Of a stretch of DNA of 64,000 bases, positions 1 to 64,000 are shown in pieces. This DNA comes from Carnobacterium gallinarum DSM 4847 (GTDB lineage: Bacteria; Bacillota; Bacilli; Lactobacillales; Carnobacteriaceae): NCBI RefSeq assembly GCF_000744375.1, contig NZ_JQLU01000005.1, positions 2,279,496 through 2,343,495 on the forward strand, given 5' to 3'. The translations under genes and the position numbers were made by a program. A model generated the notes under the pieces. It was not told the DNA's origin and did no database searches. It saw only the letters and a list, made by a program, of their open reading frames with translations. Each line of letters starts with the position of its first letter. Within the stretch, counting starts at the first letter, position 1.

Positions 1-420
1 AGTTTTAGAATTATGGCTGGTAGTGGTGTGTTTGTTGCTTTAGTGGCTGTTTTAGGATTATGGTTTAGTAAACGTAAGAAAAACCTGTTAGAAAAGAAAT
101 GGATGCTTTATATCATTGCTTTTTGTACGTTTGTACCATTTATTGGAACAACAGCTGGTTGGTTGATTACTGAATTAGGACGTTATCCTTGGACCGTCTA
201 TGAAGTCTTTACTATTGCTCAATCTGTTTCACCAAATGTTTCAGTGACTTCTTTATTAATTAGTAACACGATTTATTTCTTATTATTTGCTGGTTTAGGT
301 GGCGTGATGGTTTACTTGACAATCCGTGAATTAAATCAAGGTCCTTATCATGAAGCAAAAATTAAAGATCAAGATAGTAAAGCAAATGTAGATCCATTTG
401 AAAGGGAGGCTTTTGAATAA
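1..420 (+). CDS. cydA: Cytochrome bd ubiquinol oxidase subunit I, C-terminal part
   Basis: The reading frame is already open at base 1, so this is the last ~139 residues of a gene that starts outside the window. It begins with FRIMAGSGV, a stretch typical of the late CydA membrane helices, and holds three hydrophobic segments (about residues 8-25, 35-55 and 85-105) before a charged tail. CydA carries the haem b558/b595/d centres and oxidises quinol while reducing oxygen to water in the cytoplasmic membrane. The stop codon overlaps the ATG of cydB by one base (TAATG), so the two subunits are translationally coupled. The identification also rests on the following cydBDC genes. The haem ligands lie mostly in the missing N-terminal part and cannot be checked. 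Confidence 0.93.
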   Translation, partial: SFRIMAGSGVFVALVAVLGLWFSKRKKNLLEKKWMLYIIAFCTFVPFIGTTAGWLITELGRYPWTVYEVFTIAQSVSPNVSVTSLLISNTIYFLLFAGLGGVMVYLTIRELNQGPYHEAKIKDQDSKANVDPFEREAFE

Positions 421-1445
421 TGGCTGATATTAGTGGGTTACAGTTACTTTGGTTTGTATTAATTGGAGTTTTATTCTCAGGTTTCTTCTTTTTAGAAGGA
501 TTTGATTTTGGTGTTGGAATGTCGACTCGATTATTAGCACGAAATCGTGAAGAGCGTAGTCAAGTTATTGGAACAATCGGACCTGTCTGGGATGCCAATG
601 AAGTTTGGTTATTAACAGCGGGTGGGGCAATGTTTGCATCTTTCCCTAACTGGTACGCAGCTGTATTTAGTGGGTATTACTTGATTTTATTTGTTATTTT
701 GTTTGGATTAATTATTCGTGGAGTTTCATTTGAATTCCGGAACAAAATGGCGACTGAAAAAGGACGGAATTTCTGGGATTGGACATTATTTGTCGGAAGT
801 TTAATTCCTCCATTTTTCTTTGGCTTGTTATTTACAAGTATGGTAAGTGGGATGCCTTTAGATGCTAAAAGCAATATGATGGCAACCTTTACAGACTATT
901 TCACTCCATTCTCAGTAGTGGGTGGAGTTGCTGTAACGTTATTGTGTTTCTTACATGGATTAAATTATATTCGCTTAAAAACGTTAGGTGAGATTCGTGA
1001 ACGAGCAGAAGCCTATGCGAAAAAATTATATTTAGTTTTATTTGTTGGTTTAGTGGCCTTTGCTGGATTACTTTATGTTTCTACTGATTTCTTCGATGTT
1101 CATTTAGTATCAACTTTAGTAATTTTAGTGATTATTATTTTACTAAGTGTAGTTGCAACGTATGGTGCTTACACTGGAAAAGAAATGTTATCGTTTATCA
1201 GCAGTGGTTTAACATTAATTGGAGTAGTTGCCCTATTATTCTTCGGTTTATTCCCACGTGTAATGGTTAGTTCACTTGATTCAGCTTACGATTTATTAAT
1301 TGTGAATGCCTCAAGTTCACCTTATACGCTTAAATTAATGACATGGATTTCATTATCTATTTTACCGTTTGTACTGTTGTATCAAGGTTGGAGTTACTAT
1401 ATCTTCCGTAAACGTATTTCTAAGGAAAAAGTGGTGGACTATTAA
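420..1445 (+). CDS. cydB: Cytochrome bd ubiquinol oxidase subunit II
   Basis: A 341-residue integral membrane protein with about eight hydrophobic helices. The early GFFFLEGFDFGVGM segment and the DANEVWLLTAGGA stretch are hallmark CydB sequences. CydB is the structural partner of CydA in the bd-type terminal oxidase and binds no catalytic haem itself in most species. It is a little shorter than the E. coli protein (about 379 residues), which is usual in Firmicutes. Its ATG overlaps the cydA stop, and it ends two bases before cydD, so cydABDC looks like one tight operon. Confidence 0.95.
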   Translation: MADISGLQLLWFVLIGVLFSGFFFLEGFDFGVGMSTRLLARNREERSQVIGTIGPVWDANEVWLLTAGGAMFASFPNWYAAVFSGYYLILFVILFGLIIRGVSFEFRNKMATEKGRNFWDWTLFVGSLIPPFFFGLLFTSMVSGMPLDAKSNMMATFTDYFTPFSVVGGVAVTLLCFLHGLNYIRLKTLGEIRERAEAYAKKLYLVLFVGLVAFAGLLYVSTDFFDVHLVSTLVILVIIILLSVVATYGAYTGKEMLSFISSGLTLIGVVALLFFGLFPRVMVSSLDSAYDLLIVNASSSPYTLKLMTWISLSILPFVLLYQGWSYYIFRKRISKEKVVDY

Positions 1446-1447
1446 AA

Positions 1448-3190
1448 ATGATGGATAAACGCTTAATGGGTTTATCTGGCATGAAGAAAATGATGATGTT
1501 GCTTGCAGGGATTTCTTTCCTGCAAGCTTTTATGATTATCTTTCAAGCGAGATATTTAGCCCTTTCAATTACTGGATTATGGAATGGTGAAGGTTTAACG
1601 AGTCAGTTTAGCCAGATGCTATTCTTTTTTTTAGCTTTTGGTGGACGACATCTATTAACCTTAATTCGCGAAAAGTTGCTGGATCATTTTTCCTATGAAA
1701 AAGGACAAGAACTACGGAAAGCATTATTAACAAAGGTTTTTTCTTTGGGCCCAAATATGGTTCAAAAATCAGGAACAGGAAATGTGGTGACAATGGCTTT
1801 AGAAGGCATTCGTCAAACAGAAAAATACATTACCTTATTCTTATCAAAAATGATGAATATGATGATTGTTCCGTGGCTGATTTTGATTTATGTGTTTATG
1901 TTAGATTTTGATTCAGGTATAACGATGATTATTGTATTTCCAATTATTATTGTGTTTATGATCGTGCTGGGATATGCAGCGAGAGGAAAAGCGGATCGTC
2001 AGTATGAAACGTACCGCGTTTTATCGAATCATTTTGTGGATTCACTGCAAGGATTAGAAACATTAAAACTGTTAGGGTTAAGTAAAAAATATCAAAAGAA
2101 TGTCTATGATGTGAGTGAAAGTTATCGTAAAGCAACAATGAGTACACTAAAAATTGCAATTTTATCAACCTTTGCATTAGATTTCTTTACAACCTTGTCG
2201 ATTGCTGTAATTGCTTTATTCTTGGGTTTGCGTCTGTTGGAAGGTGGTTTAACTTTGTTGCCGGCTTTAACTGTGTTGATTTTGTCACCTGAATTTTTCT
2301 TGCCATTACGAGAATTTTCTAGTGATTATCATGATACGTTAGATGGTAAGAATGCGATGGGGGCTATTCTAGATGTATTAGAATTAGAAAGCCCAACGGA
2401 TAATCAAGTCTTACCAGATTCAGATGAAGGCTGGACGGCTGAAAGTCAGCTAGTAATTAAAGAGTTAAATGTTAGCTATGATAACAATGAGCAATTAGCG
2501 TTAGAGGGAATTAATTTGGAGTGGCAAGGATATGGCAAAATTGGTCTAATCGGTGCTAGTGGTTCGGGAAAATCATCTTTTATTGATACGATTGGTGGTT
2601 TTTTACCTCCAACTTCTGCCGCTGAGATTAGTCTGAATGGTGTTCAAGTGCCTCATTTTGCACAAACCAATTGGCAGAAGCAGATGCTTTATATTCCTCA
2701 AAAACCTTATTTATTCCATGATACATTAGCAAATAATATTCGTTTTTATATTCCAACTGCAAGCGATAGTGATGTGCTAGTTGCCGCAGAAAAGGCTGGT
2801 TTGAAAGAATTTATTTCTGAACTGCCAGATGGATTAGAAACCTTTATTGGTGAAAGTGGTCGAATGATGAGTGGGGGACAGGCCCAACGTGTTGCAATCG
2901 CTCGTGCTTTTTTAGATTCTGACCGAAAAATATTGCTATTCGATGAACCAACTGCTCATTTGGATATTGAAACAGAAGTTGCTTTGAAAGAGGCAATCTT
3001 ACCTTTAATGGAACAACATCTAGTTTTCTTTGCAACCCATCGTTTACATTGGACAAATGAAATGGATTATATTTTAGTGATGGATCATGGGAAAATTGTG
3101 GAAGCAGGAACTCATGATGAATTAGTAGCTAAAAAAGGTGCTTATGTAACATTAATGAACCAGATGAGAGGTGGACAGCCAAATGAATAA
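1448..3190 (+). CDS. cydD: Thiol reductant ABC exporter, subunit CydD
   Basis: A 580-residue fused ABC exporter half-transporter: about six membrane helices in the first ~310 residues, then an ATPase domain. The Walker A motif GASGSGKSS lies near residue 370, the signature MSGGQAQR near 473 and Walker B ILLFDEPTAH near 495. With CydC it forms a heterodimer that exports glutathione/cysteine (or handles haem-linked redox) and is needed to assemble cytochrome bd. It starts two bases after cydB and overlaps the beginning of the next gene, as in other Firmicute cydABCD operons. CydD rather than CydC is assigned from gene order; the two are homologous. Confidence 0.92.
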   Translation: MMDKRLMGLSGMKKMMMLLAGISFLQAFMIIFQARYLALSITGLWNGEGLTSQFSQMLFFFLAFGGRHLLTLIREKLLDHFSYEKGQELRKALLTKVFSLGPNMVQKSGTGNVVTMALEGIRQTEKYITLFLSKMMNMMIVPWLILIYVFMLDFDSGITMIIVFPIIIVFMIVLGYAARGKADRQYETYRVLSNHFVDSLQGLETLKLLGLSKKYQKNVYDVSESYRKATMSTLKIAILSTFALDFFTTLSIAVIALFLGLRLLEGGLTLLPALTVLILSPEFFLPLREFSSDYHDTLDGKNAMGAILDVLELESPTDNQVLPDSDEGWTAESQLVIKELNVSYDNNEQLALEGINLEWQGYGKIGLIGASGSGKSSFIDTIGGFLPPTSAAEISLNGVQVPHFAQTNWQKQMLYIPQKPYLFHDTLANNIRFYIPTASDSDVLVAAEKAGLKEFISELPDGLETFIGESGRMMSGGQAQRVAIARAFLDSDRKILLFDEPTAHLDIETEVALKEAILPLMEQHLVFFATHRLHWTNEMDYILVMDHGKIVEAGTHDELVAKKGAYVTLMNQMRGGQPNE

Positions 3191-4997
3191 AAATCGTAGC
3201 AAAGAAATTCGTGAAACCTTTGCCAAAGATACTTGGGTGCGTCCTTATCTGGCTAAATACCGTAAACTTTTATTTTTGGTGCTGTTCTTGGGTTTTATGA
3301 CGCTATTTAGCGGAAGTGCCTTAATGTTTGTCTCTGGCTATTTAATTAGCAAGTCAGCAAGTATGGGAATTTCGATTCAAAATGGTGGCAATGAGAATAT
3401 CATGCTTGTTTATGTTCCAATTGTTTTAACACGTGCTTTTGGAATAAGTCGTCCAACGTTTCGTTACGTTGAACGATTGACTAGTCATAACTGGGTATTA
3501 AAGATGACCTCAGATTTACGAGTAAAGCTCTATCGTTCTTTGGAAAAAGATGCGATTTTCTTTAAGGGAAAGTATAAAACCGGAGATATTTTAGCGGTTC
3601 TTGCTGAAGATATCGATCATATTCAAAATCTCTATTTGCGAACTATTTTCCCAACGTTAATTTCTTGGGGCATTTATGTAGTAGTCATTATTGCTCTGGG
3701 GTTATTTTCAATTCCATTTGCGATTATGATGCTGGTAATGTTAGCGATTGTGACAATTCTTTTGCCGTTAGTTTCATTATTAGTGAATGGAGCGAAGATG
3801 TATGCGCAAAAAACTGCTAGAAATGGTCTTTACGATCAATTAACAGATGCTGTTTTAGGTGTGGGTGATTGGCTGTTTAGTGGGCGTAAACATGATTTTG
3901 TTGCTAGTTATGAAGGTAGTGAGAATGAGGTTCGCCAAGATGATTCTAAGATTAAACAATTTGATCGTGTTCGAGATTTTATTGTTCAACTTATTTTTGG
4001 ACTGATTGCACTGCTAGTTTTAGTCTGGACAAGTATGATTTTTAAAGGAGAACATGGTGGTGCAGCTAACTGGATTGGTGCATTTACATTAGCTGTTTTT
4101 CCATTAATTGATGCTTTTGCACCAGTTCCAAGTGCCGTTTCGGAACTGACTATCTATGAAGATTCAGTGAAACGTATGAATGCTTTACCTGAGACGGAAG
4201 AATCGCCAGAACAAATGAAATTCATGCAAATGGCTGTTGAAAAATTAGCAGGTTCAGACTTTCAACAAGTAACCATTGATTGTATTGATTTTGCTTATGA
4301 AAAAGAAAGCAACTTAGTTTTGCGAGATGTTTCATTAGAAATTCCTAAAGGCAAGAAAATTGCGATTCTAGGAAAAAGTGGAGCTGGAAAAAGTACGTTA
4401 GGTAAGTTAATTCGTGGAGATCTGAAACCGCAAAAAGGAAGTATTTGTTTAAACGATGTACCAGTTTATGAATTAGGCGATGAAGTAGCGAATTGGATAG
4501 GTGTGATTAATCAAAGCCCCTATTTATTCAATACAACCGTTTTAAATAATGTTCGCTTAGGCAATATTCATGCAAGTGATGAAGACGTGATTGCGGCTTT
4601 GTATCAAGTTGGTTTAGGTGAGATGCTGGCAAGTTTACCAGATGGGTTTCAAACGACCGTTGAGGAAGCCGGAGGACGCTTTTCTGGCGGGGAACGGCAA
4701 CGCTTGGCGCTAGCTCGAATTTTATTACAAGATAGCCCGATTATTTTGTTGGATGAGCCGACAGTCGGATTAGATCCTATTACAGAGCAAATTTTATTAG
4801 ATACTTTATTTACCGTATTAGCTGATAAAACAATTATCTGGATTACTCATCATTTACAGGGTGTTGATCAGATGGATGAAGTTATTTTTATTGAAGATGG
4901 TAAGATTGCAATTCAAGGAACTCCTACCCAGCTTTTAAGGGAAAATAGCCGATACCAAACACTTTATCATCTAGATCGTGGTGAAATGACTTTTTAA
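3183..4997 (+). CDS. cydC: Thiol reductant ABC exporter, subunit CydC
   Basis: A ~604-residue ABC half-transporter with N-terminal membrane domain (GSALMFVSGYLISKSA region) and C-terminal ATPase: Walker A GKSGAGKST near residue 397, signature FSGGERQR near 500, Walker B IILLDEP near 520. It pairs with CydD for cytochrome bd maturation. I place the start at ATG 3183 because GAGGTGG ends eight bases upstream; an ATG at 3171 would precede that ribosome binding site. The start lies inside the last codons of cydD, so translation is coupled. A strong terminator follows the gene. Confidence 0.92.
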   Translation: MNKNRSKEIRETFAKDTWVRPYLAKYRKLLFLVLFLGFMTLFSGSALMFVSGYLISKSASMGISIQNGGNENIMLVYVPIVLTRAFGISRPTFRYVERLTSHNWVLKMTSDLRVKLYRSLEKDAIFFKGKYKTGDILAVLAEDIDHIQNLYLRTIFPTLISWGIYVVVIIALGLFSIPFAIMMLVMLAIVTILLPLVSLLVNGAKMYAQKTARNGLYDQLTDAVLGVGDWLFSGRKHDFVASYEGSENEVRQDDSKIKQFDRVRDFIVQLIFGLIALLVLVWTSMIFKGEHGGAANWIGAFTLAVFPLIDAFAPVPSAVSELTIYEDSVKRMNALPETEESPEQMKFMQMAVEKLAGSDFQQVTIDCIDFAYEKESNLVLRDVSLEIPKGKKIAILGKSGAGKSTLGKLIRGDLKPQKGSICLNDVPVYELGDEVANWIGVINQSPYLFNTTVLNNVRLGNIHASDEDVIAALYQVGLGEMLASLPDGFQTTVEEAGGRFSGGERQRLALARILLQDSPIILLDEPTVGLDPITEQILLDTLFTVLADKTIIWITHHLQGVDQMDEVIFIEDGKIAIQGTPTQLLRENSRYQTLYHLDRGEMTF

Positions 4998-5004
4998 CTA
5001 TTTC

Positions 5005-5047
5005 AAACTAAGATAAAACTTTTTTAAGTTTTATCTTAGTTTTTTTA
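5005..5047 (+). terminator. Terminator of the cydABDC operon
   Basis: A near-perfect inverted repeat (AAACTAAGATAAAACTT and its complement, short loop) is followed at once by a run of T. It sits just after the cydC stop, so it closes the cyd operon. Confidence 0.9.
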
Positions 5048-5124
5048 TTTAAATAAAAGTTTAATGACTTTTTTTGCATATAGTTTATGTAAGAGCAAAA
5101 TAAAATAAGTTAGGAGGTGGACAG

Positions 5125-5319
5125 ATGTTACAGAATGATTTAGTGGAAAAAAGAGTGAGAAATACGGCGTCTATGACGAAGGCAAGAGATATAAAAGTAG
5201 CGAAATACTTGCTACGGAAACAATTTCCCGTGCAACAAGTGTTAGATGCAACCAGTTTAGATCCTAAAGAACTCAGTCAACTAATTAAAACAGTTCGTAA
5301 GGAAGAGTATATTGATTAA
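5125..5319 (+). CDS. Small hypothetical protein with HTH-like segment
   Basis: A 64-residue, basic, soluble protein with an excellent ribosome binding site (AGGAGGTGGACAG before ATG). I do not recognise a family. Residues ~25-58 (RKQFPVQQVLDATSLDPKELSQLIKT) read like a helix-turn-helix: a hydrophobic helix, a turn and a second helix with a Ser/Leu pattern, as found in resolvase or sigma-like DNA-binding folds, but this is inference. It stands alone between the cyd operon terminator and the convergent polyprenyl synthase gene. Confidence 0.6.
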   Translation: MLQNDLVEKRVRNTASMTKARDIKVAKYLLRKQFPVQQVLDATSLDPKELSQLIKTVRKEEYID

Positions 5320-5325
5320 TAAAAA

Positions 5326-5361
5326 AACTAGTTAAACAAATTTTAGTTGTTTAACTAGTTT
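5326..5361 (-). terminator. Terminator of the polyprenyl synthase gene
   Basis: A perfect 15-bp stem (AAACTAGTTAAACAA) with a 6-base loop. The T run lies on the minus-strand exit side (A run at 5320-5327), so it mainly terminates the leftward gene; the plus-strand exit has no U tract. Confidence 0.85.
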
Positions 5362-5374
5362 GGTGAACATCTTA

Positions 5375-6361
5375 TTAGTGAGTTCGTGTTAGCAGAGTAT
5401 GAGTTAAGTTGTATAATAGCGTTTTTTCAGGTAAATTTGGTAATTTTTGAATTGATTTTAAGGCTTTATTTGTATAGCGTTCAGCTAAATTTTTGGCTAG
5501 TTGAACACCTTCATATTTTTGAATAAGCTCTAAAATAATTTTAACGTCCTCATTTGTCATTTCAGCACCTTTATTTAAATAAGGACAGAATTCTTTTTTG
5601 TGGTCTTTCATTGCGAGAATTAAGGGCAATGAATAGACTCCTTGTTTGACATCTTCTAAGACAGGTTTTTTAAGAGTATCGCTATTTTCAGTATAATCAA
5701 GAATGTCGTCTAAAATTTGAAAAGCAATTCCGATATTGTGTCCAATATGATAACTTAACGTCACAACTGTTAAGTCTGCATTTCCCATTTTTGCTCCTTC
5801 AAAACAGCTTAAAGAGAAAAGTTGCGCAGTTTTTCCAGTAACTCGACGTAAGTATTGTCTTAGAGTAATTTCAGTATTATAACGCAAATGCATTTGATCA
5901 AGCTCACCAATTAAAATGCGCTTCATTGTGAATGCATTTAATTTTAATGTTGAAAAAGATTCAAGAGAATCAGCAATCAATCCAAAATAAACAGCAAATA
6001 AAAAATCTCCTGTATAAACGGCGATATCTTTGCCATAAATTGACTGAACAGTATCTACACCACGACGAGTCGGTGAATCATCAATAACATCATCATGAAC
6101 AAGGGTAGCCATATGCAGAATTTCTAGGGAAGCAGCAGTATAAATAATTTTTTGATGCTCTTTTTTTTCAATAGAGCCAAAACGTGAAAATAGAATAAAG
6201 TAAGCAGGGCGAAGTAATTTCCCACCAGAATGCAATAAATCTTGAACAGTTTGTTGGATATCTTTATTCCGAATCCGGACTTTTTTCTCAATTATTGCAT
6301 AACTTTCCACTAAATCCTTTTCGATTTCGGGAAACTGTTCCCACATTGGATGAATCGGCAT
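5375..6361 (-). CDS. Polyprenyl (heptaprenyl-type) diphosphate synthase
   Basis: A ~328-residue trans-isoprenyl diphosphate synthase that condenses isopentenyl diphosphate units to build the side chain of (demethyl)menaquinone. The two Asp-rich motifs are visible: HDDVIDDSPTRRG near residue 88 (FARM, with the following Arg pair) and FQILDDILDYT near 215 (SARM). The start at 6361 is preferred because GAAAGGA precedes it and the family's normal N-terminus fits; an upstream ATG at 6436 would add an unrelated leader. It is divergent from the MenA-type gene that would use its product. It could be called HepT or IspB-like; chain length cannot be read from sequence alone. Confidence 0.88.
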   Translation of the reverse strand: MPIHPMWEQFPEIEKDLVESYAIIEKKVRIRNKDIQQTVQDLLHSGGKLLRPAYFILFSRFGSIEKKEHQKIIYTAASLEILHMATLVHDDVIDDSPTRRGVDTVQSIYGKDIAVYTGDFLFAVYFGLIADSLESFSTLKLNAFTMKRILIGELDQMHLRYNTEITLRQYLRRVTGKTAQLFSLSCFEGAKMGNADLTVVTLSYHIGHNIGIAFQILDDILDYTENSDTLKKPVLEDVKQGVYSLPLILAMKDHKKEFCPYLNKGAEMTNEDVKIILELIQKYEGVQLAKNLAERYTNKALKSIQKLPNLPEKTLLYNLTHTLLTRTH

Positions 6362-6619
6362 AATTATGTTCCTTTCAATAGGAGTAAATCCTAACGTCTT
6401 ATTATTAGTTACGAATAATTCTAAATGAATATTCATATTCTTAAATCTATCTTATTCCCAGACAAGTGTCAATGATTGTGAATTAAAAAAATAGAAAAAT
6501 CTCTTGAATAGGTGCCAATAAGCTTTTTTTCTTGACTTTAGAAATGCTTCATTGCATATTTAAGAGAGTTGTAAAAAATTAAGTATCGTTCATTTGTTGA
6601 ACAAAAAAGGAAGGTTTTT

Positions 6620-7528
6620 ATGAAATTTAAAACATTTTTAGAACTTGTTGAAATGCAAGCTAAGACAGCAAGTGTTTTGCCTTATTTTATGGGGATATTG
6701 TATGCTTGGTATCATTATAAGGAATTGCATTTATTTAATTTAGTTATTTTCTTTATCGCTATGTTTTTATTTAATATGGCAGTGGATGCTATTGATAATT
6801 ATATGGATTATAAAAAAGCCTCTAATGAGCATAGCTATCGTGAGGATGTTAATGTCATTGGGCGCGAAAAGATACCGATGCCTTTAGTGGGGGTTTTGAT
6901 TGTAGGAATGGTGGTAGTATCAGCTGGATTAGGATTATACTTGGTTCAACAGACTGGTTGGCCGCTTTTATTTATGGGGCTTTATTGTTACTTTGTCGGG
7001 ATCTTCTATTCGTCAGGACCTAAGCCAATTTCTAGCATGCCTTTAGGAGAACTTTTTTCTGGTTTTACAATGGGCTTTATGATTTATATCATTAGTATTT
7101 ATGTAAATGCCTATAATGTGATGGATTTTAATAGTCAAACCTTTTTAATTATTTTATTTGCTTCTATTCCAAATATGTTTGCTATTGCTAATCTAATGTT
7201 AGCGAATAATATCTGTGATCTTGAAGAAGATATTACCAATAAACGTTATACGCTACCATATTATTTAGGAAAAGCGCGAGCATTATCTTTGTTCAAATGG
7301 TTATATATACTTGCATTTCTTGTTTTAATTATTTCTGTAGTTACAGGTATTTATCCAAAAATGATGCTTTTAACGTTATTGATGGTCCCATTAGTTAAAA
7401 AAAATACAAGTAGATTTTTAGAAAAACAAGTAAAATCAGAAACTTTTATCTATGCTGTGCAAAATTTAGCAGCAATTACATTAGTACAAGTTCTAGCATT
7501 TGGAGTAGGAATTTGGTTTCAGTTTTAA
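6620..7528 (+). CDS. menA: MenA-type 1,4-dihydroxy-2-naphthoate polyprenyltransferase
   Basis: A 302-residue UbiA-superfamily membrane enzyme with about eight hydrophobic helices. The metal/diphosphate-binding signature is present as NMAVDAIDNYMD (DxxDxxxD) near residues 52-63, and a second acidic cluster NNICDLEEDI appears near 193-202. It attaches the polyprenyl chain to dihydroxynaphthoate to give demethylmenaquinone in the membrane. The divergent prenyl synthase and the nearby cyd and ndh genes support a role in respiratory quinone supply. No UbiE/MenG methylase is in the window, so whether the quinone is methylated cannot be told. Confidence 0.88.
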   Translation: MKFKTFLELVEMQAKTASVLPYFMGILYAWYHYKELHLFNLVIFFIAMFLFNMAVDAIDNYMDYKKASNEHSYREDVNVIGREKIPMPLVGVLIVGMVVVSAGLGLYLVQQTGWPLLFMGLYCYFVGIFYSSGPKPISSMPLGELFSGFTMGFMIYIISIYVNAYNVMDFNSQTFLIILFASIPNMFAIANLMLANNICDLEEDITNKRYTLPYYLGKARALSLFKWLYILAFLVLIISVVTGIYPKMMLLTLLMVPLVKKNTSRFLEKQVKSETFIYAVQNLAAITLVQVLAFGVGIWFQF

Positions 7529-7721
7529 TGTGCCTGGATTTAAATTAAATGAAAAATTAGCTCCTTGTAAATTTAAGGTCTTTATTCATTTAAGTAACCG
7601 TTTGAATTTTATTTTTTTACCTAAGATTGCTGATAAAATAATTATTGAAAGTTAGGGTGAATACTGCGATAATGGAATAAGAGTAAAATTAAATTGAATT
7701 AAAAAAGGGGTCATAAAAATA

Positions 7722-8099
7722 ATGAATGTATTAAGAGGGCAGATTCAAGTTGAGAAGTATGCTTTTGAATTATCCTCTGGTTCTCCAGAAGCGGAAACTA
7801 AAGTTGAAGTGTTAATCAATGAAGTTGTGCCAACTGATGAAGCAGATCAAGGAATTTTAGAAGAAGGAAAAATGTTTCGCATGGAGGTTCCATTTGCACT
7901 TCAATTAAACCGTTTTAAAATTGAAGGATTACTTAGCCAAATAGTTCAAATTCCAGAATTTTTTGGTGCTCCAAATGAAATTCCAGTTGAAGATATGCGT
8001 GAACTTTCTCGCCCGTTAATTAAATATATTGAACGTTTAACGTATGAAGTAACTGAAATTGCTTTTGACGAACCAGGATTTGCATTGAATTTTGATTAA
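7722..8099 (+). CDS. DUF1149 family protein
   Basis: A 125-residue acidic soluble protein that I recognise as the DUF1149 family of lactic acid bacteria, thought to have a SecB-like fold. Sequence pointers are the N-terminal IQVEKYAFEL strand, the EVPFALQLNRFKIEG strand and the C-terminal MRELSRPLIKYIERLTYEVTEIAFDEPG helix. Its function is unknown; a chaperone role would be inference from fold. It has its own AAGGGG ribosome binding site and is followed by a terminator, so it is probably monocistronic. Confidence 0.75.
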   Translation: MNVLRGQIQVEKYAFELSSGSPEAETKVEVLINEVVPTDEADQGILEEGKMFRMEVPFALQLNRFKIEGLLSQIVQIPEFFGAPNEIPVEDMRELSRPLIKYIERLTYEVTEIAFDEPGFALNFD

Positions 8100-8112
8100 T
8101 TTATTCTAAACT

Positions 8113-8148
8113 AGATCTGCTCATTTTAATGAGTGGGTCTTTTATTTT
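8113..8148 (+). terminator. Terminator after the DUF1149 gene
   Basis: Inverted repeat AGATCTGCTCAT / ATGAGTGGGTCT with wobble pairs, then a T-rich tract. Confidence 0.7.
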
Positions 8149-8292
8149 TATATGCCATGAGTAGTAAAATATGCTCAAGAACACACAATCCTTCTCTTTG
8201 ACTTTAGAACAATAACTGCCGTATACTAATCATATCCTAATAAAGAAATAGTTTAATAAGCAATTATACAAAGAAAGTGAGTGTTATCAAAC

Positions 8293-9498
8293 ATGAGTAA
8301 AACAAAAATTGTTATTTTAGGTGCTGGCTATGGTGGACTGCGTACGTTAAAGGGATTGCAAAAGAAACATCTTGATGTTGAGATTACTCTTGTGAATAAA
8401 AATGACTACCATTATGAGGCTACTTATTTACATGAAGTAGCAAGTGGAGCTAAAGAACCAGAACAAATTAGTTTTCAAATCAAGGATGTTGTAGATCCAA
8501 AGCAAACTACTTTTATTCAAGATACAGTTATCCAAGTAAATAAAGATGAAAAAACAGTTAACTTAGAGAAAAATGGTACAATTTCATTTGATTATTTAGT
8601 TTTTGCTTTAGGATTTGAATCAGAATCATTTGGAATTCCAGGTGTTGAAGAATTTGGTTTGCCAATGGTAACAATTGATAGCGCAGTGACTATTCGAGAA
8701 CATATGCACCAACAGTTTGCTGCCTATCAAGAAAGTCAAGATGATTCATTATTGAGCATTGTTGTTTGTGGCGCCGGGTTTACAAGTATTGAGTATCTTG
8801 GAGAATTGACGCAACAATTGCCAAAGTTAGCTAAAAAATACAATTTGCCAGTTGAAAAAATACAACTGACTTGTATCGAAGCAATGCCAACTTTATTGCC
8901 TATGTTTGCTGATAAGCTTGCAAATTATGGAATTCAAAAATTGAAAGATCGTGGTGTACAGTTTATCGTCGGAACACCAATCAAGGAAATTACTCAAGAT
9001 ACCGTTATTTATGAAGAAAATGAAGAATTAAAATCAATTAAAGCGAAAACAATCGTTTGGACTACGGGGGTTAAGGGGAGTAGTGTAGTCGGTCAATCTG
9101 GTTTTGAAGAACGCCGTGGTCGAGTAATGGTAGAGTCAGATTTAACGGCTCCAGGATACTCAGAAATATTTGTTATTGGTGATTGTTCAGCGGTTATGGA
9201 CCCAGAAAGTAATCGTCCTTATCCAACGACGGCCCAAATCGCATTGAAGCAAGCGGATGGAGTTGTGACAAATTTAGTAGCCAAACTAAATGATCGACCA
9301 ATTGTTCCTTTTACCTTTAAATCACAAGGATCAGTTTGCTCAATTGGGAATAATGAAGCAATTGGTGAGGTATTGGGAGCCAATCTAAAAGGTTATCCAG
9401 CCTCTGTTATGAAGAAAATTATTGAAGATAAATCTTTAAGTCAAACTGGTGGTTTAAAAATTATGTTCAACAAAGGTCGCTTCGATTTATATCACTAA
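8293..9498 (+). CDS. ndh: Type II NADH dehydrogenase
   Basis: A ~401-residue FAD-dependent pyridine nucleotide oxidoreductase. The N-terminal FAD dinucleotide motif GAGYGGLRTLKGL is at about residues 9-21, a second Rossmann motif VVCGAGFTSIEYLGEL near 157-172 binds NAD(P)H, and VIGDCSAVMDPE near 297 is the conserved FAD-contact Asp region. It moves electrons from NADH to quinone at the inner face of the membrane without pumping protons and so feeds the bd oxidase encoded upstream. I choose ATG 8293 over the GTG 8281 because GAAAGTGA sits 12 bases upstream. The protein has a modest C-terminal amphipathic end rather than a clear membrane helix. Confidence 0.87.
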   Translation: MSKTKIVILGAGYGGLRTLKGLQKKHLDVEITLVNKNDYHYEATYLHEVASGAKEPEQISFQIKDVVDPKQTTFIQDTVIQVNKDEKTVNLEKNGTISFDYLVFALGFESESFGIPGVEEFGLPMVTIDSAVTIREHMHQQFAAYQESQDDSLLSIVVCGAGFTSIEYLGELTQQLPKLAKKYNLPVEKIQLTCIEAMPTLLPMFADKLANYGIQKLKDRGVQFIVGTPIKEITQDTVIYEENEELKSIKAKTIVWTTGVKGSSVVGQSGFEERRGRVMVESDLTAPGYSEIFVIGDCSAVMDPESNRPYPTTAQIALKQADGVVTNLVAKLNDRPIVPFTFKSQGSVCSIGNNEAIGEVLGANLKGYPASVMKKIIEDKSLSQTGGLKIMFNKGRFDLYH

Positions 9499-9564
9499 AC
9501 TAAAAGAAATAAGTATAAATTAAGAAATTGCGAAGAAGATTTATTCACAAGGTAAGGAATTTAG

Positions 9565-9610
9565 AGTGTGAAGCAAAACTAAAAAATAGTTTTGTCTCAC
9601 ACTTTTTTTT
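9565..9610 (+). terminator. Terminator after ndh
   Basis: AGTGTGAAGCAAAACTA pairs with TAGTTTTGTCTCACACT across a short A-rich loop and runs into eight T. Confidence 0.88.
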
Positions 9611-9681
9611 GAATTATAAAAAAAGCTCGCAAAAATGAGTTAGTTTGATACAATAGAAGGGTAAGGACGTGACCGTTAAGA

Positions 9682-10452
9682 ATGACAAAAGTTTTAGGAA
9701 TCTTAGGTACACCCAATCGTTCTGGACTAACTGCAGCAATGTTGCAAGAAGTTTTGACTGGTGCAGAGCTAGATGGTTGTGAGGTTGAAACCCTTTATTT
9801 ATCCGATTATCGATTAGAGTTGGAAAAAGCAGATGAAACTAATGAGGATTTAGATAAATTGCATCAAAAGATGCTAGCGAGTGATTGTATTGTTTTAGCA
9901 GCACCTACTTATTGGGGAAACGTCTCAGGAGTGATGAAACAATTTTTAGATTCGATGCGTAGTCGACTCGTTCGATTTGCTAAGGATGGAGAAATGTTAC
10001 CAGATTTGTATCATAAAAAGAAATATATTTTAATGACAAATTGTTATACAAAGAAATTTGAAAATAGATTAACAGGTGTAACAGATACTACATTTATCAC
10101 GATGGATCGAGCTTTTTCAACGGCTGGAATGGAACGAATGGCAGAAATTGTTTGTACAGATACCTTCGATATGCAAGAATTACCAACGAAGAAAATTGCG
10201 GAATGTCGCAAAGTTGGATCATTAATTAAAACAAAGATTGAGAAGAGGGATTTTACTGTGAAACGTTATATCCAGTTATTTTTTATGCTTGCGTTTAGTA
10301 CACTTGTGACGATGGGAATTCAAACGTTGATTGGAAACTGGATTGACATAACTAGTTTTTTTGCTCGTTATGTTTCATTTGTTTTAATCTTTTTTAGTTT
10401 ACTTTCGATAGTTTTGCATTATTTTTCAGTAAAAAAACACAAACGTAGTTAA
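9682..10452 (+). CDS. Flavodoxin-fold NAD(P)H-dependent FMN reductase with C-terminal membrane hairpin
   Basis: A 256-residue protein. Residues 1-190 form an NADPH-dependent FMN reductase/flavodoxin-like domain: LGILGTPNRSGLTAAML (phosphate-binding loop) at 5-21 and APTYWGNVSGVMKQFLDS (flavin-binding loop) near 75-92. Residues ~197-250 contain two hydrophobic helices and end in a basic KKHKRS tail. The reductase domain would face the cytosol and be tethered to the membrane. Substrate is unknown; quinone or flavin reduction is plausible given the respiratory neighbourhood but is inference. It is followed 38 bases later by the phosphatase gene and may be co-transcribed. Confidence 0.75.
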   Translation: MTKVLGILGTPNRSGLTAAMLQEVLTGAELDGCEVETLYLSDYRLELEKADETNEDLDKLHQKMLASDCIVLAAPTYWGNVSGVMKQFLDSMRSRLVRFAKDGEMLPDLYHKKKYILMTNCYTKKFENRLTGVTDTTFITMDRAFSTAGMERMAEIVCTDTFDMQELPTKKIAECRKVGSLIKTKIEKRDFTVKRYIQLFFMLAFSTLVTMGIQTLIGNWIDITSFFARYVSFVLIFFSLLSIVLHYFSVKKHKRS

Positions 10453-10490
10453 TAAATAGCATTCGTTTTGAGAATATGGAGGAGATTTTT

Positions 10491-11159
10491 TTGGGAAAAG
10501 GCTGTACATTTTATTTTGTAAGACATGGTGAAACATTTTTTAATCAATATATGAAAATGCAAGGTTGGTCAGATACACCACTAACAAAAGATGGACGCTT
10601 TACGGTTATTCGTAGCGGGCGTGGTTTATCCGACGTTCGTTTTAGTGCAGCGTATTGCAGTGATTTGCGTCGAACAGAAGAAACTTTAGAGATATTATTG
10701 GAAGAAAATTTTAGCTCTCGTAATTTGAAAATTCAACCTATGCCAGAATTTAGAGAAGCTTTTTATGGCTCTTTTGAAGGTTCGGATGTTGCTGAAAGTT
10801 GGGATACGATTAGTAAAACTTTAGGCTATGATTCAGCTGATGAGATGCGAGAAAAAGCAACGTTGGCTGATCGAATGGATGGAACTAAAAAAGCCGATCC
10901 TCGACATGATGCGGAGGACTTTCTGACTTTTTGGCTACGTGTTGAAAAAGGAATGTTGAAATTAATTGATAAGCATCGTGAAACAGATGAAAATATTTTA
11001 ATTGTGGCTCATGGAAATACGATTCGCAATCTATTAAATGGAATTGTACCAGAGTTAGATATGCCAACTTCTGTAGAAAATGCTAGTGTTTCAGTTGTAA
11101 ATTACCATGATGGGCAATATCATTTAGAACGATTTAATGATACTAAACATTTTAGATAG
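10491..11159 (+). CDS. Histidine phosphatase (phosphoglycerate mutase-like) family protein
   Basis: A ~222-residue member of the histidine phosphatase clan. The catalytic RHGE motif is in YFVRHGETFFN near residue 10, the second conserved Arg pair in CSDLRRTEET near 60, the acid FREAFYGSFEG near 88 and the second catalytic His in IVAHGNTIRNLL near 168. It is likely a small-molecule phosphatase rather than a glycolytic mutase. I place the start at TTG 10491, because GGAGGAG (10478-10484) lies six bases before it; the in-frame ATG at 10476 overlaps that ribosome binding site. Confidence 0.82.
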   Translation: MGKGCTFYFVRHGETFFNQYMKMQGWSDTPLTKDGRFTVIRSGRGLSDVRFSAAYCSDLRRTEETLEILLEENFSSRNLKIQPMPEFREAFYGSFEGSDVAESWDTISKTLGYDSADEMREKATLADRMDGTKKADPRHDAEDFLTFWLRVEKGMLKLIDKHRETDENILIVAHGNTIRNLLNGIVPELDMPTSVENASVSVVNYHDGQYHLERFNDTKHFR

Positions 11160-11187
11160 AATGAATTGGAGAAAAGAGGACGATTTT

Positions 11188-11964
11188 TTGAAACCAACAG
11201 CACTTGTATTTTTTGATTTGGATGGAACCTTATTAAATCAGCACTCTGAAGTAGAGGCAGATGTAGTGAAAGCTATTACTGATTTGAAAGCTAAGGGCGG
11301 AGTACCGATTATTGCAACAGGACGGACGAATATTGAATTTCAACATGTAGTAAAGGCCACAGATATTCATTCGAGTATTTCAATGAATGGTCAATTTATT
11401 ACGTATGAAGGCACTGAGATTTATCGTAGTGTATTGCCGAGAGAAACTGTAAGGCGTTTGAAGGATGCTACGGATGAACGGGGTTTAGGTTTGTCTTTTT
11501 ATACAGATAAATGGATTCGGACAACTGTAGAAAATGACACAGTGAAAAAAGCTTATCAATTTATTCATACTGGAATGCCTGAAATTGATCCAACGATTCA
11601 TTTAAATGAAGATATTTTTATGGCGCTTGTTTTAAATGAGGAAGTTCATCATGATCAGTATTTCAGAGAAACCTTTCCGGAATTATCTTTTTATCGTAAT
11701 ACGCCTTATAGTATGGATACGATTAGTAATGGGAATTCAAAAGCAACGGGAATTAAGCAATTACAGAAACAATTAGGATTGGAGCATGTTCCGACTTTTG
11801 CTTTTGGTGATGGTCCTAATGATCTAGAGATGTTTGGGATTGCTGATTATTCAGTGGCGATGGGAAATGGAATTTCTGAGCTTAAGGAGCAAGCTAGTTT
11901 TGTTGCGAAAAGTAATCTTGATGGTGGCATTATTGAGGGACTACAACACTTTGATTTAATTTAA
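11188..11964 (+). CDS. Cof-type HAD family hydrolase
   Basis: A ~258-residue haloacid dehalogenase-superfamily phosphatase of the Cof/IIB type. The nucleophile motif FFDLDGTLL is at residues 7-15, IIATGRTNIEF (motif II) near 40, SNGNSKATGIKQL with the conserved Lys near 187 and FGDGPNDLEMF (acidic motif) near 208. Such enzymes dephosphorylate sugar phosphates, PLP or flavin precursors; the substrate cannot be read here. The start is taken at TTG 11188, seven bases after AGAGGA; ATG 11161 or 11137 are alternatives, the latter overlapping the phosphatase gene. Probably in one operon with the two preceding genes. Confidence 0.82.
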   Translation: MKPTALVFFDLDGTLLNQHSEVEADVVKAITDLKAKGGVPIIATGRTNIEFQHVVKATDIHSSISMNGQFITYEGTEIYRSVLPRETVRRLKDATDERGLGLSFYTDKWIRTTVENDTVKKAYQFIHTGMPEIDPTIHLNEDIFMALVLNEEVHHDQYFRETFPELSFYRNTPYSMDTISNGNSKATGIKQLQKQLGLEHVPTFAFGDGPNDLEMFGIADYSVAMGNGISELKEQASFVAKSNLDGGIIEGLQHFDLI

Positions 11965-11978
11965 TTGATTAAGAATTA

Positions 11979-12011
11979 AGTAGGGAATGTGCTTCTCTGC
12001 TTTTTTTTTTA
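11979..12011 (+). terminator. Terminator after the HAD gene
   Basis: AGTAGGGA / TCTCTGCT stem with one wobble pair and a run of ten T. Confidence 0.7.
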
Positions 12012-12098
12012 TTGGATTCATGTTAGAATAGTAAAAGAGAGTATTTTAGGAAGACTGATTGTCCTTCCTATCCGTTCAAACAAAACCCTTTTCTATAC

Positions 12099-12461
12099 GG
12101 GGGCGTTACGGATTCGACAGGTGTAGGTCGAGCTTGGATTGCGTTTCGTAGGTTACGTCTACGTAAAAACGTTACAGTTAAATATAACTGCTAAAAACAA
12201 TAATAACTCTTACGCTTTAGCTGCCTAAAAACAGTTGACGTAGATCCTCCCGGCATCGCCCATGTGCTCGGGTAAGGGTCCTATAATAAGTGGGATACGC
12301 CAAACTTTTCCGTCTGTAAAGTTTTGAAGAGATTATCAGACTAGCGATGCACGATGCCTGTTAGGCGGCTAGTGTTCAGCGAAACCTTAATAGCATGACT
12401 ATGAACGTAGACGTCTAAGTGCCGATATGCTTGGACAGGGGTTCGACTCCCCTCGTCTCCA
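12099..12461 (+). ncRNA. ssrA: tmRNA (transfer-messenger RNA)
   Basis: The 5' end GGGGGCGTTACGGATTCGACAGG and the 3' T-arm/acceptor end GGGTTCGACTCCCCTCGTCTCC-A frame a 363-base tmRNA. The 5' GGGGGCG pairs with 3' CGTCTCC to form the acceptor stem, and the CCA is not encoded. The tag reading frame lies at 12190-12228: resume codon GCT, then AAA AAC AAT AAT AAC TCT TAC GCT TTA GCT GCC and stop TAA, giving tag AKNNNNSYALAA on top of the tRNA-borne alanine. tmRNA rescues ribosomes stalled on broken mRNAs and tags the nascent chains for proteolysis. The 3' end of ssrA is a common integration hotspot, and accessory DNA starts just downstream. Confidence 0.97.
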
Positions 12462-12470
12462 TATGAGTGA

Positions 12471-12518
12471 ACTTGCAGAAACATTGTTAAATCAGTGTTT
12501 TTGTAGGTTTTTTTTTTG
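12471..12518 (+). terminator. Terminator of ssrA
   Basis: ACTTGCAGAAACATTG pairs (several G-U) with CAGTGTTTTTGTAGGT and is followed by nine T. Confidence 0.8.
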
Positions 12519-12733
12519 TTATTAGGGCGAAGAACTATCCTCGGACTTCCTAGAAAAGGAGTGGATGGTTTTGACAAAAGAAAATAGAAATATGACGTTG
12601 TAAAAGATACAAAGTTAAGTAATATGTATAGTAAAAAGAACAAGAAAGAAAATAAAAAGAAATGAAAAAGTGTGGGAATGCAACTACTTTTTGACACAAT
12701 TTAAAAAGAGCATCTCATCTTGGTTATCTTTTC

Positions 12734-13165
12734 TCAGTAATCTACTGGTGAAAGGTGACCTAATTTCGTTAATATTCGTTTGTTATTCCAAAACTTAATG
12801 TAATTCTTAACAATATCTATTGCAATGTTATTAGAACCTATTGGTTCTTTGTTGAGATAGAATGTTTCAGACTTTAGTGAGGAATGAAACGATTCTATTG
12901 GGACGTTATCTGAAGGGAGTTCCTTTGCGGGACATACTTCGGATGACGTTTTTTTGTTGAGCAACTTTACAAAATTCCCTTGAAGAATATGTTGCACCTT
13001 GATCACTGTGCAACATAGCTACTTCTGGGAACTCTTCAATTTGGTTTAAAGTATCCAAGGCAAGCTTAGTATCTGGATGATTTGAAATTTGAAACGCAAT
13101 AATTTCACTATTATAGGTATCCATAATAGTCGATAAATAAAGCCTAGATTTACCAAAAGAAAGGA
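12734..13165 (-). pseudogene. IS3-family transposase remnant (OrfB, C-terminal part, frameshifted)
   Basis: Minus-strand codons from about 13165 read SFGKSRLYLSTIMDTYNSEI, then LHSDQGATYSSREF and QQKNVIRSMSRKGTP, and after a frame change near 12920 continue DNVPIESFHSSLKSE and end in LGHLSPVDY. This is the integrase-core (rve) region of an IS3 OrfB transposase, with the second catalytic Asp (HSDQG) and the Glu (ESFHSSLKSE) visible. The N-terminal half, OrfA and the left end are missing, and the frameshift splits the rest. It is a dead remnant marking a mobile-DNA-rich zone just after ssrA. Confidence 0.85.
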
Positions 13166-13413
13166 TGAAATAATATAGTACAAAATAAAAAGTATTTTGT
13201 TAAACTGCCAATGACTACTAAAGCACTTAATTCGGAAAAAAGTAGTTACGTTATATTCATTAAATTCAGAATAATTGAGGGCTTATGGATTATTACAAAG
13301 GTATCGCTATGTATATGACACCAAAAAAACATGTATCACACTTGATTTATTATTATATTTAATTGAAGAATTACATAGCTTAACTAAAAGAAAAAAATTA
13401 GTAGAAGCAATTA
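13166..13413 (+). pseudogene. Left fragment of an unidentified gene cut by the IS256-type element
   Basis: After a short AT-rich gap, the plus strand is open from about 13270 as LRAYGLLQRYRYVYDTKK, then LLLYLIEELHSLTKRKKL and VEAI, and it runs into the insertion element at 13414. There is no start codon with a ribosome binding site, so the 5' part is already lost. Beyond the element the frame would continue TKLNK, then needs a one-base shift. I do not recognise the protein family. Confidence 0.4.
13406..13413 (+). repeat. Target-site duplication, left copy
   Basis: AGCAATTA directly precedes the left terminal inverted repeat of the IS256-type element, and the identical octamer follows the right end at 14739-14746. 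Eight-base duplications are normal for this family. Confidence 0.85.
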
Positions 13414-14738
13414 GATAAAGTCCATATAATTGTGTAAAAGTTAAAAGGCCATGTAACAGCCCTTTTACGGTACAATGTTTTTAACCATTAAAAACATACC
13501 CAGGAGGACTTTACATGACCCAAGTACATTTTACACTGAACAACGAAGAGGTTCAAAGTATTATTGAACATTCCGTTAAAGATGATGTGTCTAAAAATAT
13601 TTTAACGACAGTTTTCAATCAGTTGATGGAAAACCAACGAACAGAATACATTAAAGCTGATGACTATGAACGATCTGAAAGTCGTCAGAGTCAACGAAAT
13701 GGCTACTACGAGCGTGACTTTACGACTCGCGTTGGTACACTTGAATTAAGAGTACCTAGAACACGTGATGGTGAGTTTTCACCGACGGTGTTTGAGCGGT
13801 ATCAGCGAAATGAAAAGGCGCTGCTTGCTTCAATGCTTGAGATGTATGTTTCAGGCGTTTCAACACGTAAAGTCTCTAAGATTGTTGAGGAGTTATGTGG
13901 TAAATCAGTTTCTAAGTCCTTTGTTTCTAGTCTGACTGAACAGTTAGACCCTCTGGTCAATGAATGGCAAAATCGATCGCTTTCAGATATAAACTATCCT
14001 TACTTGATGACTGATGTCCTGTACATAAAGATTAGAGAAGATAATCGAGTACTTTCTAAGAGTTGTCACATTGCGATTGGAATAACCAAAGATGGCGATC
14101 GTGAAATTATTGGCTTCATGATTCAAAATGAAGAGAGTGATAACACATGGTCTAACTTCTTTGAATACTTAAAAGAAAGAGGATTACAAGGTGTAGAACT
14201 CGTTATTTCTGACGCTCATAAAGGCTTAGTATCTGCGATTCGTAAATCCTTTACCAACGCAAGTTGGCAGAGATGCCAAGTTCACTTCTTAAGAAATATC
14301 TTTACAACAATTCCTAAGAAGAATTCTAAACCTTTTAGAGAAGCTGTAAAAGCTATCTTCAAGTTTACGGATATTAATTTAGCACGAGAAGCTAAAAATC
14401 GTCTGGTTGAAGAATACTACGACCAAAAGAAATACACAAAAGCTTACGAGACCTTAGATAATGGCTTCGAAGATGCCTTTCAATATACTGTCCTAGGTAA
14501 CTCCCACAATCGACTAAAAAGTACCAATCTTCTTGAACGATTAAACCAAGAGGTTCGCAGAAGAGAAAAGATCATTCGAATCTTTCCAAATCATGCTTCA
14601 GCCAATCGATTGATTGGGGCAGTTCTTATGGACCTGCATGAAGAATGGATTAGTTCTACAAGAAAGTATATAAATTTTAGCAAGTAAGAAACAATAGAAA
14701 CGTTGTATAGTATTTTACACAGGATTATGGACTTGACT
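13414..14738 (+). mobile_element. IS256-family insertion sequence, complete
   Basis: A 1325-bp element. The left end (GATAAAGTCCATATAATTGT...) and the complement of the right end (AGTCAAGTCCATAATCCTGT...) form imperfect terminal inverted repeats of about 26 bp. It holds one intact transposase gene and is bordered by an 8-bp direct repeat. From memory, the ends, the GACTTTACATGACC translation start region and the overall length closely match staphylococcal/enterococcal IS256, with many silent-looking differences. It interrupts an already decaying gene between the IS3 remnant and the LXG cassette. Confidence 0.92.
13515..14687 (+). CDS. IS256 (Mutator) family transposase
   Basis: A 390-residue DDE transposase of the Mutator type. 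The catalytic residues can be placed in LMTDVLYIKI (first Asp, near residue 170), VISDAHKGL (second Asp, near 233) and LLERLNQEVRRREK (Glu, near 342); ASWQRCQVHFLRN is the C/H region typical of the family. The gene is intact with the ribosome binding site AGGAGGACTTTACATG, so the element may still be active. It moves by a copy-out-paste-in mechanism through a circular intermediate in the well-studied IS256. Confidence 0.95.
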   Translation: MTQVHFTLNNEEVQSIIEHSVKDDVSKNILTTVFNQLMENQRTEYIKADDYERSESRQSQRNGYYERDFTTRVGTLELRVPRTRDGEFSPTVFERYQRNEKALLASMLEMYVSGVSTRKVSKIVEELCGKSVSKSFVSSLTEQLDPLVNEWQNRSLSDINYPYLMTDVLYIKIREDNRVLSKSCHIAIGITKDGDREIIGFMIQNEESDNTWSNFFEYLKERGLQGVELVISDAHKGLVSAIRKSFTNASWQRCQVHFLRNIFTTIPKKNSKPFREAVKAIFKFTDINLAREAKNRLVEEYYDQKKYTKAYETLDNGFEDAFQYTVLGNSHNRLKSTNLLERLNQEVRRREKIIRIFPNHASANRLIGAVLMDLHEEWISSTRKYINFSK

Positions 14739-14746
14739 AGCAATTA
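14739..14746 (+). repeat. Target-site duplication, right copy
   Basis: AGCAATTA, identical to 13406-13413, directly after the right terminal inverted repeat. Confidence 0.85.
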
Positions 14747-15188
14747 CTAAACTTAATAAAATTTAGGATAGAAACTATTGATAAATTAGATGAAAATGCA
14801 TTGAAAGGTTTATTAGGATTTTCGGGAATAAATATAAAACAAAGTGATTATTTTGCATATAAGAATAGTTCGAATGAGAATTTTAAAGAATTGATTAAGA
14901 TATTTTTAGAGAGTGAAGCAGTGTCAGGTTTTGAATGTATTTTAAAAAAATTAGAAAACAATGATGAGGATAATGAAGTTGAAATGAATGTTCAAAAAAA
15001 TTCTGATGCTCCATACGGAGATAAGCAACTCTTGAAAAATTAAATGGATATTTAAGCAAAATTCATCTTATGATTAAGAATAAAGAAACACACACGTCTG
15101 AATTTGTCCCTTTAGTTAAGAAGTTTGAGGCTAATCGTAGTTCGTTAGGCATTCCAGATGATACAGATTATCGAGAATTTATAGTAAA
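14747..15188 (+). pseudogene. Right fragment of the interrupted unidentified gene
   Basis: Open frame pieces read FRIETIDKLDENALKGLLGF, SGINIKQSDYFAYKNSSNEN and a Glu/Asn-rich stretch to about 15020, then change frame and continue ATLEKLNGYLSKIHLM, KNKETHTSEFVPLVKKFEAN and IPDDTDYREFIVNEK before TAA at 15186. At least two frame changes plus the IS insertion show that this gene is dead. No family was recognised. It lies in the same direction as the LXG cassette and ends 130 bases before a strong terminator. Confidence 0.5.
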
Positions 15189-15315
15189 TGAGAAATAAGC
15201 TGTAAGTATTGATGCGCTGTAAGCAAATGAATAATAGTACGTCTATAGATGACTATCTTACAAGAAAACTTACGCTGATAAAAGGATGCTTTTATTGTGA
15301 TGGTTGTTGCGTAGA

Positions 15316-15366
15316 ACATAAGGAGTAGCGATAATAGCTACTCCTTATGTTTTCTGTTTTTTTATA
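15316..15366 (+). terminator. Strong terminator upstream of the LXG cassette
   Basis: ACATAAGGAGTAGC pairs perfectly with GCTACTCCTTATGT across GATAATA, followed by a T-rich tail. It insulates the LXG cassette from the decayed upstream gene. Confidence 0.9.
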
Positions 15367-15515
15367 ATAAATAATTAGTTAAACTAAATTTTTATATGTC
15401 ATCAGACAAAACTAATTAGTTTATAGAATAAAATAGACAAGATAGTATTTCTAGTGTTATTATATATTGTAGAACTGTTGTTTTTTTATTTTGAAATAAA
15501 GGAGAATTAATTTAA

Positions 15516-15794
15516 ATGAGCTTAATTCAAAGTGATTATAATCAAGCAAGTGCAATAGCAACTAATTTAGTTAATGCTTTAAATTCATTGCCAAATAATA
15601 AAACGATTTCTAAAGCTTCAAGAACAACAGTAGTAGGAAATCAACAAGCACAAGCATCCTCAGACAAAGGAAAGTTATTGGTGGCTAGTTTTATTACAGC
15701 ATTAAATCGTGATAGTGCCAATATACGAAGTGTTGCGAAAGAATTTGAAGCCATCGATCAGCAGTTAAATGAATCGTTAATGAAGGTGAAATAA
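15516..15794 (+). CDS. Type VII secretion targeting/partner protein, TIGR04197/DUF3130-like (Lap1-like)
   Basis: A 92-residue all-helical protein with the profile of the TIGR04197 (SACOL2603-like, DUF3130-related) family, which includes the LXG-associated proteins. It starts SLIQSDYNQASAIATNLVNA, has a Ser/Lys-rich middle, then GKLLVASFITALNRDSANIR. In Streptococcus such proteins (Lap1) bind the LXG domain and carry the export signal for the T7SSb channel. It heads a four-gene cassette: partner, second partner, LXG toxin, candidate immunity, with only one base between it and the next gene. It has a good GGAGAA ribosome binding site. Export also needs EssC and other core genes, none of which is in this window. 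Confidence 0.8.
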   Translation: MSLIQSDYNQASAIATNLVNALNSLPNNKTISKASRTTVVGNQQAQASSDKGKLLVASFITALNRDSANIRSVAKEFEAIDQQLNESLMKVK

Positions 15795-15795
15795 T

Positions 15796-16167
15796 ATGGA
15801 TGATAAACAACGAGAACACGAAAATAAGATTGACCAATTACAGACTCAATTAAAGTTTGTGACGGAAGATCGATACAATGCAGAAGTTTCTATTCATCAA
15901 TTTGAACGTAACGAAGAAGAAATATATTCTATTTTTCGTGGGATTCAACATCTATTTCATGATATTCATGAGACTTTTCAAGAGGGCGAGATGAATGTTT
16001 TTATTGCAGATGCTCATCAAGAAATTGAGTATAAGCAACATGGCTTTAACTATGAAAATGAAGAGAAATTAGAACTTCTACAGAAAGAAAAACGAGAATT
16101 ATTGGATAGTGAAGATGACTTGTACTATAAAATAAGAAGCTTGAACCAGCAAGGGGTGGCTAAATGA
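15796..16167 (+). CDS. DUF3958-like LXG-associated protein (Lap2-like)
   Basis: A 123-residue protein that is almost entirely charged coiled coil (residues ~5-40 and ~85-120), with a central segment FRGIQHLFHDIHETFQEGEM. Size, composition and position between a TIGR04197 protein and an LXG toxin match the DUF3958 family (Lap2), which with Lap1 forms the pre-secretion complex on LXG toxins. Its stop codon overlaps the start of the LXG gene (ATGAG), so the partner and toxin are translationally coupled. The family assignment is from recalled profile and context. Confidence 0.7.
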   Translation: MDDKQREHENKIDQLQTQLKFVTEDRYNAEVSIHQFERNEEEIYSIFRGIQHLFHDIHETFQEGEMNVFIADAHQEIEYKQHGFNYENEEKLELLQKEKRELLDSEDDLYYKIRSLNQQGVAK

Positions 16168-17633
16168 GTATTGATTTTTTCATTGGTGAAGTGGGTATAC
16201 AAAATCAATCGATTAAAAGCTACTGTAATGAAGTGATTAGTGGTATGGAGCAAGTTCGAACGGCTCTCTCTCAATTTGTTATAGAGCCATCCTTAAAGGG
16301 AGGAGCTTATGATTCCTCAAAAAGTTACTTCAATAGTGCCTATATACCAGCTACAAAAGGTTTTACTTTAGTTTGTGAAGCGATGATAAAAGCGAATGAC
16401 AGATTTAGTAAGGACTATAAAAGTAATGTCGATAGCAATAGCCTGCAAGAAGATGTCTTGGTATCTTATATTTATCGATTAAATTCCTTATCTACAGCAT
16501 TAGAGGAATTGCCTGCAGGAAATATTTTTTTATCCTCTGTTATTGAAAACTTACAGAATGTACGCCAAAAAACAGATGAAAAATTAGATAAGTTAAGAGA
16601 ATTTAACTATACGTCAGTGCATATATTTGATGAATTAGAGAACCAGTTGCAAAATCTAGAAGCAGGCGTTATGATGCTTGTAGAGGGAAAAGCGTGGAAT
16701 CAGTCAACTGGAACCTTTTCAACCATGGGTTTAAATTTAGATTGGGCGACAGATATTAATCAATCTTGGGATGCTCGAGATAAAAAGAAAAAAGGTTTTG
16801 ATGATGAAAAAAATAAACAATTAGAAAAATATGATATTATTCGTTGTTATGATCCAATCACTAAGAAAACTACATGGGCATTGGAAAAAGATGGAAAAGC
16901 CGTCATTGATCCAGCGTTAACGAAGTATCTTAACAAAGTTGGGGATTCACTAAATAAATCAGATTATTCAATGATTGAAGTGACTCCAAAAGAGTGGGAA
17001 AAACGTGTCAATGATGCATGGAAAATGAATGGGACAGAGTATTTTTCTGGTAAACAATATGGCTGGTCAATGGCAGGTTTAGCTCATGTACAAGATGCAA
17101 AAGGCAAATTAGATGACAGTGGTGCATGGGATGCTTTGTGGTCGTTAGGCTTTATGTATGGGGCTGTGAAGTCTATTAATAAGATGAATCAGTCAATTGA
17201 GGCAGTAAACGACACGAAGCAAATAATAACAAATAGGTATCCAGATGAAATACAAAATGGAAAGTCATTTGATTTTGTGCTTGAAAATGGAAATATAAAA
17301 ATAAGAGATGGAATAAAAGAAGTAGACTTTATAATTGATACTAATGGTAACTTGAAAGTTGGCAGAGGGCATTCATATCTAGCTAATACTGGGGATGTAC
17401 AGGCGGCTGGTAAAATGAAAGTGAATCAAGTTGGGAATGTAAGAAAAATAACCAATGAATCTGGTCATTATACACCAACTTTGGAGCATGCGAAAAATTA
17501 TGAACAAATTTTTAATGAGTCTGGTATTGGAACTAAGAATAGTTGGTTAGAAATTTATCAATTAGAACTAACTAATTCAGGATATGTTAATTTGAGTACA
17601 CTAAAAAGGATAGAATCAGTTAATCTAAAATGA
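16164..17633 (+). CDS. LXG-domain polymorphic toxin (T7SS effector)
   Basis: A 489-residue protein. Residues 1-~210 form an all-helical LXG delivery domain: SIDFFIGEVGIQNQSIKSYC start, LKGGAYDSSKSYFNSAYIP near 48 and the LQNLEAGVMMLVEGKAWNQ end. Residues 210-345 are a linker with a short hydrophobic GAWDALWSLGFMYG segment. Residues ~350-489 are a separate toxin domain with GRGHSYL near 400 and ESGHYTPT near 432, followed by a helical AKNYEQIFNESGI and a final strand. I recall similar GHS...SGHY modules at the C-termini of other polymorphic toxins but cannot name the activity. Such proteins kill neighbouring bacteria after T7SSb export. The gene following it is the likely antidote. Confidence 0.85.
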   Translation: MSIDFFIGEVGIQNQSIKSYCNEVISGMEQVRTALSQFVIEPSLKGGAYDSSKSYFNSAYIPATKGFTLVCEAMIKANDRFSKDYKSNVDSNSLQEDVLVSYIYRLNSLSTALEELPAGNIFLSSVIENLQNVRQKTDEKLDKLREFNYTSVHIFDELENQLQNLEAGVMMLVEGKAWNQSTGTFSTMGLNLDWATDINQSWDARDKKKKGFDDEKNKQLEKYDIIRCYDPITKKTTWALEKDGKAVIDPALTKYLNKVGDSLNKSDYSMIEVTPKEWEKRVNDAWKMNGTEYFSGKQYGWSMAGLAHVQDAKGKLDDSGAWDALWSLGFMYGAVKSINKMNQSIEAVNDTKQIITNRYPDEIQNGKSFDFVLENGNIKIRDGIKEVDFIIDTNGNLKVGRGHSYLANTGDVQAAGKMKVNQVGNVRKITNESGHYTPTLEHAKNYEQIFNESGIGTKNSWLEIYQLELTNSGYVNLSTLKRIESVNLK

Positions 17634-17647
17634 TGGAGGCAATGAAA

Positions 17648-18046
17648 GTGAATAAAGTAACTCAGATGAATGATGAAATTTTTTCTGGAAATTTATTAAT
17701 AGCAGTTAAAAAATTGAAAGAAATTAAAAAAATTTCAAGTAGCGATAATATGTTTATTATTGAGCCTATAGCCGAAAATGGAAAAATTTTAGATGGTGGA
17801 GATGAAATGATGAAGCGTTTAGTTTTGTCAAAAGAAAACATTGGTGAAAAAAAATTACTACTTGATGATGTAGTCAGTGTTTTAGGAGGACTTTTCCCAA
17901 GAGCACCTATTTGGATAAATATTTCTTTTTTAGAATTGGACGGAGATATAGCAATATTTAAGCTAGAAACTAGCTTACGATTTAGAAAACCAACATTACT
18001 AAGAAATGGTGAAACAGGGCACGCCCCATTTAAAATAATTGAGTAA
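17648..18046 (+). CDS. Candidate immunity protein for the LXG toxin
   Basis: A 132-138-residue soluble protein of mixed alpha/beta composition, of no family I recognise. It starts MNKVTQMNDEIFSGNLLIAV (GTG 17648, eight bases after TGGAGG; ATG 17630 and 17642 are in-frame alternatives) and ends in a basic FRKPTLLRNGETGHAPFKII tail. Position is the main argument: it follows the LXG toxin directly, as immunity genes do in these cassettes, and lacks a signal peptide, so it would act in the cytosol. The absence of membrane helices suggests that the toxin acts inside the target cell. This role is inference. Confidence 0.6.
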   Translation: MNKVTQMNDEIFSGNLLIAVKKLKEIKKISSSDNMFIIEPIAENGKILDGGDEMMKRLVLSKENIGEKKLLLDDVVSVLGGLFPRAPIWINISFLELDGDIAIFKLETSLRFRKPTLLRNGETGHAPFKIIE

Positions 18047-18087
18047 TTATTTATCTATTAAAAAAGTATAATAGAAGATTTGTGTAA

Positions 18088-18811
18088 ATTAAAACCGATG
18101 CCTTAGGTGGAAAATATAAATTTATAAGATATAAAGAAAACTTGATATTAAAAGGAAGAAATTCCATTCCTATATGTATATCTATCCCAACACTAAAAGA
18201 TAAAGTATGCTTAAAAGCAACATTGAAAACGTTGAAGGAGTATTTTCCAGAATGTAAAAATACGTTGTTATCACAGGAATGTATTAAAGAAATAAAAAGC
18301 AAAATAGATAGTAAAAAATATGACTATTTTATAACGCTAAATATTAGTAATTTTTATGGAGACATAAAGCACTATAAATTAATGATGATGCTAAGGGATA
18401 GAATAAAAGATGAAACATTCTTGGATTTGATTAAGCAGGCAATTATTCCCCCCATTTATCCTGATAAAAGTAAAAGTATTTCAGGAGTTCCACAAGGTTT
18501 ATCAAGTTCTAACATATTAGCTCAAATTTATATGACGAAGTTTGATGGAAAGTTTAAAAATTAGTCTTGTGTTGTGTTCCTCTGATAATAAATTAGAGGT
18601 TCTTGAAGCTTTGAATTTTGAGTTAAAAAGAAATCGTTTGTTATCTTTAAATAGAAAAAAATTTATGTTTAGTCTGTTAATAAACCCGTCAACAGACAAA
18701 TTAACAGAAACTAGCTTTTCTTTCTTAGGGTATAAAATTCAAAAAAGAAAAGATGGAAAAAATTTGTTTACTATCTTATCTAGGTTTATCAGCAAGATAG
18801 GGGAAATATGA
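18088..18811 (+). pseudogene. Reverse transcriptase gene remnant lacking the YxDD active site
   Basis: Codons from 18097 read DALGGKYKFIRYKENLILK, then ICISIPTLKDKVCLKATL (RT motif near the N-terminus), KYDYFITLNISNFYGDIKHY (the metal-binding D-x-x-F-Y block, here with Asn for the first Asp) and SGVPQGLSSSNILAQIYM (the PQG/LSxxLA block). The frame stops at 18564. A second frame from 18542 resumes with LCSSDNKLEVLEALNFELKR and SFSFLGYKI. The Y-x-D-D catalytic motif that should sit between the two is missing, and so is the N-terminus. It resembles stand-alone, defence-type (DRT/Abi) reverse transcriptases more than group II intron enzymes, but it is clearly inactive. Confidence 0.75.
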
Positions 18812-19148
18812 TTTTGAAAAATTCGTTCTGTTTATGTATAAATACTTTTTTAATTGTATTTTTAGACTGTTGAAACCATAACAAATAAATACCATGGAAA
18901 GTAACCTTTAAAAAATAGGTTATTGATTGATAATATAGTGTAACACGATTAGAAAAATGTAAAAATAAAGTATTTATGATCGAGGGGTTTTTAGTTTCAA
19001 TTTTTTAATATTTAGTGCGTTTAGTTACATCACTTAAATAACAATGATTCTATTTTCAAAATGTAAAAATAAAATCATTTTTTGCTAGTACGTATCTGTT
19101 TAAAAAAAATTATGGTAAATTATAAATAACGAAATGAAAGGGGTTTCT
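18812..19148. other. AT-rich intergenic region with a 16-bp direct repeat
   Basis: No plausible gene. AAAATGTAAAAATAAA occurs at 18954-18969 and again at 19058-19073, exactly 104 bases apart. The segment separates the LXG/RT island from the glucanase gene and should contain the glucanase promoter; I cannot place it with confidence in such AT-rich sequence. Confidence 0.5.
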
Positions 19149-20402
19149 ATGATGAAGAAGACAACAATTTTTTTACTATCTTTTGTTAGCGGATTGGTTA
19201 TTTTTGGAGGACAAGTAAAGGCCGCTGACACAGGTACTGAAAAACCTGGATATACATTAGATTTTTCTGATGAGTTCAATGGTACTACTTTAGATACGAG
19301 TAAATGGACGGATTATTATTTGCCACAGTGGACGGCGAATCCAGAAAATGCAAAGGCTAATTATCGATTTGAAAATGGGACATTGATTGAATATATTGAT
19401 AAAAATCAAAAACCATGGTCACCAGAGTTAGATGGAACTGTGAAATCGAGTGCAATTATGTCATTCAATAAAAATTGGATACACAATTTTTCAAATAGTC
19501 CAAAAAACTTAAGTAATCAAGAAGAATGGACCGGTTATGCCACAACTTACGGATATTTTGAATTAAGAGCAAAACTTTCTAATGTTGGTGGAGGTGGTCA
19601 TCAGGCTTGGTGGATGGTTGGTATGCAAAATGATACGAATGATTGGTTTAATTCTAAACAGACTGGAGAAATTGATGTAATTGAAACATTTTTCAATAAA
19701 CCTGAGACTTGGAGAATTGCAGCCTATGGATGGAATGATCCATTTTTTCAAACAAATTGGGAATTATCTGAAAAAACCGTACCTTTTGGCAATCAAACAG
19801 AGGAATTCCATACGTATGGATTAGATTGGTCACCAGGTTCGCTAAAATTCTACTATGATGGAATTTTATTTAAAGAAATAAATCAAGCGCCAGATTATCC
19901 AATGGGAACGATTTTGAATATTTATACGGATGCTGGATCAGGTGTTGGGAATAACACGTATCCTAAAGAATGGGCAATTGATTATTTCAGAGTATACAAA
20001 AAAAATGAGGGGTACGAGGTCCCTAAAAAAACAATTCAAAGTAGAGAAACTAATGAATATATTAGCTTAGATAGTAGTACAGATAAAGTGACGTTGGCAG
20101 CGACAAGTGGGGAAAATGAACAATGGCAATTAATTCCTAAAGGGGAATATTTCTTAATCAAGAATGTGAAAACTGGGGAGTTGTTGCATAATGAATCTCA
20201 AAAAGGCTATGTTGAACATGGAATAGTTCCTGAAACTTATTATAGCGCTCAGTGGAAACAGCAGACTGTTGAGAACGGGAAGATTCGATTAGTTAACCGA
20301 TGGAAACCAGATCAAGTGATTCACACAGAAAATAAATTAGGGTATTTAGAACTTGGACAAATCCACGAAGGTGCATGGAGAAGTCAATGGACGCTTAATT
20401 AG
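19149..20402 (+). CDS. Secreted glycoside hydrolase family 16 glucanase with beta-trefoil-like tail
   Basis: A ~417-residue secreted enzyme. Residues 1-25 are a signal peptide (MMKKTTIFLLSFVSGLVIFG, cleavage near VKA-A). Residues ~35-285 form a GH16 jelly roll: DFSDEFNGTTLDTSKW, the GYFELRAKL strand, and the catalytic GEIDVIETF (E-x-D-x-x-E) near residues 172-180, plus FHTYGLDWSPGSLKFYYDG. Residues ~290-417 look like a ricin/CBM13-type beta-trefoil (repeats around QWQLIPKG, QWKQQTVENG, QWTLN). It probably cuts beta-1,3/1,4-glucans outside the cell. I take ATG 19149 because AAAGGGG lies five bases upstream; 19152 is equally possible. Confidence 0.88.
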   Translation: MMKKTTIFLLSFVSGLVIFGGQVKAADTGTEKPGYTLDFSDEFNGTTLDTSKWTDYYLPQWTANPENAKANYRFENGTLIEYIDKNQKPWSPELDGTVKSSAIMSFNKNWIHNFSNSPKNLSNQEEWTGYATTYGYFELRAKLSNVGGGGHQAWWMVGMQNDTNDWFNSKQTGEIDVIETFFNKPETWRIAAYGWNDPFFQTNWELSEKTVPFGNQTEEFHTYGLDWSPGSLKFYYDGILFKEINQAPDYPMGTILNIYTDAGSGVGNNTYPKEWAIDYFRVYKKNEGYEVPKKTIQSRETNEYISLDSSTDKVTLAATSGENEQWQLIPKGEYFLIKNVKTGELLHNESQKGYVEHGIVPETYYSAQWKQQTVENGKIRLVNRWKPDQVIHTENKLGYLELGQIHEGAWRSQWTLN

Positions 20403-20420
20403 CTAAAAATTTAGTAGAAT

Positions 20421-20466
20421 CTCAAAAAAGTTAGACTTAAAAATCTAGCTTTTTTGAGGTTTTTTA
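20421..20466 (+). terminator. Terminator of the glucanase gene
   Basis: CTCAAAAAAGTTAGA pairs with TCTAGCTTTTTTGAG, then GGTTTTTT. Confidence 0.88.
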
Positions 20467-20828
20467 GCGTATCTAAATAACGCGAGAAATATACATAATT
20501 GAATACATCAAAATCAGAATAATACTCAAAGGTAGACCAATCATGGTATTATTTATAAAAAGCCTGTTAAGGATAGGGTGCAGAAGGGCTTTATTCTTGA
20601 ATAGCTACAAGATTTGGCTGAGGGAGTTCGAGTTCAGCTGAATTGGGAAGAAATAAGTTTGTCAGTATAAGCAAGAGAGTAAGAAAAACGTAGTGAGCTA
20701 TTAGCGATAAGAGGACATTTGTGAAAATTGTTCCTCTTATTGCTAAAGAAGCTCCTTCTTCTTGCGGCTCTTACAAGTTTAGCAGGCGAAGCGAAATTAA
20801 AACAAGTTGTACTTTACATTCAATGAAA
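20467..20828. other. Non-coding region with a long stem-loop
   Basis: No gene is visible between the two convergent genes. A 14-bp stem, TAGCGATAAGAGGA with TCCTCTTATTGCTA, spans 20702-20744. It can be extended outward by the partial pair AGTGAGCT/AGCTCCTT. It lacks a clean T run on either side, so a simple terminator is doubtful; a small RNA, a decayed repeat or a processing site are options. Confidence 0.5.
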
Positions 20829-21578
20829 CTAACTATTAGAAGGTGGAGTATTTTTAGGCTCTTTTTTTGTATAGCGACTGATTAAATATTCCATTAGATT
20901 TAGACTGTTGCCATAAAAGTAATTGAGATTGAAATTTTCCTGATCCATATTAGAAGTGCCGTTATCTATAATAAACGAAATATCTCCTTCTCTGGAATAG
21001 GAGCTATTTGGAGTTGCGGTGAAAGTAATGACTTTTCCCCCGTAATTTTTACATTCTATAATTTTAGTTAAGCCGTGTTTATTTTCCCCTGATTGTGAAA
21101 AAGTGAAAAGTGTATGAGGGGTTTCATCTGCAATTAAACTGATTTCGACTCCATCTAAATTAACCGCATATATTTTTTTTAAAAGCAATTTTCGATAAGT
21201 GTAATTTACTAAAAACTGACAAAAACCTTCGCCAAATAGATAAACTTTCCTCTCTGCCAAAGCTTCAATCAAATACTGATCAATGACATCCCACTCTTTA
21301 GTGCAAGTTACAAAAGGAAGATTAGGTAGATGCTCTTCAGGGACATTGAGAAATTGATTGGATAGGAAAAAGATCAGTTCTTTAAAGTTATTAAAACCAC
21401 CTCGTTTGGCCAAACGGCTGATAGATGCAGGGGAAGTAAAATTTATTTGAGCGATGTGTCGAATATCTAAGCTTTCTTTATTGAGAATGGCATCTACTAT
21501 TTTTTCAATCATCTTTTTATCATCTTCTCTAAACACATTTTTTGGAATTAAACGATCTAAATAATAAATTTTTGTCAT
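20829..21578 (-). CDS. RpiR/MurR-family transcriptional regulator (HTH + SIS)
   Basis: A ~249-residue regulator. Residues 1-75 hold the RpiR-type helix-turn-helix (IRHIAQINFTSPASISRLAK, FNNFKELIFFLS), and residues ~100-230 a sugar-phosphate-binding SIS domain (RKVYLFGEGFCQFLVNY, TLFTFSQSGENKHGL). It probably represses the divergent deacetylase-PTS-GH4 operon and is relieved by the phosphorylated sugar. The start is ATG 21578, since AGGAGGTG lies just upstream; the GTG at 21590 is part of that ribosome binding site. Two matching TGAAAWTATTTTCA palindromes flank the divergent promoters. Confidence 0.87.
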   Translation of the reverse strand: MTKIYYLDRLIPKNVFREDDKKMIEKIVDAILNKESLDIRHIAQINFTSPASISRLAKRGGFNNFKELIFFLSNQFLNVPEEHLPNLPFVTCTKEWDVIDQYLIEALAERKVYLFGEGFCQFLVNYTYRKLLLKKIYAVNLDGVEISLIADETPHTLFTFSQSGENKHGLTKIIECKNYGGKVITFTATPNSSYSREGDISFIIDNGTSNMDQENFNLNYFYGNSLNLMEYLISRYTKKEPKNTPPSNS

Positions 21579-21594
21579 TTTATCACGCACCTCC

Positions 21595-21608
21595 TGAAAA
21601 TATTTTCA
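21595..21608. promoter_or_regulatory. Palindromic operator, probable RpiR-type regulator site 1
   Basis: TGAAAATATTTTCA, a perfect 14-bp palindrome just upstream of the regulator gene's ribosome binding site. A near-identical copy lies at 21703-21716, next to the divergent operon. Confidence 0.6.
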
Positions 21609-21702
21609 AAATAAGAAAACGCCACCAAAAGCATCTATAAGCATTGTTTGATAATTTTTACTATACTATACTACGTTTATAGAGAAATTTAAAGCGATTT
21701 TT

Positions 21703-21716
21703 TGAAATTATTTTCA
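21703..21716. promoter_or_regulatory. Palindromic operator, probable RpiR-type regulator site 2
   Basis: TGAAATTATTTTCA differs from site 1 by one base and precedes the deacetylase gene by 30 bases, a position suited to repression. Confidence 0.6.
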
Positions 21717-21745
21717 TTATGAAAAATGATAGAAGAGGTGTGTGT

Positions 21746-22540
21746 ATGAAAAAGGTAATTATTAATGCAGATGATTTTGGTTACTCATCCGCAGTAAATG
21801 GTGGCATTATTCAAGCTTTTAAAAAGGGCATCTTATCATCAACGACATTAATGGCCAATATGCCTGGTTGTGATGAAGCAATTGAATTAGCAAAAAAAAA
21901 TCCTACATTGGGAGTTGGGGGGCATTTAGTTTTAACTTGTGGAAAAGCACTAACAAGTTCAAATTCATTAGTTGATTCAGAAGGGAAGTTTTTTAAATTA
22001 AATGAATATAAAAAATATCGCTCTGAAATGAAAGATGAAGAAATTTTTAATGAGTGGAGTTGCCAAATTGAGTATTTAATTAACAATGGTGTCGAGCTGA
22101 CGCATTTGGATAGTCATCATCATGTGCATACATTTTCCGAAAATTTGGAGATTACTAAAAGAATTGCTGAAAAATATCATTTGGCTTTTCGGAATGCATT
22201 TGACTTAGAAAATCAAATAAGTTTACCGTATCAAAAAGGAATAAAGGGCTTTGATGACTTGATGAATGAAGCGGCTATTCGGGATATGAGCAGTAGCTAT
22301 CATGAGAAAAAAGATCAATGTTTGGATGAAATTAAGGTTATTTTAGAACGGATAGAGGAACAAGAAATTACGGAGTTGATGGTTCATCCAGCTTTTGTTG
22401 ATGAGATGTTGTATTTTAATTCGTCATTTAATTTAGCAAGAATGAGGGAAGTTGAGATATTATCTGATCCAGAGGTAGAAAAACTTTTTAAGAGTTATGA
22501 AATTGAAATTGTTTGTTATCGAGATGTGGCAATTAGTTGA
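21746..22540 (+). CDS. ChbG/YdjC-family carbohydrate deacetylase
   Basis: A ~264-residue member of the ChbG/YdjC fold. The metal/catalytic residues are visible in KVIINADDFGYS (Asp pair at 9-10) and LTHLDSHHHVHTF near 118-130, with ELMVHPAFVDE near 212. Characterised ChbG removes an N-acetyl group from phosphorylated chitobiose so that the product can induce and be hydrolysed. Here it sits first in an operon with a PTS EIICB and a GH4 enzyme, so it probably trims an acetylated disaccharide phosphate. Start at ATG 21746 after AGAGGTG; the upstream in-frame ATG 21719 has no ribosome binding site. Confidence 0.85.
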   Translation: MKKVIINADDFGYSSAVNGGIIQAFKKGILSSTTLMANMPGCDEAIELAKKNPTLGVGGHLVLTCGKALTSSNSLVDSEGKFFKLNEYKKYRSEMKDEEIFNEWSCQIEYLINNGVELTHLDSHHHVHTFSENLEITKRIAEKYHLAFRNAFDLENQISLPYQKGIKGFDDLMNEAAIRDMSSSYHEKKDQCLDEIKVILERIEEQEITELMVHPAFVDEMLYFNSSFNLARMREVEILSDPEVEKLFKSYEIEIVCYRDVAIS

Positions 22541-22563
22541 AAATAAAATAATTTGGAGGGTTA

Positions 22564-24006
22564 ATGATGAAAAATATTATCAGAAAGATAAAATTTAATT
22601 TGTCTAAGCTTGGAGAAGCTATGTTAGTTCCGATTGTAGCGATGCCTGTAGCTGGTTTGTTAAGTCGCTTTGGGCAGCCGGATTTACTCGATCTTCAAGT
22701 GTTACGAATGTCTGCGGATGTTGTATTTAGCAATTTGGACTTATTGTTTGCGGTAGGAATGATTCTGGCATTTACAAAAACAAAAGACAAATCAATTCCT
22801 GTCTTAGCAGCGGTATTATCTATTATGGTTTTTAAAAATGCACTGACTTATTTTAATGAAGATTTGTCAATGGGAGTATTTGCGGGGATAGCCACTGGTG
22901 GTTTAGTTTCTTATTTATACGAGAAAAGCCGATTATGGAAAACGCCCAATGCCTTTAATCTTTTTACTGGAGAAAAATTCATTCTAACATTAGGTCCGAT
23001 TGCAATGATTCCTTATGCATTCTTCTGGAGCTTGGTCTGGGCACCAATTGAAAATGGGTTAGATGGATTTGCTCTTTGGATGGGAGCCGCTGGTATTCTT
23101 GGGGTTGCGTTATTTGGATTTTTAAATCGTTTGTTAATTCCAACGGGCTTGCATCATGTTTTGAATGCGTATATTTTTTATCAATTAGGTAGTTATGTAT
23201 CAGCAGATGGAACGAAGGTTACAGGTGAGGTTGCTAGATTTTTAGCAGGAGATCCAACAGCTGGAACCTTTATGAGTATGTTTTTCGTCATCATGGTTTT
23301 TGGTCTTCCAGGTGCATGTTTGGGAATGTATCAAGCAGCAAAACCAGAACAAAAAAAATCAGCAAAAGGGCTGCTTTCGTCTGGTGGGATTACTTCATTT
23401 TTCTCAGGAACAACTGAACCAGTTGAGTTTACGTTTATGTTTTCAGGACCGCAGTTGTATTTATTGCACTCATTTTTAACAGGTTTAGCAGGAGCCATTC
23501 TATATTTAACAGGAACAAAGTTAGGTTTTGCTTTTGGATTTAATATCTTTGATTTAGTCTTGAATTGGCAAATGGGAACCAATGTCATTTTCATTCCGTT
23601 ATTAGGAATTGCGTACTTCTTTATTTATTGGTTTAGTTTTAAATTCATTATTTTGAAATTCGACTTGAAAACGCCAGGTCGTCAAGATTTTGTCGAATCA
23701 ATGGAAGCAGATGATATTACAACAATTGAAAAGGGTCATTCTTTGAAAAATAAAGATTACGATTATTTATCTAAGAAAATTCTACAAAATGTTGGTGGAG
23801 CGACTAATGTAGTCTCTGCAAGCAATTGCGCTACACGTTTAAGATTGGTAGTGAAAGACAGCGATCTAGTTGATTCTGAAAAAATTAAACAACTAAATGT
23901 TTTAGGTGTAGTTAAATTATCGAAAGAAAATGTTCAAGTTATTATTGGACCAGAAGTGAGGCACGTTGCTGAGTCGTTTAATGCGTATTTAGACTTAGAA
24001 AATTAA
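22564..24006 (+). CDS. PTS EIICB transporter, glucose/alpha-glucoside superfamily
   Basis: A 480-residue phosphotransferase permease. Residues ~10-370 are the EIIC channel, with LGEAMLVPIVAMPVAGLLSR at the start, GLHHVLNAYIFYQLGS near 196 and the substrate-loop GGITSFFSGTTEPVEFTFMF near 273. Residues ~390-480 are EIIB with phosphocysteine in SASNCATRLRLVV near residue 420. There is no fused or neighbouring EIIA, so it would borrow a glucose-type EIIA. It imports and phosphorylates the sugar that the adjoining deacetylase and GH4 enzyme process. The start is 22564 or 22567; GGAGG spacing favours the second ATG. MalX/GlvC-type proteins are the closest in style. Confidence 0.88.
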   Translation: MMKNIIRKIKFNLSKLGEAMLVPIVAMPVAGLLSRFGQPDLLDLQVLRMSADVVFSNLDLLFAVGMILAFTKTKDKSIPVLAAVLSIMVFKNALTYFNEDLSMGVFAGIATGGLVSYLYEKSRLWKTPNAFNLFTGEKFILTLGPIAMIPYAFFWSLVWAPIENGLDGFALWMGAAGILGVALFGFLNRLLIPTGLHHVLNAYIFYQLGSYVSADGTKVTGEVARFLAGDPTAGTFMSMFFVIMVFGLPGACLGMYQAAKPEQKKSAKGLLSSGGITSFFSGTTEPVEFTFMFSGPQLYLLHSFLTGLAGAILYLTGTKLGFAFGFNIFDLVLNWQMGTNVIFIPLLGIAYFFIYWFSFKFIILKFDLKTPGRQDFVESMEADDITTIEKGHSLKNKDYDYLSKKILQNVGGATNVVSASNCATRLRLVVKDSDLVDSEKIKQLNVLGVVKLSKENVQVIIGPEVRHVAESFNAYLDLEN

Positions 24007-24026
24007 GCTGGAAAGAAGGAATTACG

Positions 24027-25352
24027 GTGGGAAACAAGTTTGTAATGATTGGTGGCGGTTCAACGCAGTCACCCGGAATTTTAGAAGTTTTACGCAAAAG
24101 AGCGTCAGAATTAAATTTGACGGAGTTAGTACTTTATGATATTGATGGTGAGCGCGTTTCTTTATTAGGGAAATATACAGAAATGTATTATGAAGAAACC
24201 GGTTCGAGTGTCAAGGTGAGCTATACAACAGATATCGATGAAGCTCTTCAAGGAGCCGACTTCTTGTTTATGCAGATTCGTCCAGGTTTAAATAAACAAC
24301 GTGGAATTGATGAAAAAATTTGCATCCGAAATGGGTTAGTTGGGCAAGAAACTTGTGGATTAGGTGGATTTTCATTTGCGATGAGAGTGATTCCGGCTGT
24401 TCTAGAAATTATTAAAAAGGTGAAAGAAATTTGTCCAAACGCTTGGATTTTAAATTACACCAATCCAGAAGCAGTCTTATCTGAAGCGATTTATCGTGAA
24501 TTTCCAGAGGCGAAAGTTCTGTGTATTTGTGACATGCCGATTTCAATTGAGGGAGCAATTGCTGACTATTTCAACAAAGATTTGCGTGATTTAACGTTTA
24601 AATACTTTGGGATGAATCATTTTGGTTGGTGGACGAATGTGATTGATGAACAGGGTCATGATTTGTTGCCGCAGCTAAGAGAAGATGTAGTTTCTGGGAA
24701 GATAGATACGCTGCTACAATCTAACGAAGAGACGAAGGAAGATCAATATTGGATTGACACGTATCGTCAGATGATTCGTTTATTCAAACGTTTTCCAGAG
24801 TATTTTCCAAATTGCTATTTGCAATATTATTTAACGCCAGATGAAATGTTGGCTCATGATGATCCTAATTTTACTCGTGGAGATTATGTCATGCAAGGAA
24901 GAGAGAAACGGATTTATGATGAGTGTCGTCGCGTCATTCAAGCAGGCACCGCAAAAGATTCTTCTTTACATGCAGGCGTTCATGGCAATTATATTGTAGA
25001 TATTGCCTATGCGATTATTCACAACACTAGAGAACGTTTTACAGTAAATATGAAAAATAATGGTGCTATTTCAAACTTTGATTCTGAAGCGGTGATTGAA
25101 GTTCCGGCTTATGTTGGAAGTATGGGAGCTGAAACAATTAACGTTGGAACGATTCCGACCTTCCAAAAAGGATTGATGGAGATGCAAAAAGCATATGAAA
25201 AAATGACAGTCGACGCTGCTTTGACAGGTTCTTATCAGACTGCACTAGAAGCGGTGATGCTAAATAAAACGGTGCCTAACTATTCAATAGGCAAAAAAGT
25301 ATTAGATGAATTGTATGAGGCGAATAAAGAGTATTGGCCACTATTAAAATAG
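24027..25352 (+). CDS. GH4 family 6-phospho-glycosidase (alpha type by motif)
   Basis: A 441-residue NAD- and metal-dependent GH4 enzyme. GGGSTQSPG near residues 8-16 is the NAD-binding loop, NYTNPEA near 147 and GMNHFGWW near 196 carry metal ligands, and the signature Cys motif reads CDMP at 168-171. In the literature that I recall, CDMP marks 6-phospho-alpha-glucosidases (GlvA, MalH) while CNxP marks beta enzymes. It would split the disaccharide 6-phosphate delivered by the EIICB encoded just upstream (20-base gap). Start is GTG 24027 behind AAGGA. The pairing with a ChbG-like deacetylase is unusual for an alpha-type GH4. Confidence 0.86.
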   Translation: MGNKFVMIGGGSTQSPGILEVLRKRASELNLTELVLYDIDGERVSLLGKYTEMYYEETGSSVKVSYTTDIDEALQGADFLFMQIRPGLNKQRGIDEKICIRNGLVGQETCGLGGFSFAMRVIPAVLEIIKKVKEICPNAWILNYTNPEAVLSEAIYREFPEAKVLCICDMPISIEGAIADYFNKDLRDLTFKYFGMNHFGWWTNVIDEQGHDLLPQLREDVVSGKIDTLLQSNEETKEDQYWIDTYRQMIRLFKRFPEYFPNCYLQYYLTPDEMLAHDDPNFTRGDYVMQGREKRIYDECRRVIQAGTAKDSSLHAGVHGNYIVDIAYAIIHNTRERFTVNMKNNGAISNFDSEAVIEVPAYVGSMGAETINVGTIPTFQKGLMEMQKAYEKMTVDAALTGSYQTALEAVMLNKTVPNYSIGKKVLDELYEANKEYWPLLK

Positions 25353-25384
25353 AACCAACAGGAAAGATTGAATGAAAATGGCTA

Positions 25385-25428
25385 TAAAAAAGTAGTTGAG
25401 AAAAATTAATTTCTCAGCTACTTTTTTA
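25385..25428 (+). terminator. Terminator of the deacetylase-PTS-GH4 operon
   Basis: AAAAAAGTAGTTGAGAAA pairs with TTTCTCAGCTACTTTTTT across a short AT-rich loop. Confidence 0.88.
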
Positions 25429-25520
25429 GTTATCATGAAACTGGTTAAAATAATGGCTTGATTGTTTTTATGATTGACTTGTGAAGAAAATAAGGACATG
25501 ATTTTCTTGATAAGAACAAA

Positions 25521-25814
25521 TTATTCAGAAGTTGTCTGTTCTTGATTGAACTCATTATTTTTTTCAAAATCTTCTACAAATTGAGTCAAGGTAACAGTAA
25601 TCACTTTATCTAGTGAAATAGCGACATTTCCAATCGAATGTGGAATTGAATTCATCGCTACATAGTCATCAGAGAGAGTGAGTAAAAGTGTTTGAACATC
25701 ACCAAAATTTTTCTCAGGATAAAGAATGCCAACTTCACCAGCTTCATTGGTTAATACGGTAAGTGAGAGTGGTGCTTTCAGTGTCCAACCATAAGGCAAT
25801 TGAATTGTTTTCAT
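25521..25814 (-). CDS. Hypothetical protein
   Basis: A 97-residue soluble protein rich in beta-strand pattern (IQLPYGWTLKAPLSLTVLTN, EVGILYPEKNFGDVQTLLLT) with an acidic, Asn/Gln-rich C-terminus. It has a fair ribosome binding site (AAAAGGGGAATTAACAATG on the minus strand). I do not recognise a family. It lies between the GH4 terminator and the T5orf172 gene, in the same direction as the latter. Confidence 0.65.
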   Translation of the reverse strand: MKTIQLPYGWTLKAPLSLTVLTNEAGEVGILYPEKNFGDVQTLLLTLSDDYVAMNSIPHSIGNVAISLDKVITVTLTQFVEDFEKNNEFNQEQTTSE

Positions 25815-25862
25815 TGTTAATTCCCCTTTTTAGATTATTATACTTGTATTAAGAGATAATGG

Positions 25863-27179
25863 CTAAGAAATTTTTAAGGATTCTCTGTATTCTTCAGCAT
25901 CGGCAAGTAATGTAAACTCAACAGTTTTATTATGATTTTTTTCAACTTCTTTTTGTATATTTGCAAGTGAGATTTTGAAGAATTCTTTTCTATTGTTAAC
26001 TTTATTCACTTTGGATTTATCAAAGGCTCTATGAAGTGCATTTTCTAAAGCAGGAGCATCTTCGCTGAATATCATCGCATGGATATCAAATTTAAATGGG
26101 ACAGATGCGCTGCCTAATTCATTTACGCGTTCTTCTGGGACTAATCGACGAGTCACACCAATTTTATAAAAATCTTCTCCAAATGAACCAATATTCGAGA
26201 TAATATATACATATCCAGCACGAGTATTTTGCTCTCTATCAAACACATTTTTCTTATCTAATTCTAGTAAAGATAATTTTGATTCTAATTCATTAATTTT
26301 CTGGAGATAGTTTGCAAATTCGGTAGTCGTGCTATCTAATTTATTTTTTTCTTGATTTAATCGAGTTAGTTCAGTTATAAAATGTTTTTCTTCTTTCTCG
26401 ATTTTTTTCTTTTCAAGTTCAATTTCTCTTAAAACTTTTTTCTCTTCTCTAATTTGATCAGCCAAATCTTTTTGTTCTTCTTTTTCCTTTTGTTTTTTCA
26501 ATTCGTACTCATAGGAAAGTTTTAATTCTTCATTTTTTAAAGATAAATACTCTGTTTTAATTGAAATTTTATTTCGTTGGTTTGCTTTGTTGATTTGATT
26601 AAAGCTGTTAAGCATTCGTTTTTCAATTGTTTCAAGGTTGTTAAATTTGACTTTATAAATAGCTGCATCACATTCGGAATTGAAAGCCCGAAGTGCTAAT
26701 TTGATATTATCATTATTCATAGCGGCACCTTTAGCTTTACTTCCATCTAAAGTCCAACTGTCAGAAAAATTACAGGCATTTTTATTTTTGATAAGTGTTT
26801 TTTGTAAATCTCGGATGTAATTTAGTCTATCCATATATTCTTTTGAATTTGAATAGTTATATTTAGGTTGGTAAAATCCAAATGTTTGGAATAATACTTC
26901 ATCATCAGTGATGATTAGTTTATTTTGTAATAAATTCAATTCATTTTTCTTTCTTAAAATTAATGATTCTACCTTTTCGAGCCTAGAATCCGCATCAATC
27001 TCTTTTTTTATTTGCTCATTTCTCATATATGTTTCTGCATAATCTGCATCATTCATACTTTTCTCATGTTTTATTTTAATAATTAGTAGCACAATAGCAG
27101 CGATAATTGGGATGACAAAGAGCCAAAGTGTTGATAATACCATTAAAAACCAAGTGGACAGATACCATTTTTCTTTCAT
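25863..27179 (-). CDS. Membrane-anchored DUF4041 / T5orf172 (GIY-YIG-like) protein
   Basis: A 438-residue protein in three parts. Residues ~8-35 are one hydrophobic helix (WFLMVLSTLWLFVIPIIAAI). Residues ~55-320 are a coiled-coil-rich DUF4041-like region, with RNEQIKKEIDADSRLEKVES and long Glu/Lys heptads near 205-320. Residues ~325-420 are a T5orf172/Mug113 GIY-YIG-like domain: RAGYVYIISNIGSFGEDFYK, IGVTRRLVPEERVNELGS, ALENALHRAFDKSK and RKEFFKIS. This architecture is common in prophages and sporadic in bacterial genomes; nuclease activity is suggested by the fold but unproven. No neighbouring defence gene is evident. Confidence 0.8.
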   Translation of the reverse strand: MKEKWYLSTWFLMVLSTLWLFVIPIIAAIVLLIIKIKHEKSMNDADYAETYMRNEQIKKEIDADSRLEKVESLILRKKNELNLLQNKLIITDDEVLFQTFGFYQPKYNYSNSKEYMDRLNYIRDLQKTLIKNKNACNFSDSWTLDGSKAKGAAMNNDNIKLALRAFNSECDAAIYKVKFNNLETIEKRMLNSFNQINKANQRNKISIKTEYLSLKNEELKLSYEYELKKQKEKEEQKDLADQIREEKKVLREIELEKKKIEKEEKHFITELTRLNQEKNKLDSTTTEFANYLQKINELESKLSLLELDKKNVFDREQNTRAGYVYIISNIGSFGEDFYKIGVTRRLVPEERVNELGSASVPFKFDIHAMIFSEDAPALENALHRAFDKSKVNKVNNRKEFFKISLANIQKEVEKNHNKTVEFTLLADAEEYRESLKIS

Positions 27180-27408
27180 TATTTCAGTTTCAACTCCTAT
27201 TTTATAGTAATTTTTTAATATAATTACTGCATAGTACTACTCATTCTGGAAGGTATGAGTAGAGTTTCTAAATAGTTTATATTAACATTTTTTATTAATA
27301 TGATTTTACAATTATATAAAACATATTAATCAACTCTATCAAATTATCTTTAGATAGTCAATTGAATTTCTTTGTATTGTTTTATGCTAGTAAAGAATTT
27401 TTCAAAAA

Positions 27409-27440
27409 TAAAAAAGCAAGAATTAATTGCTAACTCTTGC
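27409..27440 (-). terminator. Terminator of the Rgg-type regulator gene
   Basis: GCAAGAATT/AACTCTTGC stem; on the minus strand it is followed by seven T. It overlaps the last codons of the gene. Confidence 0.75.
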
Positions 27441-28317
27441 TCTCCATTTTAATCACTAATTCCCTCACTATCGCCTCAAATAATTTTGCTTGATGGGGCT
27501 GTTGGAGTTCATAGAGCATCTCAATTCCACGTTGCGCTTTTTTTTCGCCGGCATCTCTATGATGCTCTATAATTAATAGCAAGCCAGAATAATAAAGATA
27601 GACGATTTTAAAGAAAATTTCGGTATATTCACTAGCTAAGTCATTCAATCTTTCCAGAACTTCTCTAGCTAGCTTACTTTCTTTTGCTAGAATTAATTCA
27701 TGAATGACGTTTGTTAACAAACCACAAATAGCCAATTTGCCACGATCGTAATGTTTATATTTATCCAATAGCGGTAAAATTAATTGAAAATAATCAGCCT
27801 TTTCTTCATAGTTGATAAAATCTATGGTGTTGGCAAAAAGGAGAATCTCATGTAATGTCCAAGATTGTAGCGAGGATAAGTAGCTGGTAATAAAGGTCTG
27901 ATCACTAACGCGGATACTGTTTTTTGTATAATTACCAGTTTGATTAAACTCTTCTAATTGCAAGAAGCGAGATCGAATTTCTGACAGTCGTAACTTAGAA
28001 TAGATGTCTTCTTTCCCAGAAAAGGTGTGCATTAATTTTTGGAGACTCTCACTGTCATTTTTATTGCCAGCAGTGGAGTAAGCTAGTAAAAATTGTTCGA
28101 TTTCAGATGGTTGATAGCCTCGATAAATAAAGAGGAATTCATCCAGTGAGATCATTAAGCGTTGGACTATTTGCTCCATCAAACGCAAGGAAATATCATG
28201 ATTGCCTTTCTCGAAATCAATGGCATAAGATTTTGAGATAATCTCATGATACACGTCTTTTTGCTTTAAACCTTTATTTAAGCGAATATCTCGGATAACT
28301 TCGCCGTATGTTTTCAT
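27430..28317 (-). CDS. Rgg/GadR/MutR-family transcriptional regulator
   Basis: A ~295-residue regulator: an XRE-type helix-turn-helix at residues ~4-60 (YGEVIRDIRLNKGLKQKDVY, ISLRLMEQIVQRLMISLDEFLFI) and a helical repeat region to the end, the layout of Rgg proteins that bind short peptides. The FLFIYRGYQPSE linker is typical. Start at ATG 28317, after GGGGGAA. It is divergent from a CPBP-family membrane protein, which it may control. I found no convincing short hydrophobic peptide gene of the SHP type next to it. Confidence 0.85.
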   Translation of the reverse strand: MKTYGEVIRDIRLNKGLKQKDVYHEIISKSYAIDFEKGNHDISLRLMEQIVQRLMISLDEFLFIYRGYQPSEIEQFLLAYSTAGNKNDSESLQKLMHTFSGKEDIYSKLRLSEIRSRFLQLEEFNQTGNYTKNSIRVSDQTFITSYLSSLQSWTLHEILLFANTIDFINYEEKADYFQLILPLLDKYKHYDRGKLAICGLLTNVIHELILAKESKLAREVLERLNDLASEYTEIFFKIVYLYYSGLLLIIEHHRDAGEKKAQRGIEMLYELQQPHQAKLFEAIVRELVIKMESKS

Positions 28318-28461
28318 CACTATTCCCCCGGTCCTATATATCAGACTATTTATGTTATGAATTTGAAAAGTAAGTATAGTATACCTATAGTTTATCAGAA
28401 AAGATATTGTAAGCTTTGTATCATCCTGATAGAGAGAACTTTAGGAAAGAAGGAAGCAGGA

Positions 28462-29142
28462 ATGAATGAGTTAATCACAAATCGCAAAATAAACCCTATC
28501 AATGGGTTCCTTGGATTCGTAATATTAGGGGGTGGCTTTTATCTAGCGACAAATTATAGTTCTACATTAACAAGTGTCTTTGCTCCATTTAGCTTAATGA
28601 TTGCTGGGATATTGGCTTTCTTGCTTGTTTTTGGACCATCCGGAATCAAAGTGTTATTTAGCAGGCCGAATGATCCAAAAGGGAATAATCGAAATTTTGT
28701 TACTTATTTTTTTCTGGCATTAATAATGGGGTTTGCTTCAGGGGCAATAATGAAATTTTTATTTGGCTTCAATTTAACTGCCAATCCGGCAACTGAAAGA
28801 TTTTTAGCTATTGCTCCAAAAATTCCCTTTATGTTACTAGGTGAAGAGTTGATTAGTTTTTATATTTTAATTGTTTGTGCACAGTTTATCTATCAAAAAA
28901 CAGCTAATCAGAAAAAAGCCGAGCTAGTTGGAATCGTTATTAGTAGCATTGTTTTTGGTTTGCTGCATTATACAACTTACGATAATGGCACGATTTTTGA
29001 AACCTTGGCACATATTCTTTTGATTCAAGGAAGCGCTAGAGTTGCTTTTAATTTAAGTGGATTAAGAGCTAATTCGATTATCTTGCCTTTGCTGATCCAT
29101 ATTGTATATGATTTATTGTTTTTAAGTATCGGTTCATTTTAA
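28462..29142 (+). CDS. CPBP-family intramembrane metalloprotease-like protein
   Basis: A ~226-residue membrane protein with about seven hydrophobic helices. The three CPBP (Abi/CAAX protease) blocks are present: LLGEELISFYILIV near 125-138 (EE motif, though the usual following Arg is not seen), VFGLLHYTTYDNG near 172-184 (His) and LLIHIVYDLLFL near 211-222 (His). Family members process prenylated or bacteriocin-related substrates or give self-immunity; the role here is unknown. Start is ATG 28462, with GGAAGCAGGA upstream. Divergent from the Rgg-type gene. Confidence 0.8.
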   Translation: MNELITNRKINPINGFLGFVILGGGFYLATNYSSTLTSVFAPFSLMIAGILAFLLVFGPSGIKVLFSRPNDPKGNNRNFVTYFFLALIMGFASGAIMKFLFGFNLTANPATERFLAIAPKIPFMLLGEELISFYILIVCAQFIYQKTANQKKAELVGIVISSIVFGLLHYTTYDNGTIFETLAHILLIQGSARVAFNLSGLRANSIILPLLIHIVYDLLFLSIGSF

Positions 29143-29160
29143 AAGTAAATCAAATAGGAC

Positions 29161-29191
29161 TTGACCTAAAGTTAACTTTAGATGATATGAT
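29161..29191 (+). promoter_or_regulatory. MerR-type promoter/operator 1 (aldo/keto reductase)
   Basis: TTGACC at 29161-29166 and TATGAT at 29186-29191 are separated by 19 bases, the over-long spacer typical of MerR control. The spacer contains CTAAAGTTAACTTTAG (29166-29181), a perfect palindrome. Four further copies of this arrangement occur within 6 kb. Confidence 0.85.
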
Positions 29192-29236
29192 TAGAGTATC
29201 ATCTAACATAAAATCTATCGTAAGGGAGTTTTAAAC

Positions 29237-30217
29237 ATGGAATATGTAAAGCTAGGAAATACAGGAATGGATGTTTCACGGATTTGCTTAGGCGGAATGA
29301 GTTTTGGTGATCCGGATAAATGGTTGCATAAATGGGTTTTAAATGAAGAAAATAGCCGAGTGATTATCAAACGTGCTTTGGATTTAGGAATTAATTTTTT
29401 TGATACAGCCAATGTTTATTCTCTTGGAGAAAGCGAAACGATTTTAGGGCGAGCATTAAAGGATTACGCCGATCGTGATCAGATTGTTTTAGCGACAAAA
29501 GTTCAGGGGCAGATGTTTGAAGGTCCTAATGGATCTGGATTGTCGCGTAAATCAATTATGAGCGAGATTGATAAAAGTTTAAAACGGTTAGATACAGATT
29601 ATGTAGATTTATATATTGCACATCGTTGGGATTACAATACACCGATTGAAGAAACGATGGAGGCGCTTCATGATGTAGTGAAATCAGGAAAAGCCCGTTA
29701 TATTGGTGCTTCTGCCATGTATGCTTGGCAGTTTCAAAAAGCGTTGCATGTAGCTGAAAAGAATGGCTGGACAAAATTTATTTCTATGCAGAATCATTTG
29801 AATTTAATTTATCGTGAAGAAGAACGTGAGATGTTGCCTCTTTGTCGGGAAGAAAAGATTGCGGTTACTCCTTACAGTCCGCTAGCATCAGGGCGTTTGA
29901 CTCGCGATTGGTCAGAAACAACAAAGCGTTCAGAAACAGATAATATCGCACGGTCAAAATATGATGCTACGGCGGATATAGATAAGTTAATTGTTGAACG
30001 GGTTGCTGAGCTAGCTGCTAAAAAGGATGTATCGCGAGCAGATATTGCGTTGGCATGGTTGTTGCAAAAAGACCAAGTAGTTGCGCCAGTCATCGGTGCG
30101 ACGAAAGTAACGCAGCTTGAAAATACACTTGGAGCCTTATCTGTAAGTTTAACGGAAGAGGATGTTCATTACTTGGAAGAACTCTATAGTCCACATCGTA
30201 TTGTTGGCTTTAGCTAA
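29237..30217 (+). CDS. Aldo/keto reductase
   Basis: A 326-residue AKR barrel enzyme. The catalytic tetrad can be placed: Asp and Tyr in NFFDTANVYSLGESE (near residues 54-59), Lys in VLATKVQG (near 87) and His in DLYIAHRWDYN (near 130). The NADPH-binding end is VVAPVIGATKVTQLEN. It reduces aldehydes or ketones with NADPH. It has its own MerR-type promoter and is probably induced by electrophiles or carbonyl compounds. The C-terminus (LYSPHRIVGFS) resembles YajO/YrpG-like AKRs. Confidence 0.88.
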   Translation: MEYVKLGNTGMDVSRICLGGMSFGDPDKWLHKWVLNEENSRVIIKRALDLGINFFDTANVYSLGESETILGRALKDYADRDQIVLATKVQGQMFEGPNGSGLSRKSIMSEIDKSLKRLDTDYVDLYIAHRWDYNTPIEETMEALHDVVKSGKARYIGASAMYAWQFQKALHVAEKNGWTKFISMQNHLNLIYREEEREMLPLCREEKIAVTPYSPLASGRLTRDWSETTKRSETDNIARSKYDATADIDKLIVERVAELAAKKDVSRADIALAWLLQKDQVVAPVIGATKVTQLENTLGALSVSLTEEDVHYLEELYSPHRIVGFS

Positions 30218-30293
30218 ATGTAAGGACAGGCCATTAAATCAAGGGAGAATCTCTTGGTTTAGTGGTTTTTTCGATAAAATAAAAGAGTGCTAC

Positions 30294-30324
30294 TTGACTT
30301 AGAGTAAGCTTTAAGTGTTACGCT
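30294..30324 (+). promoter_or_regulatory. MerR-type promoter/operator 2 (MerR genes)
   Basis: TTGACT at 30294-30299 and TACGCT at 30319-30324 with a 19-base spacer holding CTTAGAGTAAGCTTTAAG, a degenerate form of the shared dyad. It precedes the broken and intact MerR genes and suggests autoregulation. Confidence 0.75.
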
Positions 30325-30362
30325 ACAAGAAGATAGAAACAAAGTTAGGAAGAGGGGATCGT

Positions 30363-30746
30363 ATGAATATTAGTGGAGCTAGTGATGCAACTAATGTTTC
30401 CGCAGATACTATTCGCTATTATGAACGAATTGGCTTAATTCCACCAGTTAAACGGAAACTTAATGGAATTCGGGATTTTACTGATGAGGATGTTCGTTGG
30501 ATTATCTTTAGTCGGTAAATGCGGAATGCAGGTTTATCCATTGAGTCCTTAATCGACTATTTAGCTCTTTTTCGTGTGGGGGATCAAACCGTTCCGGCAC
30601 GAGTTGAGCTATTAAAAGAACGGTATGACGAGCTAGCGGAACGAATTCAGCTTATGCAAAGTGCGTTAGATCGATTAACATATAAAATCGAGAATTACGA
30701 TACTCATATGCTAGCCGCTGAGAAAAATTTAAAAAAGTTTGAATAA
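30363..30746 (+). pseudogene. MerR-family regulator gene split by an in-frame stop
   Basis: The first part (start ATG 30363 after GGAAGAGGGGATCG) encodes the MerR DNA-binding domain: ATNVSADTIRYYERIGLIPP and DFTDEDVRWIIFSR. It ends at TAA 30516-30518, and the same frame continues at once with MRNAGLSIESLIDYLALFRV and a C-terminal coiled coil. A single C-to-T change (CAA to TAA) would explain the stop. The second part starts with ATG directly after TAA, so reinitiation is conceivable, but an intact regulator is no longer made in one piece. An intact paralogue follows 32 bases downstream. Confidence 0.85.
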
Positions 30747-30778
30747 ATACAATTTGTACGAAAAGGTGGCGATTATCG

Positions 30779-31153
30779 ATGAGAATCAATGAAGTAAGTC
30801 AACAGTGTGGCATTAGTATTCCAACGTTAAGATATTATGAAAAAATTGGATTGATTGACGAAGTTCAACGAGAAAATGGTATCCGGAATTACCAAGCAGC
30901 TGATTTGGAGCGGATTGAGTTTATTCTATGTATGAAAGCTTCGGGAATGTCTTTGGAGGATTTGTGTGTTTATTTTGACTTGTATCGACAAGGCGATGAT
31001 ACATTAGAGGAACGGGAGCATTTATTAAGTCAACATAAGCAGCATACCTTTGAAAAATTACAAAAAATTCAGCAATCTTTGGATTATATTGAGTTTAAAA
31101 TTGATTTTACTAGAGAAAAAATTCAACAAAGGGATGCTGAAAAAATTCTTTAA
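30779..31153 (+). CDS. MerR-family transcriptional regulator
   Basis: A 124-residue regulator with winged HTH (MRINEVSQQCGISIPTLRYY, EKIGLID, GIRNYQAADLERIEFILCMK) and a C-terminal dimerisation coiled coil (residues ~80-120). It has no Cys pair of a metal sensor; one Cys near residue 10 and one near 49 are the only thiols, so aldehyde/electrophile sensing as in NmlR/AdhR is plausible but unproven. It is downstream of the broken MerR gene under promoter 2, with a ribosome binding site AAGGTGGCG. It is a good candidate regulator of the local dyads. Confidence 0.87.
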   Translation: MRINEVSQQCGISIPTLRYYEKIGLIDEVQRENGIRNYQAADLERIEFILCMKASGMSLEDLCVYFDLYRQGDDTLEEREHLLSQHKQHTFEKLQKIQQSLDYIEFKIDFTREKIQQRDAEKIL

Positions 31154-31170
31154 TGAAAAGATTATTTCTC

Positions 31171-31201
31171 TTGACTTAAAGTTCACTTTAAGGTGTAAAG
31201 T
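31171..31201 (+). promoter_or_regulatory. MerR-type promoter/operator 3 (cupin gene)
   Basis: TTGACT (31171-31176), 19-base spacer, TAAAGT (31196-31201). The spacer carries CTTAAAGTTCACTTTAAG, the clearest version of the dyad. Confidence 0.85.
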
Positions 31202-31233
31202 GGTTATATTAATGAATAAGGGAGCGATTTAGA

Positions 31234-31623
31234 ATGACAGATTTAAGCAATAGCACTATTTTTCCAAAAGGAACTAAAGTTGCAACTAATTTTATTGGTG
31301 ATGCCTATTTAGAAATGTTAGTTCAAGGGGATGAACTTTTTGATGTCCCTGTTGGCAATGTAACCTTTGCACCTGGAGCACGTAATAATTGGCATGTGCA
31401 TGAAAAATATCAAATTTTATTGGTTACGGGCGGAACTGGATATTATCAAGAAGAAGGCAAACCTGCTCAAGTTTTACGTGAAGGAGATGTTGTTCAGATT
31501 CCTGCGGGAGTTAAACATTGGCATGGTGCAACAGCATCAGAGTGGTTTGTCCATTTAGCGATGACTAAAGGAGCAACGACTTGGCTAGAAGAAGTGAGTG
31601 ACCAGCAGTACCACAGCATATAA
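31234..31623 (+). CDS. Cupin-domain protein
   Basis: A 129-residue single-domain cupin. The metal-binding motifs are RNNWHVHEKYQILLVTGGTG (two His and a downstream Glu/Gln position) near residues 50-70 and IPAGVKHWHGATASEW near 89-104. These proteins are often small dioxygenases, isomerases or sensors. It resembles the cupins found beside carboxymuconolactone decarboxylase-like genes in stress operons. The MerR-type promoter directly upstream ties it to the local regulon. Confidence 0.85.
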   Translation: MTDLSNSTIFPKGTKVATNFIGDAYLEMLVQGDELFDVPVGNVTFAPGARNNWHVHEKYQILLVTGGTGYYQEEGKPAQVLREGDVVQIPAGVKHWHGATASEWFVHLAMTKGATTWLEEVSDQQYHSI

Positions 31624-31626
31624 AAA

Positions 31627-31673
31627 AAATCCAGTGAAGGCCATTTTGACTGCGGCTTTTACTGGATTTTTTA
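31627..31673. terminator. Bidirectional terminator between the cupin and ATP-grasp genes
   Basis: AAAATCCAGTGAAGGCC pairs with GCGGCTTTTACTGGATTTT. T runs exist on both exits, which suits the two convergent genes. Confidence 0.8.
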
Positions 31674-31690
31674 TAGTAAACAAGATACTT

Positions 31691-32863
31691 TTATAGGTTT
31701 TTAAAGCCTAGCTCAGCTAATCTTTCACTATTTTCTATTCGTTCTGCTTCAGTATTAAATAAAGTTAGACCAATGACAGATGAACTAGTTTCTGTACTGT
31801 ATGCCTCTGGATTCCAAATACTCAAGGGAATAAATGTCTGGGAGTCAACTAACTTATGAAGCTCTTCTAGCATTTTTGGATAGTCATGCTGAAAAGCAAA
31901 AGAGCTTAACTGAGCATTGTCTTTTGAATAAGTTTGAGAGATAAAAGGCATTAAAAGTAATGGAGCAGTCGATGCATTTAATCTAAAATTAAGATCAATA
32001 AAGTAGAATTGGTCGTTAGAAATAATCACATCAAAACCAGCAATTCCGTGAAAACCTTGTTCAAAGGCTTTTTTCATAATACTAATTCCTTCAGTTACAA
32101 TAGCAGAATTCACTTCAACAACAGTTCCCAGAATATTGCCTTTATGAATTCCTTGTAAAATCAGTTGTGCCGTTGTGCCTAAATAGCTGATTTCACCAGA
32201 AGGACTACAGGCGAACTGAACACAAAAATTTTCTTCTGGATGAATGTACGTTTCAATGATAACTTGAGGAGACTTATCAAAAAATAAGATAGCTTCTGCC
32301 AAATCAACGGCATTCATGCAAATATAAACGCCGTATCCTCCTGCTGTTGGTGTACCATCTCCATTTTTTATCACAATTGGTTTTGTAAAAGATAGCTCTT
32401 TTAAAGAGTCATAAGTGATGATTTCCCTAGGAGGAATATGTTGCAAGCTAACTAATTTTTCTAGAGTAGTTTTGTCAGATAAATCCAGAATAATCTCAGG
32501 AGAAACATGATAGGTTGAATAGTTTAATCTGCTTTTTTTATGAGGATATTGCATGATTAATGTTTGATTTGATTCAGCGCAAGTAGAGAGCAATTCATGG
32601 TACTCCTCTGGATTCTTGTAGCGATAGATTTCTTTAGGAATTGAGAGACCAGCATATTTTAATAGCTCAAGCGCATCATTTTGATTCACATTTTCACTAC
32701 ATATGATGGATTGATTCCCCATGATGGCAAATTCTCTACCGGTTATCATGTCGAAAATTTGTGGATTTTTTGGAAGAAATCCATAGTCATCAAAAGATAC
32801 TCTTGGATTAAAGATATCTTCAGTATCAAAAATGCTGTTCATTAAGAGTGGATAGTTGTCCAT
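31691..32863 (-). CDS. ATP-grasp domain protein (putative amino acid/peptide ligase)
   Basis: A 390-residue protein. The N-terminal ~100 residues are a pre-ATP-grasp region. The ATP-grasp core runs from about residue 130 to 330: KPIVIKNGDGTPTAGGYGVYI (ATP-binding Lys and Gly-rich loop), IIETYIHPEENFCVQFAC (acidic motif), GIAGFDVIISNDQFYFIDLN and NFRLNASTAPLL (Mg-binding Asp/Asn). Such enzymes join a carboxylate to an amine with ATP hydrolysis, often making dipeptides or small peptide products. The following gene in the same operon is a broken MFS exporter, a pairing typical of peptide-like metabolite biosynthesis. The product is unknown. Confidence 0.78.
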   Translation of the reverse strand: MDNYPLLMNSIFDTEDIFNPRVSFDDYGFLPKNPQIFDMITGREFAIMGNQSIICSENVNQNDALELLKYAGLSIPKEIYRYKNPEEYHELLSTCAESNQTLIMQYPHKKSRLNYSTYHVSPEIILDLSDKTTLEKLVSLQHIPPREIITYDSLKELSFTKPIVIKNGDGTPTAGGYGVYICMNAVDLAEAILFFDKSPQVIIETYIHPEENFCVQFACSPSGEISYLGTTAQLILQGIHKGNILGTVVEVNSAIVTEGISIMKKAFEQGFHGIAGFDVIISNDQFYFIDLNFRLNASTAPLLLMPFISQTYSKDNAQLSSFAFQHDYPKMLEELHKLVDSQTFIPLSIWNPEAYSTETSSSVIGLTLFNTEAERIENSERLAELGFKNL

Positions 32864-32880
32864 ATAATTCCTCCTTCATT

Positions 32881-34082
32881 TTATAGTAAATTTGATTTTA
32901 AAGTATTTAGTTTTAACGCATAGAGTAGAACAAAGACAGATAGTGTTAAGGCAATTAAGGAGATGGAAAAGTAGCTGTCAAAAAGATCAAGTAATTTGCT
33001 ACTAAGATAGACACCAAGTAAGCCACTAAATTGGTGAATCAATATATTTAAAGCCAATAATTTACCTGTTGCTGCGGTTGTATGTTCTACAATCAAGATG
33101 ACGGCTAGCATAACTACTCCAGAATAGGTGAAGCCGAATAGTAGAACAAATAAGGTAAATTGAAGCATAGGTGCAAGAGGAAGTAGTAGAATAGGGAAGT
33201 TAATGGCGCGTCCTAAAAATAACCATTTTAAAATAGTAACCTTTCGCTGATATCGATCAGAGGTAACACCAACTAGCAACCCACCTAGGATAACGCCAAT
33301 GCCAAATAAAGACATCAACGTACCTGTATGATTTGTAGTCAACTGGTTTTTAATCATCATAGAAACTAACTGAGTATCAATAATCCCCATTGAAAAACCA
33401 CAAACAAACACAGCACTAAAAACATATTTAATGAGTGGCGTATGAAAAGCAGAGTGAATTGCCATTGTCCATGTACTAGGAATAACCGGGATGGAAGCAC
33501 TCTTTTTAGAATCTGGATTTTTCAAGGTGAGGATTGTAAGAGGTAAGAGAATAATTAAAAAAATGGCTAGATTTTTATAGGTTGTCTGCCAGGGTTGATT
33601 TTTAGCTAACTGAGACCAGACAGGTGCTAAGATCGCCAAACCTATGGAGTTACAATTATTTAGGAGAGCTAAAGCGAGCCCTTTATTTTTTTGAACCAAT
33701 GAGAGATATAATATTGAGTGGGGACACCCCAAGACATTCCGTAGCCTAACCCACCAATTAGACCATAGATAAGGACAAAGGATTCAGCGGATACGAGTTG
33801 AAATAAAATGACGGAAGCTGTTAAAATAACACGGATTCCCATAAAGAACACAGTACGTAGACGAATACGATCAATTAACTAACCTGAAACCACTCCGCCA
33901 ATTCCAGAAGCGACCATAAATAGTCCTGAAGCGATAGACGTTACGTTACTATTGAAGTCCTTAGCTAAATAAGGCAGAAAGAACTTGAATGAATTTCTTA
34001 AAGAATTGATGCTAATGCCATAAATACAAATAATTGCTAAAGTTATCCAAGGGAAATAAGTTGTCTTTTTGTTGAGTTTTAT
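32881..34082 (-). pseudogene. MFS transporter gene with several lesions
   Basis: The translated pieces form one 12-helix major facilitator (~400 residues): TTYFPWITLAIICIYGISIN at the N-terminus, SGLFMVASGIGGVVSG then an in-frame TAG (33879-33881), then LIDRIRLRTVFFMGIRVILT and GLGYGMSWGVPTQYYISHWF. After a frameshift near 33700 it continues KGLALALLNNCNSIGLAILA and ends normally. A strong AAAGGAGG lies upstream at about 34093-34100, but the codon at the expected start is ATA (34080-34082). It was probably an exporter for the product of the ATP-grasp enzyme encoded 17 bases downstream. Three lesions make a sequencing error unlikely to explain all. Confidence 0.8.
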
Positions 34083-34250
34083 CGTTAGAATTCCTCCTTT
34101 AGATTATATAATGATTTCATTATGATTAAAATAAGATGTGAAAAAGAATTGTGTATGTAAATATATCAAATAGCCAGAATGATTACAATACTTTTTGAGA
34201 AAAAATTTGGAATAGTAACGACTGCTGAAAAATAACAAGAAATCGAGTAA

Positions 34251-34291
34251 AAAGCAGCCACCTTAGAAATAATCTGAAGTGGCTGCTTTTG
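34251..34291 (-). terminator. Terminator of the carboxymuconolactone decarboxylase-like gene
   Basis: AAAGCAGCCACCTT pairs with GAAGTGGCTGCTTT; the minus-strand exit runs into T. Confidence 0.8.
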
Positions 34292-34299
34292 ATTGCTGT

Positions 34300-34620
34300 T
34301 TATTCATAAATTTCTTTCGCAAGATTGAACGCAGACCAAGCTTTAGGCCAACCGGCATAGAAAGCAAGGTGAGTAATTATTTCGGCAATTTCTTCTTTAG
34401 TAACGCCATTCTTCTTAGCTTTTTCCAAATGAGGACGCAATTGTTCAAAATTCCCACCAGAGATTAGACTACTAACGGTAATTAAGCTTCGATCACGAGC
34501 TGAAAGCTGATCTTCACGAGACCAAACTTCTCCAAATAAAATAGCATCATTTAATTCTGCGAATTTTGGTGCAAACTCTCCCAGTTGTTCTTGACCTGCT
34601 GTTTGTTTTTCAAATGCCAT
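34300..34620 (-). CDS. Carboxymuconolactone decarboxylase-like family protein
   Basis: A 106-residue all-helical protein of the CMD/AhpD-like fold: NDAILFGEVWSREDQLSARD, RSLITVSSLISGG and EIAEIITHLAFYAGWPKAWS. It lacks the CxxC pair of AhpD peroxidases. In Bacillus subtilis a similar small protein (YraC) belongs to the aldehyde-responsive AdhR regulon, from memory; here the gene has a matching MerR-type operator on the minus strand. Its reaction is unknown. Confidence 0.87.
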   Translation of the reverse strand: MAFEKQTAGQEQLGEFAPKFAELNDAILFGEVWSREDQLSARDRSLITVSSLISGGNFEQLRPHLEKAKKNGVTKEEIAEIITHLAFYAGWPKAWSAFNLAKEIYE

Positions 34621-34662
34621 TATGTTTTCATCCTTTCAAATCAAAGTTTCGTTCTTAAGAAG

Positions 34663-34693
34663 AGTATAATCCCTAAAGTGGACTTTAAGTCAA
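34663..34693 (-). promoter_or_regulatory. MerR-type promoter/operator 4 (carboxymuconolactone decarboxylase-like gene)
   Basis: On the minus strand, TTGACT (34693-34688) and TATACT (34668-34663) are 19 bases apart, with TTAAAGTCCACTTTA in the spacer. The -10 is near-consensus. Confidence 0.85.
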
Positions 34694-34730
34694 ATGAAAT
34701 CAATTGCTTTAATTCTAAAATAAGTAATGC

Positions 34731-34761
34731 TTGACTTAAAGTGAACTTTAAGTGGTAAGTT
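34731..34761 (+). promoter_or_regulatory. MerR-type promoter/operator 5 (short-chain dehydrogenase)
   Basis: TTGACT (34731-34736), 19-base spacer with CTTAAAGTGAACTTTAAG, TAAGTT (34756-34761). It is divergent from promoter 4, 37 bases away. Confidence 0.85.
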
Positions 34762-34789
34762 AACTTTATCTAATAAAGGAGGAATAAAT

Positions 34790-35533
34790 ATGTCAATTAA
34801 TTCAGGCAAGGTTGTAATAGTAATGGGGGCATCAAGTGGGATCGGAGAGGCAACTGTTCGCCGTTTGGCTAAAGAAAAAAATAAACTAGTTATCGCTGCT
34901 CGACGTGAAAGTCATTTAAAAGCAATTAAGGAGTCATTACCTCATGCGGAACTTGTCTATCAAGTAGCGGATGTTTCAAAGTATGATGAAGTTCAAAAAG
35001 TGATAGAACTTGCATTAACAACATTTGGTAAGATTGATGTTCTGTATAATAACGCAGGCATTATGCCAACAGCACCTTTAGCAGCAGGGCATCGTGAAGA
35101 ATGGCAACAAATGTTGGATATTAATATTACCGGCGTTCTAAATGGAATTGCAGCAGTGTTGCCGATTATGGTGAAGCAAAAATCCGGTCATATTATTGCT
35201 ACTGATTCAGTAGCGGGGCATGTCGTTTATCCGGATTCAGCTGTTTATTGTGGAACTAAATTTGCCGTACGAGCAATTATGGAAGGCCTACGTCAAGAAC
35301 AACATCAAAACAATATTAAATCAACAATTATTTCACCTGGAGCAGTAGATACCGATTTGTATCAAACGATTAGTGATGCGGCAACAAGAGATGCTGTTAT
35401 GAAAAATCAACAAACGGCAGGGTTTGGTTTAACCTCAGAACAAGTAGCTGATGCGGTAGCCTACGTCATTGCTACGCCTGATAATGTTTCCGTTAGCGAT
35501 ATGATTATTCGACCTACGAAACAACCCATTTAA
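34790..35533 (+). CDS. Short-chain dehydrogenase/reductase
   Basis: A 247-residue classical SDR. The cofactor loop [14 protein letters not shown] is near residues 14-27, the structural NNAG near 88 and the catalytic Ser-Tyr-Lys set in [21 protein letters not shown] near 140-160. The basic residues after the second strand (AARRESH) suggest NADP. It would oxidise or reduce small alcohols or carbonyls. It has its own MerR-type promoter, so it belongs with the aldo/keto reductase in the carbonyl-stress regulon. Clear AAAGGAGG ribosome binding site. Confidence 0.88.
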
Positions 35534-35620
35534 TTTCTGTTAGTTAGCGAATTTTGTTGTTTTCCTATAATTAGAGTTATAATATTAAGTAAAGATTAGA
35601 TACCTAAGGAGGCAACTAGA

Positions 35621-36013
35621 ATGACGTACTCAATTGGCGAATTTTCAAAATTAGTTGGTGTAAAGGAACATACTCTGCGTTTTTATGAAAAAGAAGGCTT
35701 AATTCAAGTATCAAGGAACAAAAATAACATCCGAATGTATAATGATTTAGATGTAGGATGGATTGAATTCCTATTGCATATGAAGGGAACCGGAATGTCT
35801 CTGGCTGATTTAAAAAAATATACAATCTTACGAGCAATCGGTGATTCTACGATCTACGAAAGAATGATGTTGCTAAAAAATCAGAAAAAAGAAGTAGAGA
35901 GCGAGTTGGAAAAATTCTTATTTAATTTAGAAGTTTTGACTAAGAAGATTGAATTTTACGAAGATCGTTTAGAGGGGAAAGAATACAGCTTTCGTTTACC
36001 AACGAAAAAGTAA
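35621..36013 (+). CDS. MerR-family transcriptional regulator
   Basis: A 130-residue regulator with N-terminal winged HTH (YSIGEFSKLVGVKEHTLRFY, EKEGLIQ, NDLDVGWIEFLLHMKGTGMS) and a C-terminal coiled coil. It has no cysteine at all in the usual sensing positions. It does not have the 19-bp-spaced dyad in front; the upstream sequence shows an ordinary TATAAT-like element near 35577. It is the third MerR paralogue in 6 kb and could compete for, or regulate, the same dyads. Confidence 0.87.
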   Translation: MTYSIGEFSKLVGVKEHTLRFYEKEGLIQVSRNKNNIRMYNDLDVGWIEFLLHMKGTGMSLADLKKYTILRAIGDSTIYERMMLLKNQKKEVESELEKFLFNLEVLTKKIEFYEDRLEGKEYSFRLPTKK

Positions 36014-36509
36014 AACGTGTCTGAAAGCTACGCTAGCAAATAGGTTCATAATGATGATGGAATTTGTCGTTATAAATACTTACTTATGCATCACATAGGC
36101 TAATTTTATTTTCAGGTTTCCACAATGCTTATTGAAAAATTCGGATGTCACTGTTGTTTTCAGATAGACTCTAGTAAAATAAGCATTCGTATATTTCTAA
36201 ATGTAAGAAAATCGTTGGTCACTCGAGAGATTCAAGTAGGATACTTGTGGTCCCTCTTGAAACAGTCGTTAGTTGTATTCCTCTAGCCATTTTACGATTA
36301 AAACTAGCATCAAATGATTTAGCTCTAGCTAGATTGTTTGATGTTTTTTAGATAGGTTTTTCAATATTGTTCAGTAAATTATTTCTAGTGATGAATTAGA
36401 CTTAATTTTAGATGGTTATATATTTGACAAATGTAGTTTTGTAGAGTAGTTTTACTTTAGACATAAGCTAGTTTTATTTTGTGAAAAAATTATTAAAGTG
36501 AGGTTTATT
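36014..36509. other. 496-base region without a gene, ending in an intrinsic terminator
   Basis: No open reading frame with a ribosome binding site was found. The only clear structure is the hairpin at 36308-36350. The stretch may be the decayed remains of a gene or carry an untranslated RNA; the nrdI promoter should lie in the last 100 bases. Confidence 0.5.
36308..36350 (+). terminator. Intrinsic terminator in the gene-free region
   Basis: CATCAAATGATTT pairs over 13 positions (with G-U) with AGATTGTTTGATG and is followed by six T. It lies 300 bases after the last stop codon, so it ends either a long 3' UTR or an unannotated transcript. Confidence 0.65.
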
Positions 36510-36965
36510 ATGATTCAAATAATCTATTTTTCTTGCTCAGGAAATACTCGAGCTTTTGTTAAAAGTTTGATCGAACATAGTCAGTTGCAACATCGTTTTA
36601 GTGAAAATAATCCAGTGATTGAAGCGAAAGAAATCACAGACCAAACCGAATTTTTTAAGGAAGAACAATCATTTATTGCATTCGTGCCAACGTATTTAGA
36701 TGGTGGCAATGGAATTGACAATGGGACGACTGAGATTGTAACAAATACATTAGGTGAATATATAGCATATGAAGATAATTTTGAGTTGTGCCTTGGTGTG
36801 GTAGGAAGTGGCAATAAGAATTTTAATTGGCAATACTGTCTAACCGCTAAACAATATGCGGAAAAATTTGGTATTCCTTTCTTAGCAGATTATGAACTTA
36901 GAGGAACATCTAAGGACACTGAGCGTATTTATCAAGTTTTAAAGGAGTTAAAAGAAAATGGTTAA
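36510..36965 (+). CDS. nrdI: NrdI flavodoxin-like protein
   Basis: A ~151-residue NrdI. The FMN phosphate loop is YFSCSGNTRAFVK at residues 5-17, and the flavin-proximal loops are FVPTYLDGGNGIDNGTTEIV and VGSGNKNFNWQYCLTAKQYA. NrdI supplies oxidant to assemble the Mn(III)2-tyrosyl radical of class Ib ribonucleotide reductase NrdF. No nrdE, nrdF or nrdH is adjacent, so nrdI is uncoupled from its partners here. Start is ATG 36510; GTGAGG at 36498-36503 is the ribosome binding site rather than a start. It overlaps the next gene by eight bases. Confidence 0.9.
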   Translation: MIQIIYFSCSGNTRAFVKSLIEHSQLQHRFSENNPVIEAKEITDQTEFFKEEQSFIAFVPTYLDGGNGIDNGTTEIVTNTLGEYIAYEDNFELCLGVVGSGNKNFNWQYCLTAKQYAEKFGIPFLADYELRGTSKDTERIYQVLKELKENG

Positions 36966-37620
36966 TAGAAATATGTGTTTGACGGAGCAAAATTTTCAGC
37001 TTTTTGACCGAGAAGTGAAACAATTTTTTAAATTAAAACAAATGTATCCGTTAGAAGAAATTGAAGCAATTAAGCGTGATTATAAAACAACTTGGGATTT
37101 GTGGAAAGCAATTAACTTATCCGCGTATGAAGAGCTTCAGACAAAGATTGATTTAATGAAACCGAAAGTTGAAAGTTGGACAAATGGTTGGCAAGTTAGA
37201 GGGCATTATTGGGTATCTTATCGTAGCATAGATAGACAGTCAGATGCAACATGCATAGGAATTTTATTGAATCGCAAAAATCTTAGAATTAATTTATTAT
37301 GGCAAAAATATAAAGAAAAGCAGTCAGAAGTTTCTGCTAGTGACTATAATGAAAAATTAAATCGTATTCCTGAGTGGGCTAAAACAGTGAATCCAGAGGA
37401 GTATTTTATTTGGACAAGTCGGCAAGAAGAACTAGATGATTATATTAGTTTAGCGACCTATCTAGAGAGTCCGATTGAACAAGCACGAATTGAAACGGAG
37501 TTAGCGGAGGGGGAAACGTTCAAAGTTGGACGAGTTATTCCAAAGCAAGTTCTTATTTCAGAAGTTAACCAATTAATTGCACAAAGTGTTGTAGAGTTAT
37601 ATCCACTTTATGAAGCTTAA
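36958..37620 (+). CDS. HI_0552-like family protein of unknown function
   Basis: A 220-residue soluble protein that starts inside the end of nrdI, implying coupled translation. Its sequence (LTEQNFQLFDREVKQFFKLK, VESWTNGWQVRGHYWVSYRS, YFIWTSRQEELDDYISLATY) resembles what I remember of the HI_0552 family (PF10786), which is found widely in Firmicutes and Pasteurellaceae without known function. The older database label of glucose-6-phosphate dehydrogenase for that family has no sequence support here: no Rossmann loop is seen. Followed by a terminator. Confidence 0.65.
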   Translation: MVNRNMCLTEQNFQLFDREVKQFFKLKQMYPLEEIEAIKRDYKTTWDLWKAINLSAYEELQTKIDLMKPKVESWTNGWQVRGHYWVSYRSIDRQSDATCIGILLNRKNLRINLLWQKYKEKQSEVSASDYNEKLNRIPEWAKTVNPEEYFIWTSRQEELDDYISLATYLESPIEQARIETELAEGETFKVGRVIPKQVLISEVNQLIAQSVVELYPLYEA

Positions 37621-37627
37621 AGCTAAG

Positions 37628-37662
37628 ACAAGTAACCTGATAGAAAGGTTACTTGTTTTTTT
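37628..37662 (+). terminator. Terminator after the nrdI operon
   Basis: ACAAGTAACCT pairs with AGGTTACTTGT, then seven T. Confidence 0.85.
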
Positions 37663-37815
37663 GTATACCGTAATTAAATGGGTTAAGTTATTTACAAACA
37701 AAGGTGTTTCAGGTATAATTGAGTAAATTTTCTGAAAAATTAAATTATGGTTAATTTTCAGAGAGAACATACTTATTTTTAGGATGGAAAGTTAGATGAG
37801 AGGGATGGATGACAG

Positions 37816-38130
37816 ATGAAAAAGATTTTTGCTGAAGCCAATGAATACAATTTAAAAGATTTTTTTATTGAAGAGGGTTTGTCGGTAAGTAGTTTTAGAA
37901 TGGGAACAATTTCTGTTTTACCAGGTGAACGCGTTCCAAAAGAAGGTGTTTCAGTTCATGAAGAAAATGAATATAGTTACATTATTTCTGGTGGTATGAC
38001 TGGTGAAAGTGGCGGAGAAGCCTTTGAAATTAGTGGAGGAATGGGAACCTTGATTCCTGCTGGAGAAGAGCATTGGTGTATCAATGAAAGCGATGTTCCA
38101 TGTGAGATTTGTTGGGTATTGATTAAGTAA
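37816..38130 (+). CDS. Small cupin-domain protein
   Basis: A 104-residue cupin with PGERVPKEGVSVHEENEYSY (first motif, near residues 36-55) and GTLIPAGEEHWCINESD (second motif, near 77-93). The first motif has only one His, so metal binding may be altered. It lies 20 bases before the oligopeptide-binding lipoprotein gene and may be co-transcribed. Function is unknown; sugar- or amino-acid-binding cupins of this size are common. Confidence 0.8.
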   Translation: MKKIFAEANEYNLKDFFIEEGLSVSSFRMGTISVLPGERVPKEGVSVHEENEYSYIISGGMTGESGGEAFEISGGMGTLIPAGEEHWCINESDVPCEICWVLIK

Positions 38131-38150
38131 GAAGACATAGGGGGAGTTAG

Positions 38151-39800
38151 ATGAAAGTTAAAGGGTTTTTGGGGGTATTGGCTTTAGGAGTAGTAGCTGT
38201 GACGTTAGCGAGTTGTGGTGCTAGTACAGATAAGCAAAGTAAGGATGATAGTAAGGTTGGAAGCAAAACACTTAATTTAATGGTTGCCTCAGAAGTGACA
38301 ACGTTAGATTCACTAAACATGTTAGATTTTCCTGATGCAGTAGTACAAACAGCAATTTTTGAAGGCTTGTATGCACTGGATTCAGACGAAAAAGTAACGC
38401 CAGGGGTAGCGAAAGAGTTGCCAGAAATTTCTGAAGATGGAAAAACCTATACGATAAAATTAAGAGAAGATGCAGTGTGGTCGAATGGAACAAAGGTAAC
38501 GGCGAATGATTTTGTTTATGCTTGGAAAAAATTAGCGGATCCAGCAGAAGGTTTGGTTTATAGCTTTTTGATTCAGCAGACTATTTTGAATGGCGCAGAA
38601 GTTGTCACTGGTGAAAAACCTGTTGATGAATTAGGTGTAAAAGCTATAGATGATTATACACTTGAAGTTCAATTAAGTGAGCCAAAACCTTTCTTTACAT
38701 CTGTTTTAACGTTCCCAGTTTTCTTCCCACAAAATCAAGAATTTGTGGAAAAACAAGGTGATAGTTACGGTGCTTCTAGTGATAAGGTGATCTACAATGG
38801 TCCTTTTACAATTAAAGAGTGGAAACAAGGACAACTTGGTTGGGATTTGAAAAAGAATGAAACTTATCACGATAAGAAGAATGTTAAATCGGATACGATT
38901 CACTACGAAGTAATTAAAGAAAGTTCAACAGCTTTGAATTTATATGATAATGATGAGTTAGATGTAGCTACGTTAACGGGTGTTTTAGCTTCGGAAAATA
39001 CAACACATCCAGACTTTATATCTAAACCAACGGCAATAATCAACTATGTACGATTAAATCAAAAACGTGATGGACAAGCAACACCATTAGCGAATGAAAA
39101 TGTTCGGAAAGCTTTGGCTTTAGGTCTGGATAAAAAAACAATGGCTGAAAAAGTAATTGCAGATGGTTCTAATGGGTTAGATGGTATGATTCCATCAGGA
39201 TTTGTAGGGAATCCAGAAACGAATGAAGATTTCCGCAAACAAGCGGGCGATGTGATGAGCTTTGATAAAAAAGCAGCTCTTAGTTACTGGGAAAAAGCTA
39301 AAAAAGAATTAGGTAAATCAACGATTGAAGTTGAATTAATGGTGACAGATGATGGCGTCTATAAAAAAATGGGAGAATATCTACAAGGAAATTGGGAAGA
39401 AAACTTGCCTGGTTTGAAAATTAGTATTCGTTCGATGCCAACAGAAGCAGCCTTAAATTTTGCTAGAGAAAGTAATTACGATATGTTCTTAATTTATTGG
39501 GCACCAGATTATCAAGATCCAATTTCAACGTTAAATGTTTTTAAAACAACGAATGCAATGAGCTATAGCAATCCAAAGTATGATGAATTGTTAGAAAAAG
39601 CTTCGACAACCTATGCATTGGATTTGGAAAAGCGCTGGGAGACATTGATTGAAGCTGAGAAATTCTTATTAGAAGATACAGCGGGTACGGTAGCAGTTAG
39701 TCAACGAAATGATGCAATTTTACAAAAAGATACAGTTGAAGGAATTGATTATCATTCTTATGGCGCGCCAATCGTTTTAAAAGGTGCTTATAAAAAATAA
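38151..39800 (+). CDS. Oligopeptide ABC transporter substrate-binding lipoprotein (OppA-like)
   Basis: A 549-residue extracellular solute-binding protein, family 5. The signal peptide carries a lipobox (VTLASC, lipidated Cys at about residue 23) after GVLALGVVAVT. The binding domain shows GKTYTIKLREDAVWSNGTKV (conserved SBP_bac_5 block) near 105-124 and NENVRKALALGLDKKTMAEK near 312-331. It captures peptides for import by an Opp permease. No oppBCDF genes are adjacent, so it is an orphan receptor, as often found in lactic acid bacteria. Peptide pheromone capture is possible but not shown. Confidence 0.88.
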   Translation: MKVKGFLGVLALGVVAVTLASCGASTDKQSKDDSKVGSKTLNLMVASEVTTLDSLNMLDFPDAVVQTAIFEGLYALDSDEKVTPGVAKELPEISEDGKTYTIKLREDAVWSNGTKVTANDFVYAWKKLADPAEGLVYSFLIQQTILNGAEVVTGEKPVDELGVKAIDDYTLEVQLSEPKPFFTSVLTFPVFFPQNQEFVEKQGDSYGASSDKVIYNGPFTIKEWKQGQLGWDLKKNETYHDKKNVKSDTIHYEVIKESSTALNLYDNDELDVATLTGVLASENTTHPDFISKPTAIINYVRLNQKRDGQATPLANENVRKALALGLDKKTMAEKVIADGSNGLDGMIPSGFVGNPETNEDFRKQAGDVMSFDKKAALSYWEKAKKELGKSTIEVELMVTDDGVYKKMGEYLQGNWEENLPGLKISIRSMPTEAALNFARESNYDMFLIYWAPDYQDPISTLNVFKTTNAMSYSNPKYDELLEKASTTYALDLEKRWETLIEAEKFLLEDTAGTVAVSQRNDAILQKDTVEGIDYHSYGAPIVLKGAYKK

Positions 39801-39840
39801 AAAAAGAGGAGACTGATTTTTTACCAGCCTTGATACAGAT

Positions 39841-39889
39841 AAAAAGCTTGAGACAAAACTTTTTTAAGTTTTATCTCAAGCTTTTTTTA
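39841..39889 (+). terminator. Terminator after oppA-like gene
   Basis: AAAAAGCTTGAGACAAAACT pairs with AGTTTTATCTCAAGCTTTTT; T runs occur on both exits, so it may also serve the convergent small gene. Confidence 0.85.
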
Positions 39890-40069
39890 TGCATGTTTGC
39901 ATTTGCATTTTTTCGTTGGATGATGATGATTGTGGTGTTTACGATACTCGGCTTTTTTTAATGCTGAATCTGCTGCATACCAAGCAAGAGCTCCACTAAT
40001 AATGGTTGCTCCACCTAAAATGGATGCTGCACCAAATCCAATGAATCCATTTCTAATTGCTCGTTTCAT
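39887..40069 (-). CDS. Small membrane protein with His/Cys-rich tail
   Basis: A 60-residue protein: one Gly/Ala-rich hydrophobic segment (residues ~10-32, GFIGFGAASILGGATIISGA) followed by a tail with KHHNHHHPTKKCKCKHA. The tail holds six His and two Cys among the last 18 residues and looks suited to binding metal ions. The ribosome binding site GGGGATGAAAAA precedes ATG. I recognise no family. It is convergent with oppA and divergent from the Fur-boxed feo operon, which makes a link to iron or zinc attractive but unproven. Confidence 0.65.
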   Translation of the reverse strand: MKRAIRNGFIGFGAASILGGATIISGALAWYAADSALKKAEYRKHHNHHHPTKKCKCKHA

Positions 40070-40414
40070 TTTTTCATCCCCTATCTAATTCATTCCTATA
40101 AGCCAATCCTAGCATATTCAATGAACAGATAGCAACTAATAATCCATTCGTGGTTTAGGGAAATCCCTTAAGCCGTTTTGGCGAAGGCGGAAATCAAAGA
40201 GAAAGCCTTATATAATCAGAAGAATACTGACATTTTTTTATGAAATAGATTGACAAAATGGCTGAAATACGATAAATTTAACAGTGTAGTGAGAATGATT
40301 ATCATTGTCAAATGAAAGAAACTTTATTTTTAAATAAATATGTGAAATGATAATCAAACGAAAGTTTTTTAATTGTAGGGATTTAAATCATAAAATTAGA
40401 AAAGAGGCGAAAAA
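40070..40414. other. Intergenic region with the feo promoter
   Basis: No gene. It contains the small membrane protein's upstream region, a short AGGGAAATCCCT dyad at about 40157, and the feo promoter with Fur box described separately. Confidence 0.6.
40251..40309 (+). promoter_or_regulatory. feo promoter with Fur box
   Basis: TTGACA at about 40251 and TAAATT 17 bases on form the promoter. Just downstream, TGAGAATGATTATCATTGTC (40290-40309) matches the 19-bp Fur box consensus (GATAATGATTATCATTATC) at most positions. A second, weaker TGAAATGATAATCA occurs near 40343. Fur with iron would block transcription. Confidence 0.85.
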
Positions 40415-40675
40415 ATGGTGACTGAAAAAATGATAGGTGGTTTGCCATTGGCTTTTTTTGAAATAGATCGGCAGGCAGTTATCCTTAAAATTAAAGGTGT
40501 TGGAGAAATCAAACAACGCTTGGCTTCAATTGGAATTGCTGAAAATGAAGAGATTATCATTGTAGCTAAAAATGCTCAAAGCTGTATTGTTAAAGTCAAG
40601 GAATCCAAAGTTGCTCTTGATTTTAAAATGACAAATAAAATTATTGTAAAGGAAAAAACTGAATGGACAAATTAA
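40415..40675 (+). CDS. feoA: FeoA-like ferrous iron transport protein (first copy)
   Basis: An 86-residue SH3-like FeoA. The LKIKGVGEIKQRLASIGIAE block matches the FeoA G-x-G-x-x-x-R-L-x-x-x-G core, but otherwise it is more divergent than the second copy. FeoA proteins bind the cytosolic part of FeoB and modulate Fe(II) uptake. It begins the Fur-controlled operon and overlaps the next feoA by 13 bases. Confidence 0.82.
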   Translation: MVTEKMIGGLPLAFFEIDRQAVILKIKGVGEIKQRLASIGIAENEEIIIVAKNAQSCIVKVKESKVALDFKMTNKIIVKEKTEWTN

Positions 40676-40905
40676 CCTTAAAAGAAGTCGCAATTGGTGA
40701 AACGGTGCTTGTTCAAAAAGTTCTCGGACAAGGGCCTACAAAAAGAAGATTAATGGATATGGGAATTACTCGTGGTGCTAGTATTTTTGTTCGCAAAGTT
40801 GCTCCATTAGGAGATCCAATTGAAGTAACCATTCGTGGTTATGAATTATCCTTACGAAAAGAAGATGCTGAATTAATTAGTGTTCAACAAAAAAAGGAGG
40901 AGTAA
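40663..40905 (+). CDS. feoA: FeoA ferrous iron transport protein (second copy)
   Basis: An 80-residue FeoA with the canonical core VLGQGPTKRRLMDMGITRGA and PLGDPIEVTIRGYELSLRKE, both strong FeoA signatures. It starts inside the end of the first feoA and ends one base before feoB, with the feoB ribosome binding site AAAGGAGGAG inside its last codons. The order feoA-feoA-feoB shows tandem duplication of the accessory subunit. Confidence 0.92.
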   Translation: MDKLTLKEVAIGETVLVQKVLGQGPTKRRLMDMGITRGASIFVRKVAPLGDPIEVTIRGYELSLRKEDAELISVQQKKEE

Positions 40906-40906
40906 G

Positions 40907-43054
40907 ATGATAACCATTGCTTTAGCAGGAAACCCTAATAGTGGGAAAACAACGCTGTTTAATAGTTTGACTGGATCCAATCAACGGGTAGGGAATTGGC
41001 CTGGCGTGACAGTTGAGCGTAAAGAAGGTAGTCTGAAGTCTGATAAAGCAATCCGTATTATGGATTTACCTGGTGTTTATTCCCTATCTCCTTATACAAT
41101 GGAAGAGATAGTGACAAGAGATTATCTATTAGAACAAAAACCAGATGTGGTTATTAACTTAGTTGATGCTACAAACTTGGAAAGAAATCTGTACTTAACT
41201 TCACAATTAGCTGAATTAAATATTCCTATGATTATTGCCTTAAATATGATGGATATTGTTAAAAAAAATGGGGATACTTTAGATTATAAAAAATTAAGTC
41301 AGAAACTTGGGCTTCCAATTGTTCCAATTTCCGCTTTAAAAAATGAAGGAATTTCTGAATTGATTGAGGAGGCGAAGGCCAATGTAGAGCAGCCTCCAAT
41401 AAAAACAGACTTTATCACATATTCTTCCTCTCTTGAAAAAGTAATAGAAAAAATCGAGAGCCAGATTCAACCATTCATTGGATCAGAAAATATCCGCTAT
41501 TATTCAATTAAATTATTTGAAGCAGATGAAGACACTCTTAGCAAATTAATGAAGATTCCTTCTGAGGCTAAAGCTGAAATGACAAAGTTATCAGAAAGTT
41601 ATCAAGAGGAACTTGATGACGATGGTGAATCGATTATCACCTGCGAACGCTATGAGAGAATTACTGAAATCGTCGCAACTGTTCAAAAAAAGAAAGCAAC
41701 TGGACACAGTACAGTGTCGGATAAAATTGATCGAGTCGTAACCAACCGTTTCTTAGGCTTACCAATCTTTGCAGTGATTATGTTTGGTGTTTATTACTTT
41801 TCAATTTCAACCATTGGAACGCTAGGAACGGACTGGGTAAATGATGTCCTGTTTGGTGAATGGATTCCAAACTTAGCTACAAATTTCTTGACAGGTATAG
41901 GTGTCAATGATGTGGTGATTAGTTTAGTAGTTGATGGCGTTATTGCAGGTGTAGGAGCTATCTTAGGTTTTTTACCACAAATGGCCGCTTTATTTTTATG
42001 TTTGGCTATTTTAGAAGATTGTGGGTATATGGCTCGCATCGCATTTGTAATGGACCGTGTATTTCGGAATTTTGGCTTGTCAGGGAAGTCGTTCATTCCA
42101 TTATTAATTGGTTCCGGTTGTTCCGTTCCAGGAATTCAGGCATCGCGAACAATTGAAAATGTAAAAGACCGACGAATTACCATTATGACCACTTCCTTTA
42201 TTCCTTGTGGGGCGAAGTTACCTGTTATTGCACTAATTGCAAATGCAATTTTTGGTGGCAATGGTTGGCTAGCAGTGTCAATGTACTTTATGGGAATTAT
42301 TGCAGTGATTGTTTCAGGTGTTATTTTGAAAAAAAGTAGCTTTTTCGCTGGTGATCCAGCTCCTTTCGTAATGGAATTACCTGCGTACCATTTGCCAAAA
42401 TTAACTGGTTTGTTGCGTTTGGTTTTAGATAAATGTTGGGCCTTTGTTAAACGCGCAGGTTCGGTGATTTTTGTTTCTTCTTGTATTATCTGGTTTCTTG
42501 GTAGTTTTAGCTGGAGTTTTAATCTAGTCGAAGACAGTAGTGTCAGTATATTAGCCGGAATTGGTCGCTTCTTTGCCCCTGTTTTTGCTCCTTTAGGTTT
42601 TGGAACGTGGGAGGCCTCAGTGGCGACTATCCAAGGCTTTGTTGCGAAGGAAAATGTAGTTGGAACAATGGGTGTCCTAGCAGGAATCGGAGGCGAGGCA
42701 ACTGAAACAACAGGTGGTTTATTAGCAGTATTTGCTAGTCAATATACGATTGTTTCAGCCTTATCTTTCTTAGTCTTTAACATGTTATGCATGCCCTGCT
42801 TTGCAGCCGTGGGTGCGATGCGGACAGAGTTAGGTTCAAATAAATGGACGGTTATGGCTGTTGCTTACCAAATGGTTTTTGCTTACAGCATTGCTTTTAT
42901 GGTCAATCAGTTTGGCAATGTAATCTGGTTACAGACTGGATTTTCATTTGGAACAGCTTTAGCGCTAATTATTTTAGCGATTCTAATTTATTTAATCGTT
43001 CGTCCAGTTGCGAAAGTTAGCAATAAATATGCCGAAAGAGTCTTACAATCCTAG
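40907..43054 (+). CDS. feoB: Ferrous iron transporter FeoB
   Basis: A ~715-residue Fe(II) permease. The N-terminal G domain shows G1 GNPNSGKTTLFN (8-19), G2/G3 VTVERKEGSL and MDLPGVYSLSP, G4 ALNMMD and G5 PISALKNEGI. The membrane part has the two Gate motifs, LLIGSGCSVPGIQASRTI near 402 and the MPCFAAVGAMRTE region near 630. It imports ferrous iron through the cytoplasmic membrane. Start ATG 40907 follows AAAGGAGGAGTAAG; an earlier in-frame start at 40880 lies before that site. Controlled by the Fur box upstream of feoA. Confidence 0.95.
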   Translation: MITIALAGNPNSGKTTLFNSLTGSNQRVGNWPGVTVERKEGSLKSDKAIRIMDLPGVYSLSPYTMEEIVTRDYLLEQKPDVVINLVDATNLERNLYLTSQLAELNIPMIIALNMMDIVKKNGDTLDYKKLSQKLGLPIVPISALKNEGISELIEEAKANVEQPPIKTDFITYSSSLEKVIEKIESQIQPFIGSENIRYYSIKLFEADEDTLSKLMKIPSEAKAEMTKLSESYQEELDDDGESIITCERYERITEIVATVQKKKATGHSTVSDKIDRVVTNRFLGLPIFAVIMFGVYYFSISTIGTLGTDWVNDVLFGEWIPNLATNFLTGIGVNDVVISLVVDGVIAGVGAILGFLPQMAALFLCLAILEDCGYMARIAFVMDRVFRNFGLSGKSFIPLLIGSGCSVPGIQASRTIENVKDRRITIMTTSFIPCGAKLPVIALIANAIFGGNGWLAVSMYFMGIIAVIVSGVILKKSSFFAGDPAPFVMELPAYHLPKLTGLLRLVLDKCWAFVKRAGSVIFVSSCIIWFLGSFSWSFNLVEDSSVSILAGIGRFFAPVFAPLGFGTWEASVATIQGFVAKENVVGTMGVLAGIGGEATETTGGLLAVFASQYTIVSALSFLVFNMLCMPCFAAVGAMRTELGSNKWTVMAVAYQMVFAYSIAFMVNQFGNVIWLQTGFSFGTALALIILAILIYLIVRPVAKVSNKYAERVLQS

Positions 43055-43076
43055 TAAGAGAAATGAGGGGAAAACT

Positions 43077-43307
43077 ATGAATCTTCCATCTTTAATTGTG
43101 TTAGTTCTAATTGTTGGTTTAGTTATTTTCTTTCTAGCTCGTAGCTTTAAAGGACTAAAATCAGGTGAAAGTCAATGCTCTGGGTGTACAGTAACTAGCT
43201 GTCCTTTGAGTAGTTACGCGACTAAAGCTCAAGATGACAGCAACCAATCAATCTGTTGCCAAAAAGAAAGTGATAGGTTAAATGAAAATGGTCATCCTGT
43301 GACTTAA
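43077..43307 (+). CDS. FeoB-associated Cys-rich membrane protein
   Basis: A 76-residue protein: one N-terminal membrane helix (LPSLIVLVLIVGLVIFFLAR) and a short Cys-rich tail with QCSGCTVTSCPL and QSICCQKE (five Cys). This is the PF12669-type small protein that often follows feoB and is proposed to assist iron delivery or act like FeoC. Start ATG 43077 with GAGGGG upstream. It is the last gene before the feo terminator. Confidence 0.85.
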   Translation: MNLPSLIVLVLIVGLVIFFLARSFKGLKSGESQCSGCTVTSCPLSSYATKAQDDSNQSICCQKESDRLNENGHPVT

Positions 43308-43321
43308 CTATTAAATAAAGA

Positions 43322-43365
43322 AAAAACTACGACAGATCATTCAATTGGTCTGTCGTAGTTTTTTT
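43322..43365 (+). terminator. Terminator of the feo operon
   Basis: AAAACTACGACAGA pairs with TCTGTCGTAGTTTT across a 15-base region, then T run. Confidence 0.92.
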
Positions 43366-43447
43366 GCTTAATGATACGTTTAAGGTGGTTTTTTTGAGAT
43401 AGATTCAGTACACTTAAATAAAGAAGAAAATTAGGAGGAGATGAGAA

Positions 43448-44086
43448 ATGAAGGGTGTTTTAAGTTTTATTATCTTATTGTTGGTGGCAATAGTTATTTT
43501 AGTAAATCTTCAAAAAAAGAACCGAGTAGACCAGATCTTGATTGAACCTAATTTAGTAGAAGATGTAACAAAGGAAGAGTATGAAACGGTGGTTCTAGAG
43601 ATCGCCAATCTATTATCAATGAATAATCAAGGCTTAGAAGAAAAATTACTTTATTGCATAAATGATTATAGTGGTTACTTTGTTCGTTATCAAGATGAAT
43701 TAGCTTTAAGAGGAATTGAGAATCCAGATAAAATTAGTTTTAAACTAGTTTTATGGTTAGGAATGATTGATGGGTTACAGCAATTGGATTTAGTAAGTAG
43801 CCATGATTGGAAGGATAACTTAGATGGATTTTTAGCGGGAATCCTCTTTACTTCTAAAAAACAAAATAGTCCATTGTCTGTTATCGTAAAACCTAGTGGT
43901 TCAGAAGAAATCTTTGCACCCGAAGCTTTTGCTTTGATTGTAAATCAGCTGCCGACGTTGTATCACTTAGTTAATCTAGACTCTGATGGAGATGAATACA
44001 ACTTAATTGTAGTAGAAGAAACTGTTTTGGTTAAACTACAGAAATTGGCTAAACAGATAAATGTGAAAATAGTGGATTTAAAGTAA
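43448..44086 (+). CDS. DUF6630-like protein with N-terminal membrane anchor
   Basis: A 212-residue protein. Residues 4-20 are a hydrophobic anchor (VLSFIILLLVAIVILVNL); the rest is soluble, with LVLWLGMIDGLQQLDLVSSH, DWKDNLDGFLAGILF and LYHLVNLDSDGDEYNLIVVE. The GxIDGL...DWK pattern recalls the DUF6630 family, which has no known function; this is a weak recognition. A shortened relative follows at 44139, pointing to tandem duplication. Confidence 0.6.
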   Translation: MKGVLSFIILLLVAIVILVNLQKKNRVDQILIEPNLVEDVTKEEYETVVLEIANLLSMNNQGLEEKLLYCINDYSGYFVRYQDELALRGIENPDKISFKLVLWLGMIDGLQQLDLVSSHDWKDNLDGFLAGILFTSKKQNSPLSVIVKPSGSEEIFAPEAFALIVNQLPTLYHLVNLDSDGDEYNLIVVEETVLVKLQKLAKQINVKIVDLK

Positions 44087-44138
44087 AGTGAAGGCAACAT
44101 GACTTGATAATCGAGAGAGTAGGAATGTTGATTAGTGG

Positions 44139-44348
44139 AGAGCTCTAATTTTTGAGTTGGATGACCTGTCTTTACTGGCTCATTATGATTGGAAATACGA
44201 GTTGATTGAGTTTTATGATAGTGTGGCTAAGTTATCTAAAAATAAAGGGATCGAGTTATCTGTTAAAGAACCGGCTAAGTCAAGGGCGTTATTTGCTTCA
44301 CAAGCAATTGCTTGGATCGGTTTTATTCAGTTACCAGATGAAGAGTGA
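44139..44348 (+). pseudogene. Truncated paralogue of the preceding DUF6630-like gene
   Basis: The frame from 44139 reads RALIFELDDLSLLAHYDWKY and ELIEFYDSVAKLSKNKGIEL, then LFASQAIAWIGFIQLP. It aligns with the GMIDGLQQLDLVSSHDWKDN through FAPEAFALIVNQLP part of the preceding protein. There is no start codon with a ribosome binding site (only TTG 44157) and the N-terminal half is absent, so it is a leftover duplicate. Confidence 0.6.
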
Positions 44349-44429
44349 TGACGTTAATATAGTGATGATTTGGTAATTGATAAGGACGTATTTAGCCAAG
44401 CAGAAGAATTGAGGAAGTTAGGGAATTTG

Positions 44430-44477
44430 AACTATTAAATTGAGAATTTTTATTTTCTTGATTTAATAGTTTTTTTA
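44430..44477 (+). terminator. Terminator upstream of the LRR membrane protein
   Basis: AACTATTAAATTGAGAA pairs with TTCTTGATTTAATAGTT, followed by T7. It closes the preceding pair of genes. Confidence 0.85.
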
Positions 44478-44553
44478 TTTTTATTTTGCTATAATTATAT
44501 GTATGATATTATTTGAATTAACAATATGTTTTTTACTGGAAAGGTTGGAGAAA

Positions 44554-46221
44554 ATGAATTTAGCTGGTTTCATTTTATTCTCCGTATTATTTTTAATTGC
44601 GGTTGTAACTGGAATAATCAATGGTACTAAGAATTCCATTCGTTTAAATGAATGGTCAGATCAAAAGAAATTTAAGAGAGTTGTCTTTTTTCAAAAGTTG
44701 TTTATTACTAGAACGATTAAACATATGATTTTGTTATATGGTGGATTTTGTTTATTACTTGCTATACATATCCTCAGAATAATACCGAATACACCAATGA
44801 ATTATGTTTATTTTACTAAGTTTTTGTTGATACTATTTTTTGCCATGATTTGTCTGGAAGTCATTAATAAATTAATGAATACTCAAACAGTTTTTGCTAA
44901 TTTGTATCTTTTATTTTTTATCTTATTGAGTTTATTAATGGGTTTGCTTTCCAATATTGAAAAAATGGGGAACTCAAGTTATCTATTTTTTGCTCTTCTA
45001 TTAGTAGTTTCCATTCGATTTACCTATCTTTTAGTTAGTTTATTGCGAAGCATGAGCTTTTCAACTTTTTTTTATTCATTTATTATGCTTTTTGTTTTTA
45101 GTTTCCTCATTTTACTTAATGGTTTTTTCTTCGGACTGATTTATGTTGGAATAGGAACAGAAAATATGACTAATTCATTTATATCCGCCATCGATACAGA
45201 AAAATTAACAAGATTAAGCGAGTTATCAGCAAGTGGCAAAGGGATGATTAAGTTTACTTTGTATCTTTCTTATATAGGCAATCTGCCTTTTTTTAGTTCG
45301 ATTGAACCGCCTAATAGTGGAGTGAATTTTACTTCCTATCTACCTTATCTAGAGCGGTTATTTGGTTATTTTTTCTCAACGATCTTCATCAGTTATCTAA
45401 TTTTAGGTGAGCTGAAAAATGGGAAAACTAAATTAGAATCTGGGAAAAATAGTAATATTTTATTTAAAGACAATGGATTAGCAAAAGCAATTGGGAAAGA
45501 GCTTTATAAATTGACGAAAGATCCAACTTATTTAAGTAAACAAAAAAGATTTAGAGAAAAGGAATTAAGCAAAATTATTACACTTCATGCATACAATTAT
45601 GAAATCAAAAATTTAGCTGGTTTGGAGTATTTAACTTCTTTACGGGAGTTGGATTTAAGAAATAATTTTATCAAAGATGGAACAAAGATTGCTCATTTAA
45701 CTTATCTTGAAAAGTTGAGTATTAGTAATAATTTGTTAACAGATAGTCACTTTGTAGAAAAACTGATAGATTTAGAAACATTAATTATTGATAAAAATTA
45801 TCTTGAAACTAGCGAAGAATTAGTTAATTTAGAGAAGTTAACCAATTTTTCTGGAAAAGATAACGGTTTTCTGGATATATCTTTCTTACAAAAAAATCTG
45901 AATTTGAGATATATTGATGTCCGTGAGAATCGCTTAAAAAATTTGCCAACTTTTGAAAGTAACGAGAACCGCTTAATTTTAAGGGCTGATAGAAATCGTA
46001 TTATGGCTATTCCAGAATCTAAAGGGGTTCGCTATATTGCTCGTAAACAATTGATCCTAACGAAAGAGATCAAAAGAGTTGAGAAGCAGTTGAAGTCTCA
46101 AAAAGACATGCTGATTTTCAAAGAAGAATATCAATTAAATGAATTGTTATCTTTTCGATATAAGAGTTCTGGGAAGAAGAAACTTTCAGGCAGGGTTAAA
46201 AAGCTGAATACGTTAAAATAA
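44554..46221 (+). CDS. Multi-pass membrane protein with C-terminal leucine-rich repeats
   Basis: A ~555-residue protein in two parts. Residues 1-~300 contain about eight hydrophobic helices (LAGFILFSVLFLIAVVTGII; YFTKFLLILFFAMICLEVIN; FSFIMLFVFSFLILLNGFFF-like segments). Residues ~360-500 contain five or so leucine-rich repeats: LAGLEYLTSLRELDLRNNFI, IAHLTYLEKLSISNNLL, LIDLETLIIDKNYL, LVNLEKLTNFSGKDNGFL and NLRYIDVRENRLKNLP. The last ~50 residues are basic and coiled. The LRR part follows the membrane part and by the positive-inside rule probably faces the cytosol. Start ATG 44554 follows GGTTGGAGAAA; ATG 44503 is in frame but lacks a site. I know no named family with this architecture. Confidence 0.75.
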   Translation: MNLAGFILFSVLFLIAVVTGIINGTKNSIRLNEWSDQKKFKRVVFFQKLFITRTIKHMILLYGGFCLLLAIHILRIIPNTPMNYVYFTKFLLILFFAMICLEVINKLMNTQTVFANLYLLFFILLSLLMGLLSNIEKMGNSSYLFFALLLVVSIRFTYLLVSLLRSMSFSTFFYSFIMLFVFSFLILLNGFFFGLIYVGIGTENMTNSFISAIDTEKLTRLSELSASGKGMIKFTLYLSYIGNLPFFSSIEPPNSGVNFTSYLPYLERLFGYFFSTIFISYLILGELKNGKTKLESGKNSNILFKDNGLAKAIGKELYKLTKDPTYLSKQKRFREKELSKIITLHAYNYEIKNLAGLEYLTSLRELDLRNNFIKDGTKIAHLTYLEKLSISNNLLTDSHFVEKLIDLETLIIDKNYLETSEELVNLEKLTNFSGKDNGFLDISFLQKNLNLRYIDVRENRLKNLPTFESNENRLILRADRNRIMAIPESKGVRYIARKQLILTKEIKRVEKQLKSQKDMLIFKEEYQLNELLSFRYKSSGKKKLSGRVKKLNTLK

Positions 46222-46853
46222 GGAATGGCAGATAGTTCAGTTTCTTATTATCGTGGTAGGTAACTGTAACTACAGAGCTTTTATTGGAGAATTATTTAGA
46301 GCTAGTGGATACTTTGTTAGGCTTTACTGGGGGGCCAGTCAGCCAGCCGGGTACGGTAGGGAATCAATGAAACTTCTTTATGAAGGAGTTGGGGTTTGAA
46401 ATAGAATGATTTATATTTGTTTTTACTTATTCATTGCTAGGTCATTTTGAAAAACTGAATCATTTATCATTTTTATATGTTTATTATTCACGAGCCTTTA
46501 TTTATTTAAACCCGTCAACTAACATCGTTTCTATGAAATTAAATAGTTATCACTTAATTTCAGCTGTATTTCTTATAGTACATGGTATTCGGGTTAAGAT
46601 GATGATGTGAAGTACCCTAGTTCAAAGGGGAACAGTTTAATTTTTATGCCTGTATACTTTTGACGATTGTTCAGTTTTTAAAGATATTACAGCTTTTCAG
46701 TACGATGCCCAATTACACTTTTTCTGAAATGAAACAAGGGCTTAGCTTCGTTCAAGATCCATTTATCCATAGTTTAGGATGATTTTATCTACGAGTTAAT
46801 TAGTTATGCTACAGTAAGCTTGTTACTAAATATTTTATAAGGAGCATGTGTAC
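46222..46853. other. 632-base region upstream of the bacteriocin gene
   Basis: No intact gene. It holds an open-frame remnant (46410-46610) and the bacteriocin promoter region. TTCAGT elements at 46670-46675 and 46696-46701 (26 bases apart) lie where direct repeats for a quorum-sensing response regulator would be expected, but I cannot confirm the consensus. Confidence 0.5.
46410..46610 (+). pseudogene. Possible membrane protein remnant
   Basis: A 66-codon open frame without start codon reads FIFVFTYSLLGHFEKLNHLS, FLYVYYSRAFIYLNPSTNIV, SMKLNSYHLISAVFLIVHGI and RVKMMM. The composition looks like real membrane protein sequence rather than chance, but it follows a TGA directly and has no ribosome binding site. 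It may be the tail of a lost gene of the bacteriocin locus. Confidence 0.35.
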
Positions 46854-47039
46854 ATGAAAAGCGTTAAAGAACTAAATAAAAAAGAAATGCAACAAATTAA
46901 TGGTGGAGCTACCTCTTATGGCAATGGTGTTTATTGTAACAAAAAGAAATGTTGGGTAAACAAGGCAGAAAACAAACAAGCTATTGCTGGAATAGTTATC
47001 GGTGGATGGGCTTCTAGTTTAGCAGGAATGGGACATTAA
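46854..47039 (+). CDS. cbnBM1: Class IIa bacteriocin, carnobacteriocin BM1 variant
   Basis: A 61-residue prepeptide. Leader [18 protein letters not shown] ends in the double-Gly cut site for an ABC peptidase exporter. The 43-residue mature peptide begins [16 protein letters not shown], with the pediocin box YGNGV and two Cys (10 and 15) for a disulfide, and ends in the helical hairpin [18 protein letters not shown]. Compared with carnobacteriocin BM1 as I remember it, it differs at positions 2 (Thr for Ile), 13 (Lys for Glu) and 27 (Ala for Thr). It permeabilises target cells, including Listeria, through the mannose PTS. Start ATG 46854 follows AAGGAG by nine bases. Confidence 0.95.
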
Positions 47040-47053
47040 AGAGGTATCTAGTC

Positions 47054-47320
47054 ATGATAAAAGATGAAAAAATAAATAAAATCCATGTTTTAGTTAAAAG
47101 TGCGCTTGATAATACGGATGTTAAGAATGATAAAAAACTTTCTTTACTTCTTATGAGAATACAAGAAACATCAATTAATGGAGAACTATTTTACGATTAT
47201 AAAAAGGAATTACAACCAGCTATTAGTATGTACTCTATTCAACATAACTTTCGGGTTCCTGACGATCTAGTAAAACTGTTAGCATTAGTTCAAACCCCTA
47301 AAGCTTGGTCAGGATTTTAA
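47054..47320 (+). CDS. cbiBM1: Carnobacteriocin BM1 immunity protein
   Basis: An 88-residue soluble, helical protein of the class IIa immunity family (EntA_Immun type): KINKIHVLVKSALDNTDVKN, LSLLLMRIQETSINGELFYD and a C-terminal PDDLVKLLALVQTPKAWSGF. It protects the producer by binding the mannose-PTS/bacteriocin complex from inside. It lies 14 bases after the bacteriocin stop and is followed by a terminator, so the two form one operon. Length and position match the known cbiBM1 gene. Confidence 0.92.
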   Translation: MIKDEKINKIHVLVKSALDNTDVKNDKKLSLLLMRIQETSINGELFYDYKKELQPAISMYSIQHNFRVPDDLVKLLALVQTPKAWSGF

Positions 47321-47348
47321 CTTTAGTTCCAGATGAGTTAAAATCATA

Positions 47349-47391
47349 AAAAATAAGGAATGCTGTTAAATCAGCGTTCCTTATTTTTTTA
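47349..47391 (+). terminator. Terminator of the bacteriocin operon
   Basis: AAAAATAAGGAATGCTG pairs with CAGCGTTCCTTATTTTT, T-rich tail. Confidence 0.9.
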
Positions 47392-47619
47392 TTCAATCAT
47401 ACTATAACTTTACTTAAAGATGTTCAATGGACTTTTATAGAAATGCTTTATACAAAAGATCATATTGAAATATAGCTGTTTTCCAAGATTTCGACATTTC
47501 TGTACGGTTCAGCCCTTTTGTAACGTTATTGTAACATTTCTAAACGATAGGATTTTTCCAATTAACGAAGATTATTGGGAAGACTCTATTTATTTGATTA
47601 GATATTTCTAGTTAGTTCG

Positions 47620-48012
47620 TTAAAGATCGCCAGTTAAAAATTGAGCCTTTCCGTAACCAAAACTCCAATCCTCATCTTCTGTAACAATCATTGAGACAAA
47701 GAGGTTTTTTGATTCAATGTGACAGACTTCCTCAAGTTGCTGAGCGAGTTGTTGATAGAATTGTTCTTTTTGGGTCTGGTTTCTTTTTCGAGTAATCACG
47801 GTAAAAGAAAGCATTTTTTTTGGATCACGTTGAAAGCCTAAGCCAGTGTCTTCTAAAATCATTTCATAAGGTTTGTGTTGAGTGACAATCTGGTAACGAT
47901 CACCTGCAGGCACGTTGAATACATCTAAAGTTACTGCATAGGCAACATCTAAAATTGCTTTAATCTCTGATTCTGTTGGACCTTCAATAAGGTCTAATTT
48001 TAGTAAGGGCAT
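47620..48012 (-). CDS. Tautomerase-family protein
   Basis: A 130-residue member of the tautomerase superfamily (PF14552 type). The catalytic Pro is residue 2 (MPLLKLDLIEG), exposed when Met is removed. Other features are VTQHKPYEMILEDTGLGFQR and SFTVITRKRNQTQKEQFYQQ. Substrate is unknown. It follows the iolR gene in the same direction with 18 bases between them, so the two probably form an operon, which suggests a side role in inositol or keto-acid metabolism. Confidence 0.85.
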   Translation of the reverse strand: MPLLKLDLIEGPTESEIKAILDVAYAVTLDVFNVPAGDRYQIVTQHKPYEMILEDTGLGFQRDPKKMLSFTVITRKRNQTQKEQFYQQLAQQLEEVCHIESKNLFVSMIVTEDEDWSFGYGKAQFLTGDL

Positions 48013-48030
48013 TAAACTACCTCCATAAGT

Positions 48031-48786
48031 TTAATTACAAAATAAAAGTTCAATATTATTTTGTTGGCAAAATTCTTGGTATTCTTTTGGCATATCTCGT
48101 GTTGTAATGATTGCTTTGACTTTTTGCAAAGGAGCGTAGGTTAGCAGTGTCGAATGATCGAATTTTGACTGGTCGACAAGTAAGTAAATTTCTTTGGCTT
48201 TTTCAGCAATGATTGATTTAATATGATGTTCCATTAAATCAGAATTTGTTAAGCCGTTGGCGATTGAAACTCCTGTAGCAGTCATAAAAGCTTTACTAAT
48301 ATTATAAGGTATAGCGTTTTTTTGCGTATCCAGCTCAACAAAAGAACGAGTTTTGCGTTTATATGTTTTCCCGATTAACACAAGTTCAACATTGTTCATT
48401 GCTGCTGCTGCATTGATAATATCGAGATTGTTGGTTAAAGTAGTAAAAGCTAAGTTTGGATCGACTGTATTCAGAATTTTGCTAGTAGTTGTACCAGAGT
48501 CAATAAAGATAATGTCATTAGCATGAATCAAAGATGAAGCCCTTAATGCAATGGCTTCTTTATTTTCTTTGTTGTGAACAGTACGATTTTCAAAAGAAAT
48601 AAGGGGAGTTGTTAGAGAAACGACACCACCATATACTTTTCTTAGTTTGCCACTTTTTTCTAGTTGATTAATGTCTCTACGAATTGTATTTTTAGATACG
48701 TTAAAGACTTGGCAAAGTTCATCTAACGAAGTACTATCTTGTTTTTGAATGTAAGCTTCAATTTGTTGAATGCGCTGTAGTTTCAT
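48031..48786 (-). CDS. iolR: DeoR-family regulator of the inositol operon
   Basis: A ~251-residue DeoR-type repressor. Residues 1-57 hold the HTH (LQRIQQIEAYIQKQDSTSLD, VSKNTIRRDINQLEKSGKLR), with the KVYGGVV linker, and residues ~75-230 the sugar-binding DeoRC domain (ANDIIFIDSGTTTSKILNTV, EIYLLVDQSKFDHSTLLTYA). It is divergent from iolA and should repress the operon until the inducer 2-deoxy-5-keto-gluconate 6-phosphate (as in Bacillus) appears. Start ATG 48786 follows GAAAGGTGA; a GTG at 48801 overlaps that site. Confidence 0.87.
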   Translation of the reverse strand: MKLQRIQQIEAYIQKQDSTSLDELCQVFNVSKNTIRRDINQLEKSGKLRKVYGGVVSLTTPLISFENRTVHNKENKEAIALRASSLIHANDIIFIDSGTTTSKILNTVDPNLAFTTLTNNLDIINAAAAMNNVELVLIGKTYKRKTRSFVELDTQKNAIPYNISKAFMTATGVSIANGLTNSDLMEHHIKSIIAEKAKEIYLLVDQSKFDHSTLLTYAPLQKVKAIITTRDMPKEYQEFCQQNNIELLFCN

Positions 48787-48801
48787 GTAGTCACCTTTCA
48801 C

Positions 48802-48857
48802 TAATTAAATTTGATACAGTTACTATAACATGTTACCAAAAGTTAATCAATATATGT
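48802..48857 (-). promoter_or_regulatory. iolR promoter with an IolR-like box
   Basis: On the minus strand TTGATT and TATAGT are 17 bases apart. Between them the plus-strand reading TTACCAAAAGT (48833-48843) fits the Bacillus IolR consensus WRAYCAADARD at 10 of 11 positions, which points to autoregulation. Confidence 0.6.
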
Positions 48858-48933
48858 GCAAAAATGTAATTGTTAAATAAATGACTGAGCAGTAAATATA
48901 ACGAGTAATATAAAGAGAAGTTGAAAAAATAGA

Positions 48934-48996
48934 TTGACAGAGGGCAAACATTAATTGTAGAATATAACCAAGAGTTACTCAATAATAACCAAGATA
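48934..48996 (+). promoter_or_regulatory. iol operon promoter with tandem IolR-like boxes
   Basis: TTGACA (48934-48939), 18-base spacer and TAGAAT (48958-48963) form the promoter. TAACCAAGAGT (48965-48975) matches the IolR consensus WRAYCAADARD fully, and TAACCAAGATA (48986-48996) matches at all but one position. The two boxes are exactly 21 bases (two helical turns) apart and cover the transcription start. Confidence 0.75.
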
Positions 48997-49041
48997 TACT
49001 CGTTTGATAGTGAAATAAATTGAGAAAGAAGTGAATTGTTT

Positions 49042-50502
49042 ATGGTAGCTAGTCGGCAATTAAAGAACTATATTGGAGGAAAATGGGTAGAAAGTCAGAC
49101 AGAAGAATATGAAAGCGTTTTTAATCCAGCGACAAAAGAAGAGCTCTGTCAAGTTCCACTATCAACAAAGGAAGATTTGAATGTGGCTGTCAGTATCGCT
49201 GAAGAGGCATTTGAAAAATGGAAGCAAATCGGTGTACCACGTAGAGCTAGGATATTATTTAATTATCAACAATTATTAGTAAAAAATAAAGAAGAGTTAG
49301 CTCATTTAATTACGATCGAAAATGGCAAGAACTTAACAGAAGCTAGGGGCGAAGTTCAACGGGGGATTGAAAATGTTGAATTTGCTGCTGGAGCACCAAC
49401 CTTAATGATGGGAGATTCATTGGCAACAATTGCGACAGATGTGGAGGCTGCTAATTATCGTTATCCGATTGGCGTAGTTGGAGGAATCACTCCATTTAAC
49501 TTCCCAATGATGGTTCCTTGTTGGATGTTTCCAATGGCAATCGCTTGCGGCAATAGTTTTATATTAAAACCTTCAGAACGTACACCATTATTAGCAGAAC
49601 GGTTAGTTGAATTATTTACGGAGGCAGGGTTGCCACCAGGAGTCTTTAATTTAGTCTATGGAGCAAAAGAAATTGTTAATGGAATGTTAGAACATCCAGA
49701 AGTGAAAGCGATATCATTCGTAGGGTCGAAGCCTGTAGGGGAATATGTATTTAAAGAAGGCAGCAAACACTTGAAACGTGTGCAAGCATTAACAGGTGCT
49801 AAAAATCATTCTATTGTACTGGCAGATGCCAATATAGAAGATGCAGCAACAAACATTTTATCTGCAGCATTTGGTTCGGCTGGAGAACGATGTATGGCTT
49901 GTGCAGTTGTAACGGTGGCAGAGAGCGTTGCTGATGAATTTGTTCAACGTTTAGTTGAAAAAGCCCAAAAGATGACAATTGGTAATGGATTAGATGATGG
50001 TGTCTTTTTAGGTCCAGTTATTCGTGAAGAAAATCAACAAAGAACAATCAACTATATCGAAAAAGGTGTAGCAGAAGGAGCCGTTCTAAAATTAGATGGA
50101 CGAGAAAATAGTCCAGCAGAAGGGTATTTTGTTGGCCCAACAATTTTTGATCAGGTAACAACTGACATGGTCATTTGGCAAGATGAGATTTTTGCTCCAG
50201 TATTATCAATTATTCGTGTCAAAGATTTAAAAGAAGCGATTCAAACGGCGAATCAATCGGAATTTGCTAATGGTGCTTGTCTATTTACGAATAATGCAGC
50301 AGCGATTCGCTTTTTCAGAGAAACGATTGACGCTGGGATGTTAGGGATTAATCTGGGAGTGCCTGCTCCGATGGCATTCTTCCCATTCTCAGGTTGGAAA
50401 TCTTCGTTTTATGGAACGCTACATTGTAATGGAAAAGACAGTGTCGATTTTTATACTCATAAGAAAGTTGTGACAGCTAGATATCCACAATCTGAAATTT
50501 AA
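49042..50502 (+). CDS. iolA: Methylmalonate-semialdehyde / malonate-semialdehyde dehydrogenase
   Basis: A ~486-residue CoA-acylating aldehyde dehydrogenase. [20 protein letters not shown] near residues 148-167 is the MMSDH signature; the catalytic Cys is in [12 protein letters not shown] near 283, and [14 protein letters not shown] is diagnostic of this subfamily. It performs the last step of inositol breakdown, malonate semialdehyde to acetyl-CoA and CO2 with NAD. First gene of the operon, directly behind the IolR-like boxes. Start ATG 49042 after GAAGTGA. Confidence 0.93.
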
Positions 50503-50523
50503 AGAAAGGCGGTTTGTTAAACC

Positions 50524-51342
50524 ATGTCTCATTTGAAATATCAAGGAGTAGCAGAAAAATTAAGTGAAGGCGTTACTCTCTTACAAAAAATTGATGGAAC
50601 CAATGCTCCGTTAAACTATATCGAAGCAAAAGTATTGGCTATGGCGACTTCTAGTGAGTATCAAGAAATACTTGAAAAAAAAGAAGTCTGTGTCGTTGTA
50701 TTAACAGGCAAAGTCATGGTATCTGATAGTCAGCAAACATTTGCACATCTTGGTACAAGGAAATCAGTTTTTGAAAAGATTCCCACAGATAGTGTCTATC
50801 TTTCAGCCGGAGAGACTCTGACTATTCAAGCTGAAACAGACGCAAAAGTAATTCTTTGCTATGCCCCCTCGGAAAAAAAACTACCCACGGCATTAATTAA
50901 AGCCACAGACAATCAGATTGAGCATCGCGGCATTTATCAAAATCAACGTTTAGTTCATACTATTCTCTCTGATACTAGTCCAGTATCAGAGAAGTTACTA
51001 GTAGTTGAAGTCTTTACAGATGGCGGGAATTGGTCAAGCTATCCACCGCATAAGCATGATGAGGACAATCTTCCGAATGAATCCCTATTAGAAGAAACGT
51101 ATTATCATGAAATGGATCCTTCCCAAGGATTTGTATTTCAAAGAGTGTATACCGATGATCGTTCATTGGATGAAACTATGACCGTTGAAAATGGAGAAAT
51201 GGTGGTTGTTCCAAAAGGGTATCATCCAGTTGCTGTTCCGGATGGTTATGATAGCTATTATTTGAATATAATGGCTGGTCCTATCAAAAAATGGCAATTT
51301 AAGAACGATGTAGCTCATGAATGGATAATAGATCGAAAGTAA
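50524..51342 (+). CDS. iolB: 5-deoxy-glucuronate isomerase
   Basis: A 272-residue bicupin isomerase. The metal-site motif GGNWSSYPPHKHDEDNLPNE near residues 163-182 and EETYYHEMDPSQGFVFQRVY are highly typical of IolB, as is VVVPKGYHPVAVPDGYDSYY near 228-247. It converts 5-deoxy-D-glucuronate to 5-dehydro-2-deoxy-D-gluconate. It lies 21 bases after iolA with AAAGGCGG as ribosome binding site. Confidence 0.95.
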   Translation: MSHLKYQGVAEKLSEGVTLLQKIDGTNAPLNYIEAKVLAMATSSEYQEILEKKEVCVVVLTGKVMVSDSQQTFAHLGTRKSVFEKIPTDSVYLSAGETLTIQAETDAKVILCYAPSEKKLPTALIKATDNQIEHRGIYQNQRLVHTILSDTSPVSEKLLVVEVFTDGGNWSSYPPHKHDEDNLPNESLLEETYYHEMDPSQGFVFQRVYTDDRSLDETMTVENGEMVVVPKGYHPVAVPDGYDSYYLNIMAGPIKKWQFKNDVAHEWIIDRK

Positions 51343-51356
51343 AGGAGAAGATGTAG

Positions 51357-52316
51357 ATGAAGAAAGAGTTTGATTTAATTGCTTTAGGGCGTGCGTGTAT
51401 CGATTTAAATGCAGTGGAGTACAATCGTCCAATGGAAGAAACGGCGACATTTAAAAAATATGTAGGTGGATCGCCAGCCAATATTGCGATTGGCAGTGCC
51501 AAATTAGGTGGAAAAGTTGGATTTATCGGTAAAATTCCCGATGACCAACATGGGCGTTATATTCAACACTATTTTGAAGAAGTTGGAGTAGACACAAGTC
51601 AATTAATTATTGATAAAGAGGGGCATAAAGCAGGGTTGGCTTTTACTGAAATCAAGAGCCCAGAGGAATGCAGCATTTTAATGTACCGAGAACAAGTTGC
51701 TGATTTGTATTTACAACCAGAAGAAATTGATGAGGACTATTTAAAAAAAACCAACTTACTTTTGATTTCTGGAACGGCTTTGGCACAAAGTCCTTCGCGC
51801 GAAGCGGTCTTAAAAGCAATATTTTTAGCGAGAAAGAATCAGGTGAAAATTGCTTTTGAATTAGATTATCGCCCTTATACGTGGAAATCAGTTGAAGAAA
51901 CAGCGATTTACTATTCTATTGTTGCAGAACAAGCTGATATCGTGATTGGAACACGAGATGAATATGATGCTTTGGAAGGGAGAACGGGAGGAAATAATGA
52001 AGCAACAATAGCATATTTATTCAAGTATTCACCGGAACTTATTGTCATTAAACATGGAGTTAAAGGGTCTTACGCGTATCAAAAAGATGGAAGCCAGTAT
52101 CAAGCATCGTCGTATAAAACAAAAGTATTAAAAACTTTTGGCGCAGGTGATTCTTATGCAGCCGCATTTTTATATGCGTTGACTATCGGGAAAGAGATTG
52201 ATTTGGCTTTGAAATACGGCAGTGCCTCAGCAGCGATTGTTGTCAGTAAGCATAGTTCTTCAGAGGCAATGCCCACGGCGATAGAGATTGAAAAACTAAT
52301 TGAAGAACAGGCTTAA
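51357..52316 (+). CDS. iolC: 5-dehydro-2-deoxygluconokinase
   Basis: A 319-residue PfkB/ribokinase-family kinase. The N-terminal LIALGRACIDLNAVEYNRPM and GGSPANIAIGSAKLGGKVGF blocks bind the sugar, and FGAGDSYAAAFLYAL near 261-275 carries the catalytic Asp and anion hole. It phosphorylates 5-dehydro-2-deoxygluconate at O6 to give the operon's inducer and the substrate of IolJ aldolase. It begins 14 bases after iolB, with AAAGGAG. Confidence 0.94.
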   Translation: MKKEFDLIALGRACIDLNAVEYNRPMEETATFKKYVGGSPANIAIGSAKLGGKVGFIGKIPDDQHGRYIQHYFEEVGVDTSQLIIDKEGHKAGLAFTEIKSPEECSILMYREQVADLYLQPEEIDEDYLKKTNLLLISGTALAQSPSREAVLKAIFLARKNQVKIAFELDYRPYTWKSVEETAIYYSIVAEQADIVIGTRDEYDALEGRTGGNNEATIAYLFKYSPELIVIKHGVKGSYAYQKDGSQYQASSYKTKVLKTFGAGDSYAAAFLYALTIGKEIDLALKYGSASAAIVVSKHSSSEAMPTAIEIEKLIEEQA

Positions 52317-52329
52317 TGGAGGTCAAAAA

Positions 52330-54246
52330 ATGAATAGAAAAATTCGTTTAACAACGGCTCAAGCTTTAATACGATTCTTAAATCAGCAATACATTCAAAT
52401 TGATGGAAAAGAATTTCCCTTTGTCGAAGGTGTATTTGGTGTATTTGGTCACGGCAATGTTTTAGGAATTGGTCAAGCGTTAGAAGAAAATCCGGGGCAT
52501 TTAAAAGTGATACAAGGAAAAAATGAACAAGGGATGACTCATGCTGCGGTTGCTTTTAGTCGACAAAAACTACGGCAAAAAATTTTTGCAGTTACTGCTT
52601 CAGCTGGACCGGGATCGGCGAATATTATTACGGCGGCAGCAACGGCATTTGCAAATAATATTCCAGTTTTAATCTTACCAGCTGATACATTTGCCTCAAG
52701 ACAGCCTGATCCTGTTCTGCAACAATTGGAACATGAAACTAGCAATGCGACAACGACAAATGATGCATTTAAAGCCGTATCAAAATATTGGGATCGGGTG
52801 CAACGACCAGAACAGTTAATGAGTAGTTTATTACGTGCTTTTGAAGTCATGACAAATCCAGCAACGGCAGGTCCGGTGACAATTTGTATTTCTCAAGATA
52901 CTGAAGGCGAAGCGTATGATTATGATGAAAGTTTCTTTAAAAAACGGGTGCATTATATGGATCGTCAGTTGCCATCGCAGCGGGAATTAATCGGTGGAGT
53001 TGAACGGATTAAGCAAAGTAAAAATCCAGTCATAATTGTTGGTGGTGGCGCACGTTATTCTAGCGCAGGTGAAGAATTAATGGATCTTTCCAAAGCGTAT
53101 CATATTCCTTTAGTAGAAACGCCAGCTGGAAAATCAACGGTACCATCCGATTTTGAAAATAATCTAGGCGGAGTTGGTGTTTTAGGGACTGCGGGTGCAA
53201 ATGCAGTGATTGCTCAAGCCGATTTAATTATTGGAGTGGGGACTCGATATACTGATTTTACAACATCTTCTAAAACAGCCTTTCCATATGATCAAGTAAA
53301 GTTTTTAAATATAAACATTAATCGAATGCATGCTTCAAAATTGGATGCGTTTCAAATGATTGGGGATGCCAAAGAAATATTGGCTGTGATTATACCAGAA
53401 CTATTAGGCTATAAAACAGCTTTTAATAAAGAGATTGGTCAACTGAAGGAGGCGTGGGCAGTTGAGCGAGAACGCTTAAGAACCATTGAGTTTACTAAGG
53501 AAGATTTTACACCAGAAGTAAGTAATCATTTTTCACAAGCAGAGTTAAATGAATACGCAAAAGCATTAAAGACAGAGTTTACGCAAACAAGTGCATTTAT
53601 TACGATTAATGATGAAGTTGCTGAGGATAGCAACGTGATTGGCGCAGCAGGTTCTTTACCAGCTGAAATGCAAAGATTGTGGAAATCTAACGTTCCAGAC
53701 ACCTACCATTTAGAATACGGTTATTCCTGTATGGGATATGAAATTTGTGGCGCACTTGGAGTGAAATTAGCGAATCCAAAGCGAGAAGTATACGCAATGG
53801 TAGGGGACGGGAGCTTTCTAATGCTTCATTCGGAACTAGTGACAGCAATACAATATAACCAAAAAATCAATATCATGTTGTTTGATAATTCTGGATTTGG
53901 AAGTATTAATAATCTTCAAATGAACAGCGGTGGCAATAGTTATAAATGCGAGTTTAGAGATTATCAAAATAAAGTGATGTCGATTGACTATGCTAAAATT
54001 GCTGAGGCCTATGGTGCAAAAGCTTATCGTGCTACTACTCGTGAAGAACTAATTGATGCACTAGCAGATGCTAAAAAGCAAACGGTTTCAACTTTGATTG
54101 AAATGAAAGTTTTGCCAAAAACTATGACAGATGGCTATGGTGGTTGGTGGCGTGTTGGGCTTTCTGAACTCTCAAAAAATCCTAAAGTGCAGACAGCCTA
54201 TAAAAATAGTCAAAAAATGATTCAAGAGCAAGCAAGAGAGTATTAA
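52330..54246 (+). CDS. iolD: 3D-(3,5/4)-trihydroxycyclohexane-1,2-dione hydrolase
   Basis: A ~638-residue thiamine-diphosphate enzyme. FVEGVFGVFGHGNVLGIGQA and VIQGKNEQGMTHAAVAFSRQ form the N-terminal TPP pyrimidine domain (with Glu), and MVGDGSFLMLHSELVTAIQY near 490-510 plus FDNSGFGSINNLQ carry the diphosphate/Mg motif. It opens the cyclohexane ring of the inositol pathway. I choose ATG 52330 (GGAGGTC upstream) over the earlier ATG 52300, which lies inside iolC. Confidence 0.94.
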   Translation: MNRKIRLTTAQALIRFLNQQYIQIDGKEFPFVEGVFGVFGHGNVLGIGQALEENPGHLKVIQGKNEQGMTHAAVAFSRQKLRQKIFAVTASAGPGSANIITAAATAFANNIPVLILPADTFASRQPDPVLQQLEHETSNATTTNDAFKAVSKYWDRVQRPEQLMSSLLRAFEVMTNPATAGPVTICISQDTEGEAYDYDESFFKKRVHYMDRQLPSQRELIGGVERIKQSKNPVIIVGGGARYSSAGEELMDLSKAYHIPLVETPAGKSTVPSDFENNLGGVGVLGTAGANAVIAQADLIIGVGTRYTDFTTSSKTAFPYDQVKFLNININRMHASKLDAFQMIGDAKEILAVIIPELLGYKTAFNKEIGQLKEAWAVERERLRTIEFTKEDFTPEVSNHFSQAELNEYAKALKTEFTQTSAFITINDEVAEDSNVIGAAGSLPAEMQRLWKSNVPDTYHLEYGYSCMGYEICGALGVKLANPKREVYAMVGDGSFLMLHSELVTAIQYNQKINIMLFDNSGFGSINNLQMNSGGNSYKCEFRDYQNKVMSIDYAKIAEAYGAKAYRATTREELIDALADAKKQTVSTLIEMKVLPKTMTDGYGGWWRVGLSELSKNPKVQTAYKNSQKMIQEQAREY

Positions 54247-54313
54247 AAAAATAAATTTTGAGAAACTACCAATTAAACCAGATATAAAAATAGACAGATG
54301 GAGGCAAATAATA

Positions 54314-55318
54314 ATGGAAATTAAAGTAGGCGTAATCGGAACAGGTGCAATTGGGCGTGAACATATTAAACGGTTAAATGGAAAAGTTCAAGGAGCTGTA
54401 GTTACAGCCATTTCGGATATTGATGTGGCTGGGGCAACAAAGCTAGCCAACGAAATGAATGCTACTTTTTTTAAAACTGGAGAAGAGTTAATTGCTTCTG
54501 AAGAAGTAGATGTTGTTTTAGTTACTTCATGGGATCCTACTCACGAACAATATGTTTTAGAATCCATTAAACAGGGCAAATATGTTTTCTGTGAAAAACC
54601 TTTAGCAACAGATAGTGATGGTTGCCGAAGAATTGTTGAAGCGGAGTTGGCAGCAGGCAAACAGCTTGTGCAAGTTGGCTTTATGCGTCGTTATGATCGT
54701 GGGTATATTGAATTAAAAGAAGCAATTGAGTCGAAAAAATTTGGAGAAGCTTTAATGCTTCACTGTGCCCATAGAAATCCTAGTGCAGATAGCAACTATA
54801 CGACTCCAATGGCCATCAGTAATACAGCAATTCATGAAATTGATGTTTTAAGATGGTTGTTAGAAGAAGACTATGACACCGTGCAAATGATTTTGCCGAA
54901 GAAAACAAAGAATACTCATGAAAAATTACACGATCCTCAGTTATTGATTTTCCAAACAAAATCAGGCGTGACAATTGATTTAGAAGTGTTTGTTAACTGC
55001 CGATTTGGGTACGATATAAAATGTGATGTTGTTTGTGAAACGGGAGAAATAGGTTTGGTTGATCCAGTTTATACAAAAATAAAATCTGAAGGAAAAAATT
55101 ATACACAAGTTTCACCAGACTGGCAAACACGCTTTATTGAAGCCTATGATTATGAGTTTCAATTGTGGATTGACTCCATTCGACGTGGAGTCATTGATGG
55201 GCCTTCAGCATGGGATGGTTATGTGGCATCTATCACGATGGTTGCTTGTCATGATTCCAGAGAAAGTGGTGAAAAAGTTAAGATTGAAATTGAAGAACGT
55301 CCAGATATGTATAACTAA
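54314..55318 (+). CDS. iolG: Inositol 2-dehydrogenase (Gfo/Idh/MocA family)
   Basis: A 334-residue Rossmann oxidoreductase. NAD binding is by KVGVIGTGAIGREHIKRL at 4-21; the catalytic Lys is in FCEKPLATDSDG near 94-105, and ISNTAIHEIDVLRWLLEEDY near 169-188 carries the Asp and His of the active site. It oxidises myo-inositol to scyllo-inosose, the first catabolic step. It sits between iolD and iolE with GGAGGC upstream. Confidence 0.93.
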   Translation: MEIKVGVIGTGAIGREHIKRLNGKVQGAVVTAISDIDVAGATKLANEMNATFFKTGEELIASEEVDVVLVTSWDPTHEQYVLESIKQGKYVFCEKPLATDSDGCRRIVEAELAAGKQLVQVGFMRRYDRGYIELKEAIESKKFGEALMLHCAHRNPSADSNYTTPMAISNTAIHEIDVLRWLLEEDYDTVQMILPKKTKNTHEKLHDPQLLIFQTKSGVTIDLEVFVNCRFGYDIKCDVVCETGEIGLVDPVYTKIKSEGKNYTQVSPDWQTRFIEAYDYEFQLWIDSIRRGVIDGPSAWDGYVASITMVACHDSRESGEKVKIEIEERPDMYN

Positions 55319-55340
55319 AAGATAAATTGGAGGAATGAAA

Positions 55341-56231
55341 ATGACTGGAAAAGTTCAATTAGCGATTGCACCAATTGCGTGGACAAATGATGACATGCCA
55401 GAGTTAGGACAGGAGAATACATTTGAACAGTGTATTAGTGAAATGGCCTTAGCAGGATATACTGGAACAGAAATTGGAAATAAATATCCTAGAGATGCCG
55501 AAGTTTTACGTAAATATTTGGATCTTCGAGGTTTAAATGTAGCGAGTGCTTGGTTTAGCAGTTTCTTAACAACAGAGTCCTTTGAAGAAACTAAAATGGC
55601 TTTCTTAAAACATCGTGATTTTTTATATGGGATGGGAGCAAAAGTGATTGTTGTTTCTGAACAAGGTCGAAGTATTCAAGGTGAGATGGAGACGCCTTTA
55701 TTTGAACAAAAGCCTATTTTTACAGAAGAAGAATGGCAAAAGCTAGCAACAGGACTAGAGCGCTTAGGCGAGTTGGCTCATGAAAAAGAGATGGAGATTG
55801 TTTACCATCATCATATGGGAACAGGAGTCCAAACAACAGCTGAAATCCACCAGCTGATGGAACGAACTGATCCCAAAAAAGTTAGTTTACTCTTTGACAC
55901 GGGGCATTTAGTTTTCTCAGGAGAAGATCCATTAGTAATTTATGCAGACTACAAAGATCGGATTAAACACATTCATTTTAAGGACTTACGATTGGATGTA
56001 TCAGAGGGTGTTAAACAGAACAAGGAGAGCTTTTTAACAGGAGTTAGAAAAGGTGCCTTTACTGTTCCAGGAGATGGTTTAATCGATTTTGCACCAATTT
56101 GGTCAGCCATTCAGGCAAATGGATATGAAGGTTGGATTGTCGTTGAAGCAGAACAAGACCCTGCTATCGCAAATCCTTTTGAATACGCAAAAAAAGCAAG
56201 AGAATATATCCGAGGGATTACAAATATATAA
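55341..56231 (+). CDS. iolE: Myo-inosose-2 dehydratase
   Basis: A ~296-residue TIM-barrel (xylose isomerase-like) dehydratase. It starts KVQLAIAPIAWTNDDMPELG, a typical IolE N-terminus, and has metal-site segments EIVYHHHMGTGVQTTAEIHQ near 153-172, LLFDTGHLVFSGEDP near 186-200 and IKHIHFKDLR near 211-220. It dehydrates scyllo-inosose to the trihydroxycyclohexanedione used by IolD. Start ATG 55341 fits the GGAGG at 55329-55333; ATG 55335 is too close. Confidence 0.93.
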   Translation: MTGKVQLAIAPIAWTNDDMPELGQENTFEQCISEMALAGYTGTEIGNKYPRDAEVLRKYLDLRGLNVASAWFSSFLTTESFEETKMAFLKHRDFLYGMGAKVIVVSEQGRSIQGEMETPLFEQKPIFTEEEWQKLATGLERLGELAHEKEMEIVYHHHMGTGVQTTAEIHQLMERTDPKKVSLLFDTGHLVFSGEDPLVIYADYKDRIKHIHFKDLRLDVSEGVKQNKESFLTGVRKGAFTVPGDGLIDFAPIWSAIQANGYEGWIVVEAEQDPAIANPFEYAKKAREYIRGITNI

Positions 56232-56254
56232 GTTAAAGTCAGGAGCTGGAAGAA

Positions 56255-57862
56255 GTGAATCTTTTTTCTCTAATTAGTTTTCTTGTTATTGTAAGCTGTG
56301 TATGGCTGTTTGCGTATAAACGCTCTCGAGGTGTAGATACCTCTGGAGCTGAGGGGTTCTTTATGGGGGGGCGCAGTTTGACGGCAATCCCAATTGCGGG
56401 GACCATTATTATGACAAACCTATCCACTGAACAAATTGTCGGTCAAAATGGTCAAAGTTATTTTGCGGGGATGGAAGTAATGGCGTGGGAAGTCACTTCC
56501 GCTATCGCAATTGTTGCTTTAGCTGTAATCTTTTTACCAAAATATTTTAAATACGGTATTGATACGGTTTCTGATTTTATTGAAATCCGTTATGATACAT
56601 TAACTAAAAGAATTATTTCTATTTTATTTATTATTACGTATATGGTTTCTTTTTTACCAGTAGTACTTTATTCAGGTTCACTAGTCTTTAATAAGATTTT
56701 TAGGATAGATGAGCTTTTAAATGTTCGCCCTATTGTTGCGATTATATTAGTTGCAATGGTGATTGGTGTTGTGGGGATTTTATATCTATTAATTGGTGGA
56801 CTTTCATTAAGCGCAAATAGTGATACGGTTTATGGTGTTGGACTCTTAGCTTGTGGTTTATTGATTCCAATTTTAGGCGTAATGAAATTAGGCGATGGTA
56901 GCTTTATTGGTGGAATTGATTCGATTATTGATCAAACTCCATGGCTACTAAATTCAGTAGGATCAATTGATTCAGCAGTTGTTCCTTGGCCAACATTATT
57001 TACAGGGATGCTATTTAATAATCTATATTTCTGGTGTACAAATCAAATGATTGTTCAAAAAGCATTGTCAGGTAAAAGTTTGGCAGAAGCTCAAAAAGGT
57101 GCCTTTTTAGTTGGTTTGTTTAAAGTTTTTGGTGCCTTATTCTTAGTTTTCCCAGGAATTGTCGCACGGAATTTGTTTGGTGAAACTTTAATGAATAATC
57201 CTGATAATGCTTATCCTCAGCTCGTGACGGTTGCGTTGCCACAAGTTTTATTTGGAGTTTTTGCGGCAGTTATCTTTGGAGCTATTTTATCTTCTTTTGC
57301 AGGAGCTTTAAATGCAACTGCTACACTATTTTCTTTAGACTTTTATAAACCACTAATAAATAAAAAAGCAGATGATCGGCAAGTAGCTCGAGCTGGGAAA
57401 ATTACGACGATTATTGTTGGAATTATTTCTGTAACCGTAGCACCATTCATTTCATTTGCTCCAGCAGGCTTGTATCAATTCGTTCAGGAATTTAACGGTT
57501 TGTATAATATGCCTTTATTAGTCATTATTCTTTTTGCATTTTATTCAAAAAAAGCTACGGCATTTTCAGCAAAAGTAACAATTAGTACTCATATTATTCT
57601 CTATATATTATCAAAAATTTTCTTGAAAGATATTCATTTCCTCTATGTTTTAAGTCTTCTGTTTTTCTTAGACGTGCTGATTATGTTGGCAATCTCTAAA
57701 TGGAAACCAGACGGAGAATTTCACTTGGATTCTTTCAAAACCAAGGTGGATATTAGACCTTGGCGGCATACCAAAGTCGCTTCGATTGTTTTAGTAATTG
57801 TTGTAATTTTGACCTATGTTGCTTTTTCTCCAATTGGATTAGCCGGTGGAGGATTGTTTTAA
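56255..57862 (+). CDS. Sodium:solute symporter, probable inositol transporter
   Basis: A 535-residue SSS-family (SLC5-like) symporter with about 13-14 membrane helices. EGFFMGGRSLTAIPIAGTII and MTNLSTEQIVGQNGQSYFAG near 30-70 are SGLT-type core motifs, and SSFAGALNATATLFSLDFYK near 349-368 holds the Na-binding helix. It probably imports myo-inositol with sodium, since it is in the iol operon (24 bases after iolE). This replaces the MFS-type IolT found in Bacillus. Start is GTG 56255 with AGGAGC and GGAAGA upstream. Confidence 0.87.
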   Translation: MNLFSLISFLVIVSCVWLFAYKRSRGVDTSGAEGFFMGGRSLTAIPIAGTIIMTNLSTEQIVGQNGQSYFAGMEVMAWEVTSAIAIVALAVIFLPKYFKYGIDTVSDFIEIRYDTLTKRIISILFIITYMVSFLPVVLYSGSLVFNKIFRIDELLNVRPIVAIILVAMVIGVVGILYLLIGGLSLSANSDTVYGVGLLACGLLIPILGVMKLGDGSFIGGIDSIIDQTPWLLNSVGSIDSAVVPWPTLFTGMLFNNLYFWCTNQMIVQKALSGKSLAEAQKGAFLVGLFKVFGALFLVFPGIVARNLFGETLMNNPDNAYPQLVTVALPQVLFGVFAAVIFGAILSSFAGALNATATLFSLDFYKPLINKKADDRQVARAGKITTIIVGIISVTVAPFISFAPAGLYQFVQEFNGLYNMPLLVIILFAFYSKKATAFSAKVTISTHIILYILSKIFLKDIHFLYVLSLLFFLDVLIMLAISKWKPDGEFHLDSFKTKVDIRPWRHTKVASIVLVIVVILTYVAFSPIGLAGGGLF

Positions 57863-57908
57863 CGAAGCAATAAGTAAGTAGGAATTTAGAGTGAAATGAG
57901 GAGAAATG

Positions 57909-58220
57909 ATGAATAAAACGATTTTAATTATTTGTGAAACTGGAATTAGTGCGTCCTTACTAGTATCTAAGATGTTAACATCGGTGAGAAAGCAGAAGTT
58001 AGCTTATGATATTGATTATGCACCTGTTGGACGAATACAGGAAAAATTAAGTTATGGAAGAAACTATGATGTAATTTTATTAACACCACAAGTCACTCGT
58101 TATGAATCAGAAATTAACCAACTTATTCTAGAGGAAGAACCAAATTCACAGTTTATTTTTATTCAACCAGATGAATTTCGCTATATGGATGCAGATAAAA
58201 TTATTCAACGTATCCAATAA
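57909..58220 (+). CDS. Orphan PTS EIIB component, lactose/cellobiose type
   Basis: A ~103-residue EIIB domain of the Lac/Cel (chitobiose) family: the phosphorylatable Cys is in ILIICETGISASLLVSKM near residue 10, with VILLTPQVTRYESEIN typical of the fold. No EIIA or EIIC gene is in the neighbourhood. It is the last gene of the inositol operon (46 bases after the symporter, own GAGGAG site). It may be a leftover transporter part or have a regulatory role, for instance phosphorylation of a partner. Start ATG 57909 is better spaced than 57906. Confidence 0.8.
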   Translation: MNKTILIICETGISASLLVSKMLTSVRKQKLAYDIDYAPVGRIQEKLSYGRNYDVILLTPQVTRYESEINQLILEEEPNSQFIFIQPDEFRYMDADKIIQRIQ

Positions 58221-58270
58221 AAAAGCACTGGTATAGAGAGAAACTGAGACGAAAGTATTTATGTAGATAG

Positions 58271-58317
58271 AAACCTTGAAATAAAGCTATTTTTTAGTTT
58301 TGTCCCAAGGTTTTTGT
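58271..58317 (+). terminator. Probable terminator of the iol operon
   Basis: AAACCTTG and CAAGGTTT pair around an AT-rich interior and are followed by T5. The long loop makes it weaker than the other terminators here. Confidence 0.5.
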
Positions 58318-58460
58318 TATGTTATTAAAGACGTAATTTATTTTTAAGAAAATAAAAAATTAAAGAGAACTAAATTTAGAAGAGAATAAAACGATTTTAT
58401 TCATTTTTAGATATATGACATGTTATAATATGTTTTTAAGCTGAAAATGGAGTGAATAAA

Positions 58461-58793
58461 ATGATTTGGTACAGTACATTAGGATTATTATTTTTTATTT
58501 TTAGTTGTCTTCTAGTTGTTTCATTTTTCTTACAGATTTTGTTTCGGATGGAGTTACGGAATTTAAAACGCAGAAAGCCACAAAAAGAAAAAAATATTCT
58601 TAAGTGGGAAGAGAGAATGATTCCTCTTATAAAAAAAGTGAAATTAATCAATTATATTTTTATAGTTAGCGTATCTAGCGTTGTTGTTCTTTTTTTCGTA
58701 TTAAGTTTGTATACAGCCATATTACAACGTACAAATCAACTATCCTTGGAGTCAATTACGAATCAACTAAAAGCGGAATATATCTGGGAATAG
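58461..58793 (+). CDS. Small two-helix membrane protein
   Basis: A ~110-residue protein with hydrophobic segments at residues ~3-27 (YSTLGLLFFIFSCLLVVSFF) and ~62-87 (YIFIVSVSSVVVLFFVLSLY), separated by a basic loop (RRKPQKEKNILKWEERM) that should face the cytosol. TGGAGTGA precedes ATG 58461. I do not recognise a family, and there is no operon partner: it stands alone between the iol operon and the aldo/keto reductase. Confidence 0.65.
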   Translation: MIWYSTLGLLFFIFSCLLVVSFFLQILFRMELRNLKRRKPQKEKNILKWEERMIPLIKKVKLINYIFIVSVSSVVVLFFVLSLYTAILQRTNQLSLESITNQLKAEYIWE

Positions 58794-58883
58794 ACTAAAA
58801 TGAATTATCTAGTTTGCAACAGCTTTCATTAAAGTGTAAAATAAACACAGTAAGGACAAATGTGGAAAATAGGAGGAACTAGT

Positions 58884-59801
58884 GTGAATAAAATTAATTT
58901 AGGTCAAAGTGGTTTATTAGCCTCAGAGATTGCTTTAGGATGTATGCGTATGGCAGATCTTTCGGTGGAAGATGCTAGCAAAGTGATTCAAACATCATTC
59001 GACAATGGCATTAATTTTTACGATCATGCCGATATTTATGGTGGTGGAAAATCAGAAGAGGTTTTTGCCAAGGCTTTAAAAGAAACATCGATTACACGTG
59101 ATGAGATTTTACTTCAATCAAAATGTGGCATTCGTAAAGGAAGCTTTGATTTTTCTAAGGAACATATTATTCAATCGGTTGAAGGTAGTTTGAAACGCTT
59201 AGATGTAGACTATCTTGATGCCTTATTGCTACATCGTCCAGATACATTGGTGGAGCCAGAGGAAGTTGCAGAAGCTTTCAATGAACTGCATCAAGCCGGT
59301 AAAGTGAAACAATTTGGTGTTAGTAATCAAAACCCAATGCAAATTGAATTATTGCAAAAATTTGTTGATCAAAAATTAATTGTGAACCAATTACAATTCG
59401 GTGTTATGCATACTGGTATGATTGATGCTGGAATTAATGTAAATATGAAAAATCCAGCAAGTATCGATCATGATAACAGCATCTTGGATTATTCACGTTT
59501 ACATGATATGACGATTCAAGCCTGGTCTCCTTATCAATATGGAATGTTTGAAGGGGTTTTCTTAGGCAACGACAAGTTCCCAGAAGTGAATGCATGTATC
59601 GATGAGTTAGCAGCGAAAAAAGGCGTAACGAATTCAGCCATTGCCACGGCTTGGATATTGCGTCACCCTGCTAAAATTCAAACAATTATTGGATCAATGA
59701 ATCCAACTAGAATTAACGATATTGTGAAAGCATCAACGATTACCTTAAGTCGTGAAGAATGGTATAGCATCTATCTAGCTGCTGGAAATGTTCTTCCGTA
59801 A
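58884..59801 (+). CDS. Aldo/keto reductase (YdhF/YcsN-like)
   Basis: A ~305-residue AKR. The catalytic tetrad is seen as Asp and Tyr in FYDHADIYGGGKSEEVF (near 45-50), Lys in LLQSKCGIRKG (near 77) and His in DALLLHRPDTL (near 115). The IQTIIGSMNPTRINDIVKAS end binds NADPH. It resembles the YdhF group of oxidoreductases with unknown physiological substrate. Start GTG 58884 is seven bases after AGGAGG; the ATG at 58860 lies before that site. Monocistronic with a terminator. Confidence 0.87.
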   Translation: MNKINLGQSGLLASEIALGCMRMADLSVEDASKVIQTSFDNGINFYDHADIYGGGKSEEVFAKALKETSITRDEILLQSKCGIRKGSFDFSKEHIIQSVEGSLKRLDVDYLDALLLHRPDTLVEPEEVAEAFNELHQAGKVKQFGVSNQNPMQIELLQKFVDQKLIVNQLQFGVMHTGMIDAGINVNMKNPASIDHDNSILDYSRLHDMTIQAWSPYQYGMFEGVFLGNDKFPEVNACIDELAAKKGVTNSAIATAWILRHPAKIQTIIGSMNPTRINDIVKASTITLSREEWYSIYLAAGNVLP

Positions 59802-59807
59802 AGTACA

Positions 59808-59839
59808 AAAAACTAGACACGTGAGTGCCTAGTTTTTTT
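59808..59839. terminator. Bidirectional terminator between convergent genes
   Basis: AAACTAGACAC pairs with GTGCCTAGTTT and has A/T runs on both sides; it serves the aldo/keto reductase and the AEC transporter genes. Confidence 0.85.
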
Positions 59840-60749
59840 ACATAAACAAGATTAAGATTCCAGTCATAATAAGTAAGGACAAGAGAATACTGGCAGATGA
59901 TAAAAACCCTGCAATTGATTCTTTTGCACCAAACACAATCGAATTAATTGTAGATAAACTAGCAATTGGAGCAAAGGCAATTAAAACCAATACTTTTCGG
60001 ACTAATTCAGGAAAGGGCAATGCAAAATAAAAGAAGCAAGCCATAATACTAGCAAAGAAATAACGAGTTGCTAAAATTTTAAGTACAACACTTAAATCTT
60101 TTTTATCAATCTTAATTTCCAAATATAACCCAATCATAAACATTGAGAGAAAGGCATTGCCACTAGAAAATAAATGGACAATCGAAAGAACTGATTCAGG
60201 TAAAGTGAGGCGGAAAACAGCTAATAGAAACATCAGAATATAGATGCTAAATGGTGGCGAAGCAAAAAGTCGTTTGATGATTTTTATTAAGGAAAATTTT
60301 TCTTCTTTTTTACCGGTCATTCCTTCAGTTACGGCCATCGTTCCCCCAGAAAGCATTAAGGCATTTCCCATATCAAACATTCCTAAGATTGGAACAGCAG
60401 CACCAAAAAATCCTTGAACAAAGGGCATGGTAAAATTGCCAATATTGTAACCAGCAATACTAAACATCAACAAGCCACGTTCAGTAGGTGCTTGTTTACG
60501 AGCAAGAAATCCACCAATAGTTACTAGTAAAATATTGGAGCAAAGACCAAGTAAGATGAGTAGGAAAAAGGTTGAATTAACTTGAATACCGTTGAAACCA
60601 ACAATAATAGCTGCTGGCAAAGTGAGATTAACAATTAATTTAGACAGTAAATGACCATCACTTGTTTTGAAAAGTCCAGCGCTTTTTAAGACATATGCCA
60701 TAAAAATAATTAATAAAAAGCCAAGTGCTTGCAATAAAATAATTGACAT
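59838..60749 (-). CDS. AEC family (auxin efflux carrier-like) transporter
   Basis: A 303-residue membrane protein with ten predicted helices. LLQALGFLLIIFMAYVLKSA and IVNLTLPAAIIVGFNGIQVN at the N-terminus and SIAGYNIGNFTMPFVQGFFG near 93-112 are typical of bacterial AEC transporters, which export small organic acids such as malate or pyruvate. No neighbour reveals the substrate. It stands alone on the minus strand with AAAGGAG upstream. Confidence 0.85.
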   Translation of the reverse strand: MSIILLQALGFLLIIFMAYVLKSAGLFKTSDGHLLSKLIVNLTLPAAIIVGFNGIQVNSTFFLLILLGLCSNILLVTIGGFLARKQAPTERGLLMFSIAGYNIGNFTMPFVQGFFGAAVPILGMFDMGNALMLSGGTMAVTEGMTGKKEEKFSLIKIIKRLFASPPFSIYILMFLLAVFRLTLPESVLSIVHLFSSGNAFLSMFMIGLYLEIKIDKKDLSVVLKILATRYFFASIMACFFYFALPFPELVRKVLVLIAFAPIASLSTINSIVFGAKESIAGFLSSASILLSLLIMTGILILFM

Positions 60750-60911
60750 AAATTTGAAAACTCCTTTGTTAAATAATGTGTTTGTGGCGTCTACTAGTAG
60801 TTCCTACTTTGATCGAATAAGATTCGATTTATGCTATTTAAGTATACCGAACCTGAAGACTAAAACCTAGAAAATTCAATTAAAATTAAAAGAAAAGGAG
60901 TAAGGATAGAG

Positions 60912-61301
60912 ATGTCTAAAAATAAAAAAATGTTCCTTTTTTGTTTTATAGGATTTATTGGCGTTATTTGCTTAACCTATGTGGTACGGAATCAGCAAAA
61001 TAATATTATTGAAGCATTTTCTAAAAACACTGGAAAATGGCAAGTATCAACTAGTGGAACTGAATGGGGAGAATTAGTGATTCAAAAAAATCAACAGGCT
61101 AGTTTAGTTTGGAGTGATGGAACACAAATTTCTGGCAAGTATAAGGTCAATAATTTTCAAAAGACCTTTATCATTGAAGATCAAAAAACAAAAGAAAAGG
61201 CTGTTTTTGAAGGTGTTTTTGTGAATCAAAAAAATATAGGTAAGTTTTCCTTACAAGCAAATTATCAAGGGGATAATACGTTACTGGTTTTTTTAGATTG
61301 A
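60912..61301 (+). CDS. Membrane-anchored hypothetical protein
   Basis: A 129-residue protein with an uncleaved-looking N-terminal anchor (MFLFCFIGFIGVICLTYVV, residues 7-25) and an exported beta-rich domain: TGKWQVSTSGTEWGELVIQK, LVWSDGTQISGKYKVNN, FIIEDQKTKEKAVFEGVFV. The pattern resembles a small lipocalin-like or DUF-type beta barrel. No family recognised. AAAGGAG site present. Confidence 0.65.
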   Translation: MSKNKKMFLFCFIGFIGVICLTYVVRNQQNNIIEAFSKNTGKWQVSTSGTEWGELVIQKNQQASLVWSDGTQISGKYKVNNFQKTFIIEDQKTKEKAVFEGVFVNQKNIGKFSLQANYQGDNTLLVFLD

Positions 61302-61335
61302 TACGATGCGACTGTTTTTTTATTGTGTGATTTTA

Positions 61336-61349
61336 TACAAACGGTTTCA
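61336..61349. promoter_or_regulatory. Possible catabolite-responsive element upstream of ald
   Basis: TACAAACGGTTTCA fits the CcpA cre consensus TGNAANCGNTNNCA at all fixed positions but one. It lies about 25 bases before the TATACT element of the ald promoter (near 61367). Confidence 0.45.
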
Positions 61350-61418
61350 ATTTATCTGGAAAAAGTTTATACTAGTAAGTAAATAAACCAAAAAATTCTA
61401 GATACTGGGGGAGTAAGA

Positions 61419-62531
61419 ATGTTCATTGGGATACCAAAAGAAATTAAGAACAATGAAAATCGAGTTGGGATTGTGCCAGCTGGGGTTACTGAATTAGTTA
61501 GTGCTGGGCATCGAGTAATGGTTGAAGCTGGAGCAGGAATTAATGCAGGATTTACAGATGAGGCCTATCAAAAAGCTGGAGCAGAAATTCAGATAGATGC
61601 AGCTACTGTTTGGCAGGCTGAAATGATTATTAAAGTAAAAGAACCATTAACTGAAGAATATCGTTATTTCTATGAAGGATTAATTCTCTTTACTTATCTG
61701 CATTTAGCACCAGATTTTGTGTTAACTAAAGCCTTAAAAGATGCTGGTGTAACAGCTATTGGCTATGAAACGATGAAGGGAATCGATGGCAGTTTACCAT
61801 TGTTAACCCCAATGAGCGAAGTAGCTGGCCGGATGTCGGTTCAGATTGGCGCACAATTTTTAGAAAGCCAAAAAGGTGGTCGTGGAATTTTATTATCTGG
61901 CGTGCCAGGTGTTCAAAGAGGTCGTGTGACAATTATTGGCGGTGGAATTTCAGGGACACATGCTGCTAAAGTAGCGATTGGCATGGGAGCTGCCGTGACG
62001 ATTTTAGATATTAATCCAAAACGTTTGGCAGAGTTAGATGATTTATTTGGAAGTCAGATTAATACGTTAATCTCTAATCAATACAATATTGCTCATACCG
62101 TTCGACATGCAGATGTGGTAATTGGCGCGGTTCTAATTCCAGGTGATAAAGCGCCTAAGCTTGTTACAGAGGAAATGGTGAAAACGATGAAACAAGGTGC
62201 GGTTCTAGTAGATATTGCGATTGATCAAGGTGGGATTTTTGAAACGACAGACCGAGTAACGACTCATGATCAACCAACATATGTAAAACATGGAGTTGTT
62301 CATTATGCAGTTGCTAATATGCCAGGAGCAGTTGCGAGAACGTCTACAATGGCTTTAACGAATGTGACATTACCATATGCCTTACAAATTGCTAATAAAG
62401 GAATTCAAGTGGCAGCTAATGAAAATCCAACTATTTTGACAGGGATTAATTTAATTAGTCATGAAGTAACGTTCAAAGCAGTTGCAAAGGCTCATGGATT
62501 TGATTATACAGATGTTTTAGAATTAATTTAA
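61419..62531 (+). CDS. ald: Alanine dehydrogenase
   Basis: A 370-residue NAD-dependent alanine dehydrogenase, the usual family length. [17 protein letters not shown] (substrate Arg near residue 15), [11 protein letters not shown] (Lys near 74), [10 protein letters not shown] (His near 95) and the NAD-binding [20 protein letters not shown] near 174-193 are all present, with [14 protein letters not shown] carrying the catalytic Asp near 269. It interconverts alanine and pyruvate plus ammonia. A possible cre site upstream suggests CcpA control. GGGGGAG site and terminator show a single-gene unit. Confidence 0.94.
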
Positions 62532-62542
62532 TTGAGTCGATA

Positions 62543-62588
62543 AACAAAGAAATCTTGTTAAAATTAGAGATTTCTTTGTTTTTTTTGA
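62543..62588 (+). terminator. Terminator of ald
   Basis: AACAAAGAAATCT pairs with AGATTTCTTTGTT and is followed by T8. Confidence 0.88.
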
Positions 62589-62703
62589 AATATTCGTAAA
62601 AAAGCTAAGTTTAGGGTTTAGTTTTTTGTGAAAAAGCAATATACTAGTAAAGAACAGCAATGAAGCAATCAAGTTATTAAATCACTTAAAGGAGCGCGCT
62701 CAT

Positions 62704-62931
62704 TTGTCAAGAGGTAATAAAGAAGTAAAAGTAGAAGTAAGAGAAACTGAACGAAATACAGAGGATTTTGTGGAATTAGAATTATTCATTAATGACGAAA
62801 AAATTGGTTCTGTCCAACAAGAAGGCAAAAAAAACCCAACTGTTTTTATGAAAGATGGTAAAAGTTTTGTTGTTAAAAATGTTGATGCCGGAATTAACGA
62901 TTTAATTATGGACTACAATTTACACAATTAA
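62704..62931 (+). CDS. DUF2969 family protein
   Basis: A 75-residue charged soluble protein which I recognise as DUF2969, a small family limited to lactic acid bacteria and streptococci: KEVKVEVRETERNTEDFVEL, LFINDEKIGSVQQEGKKN and FVVKNVDAGINDLIMDYNLH. Function unknown. Start is TTG 62704, with AAAGGAG nine bases upstream; no in-frame ATG would keep the conserved N-terminus. Flanked by terminators on both sides. Confidence 0.8.
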   Translation: MSRGNKEVKVEVRETERNTEDFVELELFINDEKIGSVQQEGKKNPTVFMKDGKSFVVKNVDAGINDLIMDYNLHN

Positions 62932-62951
62932 AAATTAAATAGGTTAAACAG

Positions 62952-62986
62952 TCATTTCCTTGATAATTAAGGAAATGATTTTTTTA
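62952..62986 (+). terminator. Terminator after the DUF2969 gene
   Basis: TCATTTCCTTGAT/ATTAAGGAAATGA hairpin followed by T7. Confidence 0.88.
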
Positions 62987-62999
62987 TGCAAAACAAAAA

Positions 63000-63077
63000 T
63001 TTAAGGCGAACCTAAAAAGTGTTGACCAGTTAAAAAAGATATGGCATACTTTAATAAATAAGTTAGGGTTACCTAAA
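63000..63077 (+). promoter_or_regulatory. Metal-regulated promoter with two DtxR/MntR-type palindromes
   Basis: TTAAGGCGAACCTAAA (about 63000-63015) and TTAGGGTTACCTAAA (about 63063-63077) are related palindromes of the TTAGG-N4-CCTAAA kind bound by MntR/SloR/EfaR regulators. Between them lies TTGACC (63023), a 17-base spacer and CATACT. The boxes thus flank the promoter and overlap the start of transcription. Confidence 0.75.
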
Positions 63078-63091
63078 AAAGGAGTAGCGTT

Positions 63092-63820
63092 ATGGAAATT
63101 AAAAATTTATCGGTAGCATTTAATCATAAAAAAGTTTTAGATTCAATTTCATTAGATATAGAAGAAGGAAGTTTAACTGGTATTGTTGGTCCCAATGGAG
63201 CTGGTAAATCAACTTTAATCAAGGCAGCTATTGGTTTAGTGAAAAGCGATAATGGAGAAGTCTTTTATCAGGGGCTTCCAATCAAGCAAATGAAAAAGCA
63301 AATTGCGTATGTCCCTCAAAGAAATGAAGTAGATTTAGATTTTCCAATTACTGTTAAAGAAATGGTTTTAATTGGAACATATCCTAAGTTAGGATTATTT
63401 AGGCGACCTAATAAAGCAAGTAAACGCCAAGCAATGGCAGCTTTAGAGGCAGTTGGTATGGAGCAATTCGCTCATCGCCAAATTGGGCAACTTTCAGGTG
63501 GACAATTGCAACGGGTTTTTATTGCTCGGGCATTAAGCCAAGAGGCGGAACTATTTCTATTGGATGAACCATTTGTTGGAGTTGATAGTCAAAGTGAGAC
63601 GATTATTATTCATTTATTGAAAGAGCTTGTAGCTGCCGGGAAAACGATTGTTGTTGTGCATCATGATTTAGATAAAGTAGCGCATTATTTTGATAATGTA
63701 ATTTTGCTAAATCAACGAGTAATTGCTAATGGAACGGTAAAACAGGTTTTTAATGAAGAAAATCTGAAACATACGTATGTTAGTTCTGAATTATTAAGTT
63801 ATGGAATAGGCGGGATATAA
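63092..63820 (+). CDS. Manganese/zinc ABC transporter ATP-binding protein
   Basis: A 242-residue ABC ATPase: Walker A GPNGAGKSTLIKA near residues 34-46, Q-loop YVPQRNEVDLDFP near 73-85, signature LSGGQLQRVF near 138-147 and Walker B LFLLDEPFVGVD near 158-169. The VDLDFPITVKEMVLIG stretch is characteristic of Mn/Zn (SitB/MtsB/ZnuC-like) ATPases. The overlapping next gene (TAATG) is the permease. The metal-type operator boxes upstream favour manganese. The substrate-binding lipoprotein should lie beyond the window. Confidence 0.9.
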   Translation: MEIKNLSVAFNHKKVLDSISLDIEEGSLTGIVGPNGAGKSTLIKAAIGLVKSDNGEVFYQGLPIKQMKKQIAYVPQRNEVDLDFPITVKEMVLIGTYPKLGLFRRPNKASKRQAMAALEAVGMEQFAHRQIGQLSGGQLQRVFIARALSQEAELFLLDEPFVGVDSQSETIIIHLLKELVAAGKTIVVVHHDLDKVAHYFDNVILLNQRVIANGTVKQVFNEENLKHTYVSSELLSYGIGGI

Positions 63821-64000
63821 TGTTTATTGAAGGATTAATGCAATATGAATTTTTACAAAAAGCTTTATTTACTTCTATTTTAGTAGGAATTGTTTCAGGA
63901 GTGATTGGTAGCTTTATTATTTTAAGAGGAATGTCTTTAATGGGAGATGCCATTTCTCATGCGGTTTTGCCAGGGGTGGCGATTTCTTATATGTTTGGGT
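63820..64000 (+). CDS. Manganese/zinc ABC transporter permease, N-terminal part
   Basis: The first 60 residues of an ABC-3 family permease, cut by the window end. FIEGLMQYEFLQKALFTSIL and VGIVSGVIGSFIILRGMSLM, then GDAISHAVLPGVAISYMFG, is the conserved opening of the MntC/SitC/ZnuB-type permeases. It starts in the stop codon of the ATPase gene (TAATG), so the subunits are translationally coupled. Confidence 0.93.
   Translation, partial: MFIEGLMQYEFLQKALFTSILVGIVSGVIGSFIILRGMSLMGDAISHAVLPGVAISYMFG

Follow-up and report, generated by a model that had tools for sequence, protein, structure and literature searches.

The BM1-type gene pair and its surroundings

The 64,000-nucleotide stretch of DNA that we analyzed (the window) carries on its plus strand an allele of the carnobacteriocin BM1 gene, cbnBM1 (46854..47039, from ATG 46854 to TAA 47039), and a cbiBM1-type immunity gene (47054..47320, from ATG 47054 to TAA 47320). 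The first gene codes for a predicted class IIa (pediocin-like) precursor of 61 amino acids, with the YGNGV motif and the two N-terminal cysteines that are hallmarks of the class and a match to the Pfam family Bacteriocin_II (E 5.8e-19; 68.3 bits against a cut-off of 24.5). The precursor has an 18-amino acid leader (46854-46907, +) of the double-glycine type, which ends in QINGG and matches TIGR01847 (bacteriocin_sig) at 20.3 bits (cut-off 15.7), and a mature peptide of 43 amino acids (46908-47036, +). A predicted ribosome binding site (AAGGAG; 46839..46844, +) lies 9 nt 5' of the ATG. The immunity gene starts 14 nt after the stop codon of the cbnBM1 allele, in the arrangement typical of BM1. 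Its 88-amino acid product matches the Sakacin A immunity factor over residues 5-88 (E 6.7e-22); no Pfam family was assigned to it at E 0.001, and EntA_Immun appeared at E 0.13 only.

Downstream of the pair is an intrinsic terminator-like hairpin (47348..47389, +) with 18-nt arms, a 6-nt loop and a terminal T run. It has a fold z of -7.9 and is absent from the list produced by a consensus terminator scanner. Near the locus, no Rfam family reached its gathering score; four sub-gathering matches, all over the terminator, were judged to be chance. Elsewhere in the window (12818-12915, +), Rfam matched the Listeria sRNA rli23 at 81.7 bits, just after the tmRNA and antisense to minus-strand frames of an apparently broken transposase of the IS3 type, the IS3 label being our own reading.

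The upstream neighbor of the pair encodes a 572-amino acid LRR protein, and the downstream neighbors, on the opposite strand, encode a tautomerase-family protein and a DeoR-type regulator. Further downstream on the plus strand are genes for an aldehyde dehydrogenase, a KduI/IolB-family protein, a PfkB kinase and a TPP enzyme, which presumably form an inositol-catabolism operon. Neither the open reading frames nor the protein domains around the locus revealed an exporter, accessory protein, inducer or kinase/regulator gene of the bacteriocin type adjoining the pair, as the first-pass annotation had observed. Its conclusion that production needs functions encoded elsewhere is also supported; this dependence has long been published for BM1 (PMC1634752, PMC2040187) and is therefore no peculiarity of the window.

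Indeed, the BM1 gene (synonyms B1, piscicocin V1b and carnocin CP51) is described as chromosomal, with a 61-residue precursor and a 43-residue mature peptide, and as requiring the carnobacteriocin B2 plasmid, pCP40, for activation and export (PMC2040187). BM1 was reported in 26 of 29 C. maltaromaticum strains, as the sole bacteriocin gene in seven named strains and with the immunity gene present in all carriers (PMC9504619). C. maltaromaticum CM22 is reported to have the BM1 gene with its product undetected (PMC12634766). In two of three bog isolates BM1, together with its immunity gene, was the only bacteriocin structural gene detected (PMC10883799). The orphan state of the BM1 pair is, in these reports, the norm.

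A CbnR-type promoter box

Upstream of the gene pair we identified a CbnR-type regulatory box (46750..46781, +) with the paired repeats expected of CbnR-regulated promoters, GTTCAAGATC (46750-46759) and GTTTAGGATG (46772-46781), separated by a 12-bp spacer. The published promoters PS, PB and PBM1 each have two 10-bp repeats that are 12 bp apart, and the sensor kinase and regulator CbnK/CbnR are reported to be necessary and sufficient for the CS-dependent activation of PBM1 (PMC1634752). A -10-like element, TATGCTACAGT (46805..46815, +), follows the box, with its TATG 23 bp after repeat 2. We compared these features with the promoters on two C. maltaromaticum plasmids that carry the B2 locus, LMA_pa and pL21581-1 (L011, L012), where cbnS was located by its peptide; PX is our name for the promoter divergent from PS. 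PS, PX and PB each have a TATG 23 bp past repeat 2, with -10-like counterparts at equal distance (TATGCCATACT in PS, TATGGTATAGT in PX and TATGATATAGT in PB), and the geometry of the window box is that of PS and PX of LMA_pa and pL21581-1.

A matrix built from PS, PX and PB of LMA_pa ranked the window box first among 127,880 positions of the window, at 28.1 bits; the next site in the window scored 17.0 bits and the best site in 30 shuffled windows 19.1. We also searched with a 17-N box pattern that has no mismatches to PS and PX of both plasmids and three to PB. At two mismatches or fewer, the pattern matched the 4.04-Mb genome once, at the window site, and each plasmid twice; the reversed control pattern also matched the genome once, and four of 100 shuffled windows had a match to the box pattern. 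One letter of the pattern (Y) was relaxed after the window box had been seen, and the strict PS/PX pattern has one mismatch there. We also chose the register of the repeats visually while looking at the window site. For both reasons the matrix is a cleaner test than the pattern, although it too is not blind.

The mature peptide and its relatives

We aligned the mature peptide to the BM1 sequence printed in PMC5471241 for two C. maltaromaticum strains given as 100% BM1. The alignment bears out the earlier reading of the peptide as a BM1 variant with Thr2, Lys13 and Ala27: it differs from the printed sequence by I2T (codon ACC, 46911-46913, +), E13K (AAG, 46944-46946, +) and T27A (GCT, 46986-46988, +) and is identical at the remaining 40 of the 43 residues, which makes the gene a BM1 allele whose peptide is not BM1 itself. 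Strings from the window peptide were absent from the literature searched by full text, and BM1 strings were found there in PMC5471241 only.

The first-pass annotation had placed Lys13 between the two cysteines, proposed that it adds positive charge and assigned Ala27 to the helix. Position 13 does lie between Cys10 and Cys15, and the computed net charge at pH 7 increases from +1.9 in BM1 to +3.9 in the triple variant (pI 8.8 to 9.5). In a low-confidence AlphaFold2 model of the single sequence (mean pLDDT 62), residue 13 falls in the turn that joins strands 8-11 and 14-17, and residue 27 belongs to a helix (19-39). The sakacin P mutants 44K and T20K, as cited in PMC3236453, illustrate that a higher net charge can raise potency. 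By analogy, a modest effect of the extra positive charge on the potency of the window allele is plausible.

To place the three residues in the wider family, we fetched nine relative loci around plasmid matches and counted the six that yielded full peptides. We left out L051, where the frame breaks near residue 19, and the enterocin P-like genes L054 and L055 from E. faecium plasmids, whose class IIa signature reads YDNG rather than YGNG. Both of the latter have R2, S13 and A27, so their inclusion would not help the residues of BM1. The second class IIa gene of pEK4S (L050), intact and with Q13, was excluded for a C-terminal half of another type. At position 13 of the six relatives, the curvacin A-type peptide has K, three E. 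faecalis peptides have Q and two E. faecium peptides have S. Ala27 is found in four of the six, the other two having I, and Thr2 in a single one, an Enterococcus faecalis peptide, the remaining five having R. None of the six intact plasmid relatives has I2, E13 or T27. Furthermore, the window peptide is at least as close as BM1 to each of them (29, 35, 34, 32, 32 and 29 identities versus 28, 33, 33, 31, 31 and 29). The window residues thus recur among relatives and those of BM1 do not, which brings the window allele nearer to the family pattern than BM1. These counts argue against a special innovation at the three sites; that the published BM1 is the derived form is only suggestive with so few and short sequences (n = 6).

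The closely related mature peptide and immunity genes on Enterococcus plasmids (L049, L050, L052, L053 and L056) come with long, hydrophobic signal-peptide-like leaders that replace the Gly-Gly type. The DNA similarity between the window and one of these plasmids, E. faecalis LR962333, begins at the mature part, as if leaders had been exchanged.

Regulators and exporters in the genome

The genome (4,041,428 bases in 5 contigs) has one class IIa gene, that of the window. The first-pass annotation had recommended a search for cbnKRTD, which returned no CbnD and only distant relatives of CbnT and CbnR, so that no complete system of the carnobacteriocin B2 type was found in the genome. No homolog of CbnD was detected at E 0.01, a threshold at which both control plasmids matched. 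Two C39 exporters are 30% and 23% identical to CbnT, and the best pair among six LytTR proteins is about 34% identical to CbnR. Two kinase/LytTR-regulator pairs (L021 and L022) distantly resemble CbnK/CbnR, and a scan for Gly-Gly peptides found no inducer-like peptide at either one. The genome may be incomplete or have lost a plasmid.

We also noted a small open reading frame with a Gly-Gly leader (mature peptide TCWHWNCSVNGF...) directly before a C39 peptide-cleavage exporter (L017, 6546-14303; C5:1246545-1254302 in the same genome). The frame had no match to Pfam or NCBIfam families, and the exporter is followed by genes for a lipoprotein, two permease-like proteins and a membrane-fusion-like protein. 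L017 is a possible uncharacterized bacteriocin cluster.

Upstream divergence and distribution

The DNA upstream of the gene pair differs from that of C. maltaromaticum LV17B as represented by the primers given in PMC1634752. Primer PcbnBM1-r matches the window just 5' of the ATG with mismatches at 6 of 26 positions, and the best window match of PcbnBM1-f (7 of 25 mismatched) is 416 bp before the ATG, compared to a fragment of about 0.2 kb in LV17B. Because of these mismatches and the three changed residues out of 43, the window allele appears to belong to a lineage distinct from that of LV17B and perhaps to a sister species. The latter is possible because BM1 was reported in C. gallinarum MT44, in addition to 85% of C. 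maltaromaticum genomes (PMC7409045).

An imperfect 16-nt inverted repeat with arms 210 nt apart (46444-46685) lies upstream of the promoter, and the DNA around it may be longer than in LV17B. We considered an insertion or mobile element from this repeat and the PcbnBM1-f distance; the stretch is single-copy in the genome, so a repeated element is unsupported.

Among 18 genomes of the family (its own included), three others had partial matches only (49-50% identical). The immunity and LRR proteins had no match in contigs of other genomes once the near relatives of the window were excluded, which says little. Viral contigs had no match for the locus, nor did phages for the immunity protein.

Proposed role of the locus and alternatives

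The operon is a known one and stands here as an orphan, as it usually does; the allele is real and intact and was not found in the literature searched. Very probably it is a chromosomal cbnBM1-cbiBM1 allele of a Carnobacterium of the C. maltaromaticum lineage, the genus being deduced from the identity to BM1. It is likely silent as long as no B2 (pCP40)-type plasmid is present, and its differences from BM1 very probably reflect tolerated lineage divergence. The sequence comparisons suggest an ortholog of BM1 in a divergent lineage. If the pair works as described for LV17B, it would be transcribed only when quorum sensing of the CbnK/CbnR type acts on the repeats at 46750-46781. The precursor would then be cut after its Gly-Gly and leave the cell through a transporter of the CbnT/CbnD type, the mature peptide would kill sensitive relatives via the mannose PTS, and the 88-amino acid immunity protein would shield the producer. 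Until a B2 (pCP40)-type plasmid arrives, the bacteriocin would remain silent and the immunity uninduced; a silent state is the most likely one given that the genome has no close copies of the regulator and exporter. The three residue differences would represent lineage divergence within the range tolerated by the family.

Could the substitutions instead have been selected? Lys13, together with Thr2 and Ala27, might give a functionally altered BM1 with shifted potency or target range, the latter suggested by the first-pass annotation. The computed gain of two charges, the higher binding and potency that added lysines conferred on sakacin P (PMC3236453) and the positions of residue 13 in the N-terminal sheet region and residue 27 in the helix of the low-confidence model are consistent with this putative selection, which we nevertheless regard as improbable, since each residue is natural in relatives (K13 and T2 in one of six, A27 in four) and I2, E13 and T27 occur in none of them. 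Even less probable is that a resident non-B2 system drives and exports BM1. Exporter and kinase/regulator parts do exist in the genome, and the L021/L022 pairs or the L017 exporter could conceivably serve BM1. However, their identity to CbnT and CbnR is only 30-34%, the Gly-Gly scan yielded no inducer-like peptide at L021 or L022, the genome has no second CbnR-type box, and activation and export of BM1 in LV17B are reported to depend on pCP40 (PMC2040187).

Another explanation, unlikely though less so than the previous two, is that the locus is kept for immunity against BM1-producing neighbors, with the structural gene as a passenger. A similar idea was put forward for partial pediocin operons in PMC5471241, and it would fit the immunity gene accompanying BM1 in every carrier reported in PMC9504619. 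Yet the structural gene is intact, with the class IIa hallmarks, and the inducible box has been kept; furthermore, immunity would depend on that same promoter, and cells in which it is not induced would have little protection. We tentatively consider a further possibility, that the BM1 pair is a chromosomal 'receiver' retained by selection for a quorum signal encoded on a plasmid, an obligate passenger, with the window allele as the older form and published BM1 as derived. We arrive at it because the box keeps the repeat spacing of PS/PX and the -10 distance, whereas the non-coding DNA close by has diverged from that of LV17B. If so, BM1 would extend the killing spectrum of whichever B2-type plasmid enters the cell.

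Our preferred reading, a plasmid-dependent BM1 allele of a divergent lineage, would change little, adding another allele of a food-protection peptide that is already known and a further example of a chromosomal bacteriocin gene apparently dependent on plasmid signaling and export genes. The natural triple substitution could also help to learn which residues of BM1 matter for its potency.

Comparison with known systems

The closest known system is BM1 of C. maltaromaticum LV17B, which in its published description shares with the window the 61- and 43-amino acid lengths, the chromosomal cbnBM1-cbiBM1 pair, the dependence on outside regulation and export, and the promoter box. The window differs from it by I2T, E13K and T27A and by upstream DNA that departs from the LV17B primers. 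BM1.2, a variant reported earlier, carries Ala in place of Gly at position 60 of the precursor (PMC9504619) and is, like the window's, a natural BM1 allele; the window keeps Gly60 and is altered at three other sites. Alignment with known BM1 variants, a check that the first-pass annotation had proposed, separates the window allele from both BM1 and BM1.2.

Curvacin A/sakacin A is likewise a class IIa bacteriocin with K13, a Gly-Gly leader and a homologous immunity protein. Unlike the window pair, the curvacin plasmid locus has its own kinase, regulator and transporter, and the curvacin A peptide is identical to that of the window at 29 of 43 aligned positions. The peptide of the Enterococcus faecalis plasmid LR962333 (L049) starts with A1-T2, has A27, is identical at 35 of 43 positions and is encoded in a gene pair of the same kind, but it carries a long hydrophobic signal-peptide-like leader, whereas the window peptide has a Gly-Gly leader.
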